A stretch of 64,000 bases of DNA, taken from positions 1,870,685 through 1,934,684 of the forward strand of contig NZ_CP073710.1 of assembly GCF_021184045.1 (NCBI RefSeq). The letters run 5' to 3'. Both the position numbers and the translations under genes were made by a program. The stretch is from Methanococcoides orientis (lineage in GTDB: Archaea; Halobacteriota; Methanosarcinia; Methanosarcinales; Methanosarcinaceae). Of this stretch, positions 1 to 64,000 are shown piece after piece (position 1 is the first letter of the stretch; each line of letters opens with the position of its first letter). The notes under the pieces are model-generated. The model saw only the letters and a program-made list of their open reading frames with translations. It ran no database searches and was not told the origin of the DNA.

Positions 1-1
1 A

Positions 2-1579
2 CTGCTCAGGTACGAGGCCGCAAAGGAGCTGACAGCCGACCTCAGGGATGATACTGAGATTTACGTGAACAGACAGCAGCACCTGATAGACGGTGAGATG
101 TACACCAGCAGCAATGCAGCCCGCTATATTGCAAAAAATGAGGCTTACCTGAAGCTGATGGACGAGATCGAATCACAGAACCGGAAGCTGAACAGCGACC
201 TCAATGATTACCTGCTGGAGAAGCTCACCGAAGCGAACGTTGACATCCCCGGCCTTGACACAGGAGCACTGGACAGCGTGACCTCCGGCTCACTCTCACT
301 TTTCAACAACCCTGCCGTGAGCATGGCAGGCACTGCACTGGGAACCGAGATGGGGATCATCGATACCATGACCATCACAGGCATGCCTGAGAGCAAGTAC
401 AACTGGACCGAAGGGATGACACTGGTGGTGGACCAGTACCCGGACTACCTTTACCATGATCCCGAGTTCGACCTTAGTGGAGAATACGAGCTCAAGGACC
501 CGAAGGGAATGACCATCTACCCCCTGGGCGTGAAGAACACATGCATCTTCTCCACCGGCATTGCAGATGACATCGCCGGCCTCCTGGAAGAGACCAGTTC
601 CCCGGTAAAGGAAGCGACTGCACAGATGGTAAGCAGCAGCATAGAGGACCTCAGTACAGAGGTCAAATCACTGGAGCAGAACCTGAGCGAGCAGGCTATC
701 CCCCTTGACACCACAGCGCTGGACCAAAGAATCAACGGCCTGACCACCACCTACAGCAGCCAGATGAGAGAGGACATCCCCGAAATGGTCGCTCAGGAAG
801 TGAAAGCCGACCCTGTGGTATCCCTCTGGATCACAGAGACAGAAGTTACAACCATCACACAGAATCACCTCAACAGCCTGTCAAACAAAGAGATCATCAA
901 CCAGTCTGCCGACGGAACACTCCCCACCGGCATCTCTGAAAAACTGAGAGCCGAGATCATAAAGGACAATCCAGCCCTCACAGGAGATGAGATGGATGCG
1001 GTCCTCAACCGCCTGGACACCGATGTCCGCGTGGGAATCGCCGAAGGTATCAGCGCCGTGATAATAGATAACAGCGCAATGATCGACGCCTCCTTTGAGG
1101 CCATCAGCAACGAACTCCAGAAACTGACAGACGATGCCACCACACAGCTGAGCGAGGACGTCGCGGACAAGGTCAACAAACGCCTGGAAAGGACCATGAA
1201 GCACGTCCCCATGGGATTGCCTGTACTCCCCCCGCACTGGATGTTCACCGTCAATGTCTGGACGTATGATGTGATCGGCAAGTATGAGTATTTCAGGGTG
1301 ACCGATAACGACAATGAGGTTATTTTGAACACTTATATCGGGCATGAAGGGCAGGTGTATGTGAGAAAGGAAGAAGAGATATACCACCCATTCAAAACTG
1401 ATGAGAACGGTTATCCTCTAAAGATTGGCGATAATAAGAATATAGCATTTAAACAAGCCGGATATGCTGGTACAATCGTAGGTGTCAGCCAAAAAGGCGT
1501 AGGAGACAAAATTGGAGGAAGAGTTGAAGAGTCAATTGGATACTCCGACCTTTCATTTGAATTTGGAGAATTAACATGA
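2..1579 (+). CDS. Large surface/membrane protein, C-terminal part (5' end outside window)
   Basis: The reading frame is open to the left edge, so this is the 3' part of a longer gene; the GTG at 65 is only an internal codon. The visible ~525 residues have long acidic helical stretches with coiled-coil character (about 180-390), then a compact beta-rich end starting near a GLP-PPHW segment. No signal peptide or membrane helix is visible in this part. The C-terminal segment recalls haloarchaeal DUF7286-type membrane proteins that sit with pilin-like genes, but this is from memory and unproven. The stop codon overlaps the start of the next gene by 4 bp, so the two are probably co-translated. Base composition becomes clearly more AT-rich from about 1300 onwards. 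Function unknown. Confidence 0.75.
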   Translation: MLRYEAAKELTADLRDDTEIYVNRQQHLIDGEMYTSSNAARYIAKNEAYLKLMDEIESQNRKLNSDLNDYLLEKLTEANVDIPGLDTGALDSVTSGSLSLFNNPAVSMAGTALGTEMGIIDTMTITGMPESKYNWTEGMTLVVDQYPDYLYHDPEFDLSGEYELKDPKGMTIYPLGVKNTCIFSTGIADDIAGLLEETSSPVKEATAQMVSSSIEDLSTEVKSLEQNLSEQAIPLDTTALDQRINGLTTTYSSQMREDIPEMVAQEVKADPVVSLWITETEVTTITQNHLNSLSNKEIINQSADGTLPTGISEKLRAEIIKDNPALTGDEMDAVLNRLDTDVRVGIAEGISAVIIDNSAMIDASFEAISNELQKLTDDATTQLSEDVADKVNKRLERTMKHVPMGLPVLPPHWMFTVNVWTYDVIGKYEYFRVTDNDNEVILNTYIGHEGQVYVRKEEEIYHPFKTDENGYPLKIGDNKNIAFKQAGYAGTIVGVSQKGVGDKIGGRVEESIGYSDLSFEFGELT

Positions 1580-2172
1580 GATATAGCTTATTGGTAGTTT
1601 GTCTAATCCTGATATTTAGTATTTTTTCAATATCCCCCACTGCTATAGCATACAATCCATATGGGGAAATATACACATACGAAGCTTACTACAATGACGA
1701 AGTTTTAGAGTTAGATGCTGCAAAACCAACACTGAAAATAGATGAACCTTTCAAAGTTAAAGTCGAATTTACTGTGTACAAAGAATACAAAGTTTCAGGA
1801 AAATTAACAGAAATTGGATCTGGGAACTTTGAAGTTGTAGAGGGACCATCTGAAATGGACACATACTCTGTAGCATATTTAAATCCAAATGAATCACATA
1901 CTTTCGAATGGACTGTCAAACCAACAGAAGAGTGGGCAGGTGGATCATTGCCATTGAATTTTCATTACTCAATTGTAGAAAAATACAATCCAGAACCAGT
2001 CGTAAATGATGAGTTTACAATTGTCTATCCCTACATCTCCACCGAATACTACGACGCCCCCGAAACCACACAAACAGAACCCCCGGAAACCGACACAAAC
2101 CAAACCCCAGCATTCACCCTCCCGACTGCCCTACTGGCAATAGCACTTGTTGCCCTGCGCAAAAAGTGCTAA
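1576..2172 (+). CDS. Sarcinarray family MAST-domain surface protein with C-terminal sorting tail
   Basis: A 198-residue secreted protein. It has an N-terminal hydrophobic signal peptide (about 1-25), then a domain starting YNPYGEIYTYEAYYNDE that matches the sarcinarray/MAST family of Methanosarcinales surface proteins as I recall it. It ends in a Thr/Pro/Glu-rich linker, a single hydrophobic helix and a short basic tail (RKKC), the layout of archaeosortase-type sorting signals. The family is known for tandem arrays of paralogues; only one copy is inside this window. The ATG overlaps the stop of the upstream gene (ATGA). The body is AT-rich, but the last ~45 codons return to the GC-richer style of the flanks. 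Role in the cell envelope is inferred. Confidence 0.75.
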   Translation: MRYSLLVVCLILIFSIFSISPTAIAYNPYGEIYTYEAYYNDEVLELDAAKPTLKIDEPFKVKVEFTVYKEYKVSGKLTEIGSGNFEVVEGPSEMDTYSVAYLNPNESHTFEWTVKPTEEWAGGSLPLNFHYSIVEKYNPEPVVNDEFTIVYPYISTEYYDAPETTQTEPPETDTNQTPAFTLPTALLAIALVALRKKC

Positions 2173-2223
2173 TCACTTTTTGGAAACAGACGCAGATTTT
2201 AAAATAATTTGCCAGTAGTGGAA

Positions 2224-2235
2224 TCCTATATATAA
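2224..2235 (+). promoter_or_regulatory. TATA box of the HIT gene
   Basis: A TATATATAAG-like element lies about 35-45 bp upstream of the chosen ATG at 2269. That fits an archaeal TATA box with a very short leader. The upstream gene ends at 2172, so this is the only promoter space available. Confidence 0.5.
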
Positions 2236-2268
2236 GTGAAGACTGCATTATTTGTGAGGAGTCGAAAT

Positions 2269-2679
2269 ATGGATTGTCTGTTCTGCAATATAATAAAGGG
2301 AGATATCCCATCCTACAAGGTCTACGAAGACGAAACGGCCTATGCTTTTCTTGACATAAACCCCTGTTCCAGAGGACACACAGTAGTTGTCCCGAAAACA
2401 CACTACGAAAACTTCACCGACATGCCTGCTGAGGAAGTCGGCACACTTTTCGCCACCGTAAGGATGATCGCAAGACTGGTAGAGGATGCCGTGTCAGCAG
2501 ACGGCTCGAACATCGGCCTGAACAACAAGGCCGCTGCCGGCCAGCTTGTCCCGCATGTCCACATCCATATCATCCCCAGATTCGAAGAAGACGGCGGCGG
2601 ATCCATGCATTCAATTGTATCCGTAAAGGGCGCAGCGGATGATCTGGAGGAGATGGCGGAGCTTTTGGTGATGGAGTAA
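2269..2679 (+). CDS. HIT family nucleotide hydrolase
   Basis: A 136-residue protein of the histidine triad superfamily (Hint/Fhit-like nucleotide phosphoramidase or hydrolase). It begins MDCLFCNII, with a Cys-x2-Cys pair typical of HIT proteins that bind zinc, and carries the catalytic HVHIHII triad near residue 100. Length is normal for the family. An in-frame GTG at 2236 would add 11 residues, but the ATG at 2269 has a good Shine-Dalgarno (GAGGAG about 8 bp upstream) and gives the conserved family N-terminus. It is transcribed alone, convergent with the helicase gene that follows. The true substrate cannot be read from the sequence. Confidence 0.92.
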   Translation: MDCLFCNIIKGDIPSYKVYEDETAYAFLDINPCSRGHTVVVPKTHYENFTDMPAEEVGTLFATVRMIARLVEDAVSADGSNIGLNNKAAAGQLVPHVHIHIIPRFEEDGGGSMHSIVSVKGAADDLEEMAELLVME

Positions 2680-2732
2680 GAAAAAACTGAGGATCAGGTG
2701 TTTGGCAGGATATTAAGTCCAATCAAACTCCA

Positions 2733-5657
2733 TTAACTACTTGGTGCTGTAATGTATTCGTAAATCGAATCTTCAACAGGATGGTTCATCCTATATCTTA
2801 CTTTTACAACTGAAACATTTTTATTGTTATCATCAAGCAAAGTAGCCTCTTCGAAGCTTTCATCTATGGGAGTCACATCGCCCATATAGTAGAAATCGTT
2901 GCTTTCACCATTGCTTTTTTTGATGAATAAAGGCAATCGAAGTCCGTCTCTGTAGTTTCTTATGGTAGAAACATCTTTGCTATCCAATTTTCTTCTAGAT
3001 TTAGACATCCATTCAAATTCAGAATTATTGACAAAACCTTCTTCATATTTTGTAGTACTCGAAATATGCTCTTCTTTGTGATAGTTTACGAATATTGGAC
3101 AATTTGTTTTTTGAGGACTAATTAGATAGCCTCCAACATTTTGTGCTAAAGGATTCTGATCCCAGTTCAGAATTCTAAAAACGTCCTTCCTAGAATATTT
3201 CTGATACAATACGAAACCATCAACATATTTTTTTTTGTCAAAATTGCTATCATAAATTGTTTCTGAATAGTTCAGCATATCATTTACAAAACGCAAGAAG
3301 GTCTCATTTTTGAGTAAGTCTATAAATTTATCACTAAATGAGATAAGTCCATTTGCATAAGAAACTATATTTAAATCATATATTTCACTTACACTCACTA
3401 GTTTTCTATTATGATTTTCAGTTACAAAATCAAAATTGATATTTTTGATACATGATTCTATTGTTTCATCAGAAATTGAGATTCCATATTTATCAAAAAT
3501 AATTGCTTTAAATTCTTCCTTTAACAGAATATTTTCAGAAATCAGTTTTTTAAGAATAATAACTTCCTCGACCCTCTTAGTGTTTGCAATTTCATTAGAG
3601 AATAACTCTAGTAGCTTGATTTCCTTTTGAGAGAGTTTATTTTGTAAGGATTCTTCTTGACCTGATACAAAGTTAAAATAGGATTTTGAATAGTTTACAT
3701 ATAATTGTGGATCTCGGGAACCATGTTCCACAAAATCCATCATCATAGGAATTGTACCAATCTTGAATTTCAAGAGGTCATAATCTTTTACAAGGTCTTT
3801 TTTGAGATGTAAATTTGCTTTGTCTATTGCTGCAAAAATCCTGTCATGCGTAATTTTATCAAAATTAATAGTTGAAGCACCCGGAATGAAACTGCTTCCA
3901 CTTAGCATCAGTTTACGCAACGTATCCTTGTTGTAAGTAGTGTCTCCGTATAACGCAATTGGAACTAAGTAGCTATTATTGTAATTACCGATGAAATCAA
4001 TCACAGTTAGGTATTCTTTATCGTTAGCTTTACGCAATCCCCTTCCTAATTGCTGTACAAAAATGATGGCTGATGCAGTGGGTCTCAACATAATGATTTG
4101 ATTTACTTTTGGAATATCCACCCCTTCATTGAAGATATCAACAGTAAAGATGTAATCTAATTTTTCAGATGGATCATAACTTTCCAATCTGTTTATTGCA
4201 TCAATTCTCTCTTCCTCACTGTTTTTGCCAGATAATGAAATTGTCTTATATCCCCTTTCATTAAATGCATCAGACAATCCCTGACTTTCAACTACACTGC
4301 TACAAAAAATGAGTCCTCTCACACAGCCATTGTCACAGCCATAAAATTCAGCTTTTTCAATGATCCTAGCCACACGTTCTTTTGCTGTTAACAAAGAAAA
4401 AGCTGAATCTTCTTCTAAAACTTGACCATCTACAGTAACATCAGTTACACCAAAATAGTGAAAAGTCGATAACATTTTTTCTTCTAAAGCTCTATGCAGA
4501 CGGATCTCGTATGCAATATTGTGTTCAAATTGAGAAAATATGTCAAAACCATCTGTCCTTTCAGGAGTAGCAGTCATACCTAACAGAAATTCTGGTTTAA
4601 AATAATTGAGGATTTTTTGATAAGTTTCTGCCCCTGCTCTATGGGTTTCGTCTATAACGATATAATCAAAATGCCTTTCATCGAATTGACTTAAATGTGT
4701 ATCTCTTGAAAGGGTTTGGATCGTAGAAAATATAAAATCAGCATCAAGTTCTCTTTTATTTCCTGAGTAAATACCCATGCTTCGAGATTTTCCAAAAATC
4801 TTTTTGAAGCTCTTCATAGCATTTTCTGCAATGTTTCTTCGATGTACTACAAATAAAAACTTTTTTGGATTATATGCTTTCACATCAAATGCAGACAGAT
4901 ATGTTTTCCCTGTTCCAGTCGCAGAAATTAATAAAGCCTTATCTTTATTATTTGACCTTAAATCTTTCAAGTTTGTCAATGCTTCTTTTTGCATTGCATT
5001 GGCAGTTATTGAATCATTGTGGCGATCTTCGATGCTGTTTCTTGAATTTGAAATGATTTTCTTTTTCAAATTATAATCTAATGCATAAGAATTAATGAAT
5101 TCATCATCCACCGATACAGCATTTTCAAACTCATTTTTAAATTCTTTAATTGAATCAGCTATCAATTTTGAATCACACGTAGCTGAAATTTTCAAGTTCC
5201 ACTCTCTATTTGAGCATAATGCATTAGCTGTAAGATTACTACTCCCAATAATCAAATTATATCGATTGCTTTTTTTGAATAGGTATCCTTTTGCATGGAA
5301 ATTACAGTTTACTGCTATCTTTAAGTCAATATTTTTAAACTTTGATAAAGACCTCAATGCTTCTGGCTGAGTGAAATATTGATATTGAGATACCAATACT
5401 TTCCCATTAATTTCAGCTTTTTCAAGTTCTTCAAATGAATTAATTAAACTAGTTACACCACTTTTTGTTGCAAACGCTACTGAAAACCAAAACTCCTCAC
5501 AATTTTTTAATTCTCTAGATATGGTCTGTAGTACTTTTTTCCCATTATCAGTATCATTTACTAGTAATTCTGGGAGAAACTCTTTTTTTGAAGTTAAAGA
5601 CTGGTCAATAAAGCCAGTTTTCAAGCTATCTAATAAAGATACAGGAAAGTTATCCAT
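2733..5657 (-). CDS. PLD nuclease - SF2 helicase - DUF3427 protein (candidate defence effector)
   Basis: A 974-residue multidomain protein. An N-terminal phospholipase-D-like nuclease domain carries a single HKD motif (H121, K123, with GSSNLT at 138-143). A superfamily 2 helicase core follows: Walker A SATGTGKT at 245-252, a DETH Walker B at 336-339, GMTATPERTDG as motif III and a helicase C domain with QLGRGLR as motif VI. The last ~330 residues match the DUF3427 region that usually ends these proteins. The family is predicted to cut or remodel DNA using ATP and is common in genomic islands. It starts 1 bp after the upstream Nudix gene ends, so both form one transcript. Both genes are visibly more AT-rich than their neighbours, which suggests horizontal gain. 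A defence role is inferred. Confidence 0.88.
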   Translation of the reverse strand: MDNFPVSLLDSLKTGFIDQSLTSKKEFLPELLVNDTDNGKKVLQTISRELKNCEEFWFSVAFATKSGVTSLINSFEELEKAEINGKVLVSQYQYFTQPEALRSLSKFKNIDLKIAVNCNFHAKGYLFKKSNRYNLIIGSSNLTANALCSNREWNLKISATCDSKLIADSIKEFKNEFENAVSVDDEFINSYALDYNLKKKIISNSRNSIEDRHNDSITANAMQKEALTNLKDLRSNNKDKALLISATGTGKTYLSAFDVKAYNPKKFLFVVHRRNIAENAMKSFKKIFGKSRSMGIYSGNKRELDADFIFSTIQTLSRDTHLSQFDERHFDYIVIDETHRAGAETYQKILNYFKPEFLLGMTATPERTDGFDIFSQFEHNIAYEIRLHRALEEKMLSTFHYFGVTDVTVDGQVLEEDSAFSLLTAKERVARIIEKAEFYGCDNGCVRGLIFCSSVVESQGLSDAFNERGYKTISLSGKNSEEERIDAINRLESYDPSEKLDYIFTVDIFNEGVDIPKVNQIIMLRPTASAIIFVQQLGRGLRKANDKEYLTVIDFIGNYNNSYLVPIALYGDTTYNKDTLRKLMLSGSSFIPGASTINFDKITHDRIFAAIDKANLHLKKDLVKDYDLLKFKIGTIPMMMDFVEHGSRDPQLYVNYSKSYFNFVSGQEESLQNKLSQKEIKLLELFSNEIANTKRVEEVIILKKLISENILLKEEFKAIIFDKYGISISDETIESCIKNINFDFVTENHNRKLVSVSEIYDLNIVSYANGLISFSDKFIDLLKNETFLRFVNDMLNYSETIYDSNFDKKKYVDGFVLYQKYSRKDVFRILNWDQNPLAQNVGGYLISPQKTNCPIFVNYHKEEHISSTTKYEEGFVNNSEFEWMSKSRRKLDSKDVSTIRNYRDGLRLPLFIKKSNGESNDFYYMGDVTPIDESFEEATLLDDNNKNVSVVKVRYRMNHPVEDSIYEYITAPSS

Positions 5658-5658
5658 T

Positions 5659-6054
5659 TTAACATTCCTTCATTAATTTTGAAACAATTGGAAGATCCGC
5701 TTCAGCCCAATCCAAAATTGATAAATTTTCTGTATTTAACCATTTGAACGCAATGTGTTCTTTCAGATTAAATGTTGAATTTAAGGCACTGCAAATGAAA
5801 CTGTGCATAGTAACACTAAAATCAGGATACTGATGATTTACAGTAAGAAACTCCCTCTCAATTTCTATATTTATATCGAGTTCCTCTAATAATTCACGTT
5901 CCAATGCTTGTTCTTTAGTTTCATCAGGTTCTATTTTTCCACCTGGGAATTCATATTTTAAAGAAATATAATCGTATTTTCCATGATCCCTTTGAACACA
6001 TAGAACTTTATCATCATCCATGATTATTGCTGCAACTACTTCATAGTGCTTCAT
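5659..6054 (-). CDS. Nudix hydrolase, MutT-like (deoxy)NTP pyrophosphohydrolase
   Basis: A 131-residue Nudix protein. The signature GGKIEPDET...RELLEEL is complete, including the REL-x-EEL metal-binding core, and the N-terminus (VVAAIIMDDDKVLCVQRD) is typical of MutT/NudG-like enzymes that cleave modified or non-canonical nucleoside triphosphates. It is the first gene of a two-gene AT-rich operon with the PLD-helicase protein, 1 bp apart. The pairing suggests that a nucleotide signal or modified nucleotide is processed as part of the helicase/nuclease function (inference). A plain housekeeping MutT is possible, but the tight operon argues against it. Confidence 0.88.
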   Translation of the reverse strand: MKHYEVVAAIIMDDDKVLCVQRDHGKYDYISLKYEFPGGKIEPDETKEQALERELLEELDINIEIEREFLTVNHQYPDFSVTMHSFICSALNSTFNLKEHIAFKWLNTENLSILDWAEADLPIVSKLMKEC

Positions 6055-6419
6055 TTGTTTTGTACATCCCGGAAAATATGATAACTGAGATAATTAATAA
6101 ACCTTTTTAAAATTAACAAGGGTCTCTATTATTTTTCAAAAACACAACGATCAGAATAAGGCTAAACAAAGCACTATAGTATAAGTCTTTTAGAAAATAC
6201 AAATATTCCCGCCCAGATTTCTTCCAGCTTGTAATAGAGAATAGTTACCTGCCCGGCCTGTTTGGATTAAGAGAGAACTGTGAAGTCGGCCACGATGAAC
6301 ATATTGATGCATTGATGCCATGATTCCGGTATTGCCCTGAAAAATGTGCCTCTGCATATTGTTTTTACAATCACTTCATACAGAAATACGGAGGAAAGGA
6401 TTTAAATATAACATGTTAG
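6055..6419. other. Non-coding gap between the Nudix gene and a small membrane ORF
   Basis: About 365 bp. The part next to the Nudix start (6060-6160) is AT-rich and should hold the minus-strand promoter of the Nudix/helicase operon. The rest has no convincing reading frame. A 13-bp stretch near 6209 resembles the 3' end of tRNA genes, but no tRNA can be folded around it. Confidence 0.4.
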
Positions 6420-6680
6420 ATGGTATACCCAAATCCAATGCAAATTTGTATTGAATGTTATGAAGTGGTGGTAGTCATTCAAGATAAAAAAATTAAAATA
6501 ATAATCGTTTCGTTAGTCGCAATTTCTTTGTTGCTGATATATAATTTAAGCTCTCTTTTAGGAAGGAATATAAGTTCACATAAAGCGATACCCTTGCTTT
6601 TGGTCACAGTGGGATTTGCGACCATCGGGACGCTCTACCTGCTGGAAGCCAGGAGGACTAAACCGGAAAAACGGCAATGA
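6420..6680 (+). CDS. Small two-helix membrane protein, hypothetical
   Basis: An 86-codon frame encoding two hydrophobic segments (about residues 25-47 and 55-75) and a basic C-terminus (RRTKPEKRQ). No family is recognised. The start is uncertain: the ATG at 6420 has no clear Shine-Dalgarno and an internal start is possible. It stands alone between the AT-rich helicase module and a convergent histidine kinase. It may be a real small membrane protein or a chance frame. Confidence 0.4.
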   Translation: MVYPNPMQICIECYEVVVVIQDKKIKIIIVSLVAISLLLIYNLSSLLGRNISSHKAIPLLLVTVGFATIGTLYLLEARRTKPEKRQ

Positions 6681-6851
6681 AAGCGACCATGTTATCGAGA
6701 GCTAAGTCGTCCTGTCAGAGCGCTGTGGTTTTCTTTGAATGTCCGGGATAAGATACTCCACAATCATTTTTTAAAAACAAAAGGGAAAAGTGGGGTTGAA
6801 GTACGATGAGAAAAATAAAAATGAGTATTCAGCAAATGAGATACTGATTTT

Positions 6852-8171
6852 TTAAAAGTCCGAATTCAGAGGCTTTGTTGGGATAGTAAATCCAAATGTA
6901 CTTCCGTTTTCAACCTCACTTTCAACCCAGATCTCGCCTCCATGCGTTTCTACGAAATTTTTAGCAATCGCAAGCCCAAGGCCCACACCTCCGTATTTCC
7001 GCGTAATTGAGCCATCAAGTTGTACAAAGGGTATGAAAAGTCTTTTTTGTTCTTCTGAAGAAATGCCAATACCTGTATCCCTTACAGAGATTTCCATGAA
7101 CTGGTCGGATCTTTTTGCTGTTACTGACACAGAGCCTTTTGGTGGTGTGAACTTTATAGCATTTTCAGTAAGGTGGTATAAAGTTTGCTTGATCTTTTCC
7201 TTATCTGCATATATAGTTCCTAAATTTGTATCAATATCAAATGTCAGGTTAATGTCTTTTGATGCAGAGAAAGGCATCAGCGATGTTTCAACTTCCTTAA
7301 CAACATCCGGTACACTGAATGGATTAACCTCAAGGTTCATTTTCATAAGCTCAATATTGGAAATACTCAATACATTGTTGAAGATACCCAATAATTGCTT
7401 CCCGTTCTTCAAAACGATTTTAGCACATTTCATCTGTTTTTCAGTTAAGTTCTCATCAACCAGCACATTCGAAAAACCGATGATTGAATTTAAAGGTGTT
7501 CTGAGTTCATGGCTTACATTCCTTAATAACTCAGTTTTTGCCTTGTTGGCAGCTTCAGCGGCGAATTTTCCATCTATCATTGCTTTTTCTGCCTTTTTGA
7601 ACTCGGTGATGTCCACCGACGAACCCATTATACCCAGGGGTTCACCATCTTTGTTCAATACCATGTTTGCCGAAAGGAGTAGCGGAAATTCCGTACCATC
7701 TTTTTTTATACCTGTCACTTCCCCTTCCCACCTTTTTTCAGAAAGCAACGTTCCCAGAATTTTTTCGGCTCGTCCATTCCTCTTCCAAAATTCTAAAATG
7801 GGTCTTCCCAAAATTTGGGTTTCATCATCATATCCCCACAACCTGAGAAACGCAGGATTAACATAAGTCAAATTGGCATTGAGATCTGCAAAACCAATGG
7901 CATTGATGGATGTTTCGACAGCATTTTCTTTTATTAAAAGTTTCTCTGACAACTGCTTTGTTTTATGGTTCACTGATTGATAGCCCAGGATTGAAAAAAT
8001 AGGTAAATAAACACAAAGCGCTGTGACCATTATCAGGAGATATGATAAAGGCAAGTCCGTCGCAACATAAATAAGTGCAACTATAATTATGATTGAAAAT
8101 ACGACTATGCCGTAACAGACAACCATAAATAGTTTCCAAAGATCTTCCTCTCCCCAGGACAGCCGATCCAT
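6852..8171 (-). CDS. Membrane-bound PAS sensor histidine kinase
   Basis: 439 residues. Two N-terminal transmembrane helices (about 12-37 and 42-64) leave almost no external loop, so the ligand is probably sensed in the membrane or cytoplasm. A PAS domain covers about 83-195. HisKA has the phospho-acceptor H221 in NVSHELRTPLNS. The HATPase domain shows the N box around N337, DTGIG (365-369) and GGVGLGL (394-400). All catalytic motifs are intact. No response regulator is adjacent, which is common in Methanosarcinales, where many kinases are orphans. The signal is unknown. Confidence 0.9.
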   Translation of the reverse strand: MDRLSWGEEDLWKLFMVVCYGIVVFSIIIIVALIYVATDLPLSYLLIMVTALCVYLPIFSILGYQSVNHKTKQLSEKLLIKENAVETSINAIGFADLNANLTYVNPAFLRLWGYDDETQILGRPILEFWKRNGRAEKILGTLLSEKRWEGEVTGIKKDGTEFPLLLSANMVLNKDGEPLGIMGSSVDITEFKKAEKAMIDGKFAAEAANKAKTELLRNVSHELRTPLNSIIGFSNVLVDENLTEKQMKCAKIVLKNGKQLLGIFNNVLSISNIELMKMNLEVNPFSVPDVVKEVETSLMPFSASKDINLTFDIDTNLGTIYADKEKIKQTLYHLTENAIKFTPPKGSVSVTAKRSDQFMEISVRDTGIGISSEEQKRLFIPFVQLDGSITRKYGGVGLGLAIAKNFVETHGGEIWVESEVENGSTFGFTIPTKPLNSDF

Positions 8172-8486
8172 AATAAATAATTGGAATTAAAAATATATAA
8201 GACGTGTTATTGACTGCATGAGTAATCCTCAATTTATGAGATCTCCAGCCAAAAACAGCTTATGGATTATGGTTTGGGAATCTTGAGATTCAATTCACCA
8301 TATTTTCAGTATTCTCAACTGTTGCAACCCTCATGATGTGGAAGAAATTCTCGTCGTATGCTGTGTTGCAGTGACAAATGCATGACAAACATCATGAATG
8401 GGTGTGGAAGGGAGTAAAGACCTGATATTATTTATCAAAAATGAAAATAGTGTGGTCAACATTTGGACCAGATCACCAAATCGCTC
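8172..8486. other. Non-coding gap before the histidine kinase gene
   Basis: About 315 bp between the kinase start (minus strand) and the end of the MCM-like gene. The bases next to 8171 are AT-rich and likely hold the kinase promoter. I see no RNA gene, repeat or credible reading frame. Confidence 0.35.
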
Positions 8487-8993
8487 TTAATGCTCCTCAT
8501 CCGGTAAATGTGCACAACCCTGGCGCCTAAGTTTTGCAATACACTTATCAGCGAGTTCTCGTCCAATATGTAAATTTGAGGCTTTCCGGTAAACATCTTC
8601 AAGTAACACTTTATCGGAAGGGGAAGAAAGTCGGAGCTGGTCGATTATTTCACGTATGACCTCTATATCTCCACTTGAAACTGTCACCTCTTTATTGTCG
8701 GCAGACAGTTCCTTTTCTTTAATTTTTTCAATTGAGTTAGCTTCTAAAACAAAATCGCCGGTAGTAGATGTTGATCTGAAGTCTGCTTTTAGTACCCCGG
8801 TTGCAATGATCTTATCTTTAACATTAACAGCGTCCACCAGATCCCCTTCCAGATGAAGGATCAATGACCTTGGGTCATAAACATTATCGAATTCCCTGAT
8901 CTCGATCTGCTGAGAATTATTTATGGTTGAAACTTCACCCTCAACAGAAATTGTATTTGAAATGTCCTTGCTTCTAATATCTCTTATTTTCAA
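8487..8993 (-). CDS. MCM-derived OB-fold/winged-helix protein without AAA+ ATPase domain
   Basis: 168 residues. Positions 1-90 (KIRDIRSKDIS-x2-ISVEG, later PRSLILHLEGDLVD and FVLEANSIE) read like the DNA-binding OB-fold of archaeal MCM helicases. Positions 108-166 (a DKVLLEDVYRKAS segment, then IGRELADKCIAKLRRQG) read like the MCM C-terminal winged helix. The MCM zinc finger, helical domain A and the whole AAA+ motor are absent, joined by a short acidic linker. The frame is intact, so it is not a simple pseudogene. It could bind single-stranded DNA or modulate MCM or another replication factor. The assignment rests on motif memory and needs a profile search. Confidence 0.65.
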   Translation of the reverse strand: MKIRDIRSKDISNTISVEGEVSTINNSQQIEIREFDNVYDPRSLILHLEGDLVDAVNVKDKIIATGVLKADFRSTSTTGDFVLEANSIEKIKEKELSADNKEVTVSSGDIEVIREIIDQLRLSSPSDKVLLEDVYRKASNLHIGRELADKCIAKLRRQGCAHLPDEEH

Positions 8994-9483
8994 AATTCCA
9001 CTCCCGCTAATATGAATAACATGCTCAGCCTATTATTTATGTTGCATCAATACCTCGAATCACGCGGAACCACAACTTTTAGTGATGTTATCAACGCTGT
9101 TCACTCATGAATATGGGAACTCTATACAATATAATTCCCATCCTTATTCTCAAAAAATGCATTGCATCATAAATTCCGATCATTTGCCTTTGCCATAGAG
9201 TAAACTTCGTATTTCGATGACGACAGCTTGACCAGGAATTGATCAGGAAGCACCAAACTGTCTTCAAAACAGGTGTAACATACTGTACATACACATTGCG
9301 AAAAATACACCGATCATCTTAAATATTATTGCATTGTAAAATATTTTTGACCCAGAGAAAATTGGAGTTAGCATTCAAGTACAAAATTATAACTCTCACA
9401 ATTTCATTACAATTTGTATTTTAAATATATTACTAAACTTGAAATAAATAATATTTAATGTAATTAAATGGAGACCACTGGCA
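8994..9483. other. AT-rich intergenic region upstream of the large PAS kinase
   Basis: About 490 bp between divergent genes. The segment 9310-9480 is very AT-rich with several TATA-like elements and ends in a GGAG Shine-Dalgarno about 10 bp before the ATG at 9484. It serves as promoter region for one or both genes. A 67-codon minus-strand frame at 9091-9294 has no recognisable product and is not called. Confidence 0.4.
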
Positions 9484-12237
9484 ATGATTGGATGTTCTAT
9501 ATACAGGAATGAATCTCCAAATAAATTTACTACAGATTATTTGGAAATCCCGGATGAAATTGTTAGCAAATGGCAACATATGCTTGACCTAACATCCAAA
9601 GTTTTTGATTTACCAGCCGGTCTTATCATGAGAATCCATCCTCTTGAAATAGAGGTTTTTGTTGCCAGTAATACAATAAATAATCCATATGAAAAAGGTG
9701 AACTGGCATCATTAAATACCGGCCTGTATTGTGAAACTGTCCTGGCTACTAAAAAAATGCTGTTAGTACCGGATGCGTTAAGAGATCCCGAATGGGATCA
9801 CAATCCGGACATTGAGTTAGGAATGACATATTATCTTGGTTTTCCAATAAACTGGCCAAACGGTGAGCCTTTTGGTACGATATGTGTGTTGGATTCCAAA
9901 AATAATCCAAAGGCAACTCAGTACAAAGACTGCCTTTTTACAGTCAAGAAAATTGCAGAAGATGATCTGAACTCGCTGATTAAACAAGAGAAAAATATCT
10001 CCACCCTGGAAAATAGAGCCATCTTGACCGAGGAACGCTATCGTGTATTGTTTGAATCATCTTCCGAAGCCTTTTTATTAATCGACAAAAAAGGAATTGT
10101 CGACAGTAATAGAACGGCTCTGAATATGTTCGGATTCTCAACAAAAGAAGAGTTTATCGGACTACATCCAGCGGACATATCACCCAAAAAGCAGCCAGAC
10201 GGGAAAGACTCGCGTATTGCTTCGCAAGATAAGCTCTCAGAAGCATTCAAGAAAGGGTTTGCCAAATTTGAATGGGTTCACCGCAGAAAAAATGGAGAGG
10301 AATTCCCTGCTGAAGTGTGGCAAACATGCTTTTCGTTGGATGATGAGCAAATTCTGCAGGTTACTGTAAGGGATATCACCGAACGTAAACAGGCAGAAGA
10401 AGCACTGCGAAAAAGTGAAGGGAAATATCGCTCCCTGTTCCAGCATAACAGCGCTGTGATGATGATAATTGACCCGGAAACCGGAAACATCATGGACGCA
10501 AACCCCAGTGCATGCTCATACTATGGCTACAGCAAAAAAGAACTCAACCAAATGAAGATAAGCGATATCAACATGCTCTCAAAAGAAAAGGTCTTAGAAG
10601 AGATAGAAGATGCAAGATCTGAAAAGAAAAAACGATTTATCTTCACCCACAGGTTGTCCGGCGGAGAAATGCGCAATGTTGAGGTCTACAGTTGCCCAAT
10701 AACGATCAATGATAAAAAGCTCCTTTACTCGATCGTTCACGATGTCACTGACCGCAAAAGGGCAGAGGAGGCACTGCAAAACAGCGAATCAAAACTCCAC
10801 AGTTTTATGGAATCAGCCACCGAAGGCTTTGCATTATTCGATTCACAAATGAATCTGATGACTATTAATGAAACCGCATTAACGATATATCAAGATGAAA
10901 ACACTAAAGAAAATCTGATAGGAATGAACATTCTGGAAATAGCACCGCATCTGAAGGAAACGAACCGGTACAACAGCTACCTGGATGTTTTGAGAACTGG
11001 CGAGCCATTCCAGATAGATGAACTTGCATCCCCCACCTTTGGAAAGAAACACGTCTCGGTCAGGGCTTTCAAAACTGCTGGTGGTCTAGGGTTCATATTC
11101 ACCGACATAACCGAACGTAAGGAAGCAGAGATCGCCTTGCAGAAATCTGAACATAAATTCAGAACATTTTTTAATAATTCTAATGATTCAACTATAATAT
11201 ACAATTTAGATGGTCAAATCCTGGAAGTTAACGATGTTGCTTGTGAATTTACGGGTTACAACAGGCATGAGATGCTTTGCATGTCGAAGATGGACCTGGA
11301 TTCTGCTGAATATGCTCTGAAGGTAATGGACAATATTAAGAAATTGCAGGAGATAAAGCAATCCATATTTGAAAGCGAGATCATTTGTAAAGACGGACGC
11401 CTTGTCCCTGTAGAATTGAGCACCCGCATTATTGAGTATACTGGCAAACCAGCCATTCTCAGCACTGCCAGGGACCTCACCGAACGTAAGAAAACTGAGG
11501 AAGCAATGCTTAATGCCAAACTTGCTGCAGAAGCTGCCAACCTTACCAAGACCGAATTCGTCTCAAACATGAGCCATGAACTGAGAACCCCTCTCAATTC
11601 AATCATCGGATTCTCGGATGTACTTTGCAATGAGAACTTTGGTATCCTGAATGAGTATCAGAAAAAATATGCATCTAATGTTCTTAAAAATGGAAAGCAT
11701 CTTTTACAGCTGATCAACGATATCCTATCCGTATCAAACATTGAAGCCGGGGAGATGGAACTTCATATTAATGAATTCTTTGTATCAGATTATATTGATG
11801 AAGTAGAAGCATTGATGATGCCTATTGCATCAGAAAAAAGCATTGAACTGACATGTAACATCGACATTGAAACGCCTATCATAAAAGCAGACATGGTAAA
11901 ATTTAAGCAGATCCTTTACAACCTTGTGAACAATGCCATTAAGTTCACAGATCAGGGAGGAAAAGTGACAATTGGAGGAAAAGTGACAGGGGATTTTGTG
12001 CATATTTCAGTAACGGACACCGGCATTGGCATTTCACCAGAAAATCAGGATAAACTGTTCAACCCTTTCTATCAGGTGGATTCCTCAACTACCAGGGAGT
12101 ATGGAGGCACCGGTCTTGGCCTTCCCCTTGTCAAGAAATTTGTGGAAATGCATGGTGGCGACATTTGGGTTGAAAGCGAACTCGGGAAAGGAAGTACCTT
12201 CGGATTTAGTATACCCATAGATAGTAAACTTCAATAA
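9484..12237 (+). CDS. Soluble GAF/multi-PAS sensor histidine kinase
   Basis: 917 residues with no transmembrane helix. An N-terminal GAF domain (about 25-175) is followed by four PAS domains in tandem (about 185-300, 310-430, 440-555 and 565-680), most ending in the DITERK-type PAC signature. HisKA carries H698 in NMSHELRTPLNS, and HATPase shows NNAIKF, DTGIG and GGTGLGL. The enzyme should be cytoplasmic and integrate several small-molecule, redox or light-like signals; none can be named. There is no partner response regulator nearby. The PAS repeats share the closing motif (D-x-TERK-x-AE), which suggests expansion by domain duplication. Confidence 0.92.
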   Translation: MIGCSIYRNESPNKFTTDYLEIPDEIVSKWQHMLDLTSKVFDLPAGLIMRIHPLEIEVFVASNTINNPYEKGELASLNTGLYCETVLATKKMLLVPDALRDPEWDHNPDIELGMTYYLGFPINWPNGEPFGTICVLDSKNNPKATQYKDCLFTVKKIAEDDLNSLIKQEKNISTLENRAILTEERYRVLFESSSEAFLLIDKKGIVDSNRTALNMFGFSTKEEFIGLHPADISPKKQPDGKDSRIASQDKLSEAFKKGFAKFEWVHRRKNGEEFPAEVWQTCFSLDDEQILQVTVRDITERKQAEEALRKSEGKYRSLFQHNSAVMMIIDPETGNIMDANPSACSYYGYSKKELNQMKISDINMLSKEKVLEEIEDARSEKKKRFIFTHRLSGGEMRNVEVYSCPITINDKKLLYSIVHDVTDRKRAEEALQNSESKLHSFMESATEGFALFDSQMNLMTINETALTIYQDENTKENLIGMNILEIAPHLKETNRYNSYLDVLRTGEPFQIDELASPTFGKKHVSVRAFKTAGGLGFIFTDITERKEAEIALQKSEHKFRTFFNNSNDSTIIYNLDGQILEVNDVACEFTGYNRHEMLCMSKMDLDSAEYALKVMDNIKKLQEIKQSIFESEIICKDGRLVPVELSTRIIEYTGKPAILSTARDLTERKKTEEAMLNAKLAAEAANLTKTEFVSNMSHELRTPLNSIIGFSDVLCNENFGILNEYQKKYASNVLKNGKHLLQLINDILSVSNIEAGEMELHINEFFVSDYIDEVEALMMPIASEKSIELTCNIDIETPIIKADMVKFKQILYNLVNNAIKFTDQGGKVTIGGKVTGDFVHISVTDTGIGISPENQDKLFNPFYQVDSSTTREYGGTGLGLPLVKKFVEMHGGDIWVESELGKGSTFGFSIPIDSKLQ

Positions 12238-12471
12238 GATCCATTCAGGGGTATTAGTCATAATATCACTGGGTCACCCACACGATGCCAGAGAGAAACA
12301 AACAAATGATATAATTTTGTTGTCTCAGCCTTATCAACTGCCGGACACATGATCCTGAAATGTGAGCATGCCCAGGTATTTGGTTTACATGAAGGATCCT
12401 GCAGAACCAGAATATTAAGCGTCAAAATGAGAGAGCTAAGGGTATTGGCAACAACAATATATGTATAAATG

Positions 12472-12483
12472 TGCATATATGCA
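12472..12483. promoter_or_regulatory. Perfect 12-bp palindrome, candidate ArsR operator
   Basis: TGCATATATGCA is a perfect inverted repeat just before the chosen start of the ArsR-ArsM fusion gene, downstream of a TATA-like ATATATGTATAAAT (12456-12469). A dimeric ArsR-type repressor would bind such a site and could block its own promoter. Inference from position and symmetry only. Confidence 0.35.
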
Positions 12484-12487
12484 ATTA

Positions 12488-13537
12488 ATGCAAAACGAGA
12501 AAGCTAAATTCTTCAAAGCACTTGGCGATAAAACACGCCTTACAATTGTAGGATGTCTACTAAAGCAGGACCACTGCGCATGTGATTTTGCAACAATTGC
12601 AGGAAAGGACCAGACAACTATATCCAGGCATCTGAAAATACTTTGTGAAGCCGGTATCCTGAGATATGAGAAGAATGGAAGGTATGTAATTTACAGCATA
12701 ATGGATGATAAAATGAAAGAAAAACTTGAGAGATGCGGAGTTGAAAGTGTCGACTCATGCTGTCCGGACAGTACAATGGATGTAGATGCCAAGAAGGATG
12801 TTGTGAAGAAAAAATACAGCAACATAGCATTAGGTGTTGTACAGGGATGCGGATGCTGTGGAAGCCTCACAAATGAGCAACTGGCAGCATCCATAGGATA
12901 TTCACCTGAAGAAACCCGATCATTCTCAGAAGCTAACCTGGGACTTGGATGTGGAAACCCTACAGCACTTGGAGAGATAAAAGAAAAAGACATTGTCCTT
13001 GATCTGGGTTCAGGTGCCGGATTCGACAGTTTTTTGGCTGCAAGAAAAGTAGGTGAGATCGGTAAAGTGATCGGCGTGGATATGACGGAAGATATGGTTG
13101 CAAAGGCAAGAGAGAACGCTGAAAAGTATGGGTTCAACAATGTCGAGTTCAGACATGGAGATATCGAAGATCTGCCTGTTGAAACCGGATCTATCGATGT
13201 CATCATGAGCAACTGTGTCATCAACCTCGCGCCTGACAAGTCCAGAGTGTTTAAAGAAGCATATCGTGTGCTAAAAGATAATGGCAGGATGTACATTTCC
13301 GATATTGTCCTCCTGAAAGACCTGACTCCGGAGGAAAAGAACAATGATGAACTCATCTGTTCATGTGTAGGAGGTGCATTGCTGAAAGACGATTACTTAA
13401 AGACAATAAAAGATGCCGGATTCCATGTTAGTATCATAGAAGAAGATAAAGATATCAGCGAAAGGCAGTATTCCGGATATCCGGTTGAAAGTCTTAAGCT
13501 CAAATTAGTTAAAAATGAGAATGAATTAATGAGATAA
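12488..13537 (+). CDS. arsM: ArsR-type regulator fused to arsenite methyltransferase (ArsM-like)
   Basis: About 349 residues. The N-terminal ~85 residues are an ArsR/SmtB winged helix ([15 protein letters not shown], then [18 protein letters not shown]). The rest is an ArsM-like class I methyltransferase with the SAM motif [11 protein letters not shown] and cysteines in CGCCGS, NCVINL and CSCVGG, where ArsM uses conserved Cys to bind As(III). A CC pair also sits in the linker. The known reaction is SAM-dependent methylation of arsenite to volatile methylarsenicals. The fusion could couple metalloid sensing and detoxification in one chain. Start is uncertain: ATGs at 12461, 12479 and 12488 are all possible. 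The TATA-like element favours a leaderless start near 12488. Confidence 0.85.
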
Positions 13538-13632
13538 TCAATGAATTTAGCCACAAGAGATTAAAAACCAGAAAAAAGAGGTTATAATTGGACACTATTT
13601 GTTTCAAACCCGACCCATCATTTAAATAATTC

Positions 13633-14391
13633 TTATGCAAACGAAAAAGTGCCATATACAAACCTCACAGGCACCTGGTAAACACCTCTTTTCTCCGCCT
13701 CAGTACTGATAATACGATACATCTCATCCATGGACGAAGTTCCGGGATTTACATCTGTCATTACCTCTATGTACCCGGTCTTTCGATCATGTCCTAGAGT
13801 CATGGAAGAATTTACGATAGGCGGAAATTCACTGAAATTTACACCGAAAACGATCTCACCAACGTTATTCCGGTAAGACCTCTGTTCCTCGGTCAGAGGG
13901 TATGGAAGCTCACCATAGGTCCCATATACCTCATAAATATCATTCAACGGCGCGAGAACGTATGCAGCATGATAGAGTATTAGCCCGTCATCACCATAGC
14001 TCAACTCCCTGAGAGACTCAAGTGCTTCTTCGTCCCCGAGATCACCAAGAGCAAGGATCGAAGCCATCCTGAGATGCTTATTTTCGGATTCGTTCATTGA
14101 AATATCCAAAAACAGCTCTGTTGTACCGTTATCACCAATCTTACCAAGGGATACAATTGCATTTTTTCGCATTTCAAGGGGCAGGTTTTCGTTTTGCACG
14201 ACCTGTACAAGTGATCCAATTGTCTTTTCATCACCCATCCCCACAAGCTCATCCATTGCATTGGACCTGATACTTTCATTCTCGTTGTCAAGGTCCTCGA
14301 TGAGAGAATCCACATTCGTATCCCCTGTACATCCCGAGAACATAATTAGTAAAGCAAAAAAGATCATTACAACAAATAGGGAGATTTTCAT
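13633..14391 (-). CDS. HEAT-repeat lipoprotein
   Basis: 252 residues with a lipoprotein signal peptide (hydrophobic core, then lipobox FSGC). Residues ~30-165 form four or five HEAT/PBS-lyase-type repeats (for example AIVSLGKIGD and ASILALGDLGD), a scaffold for protein binding. The last ~90 residues (YGELPYPLTEEQRS to the end) are a separate unrecognised domain. It is anchored outside the membrane by prediction. It stands alone, convergent with the arsM gene. Partner and role are unknown. Confidence 0.75.
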   Translation of the reverse strand: MKISLFVVMIFFALLIMFSGCTGDTNVDSLIEDLDNENESIRSNAMDELVGMGDEKTIGSLVQVVQNENLPLEMRKNAIVSLGKIGDNGTTELFLDISMNESENKHLRMASILALGDLGDEEALESLRELSYGDDGLILYHAAYVLAPLNDIYEVYGTYGELPYPLTEEQRSYRNNVGEIVFGVNFSEFPPIVNSSMTLGHDRKTGYIEVMTDVNPGTSSMDEMYRIISTEAEKRGVYQVPVRFVYGTFSFA

Positions 14392-14607
14392 ATCGTATCA
14401 AACCTTCAAATTTTAAGTAAACAATAATTTCAAGCCTTAACGTATAATTGGCAAATTATTGATTTATAACTAAAATCACTAACTTTGAGAATCTATTAAT
14501 AACTTTGCTCAATTTTTTGAGGCATGTCCCGATAAATAATCAGTAAAAGTTTGTTTTGATAAGACTAAAATGTGTTGTAAAAACAGGAAAGTTAAAAATA
14601 AGCAGAT

Positions 14608-14679
14608 AGTCCCGCCCGGATTTGAACCGGGGTCCCAGGCTCCAAAGGCCTGAAGGATTGACCGCTACCCTACGGGACT
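14608..14679 (-). tRNA. tRNA-Gln (UUG)
   Basis: On the minus strand a 72-nt cloverleaf folds. The acceptor stem AGTCCCG pairs with CGGGACT, the anticodon arm is CAGGC-CTTTGGA-GCCTG with anticodon TTG, and the T arm contains GGTTCAAATCC. CCA is not encoded. T-rich sequence follows the 3' end (toward 14590), which can act as terminator. Confidence 0.95.
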
Positions 14680-14730
14680 TCACATCCTGCATATTGCACA
14701 ATAATACTTATTTGTTGTGGAAAATCCAGA

Positions 14731-15822
14731 TCATTTCTGGATGATAAGGGTCAGCACATCGCCATCTTCCAGATAATGGTCAAGACCAGCTCGCTGGCCT
14801 GGATGTTTGGCTGATGGACCCCATATCTGGGAATACCTGAACTTATCACGGAAATCACGGTGCAGGCGGTCACAAATATCACCTACAGTCACGCCGTTGG
14901 TCACGATCATTGGCTCATCCATGTCTGCGGGGCCACCCTGTGGTTTCAGGTACACCCTAATGAAATCCAGGGTTTCGTAGATCAGGTCCTTGACGGCTTC
15001 AAGGTTCTTCTCCTCGTTGGCGGAAATGAATGTCGCATCAGGGAACTTTGCCTTGCAGAACTCAAGGATCTCCTCGTCGGCCATGTCCACCTTGTTAATG
15101 ACGATCACAGCGGGGATGTACACCCTGTTGGCCATCACGCCATCGATAAGCTGGTCCATGTTGATGTTGTCCCTGAGAAGCACATGGGCATTGTGTATCT
15201 TGTATTCGCCCAATATCGCCTTGATAAGGTCATCTGACATCTCAAGTTCCATGGTCGCACTGATGATCACGCCACCCCTGTCCATCCTCTTGATAGTAAC
15301 ATCAGGTTCTGACATATTGATCCTGATTCCGGCATCGTAAAGTTCCTGCATCAGCACCTTATGATGCTCGGTCTGGAACACGTCCAGCAGGAAAAGCACA
15401 AGGTTTGAGTTTCTCACAACAGAGATGACCTCCTTACCACGGCCACGGCCGCTAGCTGCACCTCTGACCAGACCCGGCACATCCAGTATTTGGATAGTCG
15501 CGCCCTTATACTCCAGAACACCCGGGATCACATCAAGGGTCGTGAACTCATACGCACCTACCTCGGAATTGGCACCGGTCAGCTTGTTCAGGAGAGTGGA
15601 TTTACCCACAGAAGGGAATCCCACAAGTGCAACAGTAGCATCACCTGACTTCCTTACAGAATAGCCCTCGCCGCCGGACTTGGCAGAAGCTCTCTTCTGC
15701 ACATCTTCCCTCAGGCGTGCGAGTTTCGCCTTCAACTTACCGATGTGATGGGATGTTGCCTTATTATAGGGAGTCTTACGGATCTCGTCCTCGACTGCCT
15801 GGATATCTTCGTGTAAACTCAT
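14731..15822 (-). CDS. DRG-type GTPase (OBG superfamily)
   Basis: 363 residues, full length for the archaeal/eukaryotic developmentally regulated GTP-binding protein family. There is an N-terminal helical region, then G1 GFPSVGKST near residue 67, G3 DVPGL, G4 NKVD and a C-terminal TGS domain (about 285-363, ending GDVLTLIIQK). The eukaryotic relatives bind ribosomes and assist translation; a ribosome-linked role is likely here. The upstream gene (moeA) is on the same strand, 55 bp away, and tRNA-Gln lies 52 bp downstream. Confidence 0.95.
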   Translation of the reverse strand: MSLHEDIQAVEDEIRKTPYNKATSHHIGKLKAKLARLREDVQKRASAKSGGEGYSVRKSGDATVALVGFPSVGKSTLLNKLTGANSEVGAYEFTTLDVIPGVLEYKGATIQILDVPGLVRGAASGRGRGKEVISVVRNSNLVLFLLDVFQTEHHKVLMQELYDAGIRINMSEPDVTIKRMDRGGVIISATMELEMSDDLIKAILGEYKIHNAHVLLRDNINMDQLIDGVMANRVYIPAVIVINKVDMADEEILEFCKAKFPDATFISANEEKNLEAVKDLIYETLDFIRVYLKPQGGPADMDEPMIVTNGVTVGDICDRLHRDFRDKFRYSQIWGPSAKHPGQRAGLDHYLEDGDVLTLIIQK

Positions 15823-15877
15823 CTGCTCCCTACCATAACTTCAATATAAAAAAGATTTTCCTTAGAAGACCCGGAAA

Positions 15878-17095
15878 TTACCTGTATACACCTTCAAAAA
15901 GGATAACTTCTACATCGCTTCCTTTCTTCAGTATTGGCACATCCGCAGGGATCTCAATGAACCCGTCCGCACCTGCAAGAGTGGTGATCGAAGCTGATGT
16001 CTTACTGACGGAGAAGACCTTGTCCCCTTCCACCCGGACAGCATGGAGCTCATGCCTGCCACCAGAATTGAGATCCTCCTCTAAAACTCCGGCAACCATC
16101 TGTTTCATATGTTCAGAAGCTCCCAGGCATCTCCTGATAAGCGGCAGAAGGAACTCATAGAAAACTGTAAGCGAAGAAGTCGGGTGCCCCGGTAAAGCTA
16201 CGATCGGAACCTCATCTATGATCCCCAGGATCACAGGTTTTCCCGGCTTGAAATTAAGCCCGTGTGCCAGCACCTTACCCTTTTCCTCAATGATACTGTA
16301 CATGAAATCATCGGGTCCTGCTGACGTACTGCCGGATGTAAGCACAAGGTCACATTTTGCAATTGCCCTGTCCACAGCTTCCCTGAACGCTTCCCTGTCG
16401 TCTTTCACGATTCCATAGGAAACAGCATCTGCACCGCAGTCCGTTACACTGGCATAGAGAGAATAGGAATTGCAGTCATAGATCTTGCCACTATCAAGAG
16501 GTTCTCCCGGGACCGTTAGTTCATTTCCGGTGGAAATAATACCAACCTTCATGGAACGGATATCCACATCCCTCTTTCCGATAGCTGCAAGCACACCTGC
16601 CTCACGTGCCCCCATTCGTGTACCTTTACGAAGCACACGCTCGTCCTTTGCAACATCAAGACCCGCATGTAGCAGATATTGACCTGCCTTAGCAGCCACT
16701 TTTATGAGAACATTACCGTCCTGAAGTTCAGTGTCCTCCACCATCACCACGGCATCGGCACCTTCAGGAATAGGACCGCCTGTTGCGACCTCTACGGCCT
16801 CCATCTCATTCACACGATATTGCGAAAGCTGACCCACCGGAGAGAATCCGACCAGCCTTAAGGGAACCGGATCTTCCTTTGCCAAAAGCAAGTCCTCTGA
16901 CCGTACAGCGTACCCATCCCTTAAGGATTTATCAAAATCCGGGACAGCTATGCCTGAAATAACGTCCTCTGCAAGAACACGCCCTGTTGCAGTCTCAATA
17001 GGCATTGACCTTACATGGGTACGGACATAAATTCCTTCAAAAAGGCTCCTGGCATCCTCAATGGAAAGCAGGTCCCGCAATATTTTCCGTGGCAT
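15878..17095 (-). CDS. moeA: Molybdopterin molybdenumtransferase MoeA
   Basis: 405 residues with the MoeA domain order: an N-terminal domain starting LLSIEDARSLFEGI, the MoCF-biosynthesis core with STGNEL and TSGSTSAGPDDF, and a C-terminal domain. It inserts molybdate (or tungstate) into adenylylated molybdopterin, needed by formylmethanofuran dehydrogenase and similar enzymes. Methanosarcinales often have more than one MoeA, and the sequence does not show which metal this one handles. It lies between drg and ilvE on the same strand. Confidence 0.93.
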   Translation of the reverse strand: MPRKILRDLLSIEDARSLFEGIYVRTHVRSMPIETATGRVLAEDVISGIAVPDFDKSLRDGYAVRSEDLLLAKEDPVPLRLVGFSPVGQLSQYRVNEMEAVEVATGGPIPEGADAVVMVEDTELQDGNVLIKVAAKAGQYLLHAGLDVAKDERVLRKGTRMGAREAGVLAAIGKRDVDIRSMKVGIISTGNELTVPGEPLDSGKIYDCNSYSLYASVTDCGADAVSYGIVKDDREAFREAVDRAIAKCDLVLTSGSTSAGPDDFMYSIIEEKGKVLAHGLNFKPGKPVILGIIDEVPIVALPGHPTSSLTVFYEFLLPLIRRCLGASEHMKQMVAGVLEEDLNSGGRHELHAVRVEGDKVFSVSKTSASITTLAGADGFIEIPADVPILKKGSDVEVILFEGVYR

Positions 17096-17139
17096 TGTTA
17101 GTTCAAATTAAGAAAGAAAAAAGAATGATCGAAAAATGA

Positions 17140-18018
17140 TCATTCGAAGATCGGAGTACCTATGCTGCCGGTGACCTCTTCAAAAGCAGCGACTGCTACC
17201 TTAGTAATAGGACCAACAGAACCATCGCCGATAGGACGTCCGTCAAGCTTTGTGATAGGTGCAGCCTCTGCTGCGGTACCTGTGACGAAGATCTCATCTG
17301 CGGTGTACATGTCGAACAGGCCGAGGTTTCCGACAATGACCTCATATCCGCGCTCCTCGAGAAGCTCAATAGCAGTAGCCCTTGTAATACCCTTGAGGTT
17401 GTTGATGGTTGGCGGGGTGTAGACCTTGCCGTTCTTGATGACGAAGATATTATCTCCGGAACCTTCAGAGACGAAACCGTTCTGGTCAAGGAAGATAGCC
17501 TCATCGCCACCCTTTGCGTTTGCCTCGATCTTTGCAAGGATGTTGTTCAGGTAGTTCAGTGACTTGATGTTAGGGGATAATGCATCCGGTGCATTACGCC
17601 TGATTCCGACGGTAATTGCTTTGAGACCGACCTCATAGAGATCGCCATACATTGCACCCCATTCCTGTGAAACGATGTAGATGCTTGGCTTTGGGCACTT
17701 GCGTGGGTCAAGACCGAGGTCACCAATACCACGTGTAACGATAGGACGGATGTATGCATCGGTCAGATTGTTCTTCCTCAATGTCTCAAGGATAGCCTCG
17801 CTCATCTCTTCCTTTGAGATCGGGACCTCAAGAGCAATAGCCTTTGCAGAATCGTACAGTCTGTCAACATGCTCCTGAAGCTTGAAAACACGACCATTGT
17901 ATGCCCTGATTCCCTCAAAGACACCGTCACCATACAGGAAACCGTGGTCGTAGATAGAAACCGTTGCATTTTCCTTTGTGACAAACTCACCGTTGTAATA
18001 GATCAGTAATTCGCTCAT
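17140..18018 (-). CDS. ilvE: Branched-chain amino acid aminotransferase
   Basis: 292 residues, a class IV PLP aminotransferase. It begins [13 protein letters not shown], with [27 protein letters not shown] (PLP-lysine region) and EGSGDNIF, all family signatures. It carries out the last step of valine, leucine and isoleucine synthesis. The frame runs open to 18042, but AGAGG lies 6-7 bp before the ATG at 18018 and gives the usual N-terminus. A D-amino-acid transaminase or aminodeoxychorismate lyase is less likely, given length and motifs. Confidence 0.93.
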
Positions 18019-18186
18019 ATGAATCCTCTTTAATAATACCAATTAAAGGTACGTTTTTGTAAATGTTGTATTCCTGATGATAGCTATGTTATATATGAAT
18101 ATTTGTACCAGTCGAAATACTGAGGAGAGTAAAAGTGCTACTTAAACAGTGAATTACAAAAAATGAGAATAATTGGAAAGCCAGGG

Positions 18187-18792
18187 TCAGGAATGTTCCT
18201 GCTCAGTTGAACTTTTCATAGCCTGCTGTTCAGAATATTTCCTGAAGATCGATTCATACTCATACCATCCCATTACAAATATGACAATTGCAGCAGGAAC
18301 CAGAACGAGCATATTCAGGTAAATATCAGAGAACGATGTCATCAATACAAAAATGAAGAACATAAAACCGGCCTGGAATAAGGAACAGCCGAAAGCCGCC
18401 TTTCGTGAACCCTTGTTCAGTGCATAAACAGCCCAGAACCTTAGATTCAAGATGTCCTTTAATGCAGGAGAAGAAGTGGTCTCTATGCCCTCCATTCCCT
18501 TCATGAATTGACTCATCCTCATTTCTGAGATCGTTTTAGAATAAAACAGAGCCAGAAGCAAAATAATGATGAATCCAAAGCTACCGATCAGGGCCTGGCC
18601 AAGCAGGATCAGCAGGGTTGAGGCGAACATTAGGAGACCAAAGATCGCCGGAAGGTAGCTGGTCTCCTCACTGGTTGCTTTTTTCAGATTGTAAAGCGTC
18701 ATTAGTGCAAAGAAAATGAGTCCTGGGATGAGAATGATTTGTATGATTATTTGGGCCTCTGTTGTTAATACCTGATATCCGGACAAGTACAT
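18187..18792 (-). CDS. Multi-pass membrane protein, hypothetical
   Basis: About 201 residues from the ATG at 18792, with five or six hydrophobic helices (four in the first 95 residues, two near 135-180) and a charged tail (KYSEQQAMKSSTEQEHS). The frame is open up to 18954, but that would start only 5 bp from tRNA-Arg and adds an unlikely hydrophilic, Cys-rich leader, so a shorter start is preferred. No Shine-Dalgarno is obvious. No family recognised. Confidence 0.65.
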   Translation of the reverse strand: MYLSGYQVLTTEAQIIIQIILIPGLIFFALMTLYNLKKATSEETSYLPAIFGLLMFASTLLILLGQALIGSFGFIIILLLALFYSKTISEMRMSQFMKGMEGIETTSSPALKDILNLRFWAVYALNKGSRKAAFGCSLFQAGFMFFIFVLMTSFSDIYLNMLVLVPAAIVIFVMGWYEYESIFRKYSEQQAMKSSTEQEHS

Positions 18793-18958
18793 TATACAAA
18801 AAAGTATTGAATGAATAAATTTATTTTGCCATATGTCCATATATTGAGACCAAATCTTACATTTCACCATGAAATTAGCCCGATCAAACTCTCCTGTACA
18901 AAAGGCTTTTATGCATAAACACCCATGTCGTATCTCATCCGCCCAGAATAACAATTTT

Positions 18959-19033
18959 GGGCCCGTGGCTTAGCCAGGATATAGCACCGGGCTTCTAACC
19001 CGGGGGTCGTGGGTTCAACTCCCACCGGGTCCG
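18959..19033 (+). tRNA. tRNA-Arg (UCU), integration target
   Basis: A 75-nt cloverleaf: acceptor GGGCCCG with CGGGTCC, anticodon arm CGGGC-TTCTAAC-CCGGG with anticodon TCT, T arm with GGGTTCAACTCCC, discriminator G, no encoded CCA. Its last 17 nt are repeated at 31003-31019, so this tRNA is the attachment site of the 12-kb element and was kept intact by the insertion. Confidence 0.95.
19017..19033 (+). repeat. attL, 17-bp core inside tRNA-Arg 3' end
   Basis: AACTCCCACCGGGTCCG forms the T-arm/acceptor 3' half of tRNA-Arg and is identical to 31003-31019. The flanking bases on both sides differ, which defines the core exactly. Confidence 0.9.
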
Positions 19034-19338
19034 CTAAAAATGTTTAGAAAGTCCTAAGCAGATATTGAAACTCGCAAGATTTCAGTATCTGTTTATTTGC
19101 TTTTTTTGCACTTAACCTTGATGTTTTATGCGTGATTTTGACCAGAGATTAAACAGGATTGTATCTGCTGGGAGCCACAACTAGCCATTACCAAAACTTC
19201 TCACAATATTGGGCAGACGTATCACCCGCACAGATATTTTCATAAAGTTCCATGAATACAACTGAGCCTGCCTATGCAAGAGTCATAGGAATCAGTGCAC
19301 CCACTTGCTGTAACGAAATGGAAGTAAACGAGATATGG
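19034..19338. other. Left end of the element, non-coding
   Basis: About 305 bp between attL and the first small gene. It holds the hairpin terminator above; beyond that I see no reading frame or repeat. AGTCCTAA occurs at 19050 and again at 31035, at a similar distance from the two att cores. Confidence 0.4.
19060..19107 (+). terminator. Replacement terminator for tRNA-Arg, supplied by the element
   Basis: An 11-bp near-perfect stem (19060-19070 with 19080-19090, one mismatch) and a 9-nt loop are followed by a T-rich run ending CTTTTTTT. It lies just inside the element, so it can stop tRNA-Arg transcripts after the native terminator was displaced to 31031. Confidence 0.6.
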
Positions 19339-19563
19339 TCACCATAACCAACGAGTTTCTTTCCTCGTATTTAGGCCTAAAAGTATTGTCAGTACAATAC
19401 ATATTATCCACGCAGTGATAGAAGCTAACAGATCAAAGGACCCCATTGTATCTCTTAGCGCATAGATAAGAATCAATTCAATCATACCGCCCAATAAGAG
19501 AGCAAGTACCCATTTTGTAAACTGCCCATTTGGCCTCCACTCCGATTCTAAAGCAATTCTCAT
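19339..19563 (-). CDS. Small two-helix membrane protein, hypothetical
   Basis: 74 residues with two predicted transmembrane helices (about 17-36 and 43-63) and a basic end (NTRKETRWLW). No family recognised. It is the leftmost gene of the element and divergent from the large surface protein at 19667. It could be an accessory membrane protein of the element; a chance frame cannot be excluded. Confidence 0.45.
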   Translation of the reverse strand: MRIALESEWRPNGQFTKWVLALLLGGMIELILIYALRDTMGSFDLLASITAWIICIVLTILLGLNTRKETRWLW

Positions 19564-19666
19564 CGAATTTTTAGTAATTCAAATAACTATATTAACGATG
19601 TTTAAGAATTGATGTGAGGAATTGTCTCTTCTTTGATTTATGAGGCTAAAATTTGGAGTCGTATTA

Positions 19667-22600
19667 ATGAGAAACGAATTATTTAGGAAGTTTGGTATTG
19701 GTATCCTCTTTGCATTCTTAATGCTGAGTGTTGTTACTATGGCGAGTGCAGAAGAAATAGACGTGACATTTGTAAGCAATTATGATACTGGTAGTGCATG
19801 TGATGTTGCTATCTCCGGCAATTATGCATACGTAGCTGATGTTTCCAACGGTCTTGTGATCGTAGACATCAGTGATCCTGTAAAACCAACACGTGTAGGA
19901 AGCTATGGTGCTTCAGCACAAGGTGTTGCTGTCTCTGGCAACTACGCCTACGTAGCCGATTATATCAATGGTCTCTTGATTATTGATATCAGCAACCCCT
20001 CAGCACCAGCACTTGCAGGAAATTATGATATTTCTCCTTATACGTTTGGTGTTGATGTTTCCGGCAACTACGCCTATCTGGCCGATTACAGCAATGGTCT
20101 TGTGATCGTTGATATCAGTACCCCCTCAAAACCAACATTTGCAGGTAGATGTGATACTTATTATTATGCACGCGATGTTGCTGTCTACGGCAACTACGCT
20201 TACCTTGCAGATAACTCCTATGGCCTATTAATTATTGATATCAGCAACCCCTCAACACCAACAATTGTAGGAAATTGTGATCCTGCGAGTTATACACACG
20301 AAGCTGATGTCTCCGGCAACTATGCTTACGTATTAGATTATTTAAATGGTTTTGTGATAGCTGACATAAGTGACCCCACAGCACCAATTCCTGTAGGAAA
20401 TTATAATTCTGGTGCTAGTGGAATCGGAATTTCTGCCTACGACAATTACGTCTACGTATCCGATCGGACTAATGGTCTTGTTATTGTGAATGTCAGTGAC
20501 CCCACAGCACCAACACTTGCAGGTAGTTATGCTTGTGACTCTGCAAATGATGTTGTTGTCTCCGGTAATTATGCCTACGTAGCCGATGGGTACAAAGGTC
20601 TTACTATCCTTCACATGGCACCATTAGTATCAAACAATGCACCAATAGCCACAATTTCTTCAGTTTTCCCGAATCCTGCATTTGAATGCATGCCTATAGA
20701 GTTCGATGCATCAAGTTCATCAGATCCTGATGGGGATATTCTTACTTACAGGTGGGACTTCGATAACGATGGTATATGGGACTACGAGTCATCAGAACCT
20801 ACAGCAACATACACGTGGGATGATGACTATACTGGAACCGTCACTCTCGAAGTAAATGATGGTGAGTTTACAGATACTGCTACTACAACATTAACTGTAA
20901 ACAATGTTGCACCAGTCGTAGATGCAGGATCTGACCAGAGCGTTCATGAAGGTTCTAATGTTGGATTCTTTGGAACTTTCAGTGATGTAGGATTCCTCGA
21001 TACTCACACAATCTTGTGGGACTTTGGTGACGGTTTTACAGAATCCGGAACCCTGACACCTTCACATGTTTACACAGATAGTGGAACCTACACAGTCACC
21101 CTCACAGTAACAGATGATGATGGCGGTATTGGAACTGATACTCTTACGACAACAGTGACTATGGCGAGCTCAGAAGAGATGGATGTAGAATTCACAAGCC
21201 ATTATGATACTCCCAGTTATGCATTTGATGTTGATGTTTTCGGCAATTACGCCTATGTAGCTGACAAAGACAATGGTCTTGTGATTGTTGATATTAGTGA
21301 ACCATCAGAACCAGCATTTACGGCCAGGTATGATACTGATAATGATGCAAGAGGTGTTGTTGTCTCAGACGACTACGCTTACGTAGCCGATAATTCGAAT
21401 GGCCTTGTTATCGTGGATGTCAGCAACCCAGCAGCACCTAAACTTGCAGGCAAGTATAATACTGATGGTTATGCATGGCGTGTTGCTGTCTCAGGCGACT
21501 ATGCTTACGTAGCCGATTGGACTAATGGTCTTGTGATTGTGGATGTCAGAAATCCAGAAGCACCAACACTTGCAGGCTGGTATGATACTGATTCTGCATT
21601 TGGTGTTGATGTTTCCGGCGACTACGCCTATGTAGCTGACAAAGACAATGGTCTTGTTATCGTTGACATAAGTAATCCAACAGCACCTGAACTTGCAAGT
21701 AATTATGGTGCTAATGATGCAAGGGGTGTTGTTGTCTCAGGCGACTACGCTTACGTAGCCGATAATTCGAATGGTCTTGCTATCTTGGATGTCAGCAACC
21801 CAGCAGCACCTAAACTTGCGAGTAATTGCGACACTGCTGGGTTTGCATGCGATGTTGTTGTCTCCGGCGACTATGCCTACGTAGCCGATAATTCGAATGG
21901 CCTTGTTGTCGTGGATGTCAGCAATCCAGAAGCACCAACACTTGCAGGAAATTACGATACGGCTGATAACTCAAAAGGTGTTGCTGTCTCAGGCAATTAT
22001 GCCTACGTAGCCGATGGGACAACTGGTCTTGTGATTCTTCAAATAACACCACCAATCTCAAACAATGCACCAACGGCCACAATTTCTTCAACCACTCCAG
22101 ACCCTGCATTTGAAGGGATGCCTATAGAGTTCGATGCATCAAGTTCATCAGATCCTGATGGGGATATTCTTACTTACAGGTGGGACTTCGATAACGATGG
22201 TATATGTGACTACGAATCATCAGAACCTACAGCAACATACACTTGGGATGATGACTATACTGGAACCGTCGCGCTCGAAGTAAATGATGGTGAGTTTACA
22301 GATACTGCTACTACAACATTAACTGTCAACAATGTTGCACCAGTTGTGGATGCAATTGAAATTGAAAATACTATAAATGAAAATGAGATTGCAACCGTTT
22401 CTGGTTCCATCAATGACCTTGGACTCCTTGACACCTTTGAGGTGGTAATAGATTGGGGTGACGGTACTAATGCTGAAACCTTCAGCTATCCAGCAGAAAC
22501 TACTGCATTCAGTGAAACTCACCAGTATCTGGATGATGATCCTAGTAGCACACAATCAGACGAATATACTGTGACTGTAACTGTCTCTGATGATGATGGG

Positions 22601-23383
22601 GGCGTTGATACTGCATCTACTATTGTAAGGGTGAACAATGTTGCACCGGAAAGAATCTCATTGTCTTTCCCATTTGAGCCTATATCAGTAAATGAACCTC
22701 TAACAATCAGTTCAGACTACACTGATGTAGGAACTTTAGATACACACACAGTAACTATAGATTGGGGTGAGGGTGACAGTGCATCTGATGTTAGTGTTTC
22801 TTCTTTAAATGCAGATTACTCATCTCACTCATACACGAGTGCCGGAGTATACAAAATTAGTTTAACAGTAACAGATGATGACCAAGGTTCTGCTTCCATA
22901 ACTTCTGATCAATATGTTGTTGTCTATGACTCCGATGGTGGATTTGTGACTGGTGGTGGATGGATTGAGTCACCAGAAGGTGCTTATTTCCCTGATCCTG
23001 CTCTTACTGGAAAAGCCACATTTGGTTTTGTTTCCAAATACAAGAAGGGAGCAACTGTGCCTACAGGTTCAACTGAGTTCCAGTTCAAGGTGGCTGATCT
23101 GAATTTCCATTCTGATGAATATGAGTGGCTCGTTGTTGCAGGTTCAAAGGCCAAATACAAGGGAACTGGTACGATCAATGGTGAAGGCAACTATGGATTT
23201 ATGTTGACCGCAATCGACGCAGAACTCACACCAAGCACAGAGGTTGACATGTTCAGGATAAAGATATGGGATAAAGACGATGGCGATGCTGTGGTCTACG
23301 ACAATATGTTGGGAGCAGATGAGGGCGAAGATCCAACAACAGCAATTGGTGGAGGAGCAATAAAAATCCACCAAACAAAATAA
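19667..23383 (+). CDS. Giant secreted LVIVD-repeat / PKD protein
   Basis: 1238 residues. A signal peptide ends near TMASAEE. Then come about seven LVIVD repeats (GNYAYVAD-x4-GLVIVDIS, ~42 residues each), a pair of PKD domains, a second block of about seven LVIVD repeats, three more PKD domains, and a C-terminal domain starting VTGGGWIESPEGAYF that matches post-COAP-1-type tails. LVIVD repeats are thought to fold as beta-propellers. The second half begins with a copy of the sequence right after the signal peptide (TMASSEEMDV), so the mature protein arose by tandem duplication. No membrane anchor is visible at the end. The start at 19667 is set by GGAG 8 bp upstream. It probably acts in adhesion or surface cover; cargo of the tRNA-Arg element. 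Confidence 0.88.
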   Translation: MRNELFRKFGIGILFAFLMLSVVTMASAEEIDVTFVSNYDTGSACDVAISGNYAYVADVSNGLVIVDISDPVKPTRVGSYGASAQGVAVSGNYAYVADYINGLLIIDISNPSAPALAGNYDISPYTFGVDVSGNYAYLADYSNGLVIVDISTPSKPTFAGRCDTYYYARDVAVYGNYAYLADNSYGLLIIDISNPSTPTIVGNCDPASYTHEADVSGNYAYVLDYLNGFVIADISDPTAPIPVGNYNSGASGIGISAYDNYVYVSDRTNGLVIVNVSDPTAPTLAGSYACDSANDVVVSGNYAYVADGYKGLTILHMAPLVSNNAPIATISSVFPNPAFECMPIEFDASSSSDPDGDILTYRWDFDNDGIWDYESSEPTATYTWDDDYTGTVTLEVNDGEFTDTATTTLTVNNVAPVVDAGSDQSVHEGSNVGFFGTFSDVGFLDTHTILWDFGDGFTESGTLTPSHVYTDSGTYTVTLTVTDDDGGIGTDTLTTTVTMASSEEMDVEFTSHYDTPSYAFDVDVFGNYAYVADKDNGLVIVDISEPSEPAFTARYDTDNDARGVVVSDDYAYVADNSNGLVIVDVSNPAAPKLAGKYNTDGYAWRVAVSGDYAYVADWTNGLVIVDVRNPEAPTLAGWYDTDSAFGVDVSGDYAYVADKDNGLVIVDISNPTAPELASNYGANDARGVVVSGDYAYVADNSNGLAILDVSNPAAPKLASNCDTAGFACDVVVSGDYAYVADNSNGLVVVDVSNPEAPTLAGNYDTADNSKGVAVSGNYAYVADGTTGLVILQITPPISNNAPTATISSTTPDPAFEGMPIEFDASSSSDPDGDILTYRWDFDNDGICDYESSEPTATYTWDDDYTGTVALEVNDGEFTDTATTTLTVNNVAPVVDAIEIENTINENEIATVSGSINDLGLLDTFEVVIDWGDGTNAETFSYPAETTAFSETHQYLDDDPSSTQSDEYTVTVTVSDDDGGVDTASTIVRVNNVAPERISLSFPFEPISVNEPLTISSDYTDVGTLDTHTVTIDWGEGDSASDVSVSSLNADYSSHSYTSAGVYKISLTVTDDDQGSASITSDQYVVVYDSDGGFVTGGGWIESPEGAYFPDPALTGKATFGFVSKYKKGATVPTGSTEFQFKVADLNFHSDEYEWLVVAGSKAKYKGTGTINGEGNYGFMLTAIDAELTPSTEVDMFRIKIWDKDDGDAVVYDNMLGADEGEDPTTAIGGGAIKIHQTK

Positions 23384-23393
23384 TTGCATAAGT

Positions 23394-23435
23394 GTGGAGA
23401 ATACAAAATTCTCCACGAACTTTTTATTTTTGTGA
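23394..23435 (+). terminator. Terminator after the LVIVD/PKD gene
   Basis: A perfect 8-bp stem (GTGGAGAA with TTCTCCAC, 23394-23401 and 23409-23416) and a 7-nt loop are followed by CTTTTTATTTTT. It lies 10 bp after the stop codon. Confidence 0.75.
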
Positions 23436-23646
23436 TGCTGATTTTTTTCCTCTCTAAAGTTGTTAATGGACCATTTTTTGTAAAGAGTATGAAATTATAT
23501 TACATTTGATTTCTTCAAAATGGATGTGCTCCTATTCCACAATACATGGGGTTTAAAAATAATTTTTCATATTTCTGCAATAAATAGTACAAAAATATAA
23601 ATATTAAAACCTAAAACTAGGAAGAGCTTAAAATATAATATAGGTT

Positions 23647-25365
23647 GTGATTTTAATTAAAAAGTATGTGGTGATTTTAACAATTGTTCTAGCTTTAATA
23701 ACAGCGGGAGCTTCAAGCGCTGCAGAAGGCGTTGAGGAATGGAATGTAACCTTTGGGGGGGATGAAAACGAATATGGAGGGTCCGTCCAGCAGACCTCCG
23801 ACGGTGGATATATCATACTTAGTTCCGCAAATATCTCTGGTTCTTATGATATGTGGCTTATTAAGACCAACAACCTCGGTTCCGAGGAATGGAATGTAAC
23901 CTTTGGTGGGGATGAACGTGAATATGGAGAGTACGTCCAGCAGACTACCGATGGTGGATATATTCTAGCTGGAAGTAAAGAGACTTTTTATGGATGGGAT
24001 GACGGGTGGCTTATTAAGACCAACGACACAGGTTCCGAGGAATGGAATGTAACCTTTGGTAACAGTGGATATTATGATGAGACGTTATATTCTGTCCAGC
24101 AGACCTCTGATGGCGGATATATTGTAGCCGGTGAGAGTGATAATTACGATGATTATGACATGTGGGTTATCAAGACCAACGAAACGGGTTCCAAGGAATG
24201 GAGTTATACCTATGATGGTGGTCTTGATGACATGGCAATGACTGTCCAGCAGACCAACGATGGTGGATATATTGTAGCTGGTGAAAAAGAGGTTCCCTAC
24301 TCAGGTACTACTGGTGCCATTGAGGGTGACGCATTGCTTGTTAAGCTCAGCGACACAGGTTCCGAGGAATGGGTTGTAACTTCAGGCGTGGGATTTATAA
24401 CAGAGGTTGCAAATTCTGTCCAGCAGACCTCCGATGGTGGATATATTCTAGCTGGTGACTCATATTATGGTGATGATGAAATGTTCGTTGTCAAAACCAA
24501 CGACTCAGGTTTCGAGGAATGGAATGCAACTTATACTGGTGACTATGCAAATTCTGTCCAGCAGACCTCCGATGATGGATATATTGTAGCTGGTGAAAAA
24601 TATCCACATGGCATGTACTTAATCAAAATCAACGATACAGGTTTCGAGGAATGGATTCTTCCTATTGGTGATAAGTATGGGTCTGGTAGTGCAAACTCCG
24701 TCCAACATACCTCCGATGGTGGATATATTGTAGTCGGTGAAATATATAATGGTGATAATCGTAACATATGCCTTGCCAAGATAAAAGAAAACAATGCTCC
24801 TGTGTTGTTCCCAATAGGTGATCAAAGCATTAATGAGACTGAAAATCTCAATTTCACAATTACTGCCGATGATGCTGATGCCGGTGATATTCTAACCTAT
24901 ACCTCCGATAATCTTCCCACAGGTGCTACATTTAATGACAGTACATGTGTATTTTCGTGGACACCTTCCAGCTCCCAGTCTGGGGTTTATTTGGTCGAGT
25001 TTACTGTTTCCGATGGCGCTCTGAGTGATTCAGAAACCATTAGTATCACAGTCAATAATGTTGACACCGGTGACAGTTCCTCTGATGATAGTTCCTCCAA
25101 GCGTAGTTCCTCCGGTGGCACTGGTAATGCAGTAATCGTACCAGTTCAGGAAGAAACTGAAGAGATGGAAGAGAATACCACTTCCAGTTCAGATGGCATT
25201 GGTAATGCAACCATAATAGTTCCTGAAGAGGAAACACCTGAAGAGGAAGTTGTTGAAGAAACATATGAAATGGAAGCAGAAACTGAGGCAACTCCAGGCT
25301 TCAGCACAATGTTGACAACTGGCATTCTGTTATCAGCATATGTTATTTACAGAAGGAAGGATTGA
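23647..25365 (+). CDS. Secreted repeat protein with Ig-like domain and PGF-CTERM-like anchor
   Basis: 572 residues. A signal peptide (about 1-28) is followed by about eight imperfect repeats of ~45-60 residues built on EEWNVTFGG and VQQTSDGGYIVAG, likely blades of a beta-propeller. A putative Ig-like domain (about 385-470, DADAGDILTYTSDNLP), a Ser-rich and acidic linker, then TPGF, one hydrophobic helix and RRKD follow; this is the layout of PGF-CTERM substrates of archaeosortase A, so the protein should be cut and lipid-anchored on the cell surface. The GTG at 23647 is taken as start. It is the second surface-protein cargo gene of the element, with its own terminator. Confidence 0.85.
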   Translation: MILIKKYVVILTIVLALITAGASSAAEGVEEWNVTFGGDENEYGGSVQQTSDGGYIILSSANISGSYDMWLIKTNNLGSEEWNVTFGGDEREYGEYVQQTTDGGYILAGSKETFYGWDDGWLIKTNDTGSEEWNVTFGNSGYYDETLYSVQQTSDGGYIVAGESDNYDDYDMWVIKTNETGSKEWSYTYDGGLDDMAMTVQQTNDGGYIVAGEKEVPYSGTTGAIEGDALLVKLSDTGSEEWVVTSGVGFITEVANSVQQTSDGGYILAGDSYYGDDEMFVVKTNDSGFEEWNATYTGDYANSVQQTSDDGYIVAGEKYPHGMYLIKINDTGFEEWILPIGDKYGSGSANSVQHTSDGGYIVVGEIYNGDNRNICLAKIKENNAPVLFPIGDQSINETENLNFTITADDADAGDILTYTSDNLPTGATFNDSTCVFSWTPSSSQSGVYLVEFTVSDGALSDSETISITVNNVDTGDSSSDDSSSKRSSSGGTGNAVIVPVQEETEEMEENTTSSSDGIGNATIIVPEEETPEEEVVEETYEMEAETEATPGFSTMLTTGILLSAYVIYRRKD

Positions 25366-25390
25366 TAAACAATCCTTCTTATCTTTTTTA
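25357..25390 (+). terminator. Terminator after the PGF-CTERM-like gene
   Basis: A perfect 8-bp stem AAGGATTG/CAATCCTT with a 5-nt loop overlaps the stop codon and is followed by TCTTATCTTTTTT. Confidence 0.75.
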
Positions 25391-25516
25391 ATTTCACTCT
25401 TATTTTGAAGTTACTTTCTTTTTAAAGTGGATGCAATACAATTATTTCTAAAATAAATGTGTTGTCATTTTAAGTAATTCAACAGACATATGTTTCCCTC
25501 AGTCCAAAGAGTAATC

Positions 25517-25729
25517 TTAAGAATAGTAGCTTTGATTTTCTTTTACTCTTGAAATCCTAATTACATTCACATCCGCATTAGGTTCATGCTCTTCAATATC
25601 TGCAATTTGCGTCATAGCTGCCTCTTCCTCAGGACTACCTTCAATAAAAATGAACGCATGGAACTTTCCAGTTCCGTTTATGCGTCTCTCCAGCAGCTTG
25701 AGCTTACGTTCAAGTGCCATGATGCTCAT
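25517..25729 (-). CDS. Small element protein, hypothetical (70 aa)
   Basis: Last gene of the element's replication operon; its ATG overlaps the stop of the 91-aa gene (ATGA), so it is translationally coupled. It has a basic N-terminus (ALERKLKLLERRING) and an acidic middle (EGSPEEEAAM), and no recognised family. It may be a small partner of the replication protein; not testable from sequence. Confidence 0.55.
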   Translation of the reverse strand: MSIMALERKLKLLERRINGTGKFHAFIFIEGSPEEEAAMTQIADIEEHEPNADVNVIRISRVKENQSYYS

Positions 25730-26001
25730 CTGTTGGTCTCCTCACATGCCGCCTCGAGCAGCTCCAGTCTTGCCTTGACATCCTCAAGCTCTTCATCCCT
25801 CAGGACCATGTTGTGGGTCTGGATGGCAGTCATAAGAACTCTTAGGTACTTCAGTTTGATATTGTCACCCTCACGCTCCCTGAAGCGCTGTACTTTGACC
25901 CGATCGTAGATGTCCTGAATTACCTCTGATGAAAGAGATAAAAGCCCATCACGGTTTAATTTTTTTAAGCAATCCGAGTCAATGCTGGTTTCATTTATCA
26001 T
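25726..26001 (-). CDS. Small helical element protein, hypothetical (91 aa)
   Basis: A mostly helical, charged protein with no recognised family. It lies 49 bp downstream of the primase/helicase gene and overlaps the next gene by 4 bp. The C-terminal half (RDEELEDVKARLELLEAA) has heptad character and may form a coiled coil. A replication accessory or DNA-binding protein is a guess from operon position. Confidence 0.6.
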   Translation of the reverse strand: MINETSIDSDCLKKLNRDGLLSLSSEVIQDIYDRVKVQRFREREGDNIKLKYLRVLMTAIQTHNMVLRDEELEDVKARLELLEAACEETNR

Positions 26002-26049
26002 TTTCGGCCTCCATATTGTTGCATTTCCGAGGTGGTTGACAATTATATG

Positions 26050-28695
26050 TCAGTTATAGTCCCCCTTCTGCTTATCGTCAATATTGAAGATTCTCATGAC
26101 TACTCGCTTTACATTGTTGAGTTGGTCTGGAGGGACCTTGTGTTTTCTACAATACTCGTGGGTTACACCAACATAGTTACTTGAGTTGATAGTTTCCTGC
26201 AAGGTTTCTTCCCACTTATGGCACCATTGTTCCAGTTTGAACAAGTCCAGACCATGACCATTCTCTTGTTTCACTGATTGCACCAACTTCACCGTATCAT
26301 CTGTAATATCATGTTCAAAAGTTGCGCGTATAGCTGTGTTATTACCACCTTTATCCTGATTCTTCACCAATTTCACCTCACCTTTTGTTCCCTCTGTGAA
26401 ACAGTGAAGTTCGTGAAGCGCGCGAAGTTTGTGAAAACTCTTGCTTGTATCGATGTTTATCTTTTTACTGTCATCCAGTAGCACATAAGCCATAGCACCG
26501 GTATCTGTTACTTTGTGTTCAGATATTGCTTTTGATTCCAGTAGCGTTTCAATACAATCATCGAAATCTTTCTTTTTTAATTTCGAGTATCGCAAAAGGC
26601 GTGATCGATCAGATGTCCCACCCAGACGTCTTAAAGCAGAGACTACTTTTTCAATCTGGTTGTATCGGATATCTTCCTGAAGGCGATCAATAATGTTCAG
26701 ACAGGAAGGTAAGAAATAATCAATTACAAGAGAGGAGGCTAATATAATACTCCTCTTGTGCATAGTAGTACTTATTTCAGGCATCCCTATTTCAATCAAC
26801 ATCGCAATCTTAAGTATGTGTACTTGTGCACGGCCTACTGCAGAATTAACCATATCATTATCTGCTTTTTCAGCCTCATCTTCAAGAGCTTCCAATATCT
26901 GATTATAATATTCCATTGCATCATCATCAACTTCGAAAAGAATCATGTTGCAATCTTTGAAGTGGTTATACAATATCCTGATACGGGCTTGAAGCTTTGC
27001 CCACATATTGACATCTTCCTTCGTTTCAACCTCTAGCGGCTTTCGCTCATGTCTATAGTTAGGATACGCATACAAGAAACGATAACCATAGCCGGACTCG
27101 AAGTCTTCAATTCGCATGTATCTGGAGAAATTATCCGGAGTGGAGGCATAGAGATGAGTCACACACGGTGACTTGACAACATACTCCTTCGGCTTGTTAT
27201 TTTTTCCTGAAGCAAGTGTCTTCTTGTAGTCCTGGCAATCATAAATCGCGCACTCTGCTTCAAAAATCCCCTCGTTATACTTTTTGTGGTATTTTGCAAA
27301 AAGTCCTGCAGCTTCATCCCTTACAAAATTGCATATTGGATGTTCTGAAAGTGTTTCCAGATAGCCTTCAATTGAATAGTCATCATTGTATAGTGTGGTA
27401 TCTGTAGCACTTGCATAGATACTTCGTGCTTTATTCACAACTGTGGATTTTCTGCTGGTTGTAGATTTCCCCAACACTATCACCCATATATTCGGTTTTA
27501 CTACTTCCTGTTTCAACCGTAGCTCGACCTTACCCTGTGTAGCTGCCGACAGCATCCAAAGGGCTGAAGTAACCTGATACTCGTAATACCCATCTGTTAT
27601 GCTGCTCATCCACGATGTAAGCTGATTGATCAAATGTTGTTCAGGTAAGACCTCTTTTAGGTCAACCATGCGCCTGTTTTTCTGTTTGATAGCCAGCTCC
27701 TTTAGTTCTTCCTGACTTATTTCGGTTACATCTTTTTCAGTATCATTGTCTCTCTCATAGGTCGGAGGAGTGTATATTTCAGTAAGGCCATCAAGTGCAA
27801 AGTGTATAGTCATCTCCCCATATGTGAGATTTCCACGTTTTTCATCCCATTTTGGACGGATAAGTTGTGATCTCCTAAATAACCGGTCAATTTGCGAGAG
27901 ATCCTGTGTGTAAAACGCAAGGATACTGCAAAGAGCCTGATCTGCTGCACTGTGATCTCCCTCGTGCATTGATGTGTACCCTTCATATAATGCTTCGAAT
28001 TTATCCGCATTCCTGGCACCCATACATAAAGATATGACTTTTTCATCAGTTAGTTCTGGGCTTTTCGTGAATGAAAACGCCGACTTGGAAGTTCCTTCCT
28101 CCTTTTCAGGTTTTAGTCGATTATACATTGCTTGTATCGCATCTTTTGGAACATCATTGATATCTGTGGGTGTACCATCTAAATGTTGGCCAGTGACTAC
28201 AAAGAAACGACCATGATCGTACATCTCACCACTAGGCATGTTAACACCTTTCTCACTGGGGACCTTTCCTTTTCCTATTACGTGTACACCGGTGCCACTT
28301 TGCGAGATTTCTGCATAACTACCCATACTGTGAATCTCTGCGAGTGCATCGGAATAATATTCGCCAGTTTCTGTATTTTTGATGTCATCCCAGTCCATTC
28401 CAATAAAACCATTTTCAATCACAAAAGCAATACCTGCATAGTTTCCCGTCTTATAATCATGGATGGCCTCATCATATGTCGACCAGGTATTAGGATCAGT
28501 GCTGCTTGCCAACTCATCACCACACTTATTGGGGTCTGATTTCTTGCTGGTTGCACGATATGGTCTTTTTACATCCTTCCAGTTCCCATCTTTATCCTTT
28601 TCTTTTGTGAGCTTCCAAAGTATCCATTGAGGAAGCATTTTTAATTCTTCGGGGATTCCATCTTCATTTACTTTGATTACTGGAGCAAGGGTCAT
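26050..28695 (-). CDS. Primase-polymerase/helicase replication protein of the element
   Basis: 881 residues. The N-terminal ~200 residues look like an archaeo-eukaryotic primase-polymerase: a GMDWDD acidic motif and SQSGTGVHVIGKG, the conserved Ser/His segment, with a start similar to NrS-1-like phage polymerases. A helicase of DUF3987-like type follows, with Walker A LGKSTTSRKST near residue 407. A C-terminal region of ~200 residues (YSKLKKKDFDDCI) resembles a winged helix. Such proteins can prime and unwind DNA for plasmid or virus replication. Its ATG overlaps the upstream stop by 4 bp. An in-place role as replication initiator is inferred. Confidence 0.82.
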   Translation of the reverse strand: MTLAPVIKVNEDGIPEELKMLPQWILWKLTKEKDKDGNWKDVKRPYRATSKKSDPNKCGDELASSTDPNTWSTYDEAIHDYKTGNYAGIAFVIENGFIGMDWDDIKNTETGEYYSDALAEIHSMGSYAEISQSGTGVHVIGKGKVPSEKGVNMPSGEMYDHGRFFVVTGQHLDGTPTDINDVPKDAIQAMYNRLKPEKEEGTSKSAFSFTKSPELTDEKVISLCMGARNADKFEALYEGYTSMHEGDHSAADQALCSILAFYTQDLSQIDRLFRRSQLIRPKWDEKRGNLTYGEMTIHFALDGLTEIYTPPTYERDNDTEKDVTEISQEELKELAIKQKNRRMVDLKEVLPEQHLINQLTSWMSSITDGYYEYQVTSALWMLSAATQGKVELRLKQEVVKPNIWVIVLGKSTTSRKSTVVNKARSIYASATDTTLYNDDYSIEGYLETLSEHPICNFVRDEAAGLFAKYHKKYNEGIFEAECAIYDCQDYKKTLASGKNNKPKEYVVKSPCVTHLYASTPDNFSRYMRIEDFESGYGYRFLYAYPNYRHERKPLEVETKEDVNMWAKLQARIRILYNHFKDCNMILFEVDDDAMEYYNQILEALEDEAEKADNDMVNSAVGRAQVHILKIAMLIEIGMPEISTTMHKRSIILASSLVIDYFLPSCLNIIDRLQEDIRYNQIEKVVSALRRLGGTSDRSRLLRYSKLKKKDFDDCIETLLESKAISEHKVTDTGAMAYVLLDDSKKINIDTSKSFHKLRALHELHCFTEGTKGEVKLVKNQDKGGNNTAIRATFEHDITDDTVKLVQSVKQENGHGLDLFKLEQWCHKWEETLQETINSSNYVGVTHEYCRKHKVPPDQLNNVKRVVMRIFNIDDKQKGDYN

Positions 28696-28847
28696 TTTTC
28701 TGCCTCCATAACTTCACTGGCAAAGTCAACCAACATTTTTAGTATTGGATTTGTTTTCTCAATAATCATATACAGTTCCGGGTCATTGTGTACTGCTGCA
28801 AACTTCTGGATAAGAGGGTGAGTTTTGAGAACTTCAAGATCTTTCAT
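28692..28847 (-). CDS. 51-aa protein coupled to the primase gene, hypothetical
   Basis: It starts at the ATG at 28847, preceded by a strong Shine-Dalgarno (GGAGGTG), and overlaps the upstream RHH gene by 14 bp. The stop overlaps the primase start (ATGA). The product MKDLEVLKTHPLIQKFAAVH... is amphipathic and helical. No family recognised. The tight coupling suggests it works with the replication protein. Confidence 0.6.
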   Translation of the reverse strand: MKDLEVLKTHPLIQKFAAVHNDPELYMIIEKTNPILKMLVDFASEVMEAEK

Positions 28848-28989
28848 CCTCACACCTCCGCACATGTTCCTTAATTGCAATTTCAGCTTCAGTCTTTATC
28901 GCACCGCGGAATTTTTTGTGTTTTTTGAAAGCATATTCCCGCAATAGCTGTGCAATTTCTGAATCGATTTTGATATCTGTTCGAGGCAT
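28834..28989 (-). CDS. Ribbon-helix-helix-like DNA-binding protein (51 aa)
   Basis: A short gene starting MPRTDIKIDSEIAQLLREYA and ending CEDERS. A short beta-strand-like start followed by two basic helices is the pattern of CopG/Arc-type regulators, which control plasmid copy number or partition. It is the first gene of the replication operon and is divergent from the winged-helix gene at 29076, with an inverted repeat between them. The family call is from layout only. Confidence 0.6.
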   Translation of the reverse strand: MPRTDIKIDSEIAQLLREYAFKKHKKFRGAIKTEAEIAIKEHVRRCEDERS

Positions 28990-29026
28990 AATAGACAGTT
29001 AGACCAACACAAATAAATAGATTTAC

Positions 29027-29060
29027 AAGGTTATATTATAATAATACTAAAAATAACCTT
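29027..29060. promoter_or_regulatory. Operator-like inverted repeat between divergent regulators
   Basis: AAGGTTAT (29027-29034) and ATAACCTT (29053-29060) are perfect inverted copies with 18 AT-rich bp between them, inside the 86-bp region shared by the replication operon and the winged-helix gene. It could be bound by either regulator to balance both transcripts. Confidence 0.45.
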
Positions 29061-29075
29061 AAAAGGGAATTAATA

Positions 29076-29753
29076 ATGCCACGTGGTAAGAAAATATCAT
29101 CGTTTGTGGACCTCTTGAATCGACCAGTATATCGAGAAATACGTGAACTGCTGAGGAAAGAAGGGCGATTGATGACAGCAAAAGAAATAAAAGAGAATCT
29201 TTTCCCTTTGCGAGCCGCATCCATATCTGCTTCGAAAGAACAAATGTACACCAATGAAAGATATTATCCTACAATGAAAGATCAGACATTAAATGTATAC
29301 TTGAAAAAAATGTCTGATTTTGGTTTGATTGAAAAAATACAACTATCTGACAAAAGACGTTCCGCTTACCGAGCACTTACCTTTGAAAAAGAGTTCGAAC
29401 TTCGAAAAACAGCACCTAAACCAAGTATAAAAGAAATGATACATGAGGTTGCTCCTGAAGATAGAGACCGTTTTAAAAGAAATGCTGTTAAAGGTAATCC
29501 TGAAAAAGGAACTATTGGTTCAGATGCACTGGTGATGATGAATCCTACTTATTTTGAAAAAGAAACGTCGGAGCAGCTCATCCTTGATGCAATAGACGAA
29601 GCAGTAAAGGCTATACATAAAGATTTAGTAACCACAGAACAAGATTGTGATGTAAAAGTTCATATGATTTCGGATAGGTTTAAAAGTGGTAAATATATAT
29701 CTGCCTCGAATATAACTGGGGTGGATATATGTGTAAAAGTATTCCATGATTAA
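29076..29753 (+). CDS. Winged-helix regulator of the element
   Basis: 225 residues. The first ~110 residues look like a winged helix (MTAKEIKENLFPL, later LNVYLKKMSDFGLIEKIQLSDKRRSAYRAL). The rest is a separate unrecognised domain with a basic middle and an acidic C-terminus. It starts 15 bp after an inverted repeat and faces the replication operon divergently, so it is the likely switch controlling replication or excision. It is convergent with the integrase gene (14 bp between stops). Confidence 0.65.
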   Translation: MPRGKKISSFVDLLNRPVYREIRELLRKEGRLMTAKEIKENLFPLRAASISASKEQMYTNERYYPTMKDQTLNVYLKKMSDFGLIEKIQLSDKRRSAYRALTFEKEFELRKTAPKPSIKEMIHEVAPEDRDRFKRNAVKGNPEKGTIGSDALVMMNPTYFEKETSEQLILDAIDEAVKAIHKDLVTTEQDCDVKVHMISDRFKSGKYISASNITGVDICVKVFHD

Positions 29754-29767
29754 TATCGTGCACTACA

Positions 29768-30961
29768 TTACTGCATTTTAGCCAACAATTTCTTCCCTGC
29801 ATCAGTATTCAAAGCCAACTGTAAAAGTTCTGGTATCACCTGTTCACATTCCTGTATTTGACCGAGTGCTTCACGGTTCAAGACAAGGGAGCACTGCGAA
29901 CAGAACTTATCTTCAGGTCTCAATACATTGTTACATCGTGGACAAGCCTTAAGTGTCACATGCCTTTTATCTTTGGTCTTGAGACCATATTTCTCAAAGA
30001 TCCGGTCGTTAATCTCATTGTCTGTGAAGTTCGCGTAGATCTTGAACATCTGCGTGGAACCACGAGACCAACCGGCCCTATGCTTGATCTCCTGTTCATT
30101 AAGGCCGTCAAGGATCCAGTTCGTGATAGCAAGATGACGGAAACTGTGAGGATTTACAGGTTTCTTGATACCAGCACGTCCCCCAATTTTAACGATGATA
30201 GTACGTGCCGTTTTGTAACTTAATGGTGTTCGGTTTTTGTCAAGAGTTACCCACAAAGGAGCATCATGATCCTCCTTGAATGGATGAACCGAAAGCCACT
30301 GGTTAAGGTAGCCTGTAGACCATGTTATAGGTATGCCTTTAGCAGCAGTTGATTTCTTACTCTTCGATGTTTTAGAGATGTACAAAATCGCACCATACTG
30401 ATTGAACTCCACATTCTTGATGCGACAGGAAGCCAACGCACCAATTCTCATCCCGCTATCTGCAAGGACAGCAATTAAGGCCTTGTCGCGCGGATGGTTA
30501 CAATAATCTAGCAGCTTATCAAGCTCATCCCGAGTAAGAAGATCTGATGGCTGGACAGGAGTCTCAATTGCCTTCAAAGTCATCTGTGCAATCCATTTCG
30601 GAGGCTCACCGTCATAGGCCCAGCGGAACAGCTTCTTAATTAATTTCTTGTGGTTTCGAATACCTCCAGCAGTGAGATTTTTCTCATCTTCAAGGTATAT
30701 TAACAAACGATCAAAGTCGTCCTGATCCAATTGATCTAACCGCTTTTCAATGTCTATTGTGCGTAAATATTCAGCAGTACGCTTGCTATAATCGACATAC
30801 CAGATAAGTGTCGTTTTTGCTAGCCCCTCCCGCCTGCAAGCAAGTACAAATCTCTCGATTAAATCGATGTTATCTTCACCAATATCGGCATTCTTGAGCC
30901 TTTCCATAGCACGTGTGAACCCTATGGAAGATTTGTGGACATCGTCAACATCTTGAGTCAT
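29768..30961 (-). CDS. Tyrosine integrase with C-terminal zinc ribbon
   Basis: 397 residues. A SAM-like core-binding N-terminal domain (about 10-130) is followed by the catalytic domain with Arg in DSGMRIGAL, H-x2-R in HSFRHLAI, HRAGWS and the nucleophile Tyr in KIYANFT. After the catalytic domain a C-P-x-C...C-x2-C zinc ribbon (CPRCNNVL, FCSQCSLVL) is fused, a feature of some archaeal integrases. All catalytic residues are present. The gene sits 42 bp inside attR and reads away from it. It should integrate and excise the element at tRNA-Arg. Confidence 0.93.
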   Translation of the reverse strand: MTQDVDDVHKSSIGFTRAMERLKNADIGEDNIDLIERFVLACRREGLAKTTLIWYVDYSKRTAEYLRTIDIEKRLDQLDQDDFDRLLIYLEDEKNLTAGGIRNHKKLIKKLFRWAYDGEPPKWIAQMTLKAIETPVQPSDLLTRDELDKLLDYCNHPRDKALIAVLADSGMRIGALASCRIKNVEFNQYGAILYISKTSKSKKSTAAKGIPITWSTGYLNQWLSVHPFKEDHDAPLWVTLDKNRTPLSYKTARTIIVKIGGRAGIKKPVNPHSFRHLAITNWILDGLNEQEIKHRAGWSRGSTQMFKIYANFTDNEINDRIFEKYGLKTKDKRHVTLKACPRCNNVLRPEDKFCSQCSLVLNREALGQIQECEQVIPELLQLALNTDAGKKLLAKMQ

Positions 30962-31002
30962 ATATACAGATAAGATGTATAGGAGTATAAACTTTTAGAT
31001 GA

Positions 31003-31019
31003 AACTCCCACCGGGTCCG
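31003..31019 (+). repeat. attR, 17-bp copy of tRNA-Arg 3' end
   Basis: Identical to 19017-19033. It lies between the integrase start and the displaced native tRNA terminator at 31031. Confidence 0.9.
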
Positions 31020-31030
31020 TTAGAATCAAC

Positions 31031-31068
31031 AGATAGTCCTAATACGACTATCTTCTTTTTGTTTTTTT
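31031..31068 (+). terminator. Displaced native terminator of tRNA-Arg
   Basis: A perfect 8-bp stem AGATAGTC/GACTATCT with a 7-nt loop is followed by TCTTTTTGTTTTTTT. Without the element it would lie ~10 bp after tRNA-Arg, so it is the ancestral terminator pushed 12 kb away. Confidence 0.7.
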
Positions 31069-31317
31069 AAAATTGAACTTTTGAGATTCATCCATCCCAA
31101 CATTCAATATTTAGGCTCTGAGCATTACAGATCAGTACACGATCAAACTTATTTGCAAAATGAGGTGTCATATTACACACCATCATTAATTTTTGAACAT
31201 GGAAATCACTTTTAATTAGAGCTCCAGCCGATAACAACTAAGACATCCTGTTTTGTAAAAACTGAACTTTTGTATAAATAAAACGTCTAATGCACCTGTT
31301 TTAAAATCGTACATAAG

Positions 31318-31370
31318 TAAGTATTTAGATAAATCCAAATGATAAATATAAATACGTGTAGAAATACTTA
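31318..31370 (+). promoter_or_regulatory. Promoter with symmetric half-sites, glycosyltransferase gene
   Basis: TAAGTATTT (31318-31326) and AAATACTTA (31362-31370) form a perfect 9-bp inverted repeat that flanks a TATA-like ATAAATATAAATA (31342-31354). A dimeric regulator could bind across the TATA box. Confidence 0.35.
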
Positions 31371-31402
31371 GTTAACCACACAAAAAATTGGGTTTGAAAG
31401 AA

Positions 31403-33037
31403 ATGGGGAAATTTTTGAACATCGGGATGTTCTCCTGGGAGAGTTTACACTCGATAAAAGTAGGCGGTATAGCACCGCATGTTTCCGAACTTGCGGAAGC
31501 TCTTGCTGAGAAGGGAAATTCAGTCCACATATTTACCAGAAATTCAGGACTTGAACCATATGAGAAAGTAAACGGAGTTCACTACCATCGTGTGGACTAT
31601 TCTCTTGACGGGGGCATTGTCCAGCAAATGGACAGTATGTGCGATTCAATGTACTCAAGATTCCTTGATGTTACCGGGGAATATGGTAAGTTCGATATGT
31701 TGCATGTCCATGACTGGCATCCTGTCAATGTGGCCTCAAGGATAAGACATGAATTTGGTATACCCTTTATGTTCACATACCACAGTACCGAATGGGGAAG
31801 AAACGGTAACGTACACGGGGACTGGTGGGAAGCAAAGGAAATATCACACAGGGAATGGAAAGCCGGCTATGAATCTACAAAGGTAATCTCCACCTCACAA
31901 CAACTTACAGATGAGATCAAGGTCCTGTACCAGATACCCGATGAGAAAATATCCATTATTCCAAACGGTATCTTCCATGGGAAGATCAAGAAGGAAGTTG
32001 ATCCCGGTGAAGTGAAACAAAGATTGGGGATACATCCTCTTGCACCAGTTGTACTGTTCATAGGACGCATGAGCTACCAGAAAGGACCCGACTTGCTTGT
32101 TGAAGCGGTCCCGAAAGTGTTGGACCATCGCTGGGACACTCAGTTTGTCTTTATAGGTGAAGGTGAAATGCGCCCCCACTGTGAATATCTTGCAAATGCA
32201 GATAATGTTTCAGAACGTTGCCATTTTCTGGGGTATGCAGATGATGAAACAGCCAGGGATTGGTTCAATGCATGCGATATTCTCTGTGTCCCAAGCAGGA
32301 ATGAACCTTTTGGAATAGTCGTTCTTGAGGGCTGGGATGCTGAAAGGAACATCGTTGCAACAGATGCTGTCCAGATAATAGACAATTTCGTTGATGGAGT
32401 ACTTGTATACAAAAATCCAGAGTCTATTTCATGGGGCTTAAATTACGTGCTTGATGACCTCTCCAATGACAGCCTTAGAGAAACAGGTAAAGAGCTTATC
32501 GAGACAAAATTCAACTGGCACACAATTGCAGAAAAGACAATTGAAGCGTACAATTTGGATGAACAAAATGATTGGGTACCTGAGAAAACACTTGGAAAAG
32601 CAAAACTCTTTTGGTGGAAAATTGATAGTGATCTCAACCTTTTCATAAGCAAAGAATTTAGTTCACCAAATGGTAAGGTAAAAGTTGATAAACTCATCAT
32701 GAAGGATGAATTGAGTAAATTGGATGCTTATATGACAGATGACCATTGGAAAGATCTGTCAAATAACGTATCAAGATTAAGGAATGGGACCGAAAAAGAA
32801 GGAATCGGCAAATTCCTTTATCATGATCTTAATTGGACTCAGACAGAATCTCAGCTATCAAGCCACATCGGATCAATATTCCATCAGGCCGGTGTTTGGG
32901 AATACAATGGAAAAAAGAGAGGGATCCAATTTAGAAAAGTAGCAGGCGATTGGCACAAGCTGATGAAATGTTACTATGGAGAATGCATTAAAGAACTTGG
33001 TGAAACAGACCAACATAATAGCGTTGATCTTAAGTGA
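31403..33037 (+). CDS. Glycogen-synthase-like glycosyltransferase with C-terminal extension
   Basis: About 544 residues, GT-B fold. The N-terminal domain has the K-x-GG loop (HSIKVGGIAPHVSELAEAL) of GT5/GT4 enzymes. The C-terminal Rossmann domain has FIGRMSYQKGPDLLVEA and the E-x7-E motif in NEPFGIVVLEG. About 140 residues past the normal end form an unrecognised extension (about 400-544, with FWWKIDSD and KVAGDWHKL). It may make glycogen or a related glucan, or glycosylate a surface polymer. The ATG at 31403 is preferred to the upstream TTG. It is a single-gene transcript. Confidence 0.85.
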   Translation: MGKFLNIGMFSWESLHSIKVGGIAPHVSELAEALAEKGNSVHIFTRNSGLEPYEKVNGVHYHRVDYSLDGGIVQQMDSMCDSMYSRFLDVTGEYGKFDMLHVHDWHPVNVASRIRHEFGIPFMFTYHSTEWGRNGNVHGDWWEAKEISHREWKAGYESTKVISTSQQLTDEIKVLYQIPDEKISIIPNGIFHGKIKKEVDPGEVKQRLGIHPLAPVVLFIGRMSYQKGPDLLVEAVPKVLDHRWDTQFVFIGEGEMRPHCEYLANADNVSERCHFLGYADDETARDWFNACDILCVPSRNEPFGIVVLEGWDAERNIVATDAVQIIDNFVDGVLVYKNPESISWGLNYVLDDLSNDSLRETGKELIETKFNWHTIAEKTIEAYNLDEQNDWVPEKTLGKAKLFWWKIDSDLNLFISKEFSSPNGKVKVDKLIMKDELSKLDAYMTDDHWKDLSNNVSRLRNGTEKEGIGKFLYHDLNWTQTESQLSSHIGSIFHQAGVWEYNGKKRGIQFRKVAGDWHKLMKCYYGECIKELGETDQHNSVDLK

Positions 33038-33045
33038 TCAACGCT
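33020..33045 (+). terminator. Hairpin at the stop of the glycosyltransferase gene
   Basis: A perfect 10-bp stem AGCGTTGATC/GATCAACGCT with a 6-nt loop spans the stop codon. No long T run follows directly, so it may protect the 3' end rather than terminate. Confidence 0.4.
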
Positions 33046-33261
33046 TAAGATCCCAACTCATAATTTTACGGATTTATCAGATGCATTGCCCATTTCATCT
33101 CTTCAACTATTCTTTTTCATCAATATTCTTCCCGATAAATTTCATGCACCTGGGCCTGCCATAATTTAAAGATGGAAAATAGTTAGTCCTAAGTCGCTTT
33201 TTGAACTTTTATTTTGCTTTATATTAGCGTCGTATTTTAAAGGAAAAGAAAAACATCAAAT

Positions 33262-34851
33262 TTAGCTGATGTTTGCACTCATTTTCTCCAGAGTATCGAC
33301 CTCAGGCGAATAATGCTTATTATTGCCCATCTTAACCCTTTTTGAGATCTCAATTTCCATCTGCCTCATAAAATCATCCACGGTATTACCCATGAGAATT
33401 ATGGGAAGCCCTTTCTTTTCCATCTCATCGAGGACCAGGGATGCATTATCACTTGCACTGAACTGCCGTGTTGGTGCCTTGAGATTCCTTGCGAACGGAT
33501 CAGTTGTGCAGCCACCAACGAGAACCTCATCGATATAGCCTTTCTCAAAAAGATGGTTCAGGTAATTCACAAAGGAGAAGGACCTACCCCTGCGCTCATC
33601 CCTCAGGTATACAAACGGAAGTATCTTGTTCTTCCCGGCAAGCTGCTGGCGTATCATCTCGGTGCTTTCCACATCGTTGACCTCGGCTGCATTGAAGATC
33701 GTACAACCTTCAAGTTCCATCCACCGGGGCTGCATGGCCTTTAGATAGGAATCAAGCTCCTCGAACGGTATCGGCTCACTGCCAACCTCATCGAGAACGT
33801 AATTTAAAGAATGTACAGTTTCAGAACCCAGAAGACCCCTGTGCTCATCGGGGACCTCCACATTCCTGACAGTAGCCCCTCGCTTTTCGATCTCTTTTTT
33901 CATGTAATCCTGCAAAACCTCATTCTGCTCACAATTGATAACAACAGTACCTTTAGGGATCGAACGGGCAAATGCTCGTGCGATCTCACTTTTATCCCTG
34001 CCAAGTGTGGAGAGGTGGTCCTGTCTCACATTGGTGACCACCACGATATGTGGTTTTACAAAGACATCGTTGACCATCCTTGTGGTATATTCGGTGATCG
34101 CCTGATTTTCAAAGATAGCAACATCCTTCCTTTCATCAGGAGTATAGGACTCAATGACAGGTATGAACTCCTGATAACCATGGATATTCTCATAGAGCGT
34201 TACATTTGGACCCATTCTTTCGATAGGTATCGTAAATCCGTTGACGATAAGATGAGGACGGTTTCCTGTCACCTTTGCAAGCGTATTATAGCCACGCCTT
34301 GTGAAGATCTCAGAGAGACGATGAACAGTGGAAGATTTACCCCGGATACCCACCACATCAATGCGTGTATCTGTCAGATCCAGAAGATCACGGTGCTTGT
34401 GACCTCTTTTAAGGAAACAATTAAAGCAGCCAAAGGGGCCGTGTTTCTCGATCTTGAGAGTCAGCAGGTCATCGCTTTCGTCCATTACGAATACCTTGAC
34501 CGCACCAACCATATCCCGAAGTAGTTCCTTGCGCATCTCTTTGGCATCTTCGTGGACATCGAAGTGCCTTGCACTACATGCAACGGTATTGCCACTACAG
34601 AATGTCAGGTGCCAGTCTATAGCATCCGCATTTTCAATTTCCATTGAAGGAATTTCATCAAGAGGTATATCCTGGTATGCGTTTATTCCCGCAAGTCTTG
34701 CAGCCATTGCACGTACACGGTCGACCTCCCTCCAGGCCTCGGAGGAACTGGAGAACATCTTCCCGCTGTAAGCAAGCATCTCCTCCTTGTTCCGCAATCT
34801 CCAGGTCCATCCACCGGACTTATTGTATATCTCATAGATTGCGCGTTTCAT
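33262..34851 (-). CDS. pgsB: PgsB/CapB-like Mur-ligase-family enzyme with N-terminal DUF1508-like domain
   Basis: 529 residues. The central and C-terminal parts match PgsB: ATP loop VVGIRGKSSTVHRL, then ENQAITEY, VVVTNVRQDHLSTLGRDKSEIARAF and a GNTVDDFMRQ end. PgsB joins glutamates through gamma-carboxyl bonds at the membrane. The first ~60 residues (IYEIYNKSGGWTWRLRNKEE) resemble DUF1508/HVO_2922 domains, and a ~100-residue segment with CFNCF lies before the ligase. This N-terminal addition is unusual for PgsB. The ATG overlaps the stop of the PgsC-like gene (ATGA). The real substrate could be glutamate or another amino acid; no PgsA/CapA gene is beside it. Confidence 0.8.
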   Translation of the reverse strand: MKRAIYEIYNKSGGWTWRLRNKEEMLAYSGKMFSSSSEAWREVDRVRAMAARLAGINAYQDIPLDEIPSMEIENADAIDWHLTFCSGNTVACSARHFDVHEDAKEMRKELLRDMVGAVKVFVMDESDDLLTLKIEKHGPFGCFNCFLKRGHKHRDLLDLTDTRIDVVGIRGKSSTVHRLSEIFTRRGYNTLAKVTGNRPHLIVNGFTIPIERMGPNVTLYENIHGYQEFIPVIESYTPDERKDVAIFENQAITEYTTRMVNDVFVKPHIVVVTNVRQDHLSTLGRDKSEIARAFARSIPKGTVVINCEQNEVLQDYMKKEIEKRGATVRNVEVPDEHRGLLGSETVHSLNYVLDEVGSEPIPFEELDSYLKAMQPRWMELEGCTIFNAAEVNDVESTEMIRQQLAGKNKILPFVYLRDERRGRSFSFVNYLNHLFEKGYIDEVLVGGCTTDPFARNLKAPTRQFSASDNASLVLDEMEKKGLPIILMGNTVDDFMRQMEIEISKRVKMGNNKHYSPEVDTLEKMSANIS

Positions 34852-36011
34852 TCGTCTTCCTCCGAGAACAGTGAAGCATTCCAGACATGTTCGTCCAGTG
34901 GTTTGCGTACCCAGTTGTACTTTACAAATGCAATGGAAATAGCAGCCCCCAGCACTACTACAAGCAACTGGACAAGCCCGAACTCATGGAACAAGCCCTG
35001 TGGCTGCCCTTCTCCAAGAGCTCTTGCAAGGACTATAAGCGGTGCCAGCAAAGATAACTGCAAAGGCACGAACAATTTCCGCTCTGCAGGAGGCGTAACA
35101 TGAAGGTTATATGCATTTAACCCCGCGATCAATCCAAGGAAGAAGATCGACAGCCCACGCGATACCGGGAAAATGAACACTAATGGAATCGTCAACAGCA
35201 GGGAAATGCAGGTCCCAAGCCCGATCAGGTTCCTTCCATAGATCAAAGTTGCCTTCTGAATCAGACTTATACCAATAAAGGAAGCAAAAAGATTGATAAA
35301 ATAAAGTGCAAAGAACCACTTGTTCTCAATTGAGAATATCGCAAGGATAGCCATTGAGACCACGCCCACGCGTATCCCGGAGACCTTCCTGACAAACTCA
35401 GAAAGTATCAGGGAGACCATGAAAAGGATAAATGCAGAAAAACGATCGATTATCGCAGGTGCGGGATAAGTATCCACAGCTGCATTCTTCAGGAGAGCCA
35501 GGTCAGATGTCGGACTGAAAAGGATCGCAGGTGTTAGCATGCCTATGGCATCGCTGATGGCAGGGGTCACAAGGAACCAGGCTGCTGCCACAAGCCCAAT
35601 GAATATGCCAACAGATGCCATTGCATCATGCAGCCTGTATTCCGGTTTGATCCTGGAATAATTATAAGCTGCAAGCCCCGGAAGGATGCTTCCAAAGAAC
35701 ACAACATCAGTAAGATCATACCCGACCCCTTTCATAAAAAAGAGAGCTATAACAGGCAATACAGAACCAAGCAACAGTGTTGCAACAAGTTCATCTCTTC
35801 CATAGATCATGGTCTTCTTCTGCAAATAACGAAGTCCCACATATGCAATTATAGCACCTGCAAAGAACAACGGCAGCATGAGGAAATTCTTGCACGTATA
35901 AACAGCAAGTACCGGTACGACTATAACTCCTCCAAGACGATACCCGTAAAATTGGGTGAGGATAATGACCGAGAGAATACCAATAACCCCAAGTAACACC
36001 GCGATAAGCAT
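34848..36011 (-). CDS. pgsC: Double-length PgsC/CapC-like membrane protein
   Basis: 387 residues, about ten transmembrane helices. It holds two PgsC units in one chain. Unit 1 (about 1-165) has YGYRLGGVIVVP, MIYGRDELVATLLLGSVLP and GSILPGLAAYNYSR. Unit 2 (about 190-330) has SGIRVGVVSM, LIYGRNLIGLGTC and IAGLNAYNLHV. Bacterial PgsC is about 150 residues with a single unit, so this is an internal duplication. It overlaps the pgsB-like gene by 4 bp. Known role of the family: the membrane partner of PgsB in poly-gamma-glutamate synthesis. No transport direction or product can be read here. Confidence 0.78.
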   Translation of the reverse strand: MLIAVLLGVIGILSVIILTQFYGYRLGGVIVVPVLAVYTCKNFLMLPLFFAGAIIAYVGLRYLQKKTMIYGRDELVATLLLGSVLPVIALFFMKGVGYDLTDVVFFGSILPGLAAYNYSRIKPEYRLHDAMASVGIFIGLVAAAWFLVTPAISDAIGMLTPAILFSPTSDLALLKNAAVDTYPAPAIIDRFSAFILFMVSLILSEFVRKVSGIRVGVVSMAILAIFSIENKWFFALYFINLFASFIGISLIQKATLIYGRNLIGLGTCISLLLTIPLVFIFPVSRGLSIFFLGLIAGLNAYNLHVTPPAERKLFVPLQLSLLAPLIVLARALGEGQPQGLFHEFGLVQLLVVVLGAAISIAFVKYNWVRKPLDEHVWNASLFSEEDE

Positions 36012-36096
36012 AATAAATAGATGATTTCGGATATATATTAAGTCTGGTATGTGAGTTGCAGAAAGAAATTTAGTCAGACATATCCTCTTCTACAAA

Positions 36097-36591
36097 TTAG
36101 CTTTTTAATGAGAACACAAGATCCGAACTTTCATCAATCACCCTCTCAGCCCTGACAAAGCTTCCTTTGATGCCGACATTCTTCCCTTCATACCATGTCC
36201 CAAATACCCGGACATTGTCATCCATTGAGACCGCACAGATCCCCGGATAGACCACAATAACTGAACTTTTCTGAGCCCTGATCGTGAAAACACTCTCATA
36301 TCTGCCGAATATCTTTCCCAATACAATACCTATTGGAATTCCAATAAAGGAATTTGCTTTCTCGTAGATCCTCGAATCAGCCAGTACCTTCCCCTCAAAC
36401 TCCTCCTGAACAGGAGCGGCCTTTGACACCTTTGGAACCCCCATATCCCGGACAGGGACCAATAAAATGATAATAACCAATAAAGCCAGAAGAACTCCTG
36501 AGAGCAACTGACCTATGTAGTTGCAATAAAGCAGTATCACCAGTCCTATTAATACCCCGGCGATAATTCGATCCCTATAATTAGTATCCAT
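36097..36591 (-). CDS. Small membrane protein with soluble beta-rich domain, hypothetical
   Basis: About 164 residues. Two close transmembrane helices near the N-terminus (about 9-50) are followed by a soluble domain (about 70-164) of alternating beta-strands (FGRYESVFTIRAQKSSVIVV, NVRVFGTWYEGKNVGIKG) that could be OB-like. The start at 36591 has AGGTGA 5-6 bp upstream. It follows the 270-residue gene directly, in an envelope gene run. No family named. Confidence 0.65.
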   Translation of the reverse strand: MDTNYRDRIIAGVLIGLVILLYCNYIGQLLSGVLLALLVIIILLVPVRDMGVPKVSKAAPVQEEFEGKVLADSRIYEKANSFIGIPIGIVLGKIFGRYESVFTIRAQKSSVIVVYPGICAVSMDDNVRVFGTWYEGKNVGIKGSFVRAERVIDESSDLVFSLKS

Positions 36592-36608
36592 TGAATCACC
36601 TGAACCCA

Positions 36609-37421
36609 TTATTCGTACACACCCTCATCGGTCACTACATGCCCTTTTACAGTTACCCAACCATCCTGTCCCCCGGTAAGTTCTGTAGAGATACGGTCAT
36701 TGTAACCATTGTAGCTCCAGCCATACACCCACCACTGGTTCAGACCTTCCATTCTCACTGAGATCTGTACATTGGTATCAGAACCTGTTTCATAATCCGC
36801 ATAGATACGACTCTCATATTCATACAACTGAGTATGCTCTCCACGGGATACGGGATGTGCAGGATCATCAATTGCTACCTCCAGACCACACTTTGGAGCT
36901 AACATCGCCTCGCTCCCAAAAGGATACCTGGTATTTATTTCCGGCTCCACCTCCAGGTTCATCCCGAAGCCGAACAACTCCAGCACCGGAGTTTCGTCCG
37001 AATATTCACCAGAGGTCATCCACTCATCTGCAACATCAGGATCATTCACAGGATCATCTTCAGGGACAGCAACTGGATACGAATGATAGGTCGGCACGAT
37101 CTCATCTGCAGTAATACTGAGCATCGGACCGTACTCCGTATCTACAAGACTGAAATTCCACCCCTCTGGCATATTATGAAGATTCTCAGAGATTAAACTT
37201 TCAGCTACCTTCGACCTGTTTTCAAAGACAGGAACCGGCAGGTAAAATGTAACATTTTCCAGTGTAGAACTGGTAGCGATCACTACACCATACTCATAGT
37301 CACTTCTGTAACTATCCTCATAGGATTTTTCACCGCTGTAAATTCCTATGGCACCAATTATGACCAGCAGTAGAACGAAAAACAAAACAACTCCAATCCC
37401 CAACTTTCTAAACCAGTTCAT
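36609..37421 (-). CDS. Membrane-anchored extracytoplasmic protein, hypothetical
   Basis: 270 residues with one N-terminal membrane anchor (about 9-30) and an external, acidic, Trp/Tyr-rich region. Segments such as YPVAVPEDDP and GLNQWWVYGWSYNGYNDRI suggest a beta-sandwich that faces outside. No family recognised. It lies between two other envelope genes on the same strand; its stop codon falls within the frame just ahead of the next gene. Confidence 0.65.
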   Translation of the reverse strand: MNWFRKLGIGVVLFFVLLLVIIGAIGIYSGEKSYEDSYRSDYEYGVVIATSSTLENVTFYLPVPVFENRSKVAESLISENLHNMPEGWNFSLVDTEYGPMLSITADEIVPTYHSYPVAVPEDDPVNDPDVADEWMTSGEYSDETPVLELFGFGMNLEVEPEINTRYPFGSEAMLAPKCGLEVAIDDPAHPVSRGEHTQLYEYESRIYADYETGSDTNVQISVRMEGLNQWWVYGWSYNGYNDRISTELTGGQDGWVTVKGHVVTDEGVYE

Positions 37422-37450
37422 AAGCGATCACCAGAAATATGATATTCTTT

Positions 37451-37924
37451 TTAATAATCAAATGCTAACGAAGGGTTCGAGATGATAAGCCGTTTTACTT
37501 CTCCCACAGGCAACATATACCCATAGACCTCATCCAGCTTTGGGTTTGACACATCAACACCGTATATCTCAAGATATCGTTGCCTTGCATCCGCTTCGAT
37601 CACGATCATTTCCTCTTCGCTAATGACCATTTCATAGTCTACCCCTTCCACCATACCTTCAGGAGACTCACCATCCTCAGTTACAAGTAACCTCACATCA
37701 CTATTCAGCACAGTACCCTCCAGATAATGAGGTAGTTCCCCCTTTGCAAACTTTATGTCGTTCTCAGTTACGTTGAATTCAGAATAAAGCTCATCCAATT
37801 CCTCATCAGTATAACTTATATCCGCTGACATACCACCATTTTCACCATGATCCACCCCAACAGCCAGAATAACAATAGAGCACAATGAAACAACCACCAG
37901 AACTGCTGCCAATGTTTTCCTCAT
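37451..37924 (-). CDS. Secreted acidic protein, hypothetical
   Basis: About 157 residues with a signal peptide (RKTLAAVLVVVSLCSIVILAV) and a strongly acidic mature part containing YTDEELDELYSEFN and ISEEEMIVIEADARQRYLEIYG. A GTG at 37933 gives three more residues; the ATG at 37924 has AAGGTG upstream and is preferred. No family recognised. Part of the minus-strand envelope run 39098-36097. Confidence 0.6.
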   Translation of the reverse strand: MRKTLAAVLVVVSLCSIVILAVGVDHGENGGMSADISYTDEELDELYSEFNVTENDIKFAKGELPHYLEGTVLNSDVRLLVTEDGESPEGMVEGVDYEMVISEEEMIVIEADARQRYLEIYGVDVSNPKLDEVYGYMLPVGEVKRLIISNPSLAFDY

Positions 37925-37997
37925 ATGACCCACACCTTAACGATCCATGTGTATGCTTGGGCAACTGACCCAAAAAACAGCTGCCCGAATGTTAACA

Positions 37998-39098
37998 TCA
38001 GTTCATCGATCCTGCGATCTCCAACAACTCATCCTTGTCCAGGGAAGCGGTTATCACCAGCTCAATATCATCCACATCCCATCGAAGCATTTTATTCCCA
38101 TAAACCTCAACAAAGTCCCCGGGAGAGCCATTGACATCAACACTCTCGGAACCAGGGAACTCCGTTGGTCCGGGGAAACCGGCTTCATAGAATATTTCAG
38201 TAATATGCAACTGGGAGTCACCATTAATGTAAACCAGAGTTACCCTTTGCAGGACCTGACTCCCGGATGCGAACTCGCTGTTATCGAACAGTGATGCATG
38301 ATCGAAGTCGTAGCCCTCAGGGATATAGGATGGATGGAGAATATCAAAATCTGCTTTTTCCTGTGCTTCCTCCAAGGTTATATCCTCAGGAAGAGCAAAC
38401 TCGTTCATGTCAAGGGTGCTAACTTCTGCACCCTCGGGGATCTCGAACTCGAATACTTCATCTGAAATACCGGTATTCACCTGCAAATTGCGGACCTCTA
38501 CTGAAATAATTACGTTTCCATCGGTATCATAAATGTCATACTTCAACGGCATCCAGGTCTCTTCATCGACCCAGACCTTGATATTCCCGGTAAATGGCCC
38601 TGCTGAAGGTACTTCCTCTTTTGGCTCAAGGTTCATTATGAAAGTGTTCCTGCCTTCGATCTTTTCCATTCCGGAAAAAGAGACATCGCTTTCATTCAGG
38701 AACTGTGCAATTAGACCAGCATAATTTATTTCCTGATCCAGATCAAGATCCGGCATTTCCATTATAACGACCGAGTTTTGCCTGGGATCATATGTCCACA
38801 TGGTCTCTCCATTGGAAACAACAATTGTACCTGCCTGTTCTGCAGGCTGTTTAGTGACCGACCTCATCTTCTCTTTTTTCTGGATCATATCCTGCTCCAT
38901 CACGGATTCCTGACCCATGAGTGACATTGTCATATACAAAGTGAATGAGGAGTCCTCAATAAGGTCATTTTTCTGTTGCATTTTTTCTGCGATCTCTTCT
39001 GCTGAGACCTGATCATCCACGCACCCTGCAGATAAAAATGCAGAAAATATCAAAAGGAGAACAAACAAAACTTTGGTTCTTGCTATATTACGTATCAT
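37998..39098 (-). CDS. LolA-like lipoprotein with DUF4367-like C-terminal domain
   Basis: 366 residues. The lipobox is in FLSAGC. Residues ~30-235 form a LolA/LppX-like half-barrel (GTIVVSNGETMWTYDPRQ, then DEETWMPLKYDIYDTDGN), a fold that holds lipids. Residues ~245-366 look like DUF4367 (HPSYIPEGYDFDHAS, VYGNKMLRWDVDDIELVITA). Archaea have no outer membrane, so the role is not Lol transport; a chaperone or sensor for lipid or acyl groups at the cell surface is more likely. It is the first gene of an envelope run that continues to the PgsC/PgsB-like genes. Confidence 0.8.
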   Translation of the reverse strand: MIRNIARTKVLFVLLLIFSAFLSAGCVDDQVSAEEIAEKMQQKNDLIEDSSFTLYMTMSLMGQESVMEQDMIQKKEKMRSVTKQPAEQAGTIVVSNGETMWTYDPRQNSVVIMEMPDLDLDQEINYAGLIAQFLNESDVSFSGMEKIEGRNTFIMNLEPKEEVPSAGPFTGNIKVWVDEETWMPLKYDIYDTDGNVIISVEVRNLQVNTGISDEVFEFEIPEGAEVSTLDMNEFALPEDITLEEAQEKADFDILHPSYIPEGYDFDHASLFDNSEFASGSQVLQRVTLVYINGDSQLHITEIFYEAGFPGPTEFPGSESVDVNGSPGDFVEVYGNKMLRWDVDDIELVITASLDKDELLEIAGSMN

Positions 39099-39243
39099 TT
39101 CAATTCACGACCACCATTCTCACGGAAGGGTTATATTTGAAATCTACAATGTAGTTAAACATAATAAAAGTTTTGTCTTTACATCAAAATTGTTTTAACT
39201 AATCGCCTCATTTCAAAAGACAGAAGCCCGGAGAAGAGAGATT

Positions 39244-39612
39244 ATGCAGAGAAAAGCAGGAAAAGCATTAGGTATAACAGGAGGACTTCTCGCGATCATC
39301 GCAGGAGCATATATGTTTGCAGTTACAGTCGGCGGTCTCCAAATAGGAGGAGGAGTAATGATGTACGGAGTGTCTTCTGTATTTGGGATTTCAGACCCCG
39401 AGCTTATCATGTCCGCTTTTTGCTTAATGATAATGCTCTTCGGAGCAATGGGGATCGCAGGAGGAATATATGCCGAAAAGGATCAGCAGCTTGCAGGCAT
39501 ATTGATGATCATACCGGCTATCTTCGGATTTGTATTACTGAGCGTGATATGGGCACCTGTCGCTGCAATGCTTATTCCGGGAGGAATACTGACCATACGT
39601 TCAGGCAAATGA
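39244..39612 (+). CDS. Small four-helix membrane protein, hypothetical
   Basis: 122 residues with four transmembrane helices (about 8-32, 34-48, 57-77 and 84-115), rich in Gly and Met. No family recognised. It starts 3 bp after a GAGAAGAGAG purine run. It is divergent from the LolA-like gene and convergent with the CoA-binding gene. Confidence 0.7.
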   Translation: MQRKAGKALGITGGLLAIIAGAYMFAVTVGGLQIGGGVMMYGVSSVFGISDPELIMSAFCLMIMLFGAMGIAGGIYAEKDQQLAGILMIIPAIFGFVLLSVIWAPVAAMLIPGGILTIRSGK

Positions 39613-39635
39613 ATCCTTGCCTGATGGAAGGAGGA

Positions 39636-40058
39636 TCAATATTTTCCTGTCAGTTTAGCGATCGCCCTGTGTACTCCATGGATGCTCAGATCACTGCCTA
39701 AGTACATCATGGGACACCTGCCTGTAAAACATTGATGTTCAGCACATAGTTCCCTTACAGCAGGCGTGTCGGTCCTCCAGTGGATCCAGGTATTGACAAC
39801 ACCCTTTTCAAAGAGCTGATTCATAGCATCGGCAGGTTCCATGGTGGTCAGACCAATCACTGCATTCTCAATACCATCAGGGACTTCTCCTACGGACTTG
39901 ATGGTATCAAACTCCGGCCTGTTGGAAAGATCAACATAATAGACGGTTTTACCACGCTTTTTCAGCTCATTGGCTGCCCACTTGATCGCAGGTTTTGTTT
40001 TGTCGTCCACTACGACATACTCATCTGCATCCCAGAACTCCGAATAATTCAATCCCAT
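39636..40058 (-). CDS. CoA-binding (Rossmann-like) domain protein
   Basis: 140 residues. The layout (AAIKWAANELKKRGKTVYYVD-like helix-strand, then GIENAVIGLTTMEPADAMNQLFEKG) matches the small CoA_binding/YccU-type proteins, which bind CoA or acyl-CoA. Three Cys (CAEHQCFTGRC) near the C-terminus are notable and could bind a metal. A single-gene transcript; role unknown. Confidence 0.75.
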   Translation of the reverse strand: MGLNYSEFWDADEYVVVDDKTKPAIKWAANELKKRGKTVYYVDLSNRPEFDTIKSVGEVPDGIENAVIGLTTMEPADAMNQLFEKGVVNTWIHWRTDTPAVRELCAEHQCFTGRCPMMYLGSDLSIHGVHRAIAKLTGKY

Positions 40059-40428
40059 ATTAGCACTCCCTTGATATCGGAAAATAATTTTACAATAATA
40101 AAATGTAATTAACTACTTAAAATAATCTTATACTTCGTCCTTTAAAATACCTTCTATTTGCTCTTTAGTCAGATTCACACCCCTGAATTTGCCTAATATT
40201 ATACAGATATATCCGAAAAGTGCAAAATATATTGATCCGAACAATTTCTTCCAGTGGAAATGGGGGGGTTTATGCGGACATACATCCTTATTCTCATTAA
40301 TGGATAGTGCTTTCCTAAGTAGGTGCTTTTTTTAGTAACATATGATAGTATTAAAGATAATAGCAGGAACAAAAATATACCATATGCAAACAACTACCCA
40401 TCTGTTAAAGCAAAAAAGAGGAAAGAAT
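40059..40428. other. Intergenic region with a start-less reading frame
   Basis: About 370 bp between the divergent CoA-binding and thioesterase genes. It contains AT-rich promoter sequence near 40090-40130 and an orphan frame on the minus strand (see 40128-40331). Confidence 0.4.
40128..40331 (-). pseudogene. Orphan small reading frame without normal start codon
   Basis: On the minus strand 67 codons are open and end in TAA at 40128. They read like a real protein: a CPHKPPHFHWKK segment, one hydrophobic helix (SIYFALFGYICIIL), and LTKEQIEGILKDEV. There is no ATG or GTG in the frame; the only common alternative start is a TTG at 40244, giving 38 residues. A run of seven C (minus strand) near 40262-40268 could mark a frameshift from an upstream ATG frame. 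Either a decayed gene or one with an unusual start. Confidence 0.3.
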
Positions 40429-40842
40429 TTGGACCAGATAAAAGAGTTCTTCAAACGAGATAAATTTGCAGAATATATCAACGCCGAGCTTCTAGAAGTC
40501 TCAGAGGGATATGCAAAAGCAAAGATGGACATTCAGGAACACCACCTCAATGGCGTAGGCATCGTACAGGGCGGAGCAACATTTACCCTTGCAGACTTCA
40601 CTTTTGCAGCTGCTGCCAACTCCCACGGGACAGTTGCAGTTGCAATAAATGCAACAATATCTTTCGTGACAGCTGCAACCTCAGGAACACTGACAGCCGA
40701 AGCACGAGAAACGTCAAGGAACCCGAAGATAGCAACCTATACAATCGAAGTTACCGATGACAACAGCAATACTATTGCCATCTTCCAGGGAATGGTATAC
40801 AGGAAAAAACAGACATTAGAGTCATTTATTGATCAGGCGTAA
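40429..40842 (+). CDS. PaaI-family hotdog thioesterase
   Basis: About 137 residues. The hotdog signature HHLNGVGIVQGGATFTLADF and the later SFVTAATSGTLTAEA match PaaI/YdiI-type acyl-CoA thioesterases, which hydrolyse aryl- or acyl-CoA. The frame opens at 40342, but AAGAGG lies ~7 bp before a TTG at 40429 and gives the family N-terminus (DQIKEFFKRDKFAEYI); an ATG at 40384 is the alternative. The 3' end overlaps the convergent HAD gene by 21 bp. Confidence 0.87.
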   Translation: MDQIKEFFKRDKFAEYINAELLEVSEGYAKAKMDIQEHHLNGVGIVQGGATFTLADFTFAAAANSHGTVAVAINATISFVTAATSGTLTAEARETSRNPKIATYTIEVTDDNSNTIAIFQGMVYRKKQTLESFIDQA

Positions 40843-41508
40843 GGATTCGATCTCACCTTTTTCCGGATGTTCGAGACCAAGCAGGAATTCCTTCAGCATC
40901 CGGTGATCATCCACAATTTTGTCAGCATTGATGATGCTCTCTTTACTGACATAAGTAGGCACACCCACACAGAACATACCGGCCCTGTTCGCAGCCTCCA
41001 CACCCATTGGTGCATTCTCCACCACAAGGCACTCACTCCGGTCAACATTCAACACCTCAGCGACCTTAAGGAAAGGATCAGGGGCAGGTTTCCCATGTTC
41101 TACATCCTCGCCACTGAGAACAATGTCAAAAATACCCTCGAACAATCTCCCAATAACATCATGCACGATATTCCTGTCGGCACCCGAGACCACTGAAAGC
41201 ATGAAACGCTCCCTCAATATCGGAAGGCAATCATCAATTTCCCTGAATGACTTCAACACAAGTATCCTTGCAAACTCTGCCCTGTATCTTTTAATCAGGC
41301 CATCGACATCAAAATCAAGAGGATCGATCCCTTCCTTCTCAAGCAGGAAACTGACGATCTCTACGGTCTTCGACCCTTCCTTGTCATAAATGTCCTGTTT
41401 GTCCATATTGATGCCCAATTCATCAAAGATATGCTGCATAGCCTCGGTATGATAGGACATAGAGTCCACCAGTACACCATCCATGTCGAATATCAAAACT
41501 TTTAGCAC
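40822..41508 (-). CDS. HAD-superfamily phosphatase, beta-phosphoglucomutase-like
   Basis: 228 residues. HAD motif I DMDGVLVDS is at the N-terminus, motif II is in LSVVSGADRN, the Lys is in GEDVEHGKPAPDPFL, and the acidic motif is ENAPMGVEAANRAGM. The cap is the helical C1 type. This matches sugar-phosphate phosphatases or phosphoglucomutase-like enzymes; the substrate cannot be assigned. Overlaps the thioesterase gene end to end. Confidence 0.9.
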   Translation of the reverse strand: MLKVLIFDMDGVLVDSMSYHTEAMQHIFDELGINMDKQDIYDKEGSKTVEIVSFLLEKEGIDPLDFDVDGLIKRYRAEFARILVLKSFREIDDCLPILRERFMLSVVSGADRNIVHDVIGRLFEGIFDIVLSGEDVEHGKPAPDPFLKVAEVLNVDRSECLVVENAPMGVEAANRAGMFCVGVPTYVSKESIINADKIVDDHRMLKEFLLGLEHPEKGEIESLRLINK

Positions 41509-41587
41509 AAATTACACCCTTTAAAACGAATAGATTCCAAACACTCAACATACTAAGATGAACGGAGCTATAACACAGGTTATTGAT

Positions 41588-41609
41588 ATAGCTTATTAAA
41601 ATAAGCTAT
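41588..41609 (-). terminator. Hairpin between the response regulator and HAD genes
   Basis: A perfect 9-bp stem ATAGCTTAT/ATAAGCTAT with a TAAA loop, 80 bp downstream of the response-regulator stop (minus strand). No strong T run follows, so the terminator call is tentative; it is also upstream of the HAD gene and could be regulatory. Confidence 0.35.
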
Positions 41610-41689
41610 TCCCATAACGTGACAACAAAAAATTTACACTAAAAATACGAATATACCTGCAACGTCTGCAGATACAATTTCCCATCCAA

Positions 41690-42082
41690 TTATTTTAACC
41701 TGATCTCTTTCTCATGCTTGTGGAGAGCCATCTCGATATTGGACTTGAGGTCCTGTTCCTTGAACGGCTTTGAGATGTAACCATAGGGCTCAGCAAGTTT
41801 CGCCCTCTCAAGGGTCTTATCATCAGTATATGCTGTAAGGAAGATCACCGGAATATCGAATTTTTCCCTGATCTTTTCAGCTGCCTCGATGCCATCCATC
41901 TCACCTCTGAGCATGACGTCCATTAGCACAAGATCAGGATAGAACAGATCCGCTTTTATAATAGCATCCTCTCCTGAAGGAGCCGTGCCAACTACGGAAT
42001 AACCCATCATTTCAAGCTTGTTCTTTATGCTTAAAGCAACGATATTCTCATCCTCGACGACTAAAATATTTGCCTGTTTCAT
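41690..42082 (-). CDS. Stand-alone receiver-domain response regulator
   Basis: 130 residues, only a REC domain: acidic pair ED near the N-terminus (ILVVEDEN), phospho-acceptor Asp in [10 protein letters not shown] (about residue 55), Thr/Ser in FLTAYTD and Lys in GYISKPF. No output domain, so it acts by protein contacts or passes the phosphate on. The ATG at 42082 follows GAAGGTC; the frame is open to 42112, which would overlap the kinase gene. It lies directly after the PAS/HisKA_2 kinase, its likely partner. Confidence 0.9.
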
Positions 42083-42092
42083 CTTGTGACCT

Positions 42093-44390
42093 TCAGATCC
42101 TATTTTTTTCATTGAATATTATTGTGAAAGCTGTTCCGCAAGTCCGATCCATATCAATAGTTCCCCCTATCTGATCGACCAGCGTTTTCAAAAGCTGTAA
42201 ACCCAATGAAGTGCTTTTTTTATAATCAATTCCCTCAGGGAACCCTACACCATTATCACTCACGAATAGTATAAATTTATTTTCATCCCCATGCTTTAGA
42301 TCAATACAGATCTTCCCCGACATTCCCTCAAAAGCATGTTTCAAAGAGTTGGTCACCAATTCATTTATGATTATCCCAAGAGGGATTGCCGTATCCATGC
42401 TCAAAAAGATATCCTCGACACGAAGTTCCAGTTCAATATCCTTATCAAGAGAATATGAACTTATAAGCTCAGCTGAGAGCTTCTGGATATAATCAGCAAA
42501 ATTGATGCTTTCCATATCTGTTGACTGGTAAAGTTCCTCATGGATCAATGACATCGACATAACACGACTCCTGCTCTCCATAAAAGCCTGAACCACAGAA
42601 GAATCATCAAACTCCATAGAACAAAGATCGAGCAAACTGCAGATTATCTGAAGGTTGTTCTTGATACGATGATGGATCTCCTTTTTTCGCATCGCTTCGA
42701 CTTCCATCAACGCCTTTTCTGCATTCTTGCGTTCAGTGAGATCATGGATTGTGACAATTATGCGCTCCTTACCTCCGATCATAGCCGATCTTGCCATGAC
42801 CTCGGTCCAGAACAGCTCACCATTCTTCCTCTTTCCCTGCCATTCAGCATTTGCAAACCCATTTTCAGATGCAGTATCGATAAGCCACATGATCTTTTCC
42901 AATGAATAGAGAGCCTTTCCCTGCTTAATATCCTCAGCAGTCCTTCCAAGCACTTCTTCCCTGGAATAGCCTGCCATCTCACACCCCCTGTCATTGATAT
43001 CAAGCATCCTGTAATTCTCCTTTTCATGGATAGTTATACCATCAAGTGAACCATTGAAAACGACACGATAGGTTTCCTCAGAATTTTTCAGGGCTTCCTC
43101 TGTATTCCTGAACTCGGTCACATCCTCACCAGAACATAACATGCCTGTGATAACACCTTCATCATCTTTCAGAACCACAGTATGCCATGCAATGATCCGT
43201 ACATCTCCGGCGTCAGTGACAATGCTACTCTCAGAATATTCCATGACATTAGTGTCGCCAGCCATTATTTTAGGGAAAGCTTTGCGCCCCTGAAAACTGA
43301 ACTCTTCTGAAAACCCCAGATCATACCATTTCTTCCCGAGGAGCTCGGACTCAGGAAGACCGAACATCCTGCAACCCTTCCTATTTATAGAGATCACCGT
43401 CTGATTCCGATCAACTGCAAAAATGATGACACCTGCTATATTCAGGTAATTCTGGAGCTTGTCCTTTTCCATTTTGAGCATAAGTTCTGCACGTTCCCGG
43501 TCGGAGATATCCCTGCATATGCTAAAATAAGCATCTTTTCCATTCCATTTGCCAGGAGTTACTTTCACTTCAACCGGAATGGAAAACCTGTCTTTTGTGA
43601 GTATGGGAATTGAAAAGGAAGCATGGTTTTTCTCATGCACTTCCTCAATGGCCTTTATGACCTCACCGCGATATTTTTCGGAATGCAAACCCATGGGACC
43701 TAATTTGCAGAACTCTTCCAGCGTATAGCCCAGCTTATCGAGGGTCTTTTTGTTGGCATCGATGATATTACCCTCTACATCTAGCACAAAAAAAAGGTCT
43801 TCAATGCTTTCGAACAGGGTCTGCAGATCCTTTTGCCTTTTTTCCAGTTTCATTTCGGACCGGATCCTTGCGATGAAACCACCTATTTGTACAGCAATGG
43901 CTTCCAGGGAATCCTTAATTTCAGAAGGTAGTACATCATGGCTATGTGAAGCAACGTTCAAACTGGCCACCACTTTACCACCGTATGTTATCGGAAGAAT
44001 CCCACACCCAAGCATACCTTTTGTGAACGGATCAGAAGGGATCTTATCCGTAAACTCAAAACAAGCCCCATACAAAGGCAAACCTTTTTCGAGGACATCA
44101 TGCTGAGGAGAATCTGGCCTATAATGGGAATTTCTGCGAATGAATTGCTCTGAAAGGTTCTTCTGCATTACAAGATAGATCTCATCAGTATCCTCGTCGA
44201 CAAAATATATGCCACCGCAATCAATAACCCCTATGTTAAGGGTTGTTTCAAGCAAAAGTTCAAGGTTTGTGAGCAAATTGCTACTGGAAAACAAAGCAAT
44301 ACCTATATCTCGCTGGATACGCAGCAACCTATCCGACACAGGAGCGTTTACATCAACCCCTTTTACCGGTTCATTTTCAGATATGTACAT
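42093..44390 (-). CDS. GAF/PAS sensor kinase with HisKA_2 domain
   Basis: About 765 residues. A GAF domain (about 30-180) is followed by three PAS domains (about 185-300, 310-425 and 430-550), a HisKA_2 dimerisation domain with [15 protein letters not shown] (phospho-His about 574) and a HATPase end with [12 protein letters not shown] and [10 protein letters not shown]. No membrane helix, so cytoplasmic. The kinase type (HisKA_2, HWE-related) is common for kinases paired with stand-alone receivers. The ATG at 44390 is chosen because GGAG lies 6 bp upstream; a TTG at 44402 is possible. Forms an operon with the response regulator. Confidence 0.92.
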
Positions 44391-44516
44391 GCTAACTCCC
44401 AAAGAAAAAACGCAGATATTGGATATTAAGTTACCTAAATGCTTATAGATAAGCCTTGATTTCTCCCGAGGGAAACCAATTATTAATAGAAAACCATTAT
44501 AATTCTCCGTGATACT

Positions 44517-45140
44517 ATGCCAGAAAACGTTGAAGCAAATCCTATAACTTCATGGAATCCGCAAAGCAAGCATCCGAATATCTCTGAGACCGCATACATA
44601 CACCCGCAGGCAACGGTCATCGGGGCAGTTTCCATCGGTGAAAAAGTTATGGTCGCCCCCTATGCTTCCGTAAGAGGAGATGAGGGATTGGACATCAGAG
44701 TCGATGATCACAGCAATGTACAGGACGCAGTTGTCCTTCACGGCCGTCAGACCATTGACCAGAATGGCAACCCTATAAAGGAGAACCAGGTAGAAGTCAA
44801 CGGAGAGAACTATTCGATCTACATAGGGAAGCGTGTATCCCTTGCCCACCAAGCACAGGTTCACGGACCAGCTGTTGTTTTTGACGATGTGTTCATAGGC
44901 ATGCAGACATTTGTCTATAAGGCAACAATTGGAAAGAACTCAGTACTTGAACCAAAGGCCTGCGTGATCGGTGCAAATGTCCCGGAGAACAGATACGTCC
45001 CTGCAGGAGTTACCATCACATCTCAGGAAGATGCAGACAACCTGCCTGAAATATACGAAGGATACACATTCAAGCACACTAACCAAGAGGTCGTAGAAGT
45101 GAATGTCGAGCTGGCAGACGGATACAACCAGAGGAAATAA
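44517..45140 (+). CDS. cam: Gamma-class carbonic anhydrase (Cam type), shuttle residue replaced
   Basis: 207 residues, very similar throughout to Cam of Methanosarcina thermophila: left-handed beta-helix hexapeptides and a C-terminal helix. The zinc/iron ligands are conserved (His in VVLHGRQ and the two His of LAHQAQVHG, equal to Cam H81, H117, H122), as is the RGDEG loop with Cam Glu62. But the Cam proton-shuttle residue Glu84 is Gln here (VLHGRQTIDQNG), and the acidic loop is largely neutral. There is no signal peptide, unlike secreted Cam; an in-frame stop lies just upstream (about 44480). So either a cytoplasmic enzyme with altered proton transfer or a related activity. Confidence 0.9.
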   Translation: MPENVEANPITSWNPQSKHPNISETAYIHPQATVIGAVSIGEKVMVAPYASVRGDEGLDIRVDDHSNVQDAVVLHGRQTIDQNGNPIKENQVEVNGENYSIYIGKRVSLAHQAQVHGPAVVFDDVFIGMQTFVYKATIGKNSVLEPKACVIGANVPENRYVPAGVTITSQEDADNLPEIYEGYTFKHTNQEVVEVNVELADGYNQRK

Positions 45141-45154
45141 GATCAAAATAAAAT

Positions 45155-45592
45155 TTAAGAGGAGGAACCGTTCACGTACGGGTAACCCTCTGCTTTCCAT
45201 TTGTTGATACCACCCAGCATGTTGTAAACATCGGTATATCCGGCATCAACAAGAATGTTGCTTGCTGTGACACTTCTCGCACCCGTGCGACAGTAAACCA
45301 GTATCGTTTCATCCCTTGGAACCTCGTCCAGCCGTGAGCTAAGTTCGTTAACATTAATGTTCACAGCACCTTCGATGTGCTCAGTTTCGAACTCATTGAC
45401 AGTACGGACATCCAGGAGGAAAACGTCCCCGGAATCGATCATTTTTTTTGCATCCTGTACCGAGACATCCATGTATCCTGCGGTGCTATCGACCTCATCC
45501 ACCTTATATGAGGTAACCGGGTTAGCACAACCTAAAATGAAACAGGAAATTACAAGAATTACAAGAACCAGTACAATTTTCTCAGAGATCAT
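45155..45592 (-). CDS. Rhodanese-like lipoprotein
   Basis: 145 residues. The lipobox is in FILGC. The rhodanese domain covers about 40-140 with active-site loop CRTGAR and the LGGINKWKAEGYP ending. Single-domain rhodaneses move sulfane sulfur. Being a lipoprotein, it should act outside the cytoplasmic membrane. Two bp after the DUF2769 gene, same strand. Confidence 0.88.
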   Translation of the reverse strand: MISEKIVLVLVILVISCFILGCANPVTSYKVDEVDSTAGYMDVSVQDAKKMIDSGDVFLLDVRTVNEFETEHIEGAVNINVNELSSRLDEVPRDETILVYCRTGARSVTASNILVDAGYTDVYNMLGGINKWKAEGYPYVNGSSS

Positions 45593-45594
45593 AT

Positions 45595-45837
45595 TCAGTC
45601 ATCCTCCATTCTGCAAAAATATTCACCTTCAAGAGCAAACTGGCTATAAACATAGCATTCTTTACAGAGACAGCCCGCTTTTTCAGAAACAGGTAACTTG
45701 TTACCCTTTGCACAGAACATATACCCATCTCCAGGGGATGATGGACAATGTTTACAATTGCAGGCTTTGGAATGATGAAATGAAGGACATATCCCAAAGT
45801 ATTTCCCACCGATCTTTTCTCCTTCAATATCAGACAT
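45595..45837 (-). CDS. Cysteine-rich DUF2769 protein
   Basis: 80 residues with eight or so Cys in pairs (CNCKHCPS, CLCKECYV and others), matching the small DUF2769 family of methanogens. It is likely a metal- or Fe-S-binding protein; exact role unknown. It lies between flpA and the rhodanese lipoprotein, 2 bp from the latter, so the two are co-transcribed and may share a sulfur- or metal-related function (inference). Confidence 0.78.
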   Translation of the reverse strand: MSDIEGEKIGGKYFGICPSFHHSKACNCKHCPSSPGDGYMFCAKGNKLPVSEKAGCLCKECYVYSQFALEGEYFCRMEDD

Positions 45838-45879
45838 AATTGATTCCCATAAAATATAGGGAAGACCTTCCCTTTATCT

Positions 45880-46566
45880 TTATCTGAGGACCATTTGTGC
45901 GATCAGGCCGAGGTGGTCCTCATGGAAAGGTGCAAGATCCTGCTTTTTTATGATCTGGAACTTAGTATCAAATTCCTTTTCAAGCTTCTTTACCTCTTCT
46001 TTGAACACCTTTGCAGGATTGGCAACAGTATCAATGCTCCTTGCCTTGATAGACAGGAGAAGATGACCATCATTCTTCAAAAATTGTCCGCAGTTCACTG
46101 CCGCGATCTGTGCCTGGTTGGGCTGTGCCACATCCTGGAAGACCACGTCGACCTGTTCAACGATATGTGCGTAGGAAGCAGGATGGTTAGCATCTGCAAG
46201 GATCGGGATTATGTTCGGCCTTGTATCGCATAGCTGTATCAGTTCCCTCATGGTCCGAGGGGAGAATTCCACAGCATAAACCAGACCATCGGTGACAATA
46301 TCAGAAACGTGGCTCACAGTGGTTCCGGACGCCGCACCCAGGTACAGGACATGAGAATCCCTTTTGATAGGAATGGTCATTTTCTTGAGAACCATTGCAG
46401 CAAGCTTGCTCCTGCGGGCATCCCAGATGCGGTACTCGTCCCCTTCCGCCTCTACGAGTCTTTCCCCATAGACAGCTGAACCGGGTACTGCATTCTTTGT
46501 ACCGATGAACCTCTTGCCACTCTTCTGTACTTCGAAAATACCATCTGAAAGTTCTTTTGCAGCCAT
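45880..46566 (-). CDS. flpA: Fibrillarin-like rRNA/tRNA 2'-O-methyltransferase
   Basis: 228 residues with the fibrillarin signature: VLYLGAASGTTVSHVSDIV (SAM site), VYAVEFSPRTMREL and VFQDVAQPNQA. It is the catalytic subunit of archaeal C/D-box RNPs and methylates ribose guided by C/D sRNAs with Nop5 and L7Ae. The ATG directly follows the stop of nop5 (TAAATG), giving the usual archaeal nop5-flpA pair. Confidence 0.97.
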   Translation of the reverse strand: MAAKELSDGIFEVQKSGKRFIGTKNAVPGSAVYGERLVEAEGDEYRIWDARRSKLAAMVLKKMTIPIKRDSHVLYLGAASGTTVSHVSDIVTDGLVYAVEFSPRTMRELIQLCDTRPNIIPILADANHPASYAHIVEQVDVVFQDVAQPNQAQIAAVNCGQFLKNDGHLLLSIKARSIDTVANPAKVFKEEVKKLEKEFDTKFQIIKKQDLAPFHEDHLGLIAQMVLR

Positions 46567-47595
46567 TTAACGCCTGCCCCCTGAATTCTTGTTCCCCTTA
46601 GCCTTACCCCGGCCTTTCCCGGAAGGTTTCTCCCTTGCAGGAGGCTTTGGATTGGAACTTTTTATTGAGTTTACCTTCTTCTCAAGACCGACCTTTATAG
46701 CAGGGCTCAGTTCTCCTGAATAGACATCTGTGCGGCAGGCAAGACTAATCTTTGCAGCCAGTGCACGTGCGATCTTACCCCTCTGCCACCAGGGGGAGTT
46801 CTTGATGAGTGGATGATTGAATATCAAACCGTGCTTCGGCGAAGGAGCACGGGACCTGAGATGCTTGAAAAGTGCCCGGCTGGCACCCATTACCTGGACC
46901 GTGCTGGAGGGCAGTTGTGAAAGTCTCTCAAGACCGCCTGTCATACTGATCAGGCGTGCACCGATAAGAGGACCTGCGATATTTGTAAGGTTTGGAGCGA
47001 TCTCTTCCATGTTCCTGAGAATGCTTTCCTCGATACTGTGCCGGTTATCATACATATCACATATGTTCGAAGCGAACTGCTTCACAAGTTCCTCATCAGC
47101 AGGAGGAAGTTCGGCACCCATGGAGGATGAAGCCTTATCGAACATCGGGTCATCAGCAGGTATGTTGGAACGTGCACCATGCTCTTTTACGAATCTTGCA
47201 AGCTGCTCTGAACTGAATCCCAGTTCCGGGAAATGCAATCCATACCACTCTGACAAGCGCTCAGACAGTGCATTTGCTGCATCATCGATGTCATCCAGTG
47301 CTTCAACTGCCTGAATGATACGCATGTCCGGTGTGTTGGTGCGGGAAATACGCAATTTTCCTGCACGTATGCTCACATTGCGAAGCAGGGAATCGTATTC
47401 CCGGTCATCTTCCACGAAATCGAAGGAGATCGCCGGAGCGCGGATGTCGAAACCTGCTTCGGGGGGGTGTGCACCTGCAACATTCCGTTGAAGCAGACCT
47501 TCTGCAAGCTCCTCGACATCCTTATTGAAAAATTCGCAATCAACAACAACATTATCCTCAAGGGTTAGGACCCCATACCATGTAATGATCTTCAA
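46567..47595 (-). CDS. nop5: Nop5/Nop56-58 C/D-box RNP scaffold protein
   Basis: 342 residues. It has an N-terminal fibrillarin-binding domain, a coiled coil (about 100-190) and the Nop domain with NIAGPLIGARLI and GASRALFKHL. It ends in a Lys/Arg/Gly-rich tail (GKGRGKAKGNKNSGGRR) typical of Nop proteins. It bridges fibrillarin to L7Ae-bound sRNA. The frame extends to 47634 inside mptG, but a TTG at 47595 with GGAAGG ~7 bp upstream fits the family start (KIITWYGVLTLED). Middle gene of the mptG-nop5-flpA run. Confidence 0.95.
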   Translation of the reverse strand: MKIITWYGVLTLEDNVVVDCEFFNKDVEELAEGLLQRNVAGAHPPEAGFDIRAPAISFDFVEDDREYDSLLRNVSIRAGKLRISRTNTPDMRIIQAVEALDDIDDAANALSERLSEWYGLHFPELGFSSEQLARFVKEHGARSNIPADDPMFDKASSSMGAELPPADEELVKQFASNICDMYDNRHSIEESILRNMEEIAPNLTNIAGPLIGARLISMTGGLERLSQLPSSTVQVMGASRALFKHLRSRAPSPKHGLIFNHPLIKNSPWWQRGKIARALAAKISLACRTDVYSGELSPAIKVGLEKKVNSIKSSNPKPPAREKPSGKGRGKAKGNKNSGGRR

Positions 47596-47596
47596 A

Positions 47597-48556
47597 TCAA
47601 TCCTTCCATATTTTTGCACCGGAGTTGTTCGCACGTGTCAGGACAACGTTGCCACCAACGGTATCATCAAGGAAAAGCTGTGCTTCCTTTCTTATCTGTT
47701 CAGCTATACGTCTGTGGTCCACAACACCAAATACCACAGGTCCAAAAGAGCTCATTCCTGCACCTGCTGCCCCAAGGTCCTGCATGAACTCGATAAGGTC
47801 TCGCACAGCCGGTGACTGCAAAGCAACCTCTCGTTTCTTGAAACCAACTGACTGCAAATGATTCAGGGCCATTCCGAAGTTCTCAATATCACCCTCTATG
47901 ATCGAAGGCATCATCTGCATCAGCACAACATGACTAACTTCCTGAACTTCCCGAAGAGGAATAGGACACTCTTTTTTGAATATATCCACTTCCTGGGCAT
48001 CATGTGCCCCTTTGGAATCCGGAAGTGCCAGTATGATGTCCCACTCCGGAAAGTCATGCCTGAAGATCACCGGAGCTGGATCCGCCCTGCTGGCAGATGA
48101 AGGAGAAAATGACCCCTTATCACTGAACTTATGCCCGCAATCGACAAGGAAACCGCCATTCTCAAAAGAAGCAACCCCTATACCGGAAGTTCCACCCCTG
48201 CCAACCCTGATGGCAAGTTCGTTGACGCTCAATCCAAGATCATAAAGTTCGTTAACTGCTGCTGCAGCGCTCAGGGCTATCTGGGTACCGGACCCCAGAC
48301 CAACATGAGGAGGCATATCTTCTTCCACATGGACCTTTATGCCTTCACCTTCGGGTAATAAAGATTCCACAGCTCCATATACCCTGTCTGAAAGACTTGA
48401 TCCACCCGTTATTTCGATCCCATCATGCTTTTCAGCACTCAGTGTGATGTTAGGCGAATCAAGGGTTATCCCCACACCGCCATCCACCCTTCCGAGCTCT
48501 GCATTCATGTCTATCAAAGACAGATGCAATCTGGATGGAGATCTTATTTTAATCAT
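47597..48556 (-). CDS. mptG: Beta-ribofuranosylaminobenzene 5'-phosphate synthase
   Basis: 319 residues, GHMP-kinase-like fold: RSPSRLHLSLIDMN at the start, then PPHVGLGSGTQIALSAAAAVNEL and GMSSFGPVVFG. This enzyme condenses p-hydroxybenzoate (or pABA) with PRPP, losing CO2, in the first committed step of methanopterin synthesis. Its presence marks a methanogen-type C1 metabolism. The stop TGA lies 1 bp before the TTG start of nop5, so the two are translated from one message. Confidence 0.95.
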   Translation of the reverse strand: MIKIRSPSRLHLSLIDMNAELGRVDGGVGITLDSPNITLSAEKHDGIEITGGSSLSDRVYGAVESLLPEGEGIKVHVEEDMPPHVGLGSGTQIALSAAAAVNELYDLGLSVNELAIRVGRGGTSGIGVASFENGGFLVDCGHKFSDKGSFSPSSASRADPAPVIFRHDFPEWDIILALPDSKGAHDAQEVDIFKKECPIPLREVQEVSHVVLMQMMPSIIEGDIENFGMALNHLQSVGFKKREVALQSPAVRDLIEFMQDLGAAGAGMSSFGPVVFGVVDHRRIAEQIRKEAQLFLDDTVGGNVVLTRANNSGAKIWKD

Positions 48557-48580
48557 GCTCGTTTATCAGCGTTCATAATA

Positions 48581-49285
48581 TTAAACACTAACACCCGAAC
48601 GGGAAGAGCGTTTGTTTTTAATGAACCACCAGCCTGTACCCAGCACTTTCCTGCTGAATATGAACCTCAGCAGAGGGGGAATAAAAGACCCGATGCGGAA
48701 CCGGATATCGCCTGACATGTTCACATCTAACCCCTCTTCGGCAAACAAAGGATTAACAGAATAATGGAATTTCCTGCAACCACTGTGAACCACAGATGCC
48801 AGGGTATGAAGATATCCGCAAAGCATCCCGGTATCTGCCGGGTTAGGAAGACCGTAGTCCAGATCACAGGACAACTCACGAATATGTATGGAGGAAAGGA
48901 TCCCTTTCAACAGGCTAAAGACAGGATCGCGGATACCATAGACCATACGCCCTTGTGTATAATAATCATCAAAGGACTCCCGCATGCCAGACCCTTCCTC
49001 TCGATCGGATTTACCCTTGTCTTCCACTTTGCCTTTTTCCCCGTCCCAGGTGCCACCTTCATCTGCCTTATCCAAATGCTTTTCTTTGTTGTCAGATTCC
49101 TTTTCCAGAGATTTCTTCTTCGAGAAATGCGTCGAAAGGATTGTCCACTTCACATCTGCTCTGCTATGAACGCCATTCAGGTCGGCCCTTACACTGAAAA
49201 CAACGTCTATCGGAGCTAACAGGATAAGCCCCAGTAAAAGAATAATGCAAAGGCTAAGCGAGTAGATGAGAAGTGACATGTTCAA
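48581..49285 (-). CDS. DUF2953 membrane protein (YtfI-like)
   Basis: 234 residues with one N-terminal membrane helix (about 5-25), a highly charged Lys/Glu/Asp linker (about 55-100) and a beta-rich C-terminal part with LSCDLDYGLPNPADTGMLCG, the DUF2953 core. DUF2953 proteins are known from Firmicutes next to GerW/YtfJ, and here too the gene follows a GerW-family gene by 35 bp. The role is not known in archaea. Confidence 0.8.
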   Translation of the reverse strand: MNMSLLIYSLSLCIILLLGLILLAPIDVVFSVRADLNGVHSRADVKWTILSTHFSKKKSLEKESDNKEKHLDKADEGGTWDGEKGKVEDKGKSDREEGSGMRESFDDYYTQGRMVYGIRDPVFSLLKGILSSIHIRELSCDLDYGLPNPADTGMLCGYLHTLASVVHSGCRKFHYSVNPLFAEEGLDVNMSGDIRFRIGSFIPPLLRFIFSRKVLGTGWWFIKNKRSSRSGVSV

Positions 49286-49320
49286 CCGCTTATGGTGTTG
49301 TAAAAAGAAGTGATAGCGGA

Positions 49321-49725
49321 TTATTCGCCATCATCCTCAGGCACATCGCCCTCAGGTTCCTTTTCTTCACCCTTTTTCATCTTCCCTTTTGCAGATTTTA
49401 TCTTTTCGAAGACCTCCGGGACAGCTTCGATCAGTTTCCCGAAATCGCTCTTTCCGGAAAGGGTCATCAGTCGAACACCTTCTTCCTCTATCACAAGGAA
49501 AGCAACAGGCTCGATCTTAGCACCCCCCCCGCCTCCACCACCGAATCCGGTTTCAGTTTCACCTTTGGTACCTTCTCCGCCACCGCTGCCAAAACCAAAG
49601 GAAACCTTGGTTACAGGAATGATGGTCTTGTCCCCGGCAACTACTGGTTCTCCGATCACTGTCTTTGCACTGACCATCCGCTCAAGCTCGGTGGTCACTT
49701 CTTTTATGACATCTTCGACTCCCAT
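49321..49725 (-). CDS. GerW/YtfJ family protein
   Basis: 134 residues: VEDVIKEVTTELERMVSAKTVIGEPVV, then IIPVTKVSFGFG, a long Gly-rich loop and VEPVAFLVI-type strand (here KIEPVAFLVIEEEG), the GerW/YtfJ layout. In Bacillus, YtfJ is needed for spore germination protein function; the archaeal role is unknown. A start at the ATG 49725 gives the family N-terminus; the frame opens at 49761. It is the upstream partner of the DUF2953 gene. Confidence 0.85.
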   Translation of the reverse strand: MGVEDVIKEVTTELERMVSAKTVIGEPVVAGDKTIIPVTKVSFGFGSGGGEGTKGETETGFGGGGGGGAKIEPVAFLVIEEEGVRLMTLSGKSDFGKLIEAVPEVFEKIKSAKGKMKKGEEKEPEGDVPEDDGE

Positions 49726-49853
49726 ATCGATAACCTCCCAATTATCCGGAAGCTGTATCACAACACCCGGATACGTGCTATATAAAAGAAATTATGGTGG
49801 ACAACAGTATAAATGTATCCCCACAGGAATACATTCAAAAACCTAAAATGTCT

Positions 49854-52034
49854 TTACTGCCCCTCGTTGTCCATGAAGAAGTTCATCAGCGAATACTTCA
49901 CTTTCTCAGGGTCCACATCCACGAACTCTTTACTTTCTGCAGGCGGGAACACATCGAAGACAGCGAACTTGCCGAACCTCTGCTTTGAATCGGTCAGGAA
50001 CCTGCCATCAAGAAGTATGCGTGCACCGTAATCCTCAGGGGAACGGACAACCCTGCCCATGGCCTGCCGGATCTTGCGTATCGTTGGAACCTGTATGGCA
50101 TATTCCCATCCTGCACCGTAACCAAAGACATGATCATATGCTGATTCTACTGCATTCATCCTGTCATTGAGGGCCGGATAGCCCACACCTACGATAATAA
50201 CAGTGCGACCCCTGCCATCACGGTAATCTATACCCTCACTCAGGGTCCCCCAGAGATAGGACATCAGCACGGCCTTGCCACCGGACTCACCTATAGCAAA
50301 GAATTCCTGCCTGACTTCCTGGGAAGACACACCTACCTCATCAAGGAAGATAGGCACATCTATTCTGGGTTCCAGTTTTGAATAGAACCTCTTTGCCTCA
50401 AAGGAGCTCTGGAAAAAGATGATAACATTCCCCTTTGAATGCTCAATTGAATCCAGAAGAACCTGCTCCAGCAACCCGACAGTATGCGGATCATCCCGGT
50501 TCTTGGCAAAGAGAGGAGGGATGGACACTGCAATTGAAAGGCGTTTTTCTTCCGGGAAGGAGGTGCCGAAGGATATCTCGCAGGTTTCCCGTGTGATCCC
50601 AAGTGTCTTCTTCACCATCTCGAACGGATGAAGTGTCGCTGACATCAGTACGCCTGAGAACAGGGAATTAAAGAGCGGTTCTGTAACGTTCTTGGGGATA
50701 CATGTGAACAGTTCCACGCGACCGTAGATCTCATCGTTCATATCCCTGCGGACATTTAGTATAGGATAATAGTTCGGATTATGGGACAGCTCCAGGTAAG
50801 CTGAAAGGAAATCTGCAACATACCGAATGTGGGAGCGTTTCATAACACCAGTTAAACCTTTCTTGTACTGGTCACGGTAGGTCTCATCGAGTTTTGCCCC
50901 GATCTCGCTTGCCTCTGAGAGAAGTATCTGGATCTCATCCTTGTCACCAAAATCCTCCTTTGCGTTGCGAAGGAACCTTGCACGTACTATGTCGTTGCGG
51001 TCATAGGGATCACTGATACGCATATCATACCAGTTCTTCCTGACACGTTCGCGCTCACCGAACTTGAACCTGGAATTGTAGGTTTCGGTAATAACATCCT
51101 GGAAGACCTTGAACAGGTTGTGGATATTGTCATCTGCCAGAAGGTCGATGTTGGCCTCAAGTTCTGCCCTTGCTTTTTCGATGGAATGCTCGGTCAGGGA
51201 GATAGATGAATGGGAACGTGCTGCCGATTCGATGTTATGCGCTTCATCAAAGATAGCGATGACATCCTGGGGTTCCTTTTCAAGCCAGCCCAGTACCGTT
51301 GAGAAGATATCCGCATTCAGCACATGGTGATAATTGCAGATCAGAAGGTCCGCATGCTTGAGTTCACGTTTTAGCAGCTCATATCCACACATACCATTTT
51401 GAAGAGCATGGTCATTGACCTCTTCTGGAGTGCGTACTTCTTTAAAGAGCCAGTCACGGAACTTTTCGCTATCAGACCTCAGAACCTCATAAAGGTCATT
51501 GCAGGAACGATCACGCAGGCCTTTAGCCTTCTCTTCCAGAGCATCGAGCTCCTTTGCAAGTTCATCACGAAGTGCTACAAAGGCCTGATCATGGGATTTC
51601 TTGTAGCTTTCTCTTGCAGACCTGAGCTCCTGCCGCTTAAGATGCATTTCCCGCTCGGCCTCCATAAGCTCAAAGGTGTTCTCCCTTTTGACAGAACACT
51701 CCTCATAATCCGCTTCATGGGGACACATTGTGGTCTTCCCTTTCACAATAGCAACCTTGACATCGTGCATCTTCTTGATGTCACGGGCTTCATTGATGAA
51801 CTGGACCATCTGCTGATGTACGTTCGTAGCTATAATGACGGTCTTGTCAAGCTGCTTACCCACGTGCAGTGATGGTGACAGAGCACTCAGCGTCTTGCCG
51901 GTCCCGCATGCGCCCTCGAATAGTACGAACTGCTTCTGCAGAAGGGCAGAATGTATTCGGTCCATTGCCTCCTTCTGGTTATTATAACATGAATTCTTGG
52001 GGAAATATTTCATATACGCGGGATTGTCACTCAT
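49854..52034 (-). CDS. XPD/Rad3-family DNA helicase (Fe-S)
   Basis: 726 residues, SF2 helicase. Q-motif-like YNNQKEAMDRI, Walker A FEGACGTGKT, DEAH in VIAIFDEAHNIES, SATL, and motif VI QAMGRVVRSPEDYG. The four Fe-S cysteines between motifs Ia and II are present in TTMCPHEADYEECS, RSCNDL and GMCGYELL. A long coiled insert (about 105-170) lies in the Fe-S region. It unwinds DNA 5'-3' in repair. Monocistronic; the start ATG at 52034 is close to the pilin gene. Confidence 0.92.
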   Translation of the reverse strand: MSDNPAYMKYFPKNSCYNNQKEAMDRIHSALLQKQFVLFEGACGTGKTLSALSPSLHVGKQLDKTVIIATNVHQQMVQFINEARDIKKMHDVKVAIVKGKTTMCPHEADYEECSVKRENTFELMEAEREMHLKRQELRSARESYKKSHDQAFVALRDELAKELDALEEKAKGLRDRSCNDLYEVLRSDSEKFRDWLFKEVRTPEEVNDHALQNGMCGYELLKRELKHADLLICNYHHVLNADIFSTVLGWLEKEPQDVIAIFDEAHNIESAARSHSSISLTEHSIEKARAELEANIDLLADDNIHNLFKVFQDVITETYNSRFKFGERERVRKNWYDMRISDPYDRNDIVRARFLRNAKEDFGDKDEIQILLSEASEIGAKLDETYRDQYKKGLTGVMKRSHIRYVADFLSAYLELSHNPNYYPILNVRRDMNDEIYGRVELFTCIPKNVTEPLFNSLFSGVLMSATLHPFEMVKKTLGITRETCEISFGTSFPEEKRLSIAVSIPPLFAKNRDDPHTVGLLEQVLLDSIEHSKGNVIIFFQSSFEAKRFYSKLEPRIDVPIFLDEVGVSSQEVRQEFFAIGESGGKAVLMSYLWGTLSEGIDYRDGRGRTVIIVGVGYPALNDRMNAVESAYDHVFGYGAGWEYAIQVPTIRKIRQAMGRVVRSPEDYGARILLDGRFLTDSKQRFGKFAVFDVFPPAESKEFVDVDPEKVKYSLMNFFMDNEGQ

Positions 52035-52080
52035 CGCACACCCTATGTATTCACCCTACTTTAATGGTAGTGATAGATCA

Positions 52081-52713
52081 TCAGTCCAGAGGTCTTACCG
52101 ACACAATATCCTCTGCAATAACACGATCGGTAGTACTATCAAACACCTTAACAGTTATCAGAGTGCCTTGCCTGAAGCCGTAATTATTAGAAGTATCCGA
52201 GTAACTCCCAACACTAACACGGACCGTAGAAGCATCCGTACCATTGATACTGTCATCGCCATTAAGCACCAGGAACTCACCGGCAGACCACAGGCCATCG
52301 TCGATGCATGGGTTATTGCTCTTGTAGGTTGCACATGTACCGGAAGGAGTCAGGTCGTAATATTTTGCAGTTACCTGCCCGTACACCTTGAATCCGCCAT
52401 GCCCCACTTTACCGACATAGCTGCTTCCATCGCCACTTAGGACCACAAAAGTGGAGTCAAGGTCCAGCGGATCTCCGCCTTTGTGTTCGAGTATCACATA
52501 GTTCTCTTTATACTGCACTGCATTCGGAACGCCACCAACAGCATCTTTGACCTCTATCATAGCCATGGGCGTAGAAGAGGAAATGCTTCCAAAGATACCG
52601 TCACCAATTACTGCTGCTGCCACCACACCTCCAAGAAGCACGGTCAACATGACCAGCAGAAGCGCTCCGATTATTGGTGCTACTGCACCATCGTTTTTTA
52701 GGATCGCTACCAT
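52081..52713 (-). CDS. Archaeal type IV pilin-like protein
   Basis: About 210 residues. The N-terminus MVAILKNDGAVAPIIGALLLVMLTV is a class III signal: a short basic leader, then a hydrophobic helix that serves in assembly, as in Pilin_N/DUF1628 proteins (called archaeal pilins). The rest is a beta-rich head with a Cys pair (GTCATYKSNNPCID). A prepilin peptidase should cut before the hydrophobic stretch. The ATG at 52713 is preferred to a TTG at 52725. No other pilus gene adjoins it. Confidence 0.8.
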   Translation of the reverse strand: MVAILKNDGAVAPIIGALLLVMLTVLLGGVVAAAVIGDGIFGSISSSTPMAMIEVKDAVGGVPNAVQYKENYVILEHKGGDPLDLDSTFVVLSGDGSSYVGKVGHGGFKVYGQVTAKYYDLTPSGTCATYKSNNPCIDDGLWSAGEFLVLNGDDSINGTDASTVRVSVGSYSDTSNNYGFRQGTLITVKVFDSTTDRVIAEDIVSVRPLD

Positions 52714-53016
52714 AATCTCAACCAACCGGGTAGATTGCAGAGGAATATTAAAGATTTTTGACAGACAGTTGCTATATATAAAACAAGAACTTGAATTGAA
52801 CCCACTTTTTTAAAAATAGGAGATGCGAGTTATTGAAAAGTATATCCTGAAATAGCAATGAATAGCCAGATATATACATAGCCGGTCTTACTAGTTTCTT
52901 AAAAGTGAGAAACGTGTTTGGATAATCGATAGCTTTTTATCTAACTTATTTAATGGGTATATTGCAAAATTTGCAACTAATACAAGTTAAACCAACTTGA
53001 ATAGGAGAAAATAATA

Positions 53017-53193
53017 ATGGTAGCAGTAATTAACAGAGATGAATGTGTAGGATGCGGAACATGTGTAGATGACTGCCCATCCGAAGCAATTTCAATGGAC
53101 GGCGACAACATCGCTGTAGTAGATGCTGACGAATGTATTGACTGTGGTGCATGTGTGGACTCCTGTCCAACAGATGCGATCACAATGGAATAA
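53017..53193 (+). CDS. 2[4Fe-4S] ferredoxin
   Basis: 58 residues, two CxxCxxCxxxCP clusters ([15 protein letters not shown] and [15 protein letters not shown]), a complete bacterial-type ferredoxin. It carries electrons at low potential in methanogen energy metabolism. GGAG lies ~10 bp upstream of the ATG. It is a single-gene transcript with its own terminator. Confidence 0.95.
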
Positions 53194-53230
53194 GCCTGCT
53201 TATTCCATTTATCTTTCTATTTTTCTATTA
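53185..53230 (+). terminator. Ferredoxin terminator
   Basis: A perfect 10-bp stem ATGGAATAAG/CTTATTCCAT with loop CCTG spans the stop codon (53185-53208) and is followed by T-rich sequence. Confidence 0.8.
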
Positions 53231-53491
53231 ATTATTTTGTATTGTATCGTATTTTTTGTTTTGCATCTTTTGTTTTCCATACTGTTTATTTCAATTGATG
53301 ATTTAGAGTCAGTCATTTCACATTGATCATTATCAGAAGAATTACGTTTCAGATCCGAGCGTACATTTAATAGTTAACATGGGTGAGTGAAACAATAACT
53401 TTTTTACCCGCAACCAAAAATAAAGCCATAGGATGTTGTTCATTGTGGCGATAGATTTAAAGCATTGACAACGTTAGGAGTAAAGATCATC

Positions 53492-54196
53492 ATGTTAGTT
53501 GTATTATCAGTAGGTGGATCCATACTCGCAAAGGACCTGGATCCTGAGCATTTTGTTGCTTATGCTTCCGCACTCAGGGAACTGGGACGGGAACATAAGT
53601 TAGTGATAGTAACCGGTGGCGGTGTTGCAGCAAGGAATTACATAGACGTTGCAAGAAGTGTCGGAGCAAACGAAGTCGTATGTGATTTTATTGGAATTGA
53701 CATCACAAGACTAAACGCCCAGCTCCTGATCGCAGCACTTGGAAAAGATGCGTATCCCGAACCACCTACCAGTTACAAGGAAGCTGAATCTGCCCTTTCA
53801 TCCGGAAAGATAGTGGTAATGGGAGGAGTTATTCCAGGCCAGACCACAGATGCGGTTTCCGCAGTTCTTGCCGAATATCTCAATGCAGACATGATGGTGA
53901 TCGCAACATCCGTTGACGGTGTATATTCAAGTGATCCAAGAGAAGACCCGGATGCAAAGAAATATGATGTCATGACAGCAAAGGAACTTGTCAGCGTCGT
54001 AATTTCAACAGAAATGAAAGCCGGATCCAAATCACCTGTCGACCCTCTTGCCTCCAAGATCATCGAGCGATGCAACATTGATACCATCGTAATGGATGGA
54101 ACTGATCCTGAAGATGTACTTCAGGTCGTACTTCAGGAATGCTCAAAAGTAGGAGAGATAACCGGAGTACACCTTGGAACACGTATTATCGGCTGA
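53492..54196 (+). CDS. pyrH: UMP kinase
   Basis: 234 residues of the amino-acid-kinase fold, archaeal PyrH type: LVVLSVGGSILAKDLD at the N-terminus, VTGGGVAARNYI, and SVDGVYSSDPREDPDAKKYD. It phosphorylates UMP to UDP. The ATG at 53492 gives the family start; GGAG lies ~11 bp upstream. The gene lies alone, with a terminator before the archaellum operon. Confidence 0.95.
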   Translation: MLVVLSVGGSILAKDLDPEHFVAYASALRELGREHKLVIVTGGGVAARNYIDVARSVGANEVVCDFIGIDITRLNAQLLIAALGKDAYPEPPTSYKEAESALSSGKIVVMGGVIPGQTTDAVSAVLAEYLNADMMVIATSVDGVYSSDPREDPDAKKYDVMTAKELVSVVISTEMKAGSKSPVDPLASKIIERCNIDTIVMDGTDPEDVLQVVLQECSKVGEITGVHLGTRIIG

Positions 54197-54252
54197 TATA
54201 AGGTAAATGTAGAGCTGATAAACGACATTTTTCATTGATGGCAAAATAAACT

Positions 54253-54299
54253 TGTGATGGAGATTGGATAAAACCCATCACAGGAAAGCATCTTTTTTT
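54253..54299 (+). terminator. Terminator between pyrH and archaellum operon
   Basis: An 8-bp stem TGTGATGG/CCATCACA (54253-54260 with 54275-54282) is followed after ten bases by TTTTTTT (54293-54299). The 14-nt loop is long. Confidence 0.55.
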
Positions 54300-54305
54300 G
54301 GAATA

Positions 54306-54318
54306 TTTTTATATAATA
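54306..54318 (+). promoter_or_regulatory. Candidate promoter of the archaellum operon
   Basis: A TTTTTATATAATA element 75 bp upstream of the first archaellum gene fits an archaeal TATA box; other AT-rich candidates lie at 54330-54350. No regulator site is seen. Confidence 0.45.
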
Positions 54319-54392
54319 GCATGATACATCTATATTAATACATATATGTTTGAGGTTAAATATACAGTCTAATTACAGCATTCCGTGAAAAT

Positions 54393-55691
54393 ATGGCTGG
54401 GTTCAGTAATAAATTGAAGAATCTTACAAAGGGGATTCTTCGAAAAAATGGGAGCAACGGACAGGAAGGTTCACCTTTCGATTCACAACCGTCTCCGTTT
54501 GATTCACCGCAATCCCCTTTTGCAGCAGGCCCCCCTGATTTTGGTGATGCCACTAATTCTCCCGGAGGGTTTCCTTCAGGACCACCGACAGGTTCGCCTT
54601 TTGGAGCTGCACCACCCGGACCGGGAGTAGAAAGACCCACGGAGACCGAACCTGTTGACAATAAACAGATCAACGAAAATGCTGAAAAGATCAAAGCGCT
54701 TGAGGCCAAGCTCTCAAAAGTAGATACAGCCATATCTACAGTGCAGAGAGAAAGCCAGAGTGTGAAGACAACAGTGGAAAAGATAGACCAGAGCGTACTG
54801 GAACTGCTTTCGCTTTACGAGCTGGTCTCGAACCAGGTAAATCCTTTTGTTGGAGATGAGCTTGGAGGTCGTGCCACCATTGAGCGTTTTGACAAGGCAG
54901 ATAAAAGAATAGCTGAAGTTGCTGATTTTGTAATGATGCTCCAAAAAGAGGTCGAAGGACTTAACCAGAGTATACAGATGCCGGGACTTCCTGCTGAAAC
55001 TGAATCAAAGATAGAGAATATAACTACAAAAATGGATGTTTTTGCAGATTCTCTTGTTACACTTCAGGAAAGCGTTACGGAGATCGCATCCCAGGTCAAG
55101 GATGCGTACGAAAGGCAAAAGCAACTTGACATGGACATCGTGGATATTGCACAAACAACAAGTACCTTTGCAGGCAGGATAGGCGAACTTGAGAAGATCG
55201 ACCTTTCCGAGCTACAGGAAAAAGTGGAACAGGCAATTCTAAAAAGATCACAGTTGACCGATGAGGCTATTTCAAACCAGACCGATGAATACGGACAGCC
55301 GGTGAATGGGGGAAAAGAAGCAAGCGCAAGAAACCCCATAGTCCGTCTGGAGTCCATTAAGAAGAACCCTATGAGCGTCGTGGTCCTGCTGAACTGGATA
55401 GAGTTCCTGATGGAACGTGTCGGCAGAAACAACCTTATGGATGCTCTTGATTATTATGTTGATATTGGCTGGATAAGTGAAGAGGTCAGATCAGAGATCA
55501 TGGCCTATGCCAGAGGAATAGACTACTATGTGGAAAAACCCACATGGAGACTTTTACCGGAAGATCACACAAAGTCACTGCTTTTTATCGAAAGACTTTG
55601 CGGACGCAAGATCGACAGGAACATGCTCAGCATGATCGACAGGGAGATGGCGAAAGTGAAACATGGTTTGGAGGAACTTTATGGGATTTGA
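54393..55691 (+). CDS. flaD: Archaellum protein FlaD/E (ArlD/E)
   Basis: 432 residues. The N-terminal part has a Pro/Gly/Ser/Phe-rich disordered region (about 25-90, with repeated SPFDS), a long coiled coil (about 95-280), and the C-terminal FlaDE domain (about 315-432) with VVLLNWIEFLMERVGRNNL and IDREMAKVKHGLEELY. FlaC/D/E scaffold the archaellum switch that connects to chemotaxis. FlaC is not a separate gene here; its role may be in this one chain. First gene of the operon; overlaps flaF by 11 bp. Confidence 0.9.
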   Translation: MAGFSNKLKNLTKGILRKNGSNGQEGSPFDSQPSPFDSPQSPFAAGPPDFGDATNSPGGFPSGPPTGSPFGAAPPGPGVERPTETEPVDNKQINENAEKIKALEAKLSKVDTAISTVQRESQSVKTTVEKIDQSVLELLSLYELVSNQVNPFVGDELGGRATIERFDKADKRIAEVADFVMMLQKEVEGLNQSIQMPGLPAETESKIENITTKMDVFADSLVTLQESVTEIASQVKDAYERQKQLDMDIVDIAQTTSTFAGRIGELEKIDLSELQEKVEQAILKRSQLTDEAISNQTDEYGQPVNGGKEASARNPIVRLESIKKNPMSVVVLLNWIEFLMERVGRNNLMDALDYYVDIGWISEEVRSEIMAYARGIDYYVEKPTWRLLPEDHTKSLLFIERLCGRKIDRNMLSMIDREMAKVKHGLEELYGI

Positions 55692-56121
55692 GACCACTGT
55701 TGTTATTTCCATATTCTTTGTCTCGATCCTTGTCCTCGGAACAAATTCTTACGCTGTGATGAGCAATTCAAATGATGTCATAAACGATGCTGAAAACATA
55801 AGGTATGAAATGCAATATACGAAACTGAACAGTGCAATATCTCTTGATTCAATGACATTGGACAATGAAAATTCCACATTGGTGGTCGAGGTGACCAACT
55901 GCGGGAATATTGTCCTTGATTCTGATGAAATAAGTATACTTGTAGATGGACATCTCTTAAATTATGATTATTACCCGGAAACTGCAAAATGGTATCCAGG
56001 GGAGAAAAAAACATTTGCAGTTGAAGAGATCTCCAACCCTGGATACAAAAGAGTGAAAATTATTACCGATAGCGGAGTCTCCGGATATCTTAGCGGTGTT
56101 CCGGATAAAATAAAGGATTAA
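55681..56121 (+). CDS. flaF: Archaellum stator protein FlaF (ArlF)
   Basis: 146 residues. An N-terminal membrane helix (about 5-25, VVISIFFVSILVLGTNSYAV) is followed by an external beta-sandwich domain, the FlaF layout. FlaF binds the S-layer and, with FlaG, anchors the motor. The start at 55681 overlaps the flaD stop. The ligand-binding surface cannot be judged. Confidence 0.9.
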   Translation: MGFETTVVISIFFVSILVLGTNSYAVMSNSNDVINDAENIRYEMQYTKLNSAISLDSMTLDNENSTLVVEVTNCGNIVLDSDEISILVDGHLLNYDYYPETAKWYPGEKKTFAVEEISNPGYKRVKIITDSGVSGYLSGVPDKIKD

Positions 56122-56165
56122 TAATTAAACAGAGATTATACTATTGAATCGTAAAAGGTGGAGAT

Positions 56166-56669
56166 ATGGCATTCCTAAAAAGCGCAGATACCCATTGTTT
56201 CATCAAAGACAAGAAGGCTGAGACTGCAATTACCCACATGATATTTTTCATAGCTGCCATCATTATAGCTATGACCGTTATTGCAGTCATGTCTGCAAAT
56301 GTCCAGTCACTTACAGGTGCTACCGCATCAAGCAGCAAGGTACTGTCGGAGCAAATAAAGACAGACATCACCATCATCAGCGATCCAAAGATAATACCAT
56401 ACGACAGTACTTCAAAAGAGTATACATTCTATGCAAAGAACACTGGCAGGACAGATCTGGATACCGAATACCTTGACGTGTTCATAGATGGCCTGCATGT
56501 TGATCCGGAAAATATTGAGATGGAATTTTTTGATCAGGATGTACTCTGGCGACCAGGAGACACACTTGTTGTCAATATGAAAGTAACAGATGAAATGACC
56601 ACAGGTGATCACAGAATACTGATCGCCACAGAAAATGGAAAGTCCGACTCAATGGATTTCAGGATATAA
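56166..56669 (+). CDS. flaG: Archaellum stator protein FlaG (ArlG)
   Basis: 167 residues. An N-terminal membrane helix (about 20-45, ITHMIFFIAAIIIAMTVIAV) is followed by an external beta-rich domain (FYAKNTGRTDLDTEYLDVF), the FlaG pattern. It works with FlaF as stator. The ATG at 56166 follows AGGTGGAG; GG-rich Shine-Dalgarno. Confidence 0.9.
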   Translation: MAFLKSADTHCFIKDKKAETAITHMIFFIAAIIIAMTVIAVMSANVQSLTGATASSSKVLSEQIKTDITIISDPKIIPYDSTSKEYTFYAKNTGRTDLDTEYLDVFIDGLHVDPENIEMEFFDQDVLWRPGDTLVVNMKVTDEMTTGDHRILIATENGKSDSMDFRI

Positions 56670-56679
56670 AAGAGGAAAT

Positions 56680-57375
56680 ATGCCGTCGATTCGTTCTTTC
56701 GAGATTCCCAGAGATGAGTTCAATAGAAAACTTGGAGGAGGATTCCCAATGGGATCCCTTGTCGTCATCGAAGGGGGTAGTGGAGGAGGTAAAAGTACCA
56801 TATGTCAGCGTATTACCTACGGCCTGATCGAGGGAGACACAAGTGTTACTTTCATCTCCACACAACTCACAACAAAGGGATATATCAACCAGATGTACTC
56901 GCTTGACTATCCGATCGCTCCACACCTACTGAAAGGAAGGCTACTCTATATCCCGGTAATACCCCTTATACAATCTGCAAAGTCAAGGATCGATTTCATT
57001 GAAAGATTAATGGGTGCAGAAGAACTGTTCGAGAAGGATGTCATTGTAATAGACACAATATCTGCACTCATAAAGTACAGTGCAAACACTGAAAAGAGTC
57101 TGGAACTGATATCGTTCTTCAAAAAGCTTAATGGAATGGGAAAGGTCATAATCCTGACAATAGAAGCCAGTGAACTGGGAGATGAACTTGCATCGATGTT
57201 CCGTTCATCCTGTGACATTTATATGACACTGCAGTCAAAGGCAATGGCTTCTGAAGTAAAACGTACAGTTATTGTGAATAAGTTCACTGGGGCAAAAGGA
57301 CCTGTGGGGCAAATGATAGGCTTCAGGATCGAACCAAAGGTAGGACTGGTCGTTGAAATAGCATCCGTCGTATAA
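56680..57375 (+). CDS. flaH: Archaellum ATPase-like FlaH (ArlH)
   Basis: 231 residues, RecA-like fold: Walker A EGGSGGGKST near residue 30, Walker B VIVIDTISA near 127. FlaH sits under FlaI and binds ATP without strong hydrolysis, acting as switch. The ATG at 56680 follows AGAGGAAA. The gene begins 11 bp after the flaG stop. Confidence 0.93.
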   Translation: MPSIRSFEIPRDEFNRKLGGGFPMGSLVVIEGGSGGGKSTICQRITYGLIEGDTSVTFISTQLTTKGYINQMYSLDYPIAPHLLKGRLLYIPVIPLIQSAKSRIDFIERLMGAEELFEKDVIVIDTISALIKYSANTEKSLELISFFKKLNGMGKVIILTIEASELGDELASMFRSSCDIYMTLQSKAMASEVKRTVIVNKFTGAKGPVGQMIGFRIEPKVGLVVEIASVV

Positions 57376-57398
57376 AAAAACAAGCTGAGGAATATTAA

Positions 57399-59051
57399 GT
57401 GGAAGCTGAGTATCAAAAAACATTGCAAAGAAACCCCCATCTGGGAGTTTACATCAAGGACTTTGTAAAAAGGACCGGCAATAACCCTGAGTTCGTAACC
57501 AGCCTCTCAAAAGATATACAGGACGATGGATACATCAACCTGATACTCCCTGTGGGAGATCCCGTTTTCATTCATCTGTACGGAACCCCCGAAATGGGAG
57601 AGATCGGATATTATACAATAGAACCGCCCCTTAATAATCTTGAAAAGGCGAAATACGATGCCATTATGAACATAATCCTTGAAAGGTCTGCAAACGAACC
57701 TGTCCCAAAAAATGAAGATAAATTGAAGGAACTCATTGGGAAACTTTTGACCGAAGTAGTGGATATCGGTGTAGGCGGCCAGATCGCCACTGACAATAAG
57801 TTAAGTTTAATAGAGAAACTCATCCCAAGACAAAAGAAAATTCCTGTTACCCAGCAGGAATTCAACAATCTGCAGTACCATATTGAAAGAAATATCATTG
57901 GTTCAGGACCCATAGAACCAATAATCAGGGACCCTCACCTTGAGGACATACACAGCATAGGAATATCCGGAGTCTTTATCGTCCACAGGATACTGGGCAT
58001 GATGAAAACAGACCTTTCGTTTGGAAATGAGGAAGGCCTTGACCACTGGCTCAGGAGTATGAGTGAAAGGATCGGCAGACCTGTAAGTGATGCCAGACCT
58101 ATCGCCGATGGTGCACTTCCGGACGGATCGCGTATCAATATCGTTTACAGTCATGATGTAAGCAGGCGCGGAAGCAGTTTTACCATGCGTAAGTTCAGTG
58201 AAGTTCCGGTAAGTATTATCGAACTGATCATGTGGGGAGCTATCAGTTGTGAGATCGCCGCATACATGTGGATCTGCCTTGAGAATGGGATGAGCATATT
58301 CTTCAGCGGAGAAACTGCAAGTGGTAAGACCACCATGCTCAACGCGTGCCTTGCATTTGTTAACCCGAAATCCAAGATATTCACCGCAGAAGATACAGCA
58401 GAGGTGCAGCCACCACAGCCAGTCTGGCAGCAGTTGATAACCCGTGAGGACGGACCACCGGACTCAAGGGTCGACACTTTTGCACTCCTGAAAGCAGCTC
58501 TGCGGTCCAGACCGAACTATATCATTGTGGGTGAAATACGTGGGGAGGAAGGAGCAGTAGCTTTTCAGGGCATGCAAACCGGTCATGCAGTAATGGCAAC
58601 ATTCCACGCATCTGCTGTCACAAAGATGATCCAGCGTCTTACCGGTGACCCGATAAATATTCCCGTTACCTTCATTGATAACCTCAATGTTGCAATGATA
58701 TTGCAGGCAGTATATCGAAACGGAAAAATCATCAGACGGTGCCTTGCTATTGAAGAGATAGAAGGATACTATGAAGATGCAGGCGGTGTCGTTACAAGAG
58801 CTGTGTTCCAGTGGGATCCAGATACCGACACCCATAATTTCAGGGGTATTAATAACAGTTTCATCCTTGAGAATAAGATTGCAACCAAACTCGGATATGA
58901 GGACAAGAGGCAGATATACAAGGAACTGATGTTGCGGGCAAGAATACTGGAAGAGATGAAAGAAAGAGGTATCAAGGATTACTACGATGTCCTTGAGATC
59001 ATTATCAACTTCTATAAGTATGGTGTTGAAGGACTGCCTTTCGCAATATGA
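57399..59051 (+). CDS. flaI: Archaellum motor ATPase FlaI (ArlI)
   Basis: 550 residues, GspE/PilB family: Walker A FSGETASGKTTML, Asp box, VGEIRGEEGAVAFQGMQTGHAV as Walker B and His box. It drives assembly and rotation. It starts with GTG at 57399, 15 bp after CTGAGGA, and ends 10 bp before flaJ. Confidence 0.95.
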   Translation: MEAEYQKTLQRNPHLGVYIKDFVKRTGNNPEFVTSLSKDIQDDGYINLILPVGDPVFIHLYGTPEMGEIGYYTIEPPLNNLEKAKYDAIMNIILERSANEPVPKNEDKLKELIGKLLTEVVDIGVGGQIATDNKLSLIEKLIPRQKKIPVTQQEFNNLQYHIERNIIGSGPIEPIIRDPHLEDIHSIGISGVFIVHRILGMMKTDLSFGNEEGLDHWLRSMSERIGRPVSDARPIADGALPDGSRINIVYSHDVSRRGSSFTMRKFSEVPVSIIELIMWGAISCEIAAYMWICLENGMSIFFSGETASGKTTMLNACLAFVNPKSKIFTAEDTAEVQPPQPVWQQLITREDGPPDSRVDTFALLKAALRSRPNYIIVGEIRGEEGAVAFQGMQTGHAVMATFHASAVTKMIQRLTGDPINIPVTFIDNLNVAMILQAVYRNGKIIRRCLAIEEIEGYYEDAGGVVTRAVFQWDPDTDTHNFRGINNSFILENKIATKLGYEDKRQIYKELMLRARILEEMKERGIKDYYDVLEIIINFYKYGVEGLPFAI

Positions 59052-59061
59052 GGACAGATAA

Positions 59062-60717
59062 ATGGACTTTCAAAAGGCATTCAACGCACTGGAAATGGAA
59101 CCTAAAGCTTATGTGAAAAAAATAGCTTTGCCAGTAGTGTCTTTTGGATTTATCTTCTCGATCCTTATCTATGTGTTGTTACCGGGCCTCTTCACTGGAA
59201 GCGCTCAGATCATTCCTGCACTTATTCCAGTCATATGCATTATTTTTGCATTCTACTACCCTTTTGCAATACTTGGAAGTAAAGCTGCACAGATCGATAA
59301 CAACATGCACTACTACATCACACAGATGGGGGCAATATCCACAGCTGAGACACCAAGACTGGATATAATAAAGATAGTTTCCAAAAATGAGAGTTACAAG
59401 TTCCTTGCAAAGGAAAGTGAAAAGATATACAACCTTGTCACAGTATGGAACATGAGCCTTTCCGATGCATGCCGATTTACATCAAAGAGAACTCCCTCTG
59501 TCCTTTATGAAGACTTTCTGGACAGGTTTGCACATGGTCTCCAGTCAGGAGAGGATATCAAAGTTTTCCTTGCTGCAGAACAGAATGTCGTAATGAACGA
59601 GTATGAATCAATATACAACGGTGCACTCTATGCAATAGAGGTCATCAAGGAACTTTTCGTTTCCCTTATTATGGCATTGATATTCCTTGCTTCTTTTGCA
59701 GTGATCATACCTGTCATTACCGGAATGGATGCTGTTCTGCTGATGAGCATAGTTGTTAGTGTTTTCGTAGTAACTGATATTGTGATGATCACTTTTACAA
59801 AATCAAAGGTCCCGAAAGACCCTATCTGGCAACAGACAAATATAACAACAAAAGCCAAGACAAAATTATACCAGTCCATCCCAATTTCATTTGCAGGCTG
59901 TATTATCGTCGCCATAGCTGTCATATTATACGGCAAACTGGAACTGCCTATTGCTGTTGCAGCAGTAATGACACCACTGGTCTATATAGGCCATGTTGCA
60001 AAAACAATTGAAAAAGAGATCAAACGTAAGGATGAGAACTATTCCTCGTTCATCAGGTCCCTTGGAAGTTCTGCAGGTGCAAGAGGAGGACTTATCGACG
60101 AGGCACTTAAATCATTGCGTATACATGACTTTGGGCCGCTTACTGATGATGTTAATGCACTTTTCAAGAGAATAAACACCCGTGTGGACAAAAGTAAGTC
60201 ATGGGATTTCTTTTCAGCCAACACCGGAAGCAACCTCATACACCGGTTTAGCGCCATGTTCGTTGAAGCCACCAAACTCGGCGGACAGCCGGAAGTTATC
60301 GGTGATATGATCGCCACGAACTTCCACCGCATCGTAAATCTGAGAAAAAAAAGGTACCAGTCTGCTTCCAATCTTGTAGGAGTACTATACGGACTTACAG
60401 CAGGAATCGGTTTTACCCTTTATATCTCACTTGGAGTCGTTGACCTTATGCAGGACATGTTCACGACAATTTCGATGCCAGAAGGGATGGGTATGCGAAT
60501 GATCCTGAACACGGACATAGGGAGTATAGAACTTCTTTCAGCCATGATATTGTTCATCATGATAGCACATTCACTCATGTCAGCACTGCTAATCCGATTT
60601 GTTGACGGGGGGCATGTCCTACGTTCAACGACAGATTTTGTGATAATGACATGGATTTCGGCTTTCAGCGCAGTGTTCACAACATCAGGCGTTGCATCCC
60701 TGCTTGGGGCCACGTGA
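59062..60717 (+). CDS. flaJ: Archaellum membrane platform FlaJ (ArlJ)
   Basis: 551 residues, multi-spanning: two helices at about 22-70, several between 190-300, and three near 460-545, with large cytoplasmic loops holding T2SSF-like domains (SSFIRSLGSSAGARGGLIDEALKSL). It is the membrane core of the archaellum. Last gene of the operon. No archaellin (flaB) or prepilin peptidase (flaK) gene follows or precedes, so these must be elsewhere. Confidence 0.95.
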   Translation: MDFQKAFNALEMEPKAYVKKIALPVVSFGFIFSILIYVLLPGLFTGSAQIIPALIPVICIIFAFYYPFAILGSKAAQIDNNMHYYITQMGAISTAETPRLDIIKIVSKNESYKFLAKESEKIYNLVTVWNMSLSDACRFTSKRTPSVLYEDFLDRFAHGLQSGEDIKVFLAAEQNVVMNEYESIYNGALYAIEVIKELFVSLIMALIFLASFAVIIPVITGMDAVLLMSIVVSVFVVTDIVMITFTKSKVPKDPIWQQTNITTKAKTKLYQSIPISFAGCIIVAIAVILYGKLELPIAVAAVMTPLVYIGHVAKTIEKEIKRKDENYSSFIRSLGSSAGARGGLIDEALKSLRIHDFGPLTDDVNALFKRINTRVDKSKSWDFFSANTGSNLIHRFSAMFVEATKLGGQPEVIGDMIATNFHRIVNLRKKRYQSASNLVGVLYGLTAGIGFTLYISLGVVDLMQDMFTTISMPEGMGMRMILNTDIGSIELLSAMILFIMIAHSLMSALLIRFVDGGHVLRSTTDFVIMTWISAFSAVFTTSGVASLLGAT

Positions 60718-60847
60718 CAGAAATAGAAAGTTAACCTAAGAGATTCAAACTAATGTAGTCAAATCCAAAAATCGATGGTTTTCAAAATGAGTTGATAAAA
60801 ACTAAATGAACAGATTAAAAAAATAATAAAAACTCAACCGGATGGGA

Positions 60848-61861
60848 TCATCCATCCAGCATGTTCTTTATGTTATTTGCAATTGCCCTGCCAACTTCAA
60901 TGGTACTGGCATCTCCACCAAGGTCAGGAGTAGTTATTTTTTCAAGTATGCTTTTGCCTACAGCCTCTTCAACGAGATCTGCTTCTTTCTGATAACCCAT
61001 CCATTCCAGCATCATCTTCATACTCAGGATAGCTGCTATCGGGTTTGCAATACCTTTACCTGCAATATCAGGACCGCTACCATGTACCGGCTCAAAGAAA
61101 GCATATTTATCCCCTATGTTTGCACTGGGAACAAGCCCCAGACTGCCAACAAGTGCTGCTGACATGTCGCTCAGTATATCACCAAAGAGATTGGTCGTGA
61201 CCACAACATCATACCTCTCAGGATATGTCATCAGGCTATATGCCATTGCATCTACCAGCATGTCCCTGTGATCAACTCCTTCTGACCTTGCGGTCTCACG
61301 GCAGACATCCAGGAATAACGTATCCGACTTCAGTACATTGGATTTATGAACGATCATAAGATCATTCCGTCGCTCTTTGGCTAGCTTGCAGGCACTCTTT
61401 GCGATCCGTTCGGATCCTTTCCGGGAAACCACCCTTTTCGTATATGCCACATCATCATGAATCTCTTCGATGGATGAATACATACCTTCGGTATTTTCCC
61501 TCACGATCACAAAATCAAAATCACTTTTTCCGGTCACGCCTATTACACCGGGAAGAGGTTTGATCGGACGGATATTCGCATACATGTCAAGCTCTTTGCG
61601 TATTGTGAGTAGAACACTCTTGTAATTGGGATCAGCTGGTGTGGTAATAGCTCCAAAAAGAACACAATCACAGCTTTTCAACACATCAAGGTCATCGTCA
61701 TCGATAGCTACGCCGCATTTCTCCCACTTGCCGTATCCCAGCTCAAGCGGAATTTTTTCGATTGGAAGACCAAATACATCAAGCACTTCTACAGCTGCAG
61801 GAATTACCTCCCTGCCAATGCCATCACCTTCAACCACTGCAACTCTCATTTTTTCAGACAT
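60848..61861 (-). CDS. leuB: 3-isopropylmalate dehydrogenase (LeuB-type)
   Basis: 337 residues of the beta-decarboxylating dehydrogenase family: VVEGDGIGREVIPA, VIVRENTEGMYSS, and FGDILSDMSAALVGSLGL; the end GPDIAGKGIANPIAAILS. Either 3-isopropylmalate dehydrogenase or a homoisocitrate dehydrogenase; the leuD-like partner nearby supports leucine synthesis. GAGGAAGTG 8 bp before the ATG at 61861. Third gene of a run with leuD and the cysteine-rich gene. Confidence 0.92.
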   Translation of the reverse strand: MSEKMRVAVVEGDGIGREVIPAAVEVLDVFGLPIEKIPLELGYGKWEKCGVAIDDDDLDVLKSCDCVLFGAITTPADPNYKSVLLTIRKELDMYANIRPIKPLPGVIGVTGKSDFDFVIVRENTEGMYSSIEEIHDDVAYTKRVVSRKGSERIAKSACKLAKERRNDLMIVHKSNVLKSDTLFLDVCRETARSEGVDHRDMLVDAMAYSLMTYPERYDVVVTTNLFGDILSDMSAALVGSLGLVPSANIGDKYAFFEPVHGSGPDIAGKGIANPIAAILSMKMMLEWMGYQKEADLVEEAVGKSILEKITTPDLGGDASTIEVGRAIANNIKNMLDG

Positions 61862-61864
61862 GAT

Positions 61865-62725
61865 TCACTTCCTCTTCTCCGCAAGGTCCAGTGCCAGGTC
61901 CCTGACAGCTTCTGCCACAAAGAACTCAGATGCGCCCCAGTGAACCACAACGCCTTCTATACCATTAATGGTAACCCGGCCGGACTTCTCGGAGCGACAG
62001 CACCTGGTGATGAAAGGCTTTGTGGGTTCGAAAATATCGGACTTGAAAGGACAGATGTTCACCAGTGAATACTCAACATCCGGGAACCTTGTCTCAAAAA
62101 GCTTTTTAGATATCTCGCATCCTACGAGCAAAGTACCGTCCTCAGTTATTGTATCGCAATCAAGGAACTTACCCTTAAGCCCGGAACAGGAACAAGGGAA
62201 TACCGTCTTAGGACCTTCGAACTGGGAGAGGTCTATAACGTTCTCAGTAAAGCGCACTCCGAAGTCCCCGAATATGCCACTTGCCTCAAGCCTTCGTACC
62301 ACGTGGGAAAGCCATGAAGGTTCCGGAGGGATCACATCAACGATCTCGATGTCTATGATCTCAGACAATGAGGGTTCATGCACGAACGTCACATGATTGT
62401 CCACACCTGTGAATATGACGGTACTGACATCATCCTTGCAGAGGCCTGCAGCTATTTCAATAAGCTGTGCACGGTCCTTTATGTTCAGTTTTGCGTCATA
62501 CTTTATGACCTGTTCGCCTGATGCAACGAGGTCAAGCTTTTCTACATCACGCAAAAGGTCATCGCCCTGCTTTGTTACATGATAGATGGAATATTCGATC
62601 TCATCCTCAGTAACATGATCCTCAACGACCATGTATTCGGAAAGAAAATAGATGATGTTCTCCTCTGCATCATCTGGGTGTATCCCGGTCACACCCACAT
62701 ACTTGTATTCATCTGGAAATATCAT
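61865..62725 (-). CDS. Cysteine-rich conserved protein between leuD and leuB, function unknown
   Basis: 286 residues. The N-terminal half is acidic (HPDDAEENIIYFLSEYMVVE). The C-terminal half holds eight or so Cys (CSCSG, DCDTI, VGCEIS, ICPFKSD, RCCRS), spaced as if to bind a metal or Fe-S cluster. No family I can name with confidence. It lies 8 bp after leuD and 3 bp before leuB, so it is co-transcribed and probably connected with the isopropylmalate steps. Confidence 0.8.
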   Translation of the reverse strand: MIFPDEYKYVGVTGIHPDDAEENIIYFLSEYMVVEDHVTEDEIEYSIYHVTKQGDDLLRDVEKLDLVASGEQVIKYDAKLNIKDRAQLIEIAAGLCKDDVSTVIFTGVDNHVTFVHEPSLSEIIDIEIVDVIPPEPSWLSHVVRRLEASGIFGDFGVRFTENVIDLSQFEGPKTVFPCSCSGLKGKFLDCDTITEDGTLLVGCEISKKLFETRFPDVEYSLVNICPFKSDIFEPTKPFITRCCRSEKSGRVTINGIEGVVVHWGASEFFVAEAVRDLALDLAEKRK

Positions 62726-62733
62726 GAGCCACT

Positions 62734-63225
62734 TTATTTGTCCTTTTCTTGTAAAGCCTTGCGATGTGCCACGAGGCCACCATCTGTGAGGATCTCAAGC
62801 AGGAAATCCGGAAGTTTGTTGCCCTTGAAATCTTTCCCATTGACGCTGACGTTTCCTTCAAGCAAGTCAACTTCCACAGTGTCCCCTTCCTTGCATTCAA
62901 TATCAGCTTCCATTAAGGGAAGTCCGACATTGATGGAATTACGGAAAAAGATGCGCCCGAATGATTTCGCGACGACACAGGAGACCCCTGCATACTTAAG
63001 GGCAAGAGCTGCCTGTTCCCTTGAGGAACCACAGCCGAAATTGTTCCCGCCGACCACAACGTCGCCCTTCTCGACCTTTTTAGAAAAATCAGGGTCAATG
63101 CCTTCCATTGCATGATCAGCAAATACCTGCATATCAGTGGTTCGGAGATATTTTCCCGGAATGATAACATCCGTGTCAATATCATCGCCAAAAATCCATG
63201 CCTTTCCTTTGATCTTACTTTCCAA
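62734..63225 (-). CDS. leuD: 3-isopropylmalate dehydratase small subunit (LeuD)
   Basis: About 163 residues: [39 protein letters not shown] and [14 protein letters not shown], typical of the LeuD/HacB swivel domain. It pairs with a LeuC-type large subunit encoded elsewhere. The YLRTTD loop, which discriminates LeuD from HacB, is present. The frame opens at 63318, but a TTG at 63225 follows AGGTGA and gives the right N-terminus. It may serve leucine synthesis or the homoaconitase step of coenzyme B. Confidence 0.92.
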
Positions 63226-63314
63226 TGTTGTCACCTGTGATGTAGGTTTTACGCGATAATATTTGTATATAGCGGAAAAAAGAAAAGAATTGTGTGACCG
63301 GAATGACTCAACGG

Positions 63315-64000
63315 TCACAGGTCCGGAATTGTCTTCAGGTATTCCCTTACCTGAGGACCGAAATCCTCACTGCAAAGTGCAAAATCGATAACTGCCTGTA
63401 CATATCCCAACTTATCACCGGTATCATATCTTCTACCTGCAAACTTGTGGGCATAGACCTTCTGCGTTTCATTGAGCATACGTATACCGTCGGTAAGCTG
63501 AATCTCACCACCGACACCTGTGCCAGCATCCCTGATGCAATCGAATATCTCAGGAGTGAACACATACCTGCCTATGGCACCGATGTTGGATGGAGCTTCT
63601 TCAATGGAAGGCTTTTCCACAATGTCCTCGAGGATACACAGTGACTCTTCCAATTGCTTACCCTTTATGATACCATAACTGCTGACCTTCTCCATTGGGA
63701 CCTCTTCAACTGCAATGGTAGAACACCTGTACTTTTGGAAGACCTCGATGAGCTGTCGGATACATGGTGTGTGGTTGACAATGATATCATCACCAAGGAG
63801 GACTGCAAAAGGATCCCCACTTATGTGCTTCTCTGCAGTCATAATAGCATCTCCAAGCCCCCTTGGCTCTTTCTGCCTGATGTAGTGGATATCCACCATG
63901 GAAGATATATCCTCCACCATTTTCAGAAGGTCGTCCTTATGTTTCTCCTTAAGGTGCATCTCCAGTTCAGGAGAGCCATCAAAATAGTCCTCAATGGAAC
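63315..64000 (-). CDS. galU: UTP-glucose-1-phosphate uridylyltransferase (GalU-type), 5' end outside window
   Basis: The minus-strand frame runs open through the right edge; codons beyond 63959 continue as [14 protein letters not shown], a GalU-typical segment. The visible ~228 residues contain [44 protein letters not shown] and [13 protein letters not shown], the nucleotidyltransferase core. It makes UDP-glucose for polysaccharide or glycolipid synthesis. The start codon and the nucleotide-binding N-terminal loop are not in the window. Confidence 0.93.

Follow-up and report, generated by a model that had tools for sequence, protein, structure and literature searches.

The segment lying between the two copies of a 17-bp repeat in the window (the whole 64-kb stretch of the Methanococcoides orientis chromosome that was analyzed) is very likely a complete and probably functional integrative element that belongs to a wider family of elements in the Methanosarcinales. 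That it is an integrative, plasmid-like element residing in a tRNA-Arg gene follows from the presence of empty sites in the genus, together with that of att-bounded relatives at other tRNA genes, and it is to be classed among the cryptic integrated elements, which are known from Thaumarchaeota. The window offers, for a methanogen genus, an integrative element with clear-cut limits, whose insertion site is vacant in a sister species. What is new here is that elements of 8-25 kb located at many Methanosarcinales tRNA genes form a family, which is marked by this integrase and endowed with an exchangeable cargo slot, and this wider family, including capsidless members with TerS and TerL, is a more interesting part of our findings than the window element itself. 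In an incomplete search of the literature on archaeal satellites, we found no description of such an exchangeable-slot family.

Boundaries of the element and empty sites in relatives

The repeat, AACTCCCACCGGGTCCG, is found in exactly two copies in the window, at positions 19017-19033 (attL) and 31003-31019 (attR), both read on the forward strand, and the inserted unit that it bounds measures 11,986 bp, in a host genome made of a single contig of 2,494,162 bp. The attL copy lies inside a tRNA-Arg(TCT) gene detected by ARAGORN (18959-19034, forward strand), where it corresponds to the T-loop/T-stem and to the acceptor 3' strand of the tRNA, and this integration target is complete with the element in place. 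A previous reading made from the sequence alone had recognized an exact 17-bp repeat representing the 3' end of tRNA-Arg(UCU) and an integrative element of about 12 kb, and both proposals are borne out, the second one also by an empty site in a relative; in its main lines, that reading was correct.

Comparing with close genomes that lack the insertion, as the same reading had suggested, we found this empty site in the nearest relative (genome G006), where both flanks of the element are contiguous and where one copy of the repeat is present. The left flank aligns to G006 up to position 19033 and the right flank from position 31003, giving an overlap of exactly 17 bp, and, once joined in a script, the two flanks align to G006 end to end over 4,064 bp, with 95.7% identity and no gap at the junction. 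This exact overlap and this gapless alignment indicate that the 17-bp repeat is not there by chance. G006 also has a homolog, 97% identical, of the glycosyltransferase gene that follows the element on its right side (31388-33037), and tRNA-Arg(TCT) is just upstream of this homolog, with nothing in between. Genes for tRNA-Arg(TCT) without the window element were also found in G003, G004, G007 and G010. The locus combines a direct repeat at a tRNA 3' end with an empty site in relatives, as expected for a tRNA-targeted tyrosine-integrase element. GC content, which is 0.36-0.45 inside the element and 0.37-0.51 in the surrounding windows, does not set it apart.

The left end of the element (19034-19120, forward strand) is similar to the trailer/terminator region that follows tRNA-Arg in other Methanococcoides: these 87 bp inside attL match the trailers of G009 (81%), G007 (76%) and G010 (75%), compared to a maximum of 67% with shuffled sequence. 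Since the left end matches the trailers of these congeners and since the trailer to the right of attR is a 95% match to that of G006, the element brings its own trailer. This trailer may reflect the passage of the element through a Methanococcoides host that had such a trailer; alternatively, the match might come from the relic of an older element in hosts of the G009/G007/G010 type. Given the insertion, which the empty site demonstrates, we infer that the integrase acts on the tRNA gene and on an attP that contains the 17 bp of the tRNA-Arg(TCT) 3' end, a recombination that would restore the tRNA and supply a new trailer. The element would leave as an 11,986-bp circle, which would replicate via its primase-polymerase/helicase under two divergent regulators. 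The cargo slot beside attL is filled by two secreted or surface-anchored repeat proteins. No nearly identical copy of the window element was found elsewhere in the family, which speaks against taking its recent mobility for granted.

Integrase, replication module and cargo

The gene adjoining attR encodes a tyrosine integrase of 397 aa (29768-30961, reverse strand; Pfam and PHROG matches) consisting of a Phage_integrase domain, a SAM-like domain and a C-terminal zinc ribbon (Pfam). It is full length, and an alignment of 20 sequences showed that its catalytic residues R172, K203, H272, R275, W298 and Y309 are kept; an intact integrase with the R-K-H-R-W-Y set is found beside one att site, and the sequence-only reading had likewise placed an intact tyrosine integrase next to attR. 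No excisionase was identified in the window element.

An imperfect inverted repeat (GGAGT...ACTCC; 30982-31008, reverse strand) surrounds a TATA-like box (30986-30991) that is located ~30 nt before the integrase ATG, a distance implying that the integrase mRNA would be leaderless. Many relatives of the integrase display an inverted repeat that begins 46-50 bp before the ATG, with a spacer of 11-13 nt containing a BRE/TATA-like stretch, and a perfect pair of 6-9 bp arms is found at this position in 11 out of 19 cases, that of the window being imperfect. In the window and at the same place in 18 relatives, the arms abut the att core and change together between elements, and it is this shared position and this co-variation that support the repeats, rather than single instances, for which the shuffle fractions of individual arms are only 0.02-0.38. 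The integrase or a regulator may bind this inverted repeat as a dyad site, placed over the integrase's own promoter.

Rep, a protein of 881 aa (26050-28695, reverse strand; Pfam and PHROG), combines an AEP primase-polymerase of the NrS-1/SaPI5 type, an HBD domain and a DUF3987 helicase-like domain: Pfam detects the HBD of the NrS-1 polymerase type and DUF3987, and the PHROG matches are DNA primases. Its N-terminal 310 residues can be aligned to the primase chain 7ola and to NrS-1 chains, with the DxD and SGxGxH motifs inside the aligned part, and an AEP domain with these motifs together with an HBD (PF22763 match) is what characterizes an NrS-1-type primase-polymerase. We take chain 7ola, which is named DNA primase, to be the SaPI5 enzyme. 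In fusions with primases of this type, DUF3987 is predicted to be a helicase (PMC5862659). The replication operon led by a primase-polymerase/helicase that had been proposed from the sequence is confirmed as far as Rep is concerned, but it also contains orf62 (28692-28880), a small conserved ORF found directly upstream of Rep in the integrase family, orf91 (25726-26001), a helical protein recurring in that family and whose predicted fold (pLDDT 73) gave no fold match, and orf70 (25517-25729), which also neighbors orf91 and a Rep in M. seepicolus (G009); all are on the reverse strand and recur in relatives. Two regulator genes, present and divergent as proposed, flank positions 29000-29075: orf51 (28834-28989, reverse strand; no profile match) and a 225-aa protein (29076-29753, forward strand; weak phrog_21146 match), with classes, ribbon-helix-helix-like and winged-helix-like, respectively, that were read by eye with no strong profile match.

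The cargo comprises two secreted repeat proteins, as announced by the sequence-only reading, but with 1,247 and 572 aa these are not giant. The longer one (19640-23383, forward strand; Pfam, signal-like N-terminus) has PKD domains and LVIVD repeats, the latter having been defined from Methanosarcina surface proteins (PMC2447325), and its C-terminal 210 aa are 68% identical to a paralog encoded elsewhere in the host chromosome. The shorter one (S572; 23647-25365, forward strand) combines delta-60-like repeats with an Ig-like domain and ends in a membrane anchor-like tail that the longer one lacks; it has homologs in G003 and G001 (about 57%), and its pN/pS of about 0.6 points to weak constraint. 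A doubtful gene, orf74 (19339-19563, reverse strand; no homolog found), may encode a small membrane protein. Both cargo proteins have chromosomal relatives, and we most readily explain the pair as taken from the surface proteins of the host itself. Being of kinds that are common in the host genome, the cargo genes may be present through neutral hitchhiking. In relatives, this slot contains antiviral genes, which is why we would first consider a contribution to host fitness exerted at the cell surface, for example via altered attachment or virus exclusion, a suggestion that is tentative.

Remnants of comparable genes were also seen at other places. At about 826-832 kb of the host chromosome (L149:10712-16697), a decayed Rep in split frames adjoins a gene for a secreted NHL-like repeat protein with a C-terminus 68% identical to that of the cargo protein, and orf91 and Rep HBD fragments form another relic at about 1,659 kb (L254:7386-7719). 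In M. seepicolus (G009, L128), a Rep fragment and an orf62 relative are found upstream of tRNA-Gln, and nearby genes encode a secreted, PKD-like protein of 1,058 aa as well as a nuclease of the MutH type.

A modular family with a variable cargo slot

Relatives of the integrase with more than ~50% identity were found across the order, in Methanolobus, Methanosarcina, Methanoperedens and others. For ten of these, a tRNA-end sequence present on both sides served to delimit elements of 8.4 to 25 kb, which target tRNA-Ala, Gln, Glu, Gly, Met or Arg genes and always carry the integrase 40-90 bp from attR. Eight of the ten delimiting repeats are 12-18 bp long and were accepted because they are on an annotated tRNA 3' end; that of G015 is beside tRNA-Ile, with no tRNA called at the repeat itself. 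Boundaries were not found for G121, G117, G004, G009, G096, G151 and G167, and that of G008a is uncertain.

As this comparison shows, the window element belongs to a modular Methanosarcinales family with a variable slot beside attL. Its members combine a fixed att-proximal integrase with the small orf62 and a primase-helicase that can be swapped; orf91 is often present too, and the cargo beside attL varies. The replication proteins can be of the AEP-DUF3987 type, of the DnaG type with D5/DUF5906, or other combinations. In the G132 element, the integrase is 67% identical to that of the window (pN/pS 0.25, with synonymous sites near saturation) and the Rep is 46% identical. In G023, the cargo slot is occupied by two FG-GAP/lamin-tail proteins whose N-termini are signal-like. 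Elsewhere it contains a defence gene, Dsr1, accompanied by a HEPN protein beside attL in a 17.3-kb element of Methanolobus G141 (L235), also in tRNA-Arg(TCT), a type I restriction-modification system in G118, a pentapeptide protein in G020, and TerS-TerL in G132 and G134. A chromosomal CobN-like gene, considered as cargo of some relatives, was rejected as it lies outside att in G008 and G004. The family exchanges surface proteins, antiviral systems and terminase genes in one position, which opens two questions to testing: are the surface proteins of methanogens mobilized as defence-like cargo, and do tailed viruses have satellites in archaea?

Satellite-like relatives and known systems

Two Methanolobus genomes, G132 (L228) and G134 (L229), carry elements of 11.9 and 13.0 kb at tRNA-Met and tRNA-Ala that encode TerS and a full TerL with no recognized portal or capsid, and a tape-measure-like ORF comes after TerS-TerL in G132. 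Their TerL proteins are 78% identical, with a pN/pS of 0.19 indicating purifying selection, and we regard these satellite-like elements as candidate archaeal satellites. A third relative, the 15.4-kb element of G023, has a TerS-like gene and shares its genome with an apparently complete tailed provirus (L257-L258), in which an 842-aa TerL ORF, possibly with an intein, is related to the TerLs of the satellite-like elements.

The window element could itself be a satellite of a tailed archaeal virus, which would excise and replicate upon infection by a helper and be packaged in the helper's particles. Bacterial PICIs are phage satellites packaged into helper particles, and the layout of the window element appears PICI-like, with the integrase at one end, divergent regulators (assigned by eye only), a primase-helicase, and cargo at the opposite end; its Rep aligns to chain 7ola, presumably from SaPI5, and it has an integrase in common with the G132 and G134 elements. 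Against this stand the facts that no terminase, capsid-interference or other packaging gene was detected in the window element with Pfam and PHROGs, that a related TerL is absent from the host's own genome and that the TerS of the G023 provirus has no match to the TerS-like gene of the G023 element, and we consider a satellite of this kind unlikely. A broader proposal, in which the window element would belong to a family of archaeal virus satellites with a PICI-like primase, with their own TerS-TerL in some members, with cargo traded in the slot (Dsr1, restriction systems, surface proteins) and with surface proteins serving virus exclusion, is in our view quite doubtful.

The absence of structural and conjugation genes, noted earlier from the sequence, agrees with our searches, in which no capsid, terminase or conjugation genes were found in the window element at Pfam/PHROG sensitivity: this covers the portal, major capsid and terminase genes of a tailed provirus and, by Pfam, the VirB4/TraD-type conjugation genes of an integrative conjugative element. 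It is very unlikely that the window element is a decayed tailed provirus that kept its replication and integration genes and gained cargo: the G132 relative does have TerS, TerL and a tape-measure-like gene, but the integrase and Rep of the window element are intact, no virion gene fragments were found in it by Pfam or PHROG, and gene sets just as small are seen in many att-bounded relatives. In a phage collection, the integrases of ThalV2 and Geoglobus pleomorphic virus 1 were among the best matches, with only 26-32% identity, and viral contigs scanned with Rep, the integrase and an integrase alignment yielded no relatives. Two short DNA matches, in G152 and G162, were rejected as CRISPR spacers, these stretches having no repeats and reading as ordinary genes. 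A pleomorphic (pleolipo-like) virus with the surface proteins as virion spikes is highly improbable despite these two integrase matches and a similar element size, given that low identity, the lack of a pleolipovirus NTPase or small multi-TM protein set among our findings, and the chromosomal homologs of the cargo proteins.

We return to the cryptic integrated element (CIE), which, in the sense of an earlier study (PMC6563490), combines an integrase and a replication protein with no virion or conjugation genes, and this is what the window element contains. Integrated primpol elements with RHH/wHTH regulators are known in Thaumarchaeota, one of them carrying an S-layer protein with an Ig domain (PMC6563490), and tRNA-Arg(TCT) ranks with the integration targets that are used most often in archaea (PMC8371274); with such precedents, the statement of the sequence-only reading that elements of this kind are little described was too strong. 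Like the NrS-1 polymerase and the AEP-DUF3987 proteins of mobile elements (PMC5862659), the window Rep has an AEP domain, an HBD linker and a helicase-like ATPase domain, but it is only distantly similar to characterized members, with a match limited to the N-terminal 310 residues. The element resembles Gram-positive PICIs by its apparent layout, its NrS-1/SaPI5-type primase, its far-end cargo and the TerS of some relatives, but differs from them by its archaeal host and by having no packaging or interference gene, and a helper is not among our findings. It is closest in kind to the thaumarchaeal CIEs (median 17 kb; PMC6563490), with which it shares a tyrosine integrase, a tRNA target, a primpol Rep, putative RHH/wHTH regulators and the absence of a virion or conjugation module. 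Unlike these, it is found in another host group, its Rep is an NrS-1-type AEP fused to DUF3987, and its family is built on one integrase lineage with small conserved ORFs that extends over many tRNA targets.
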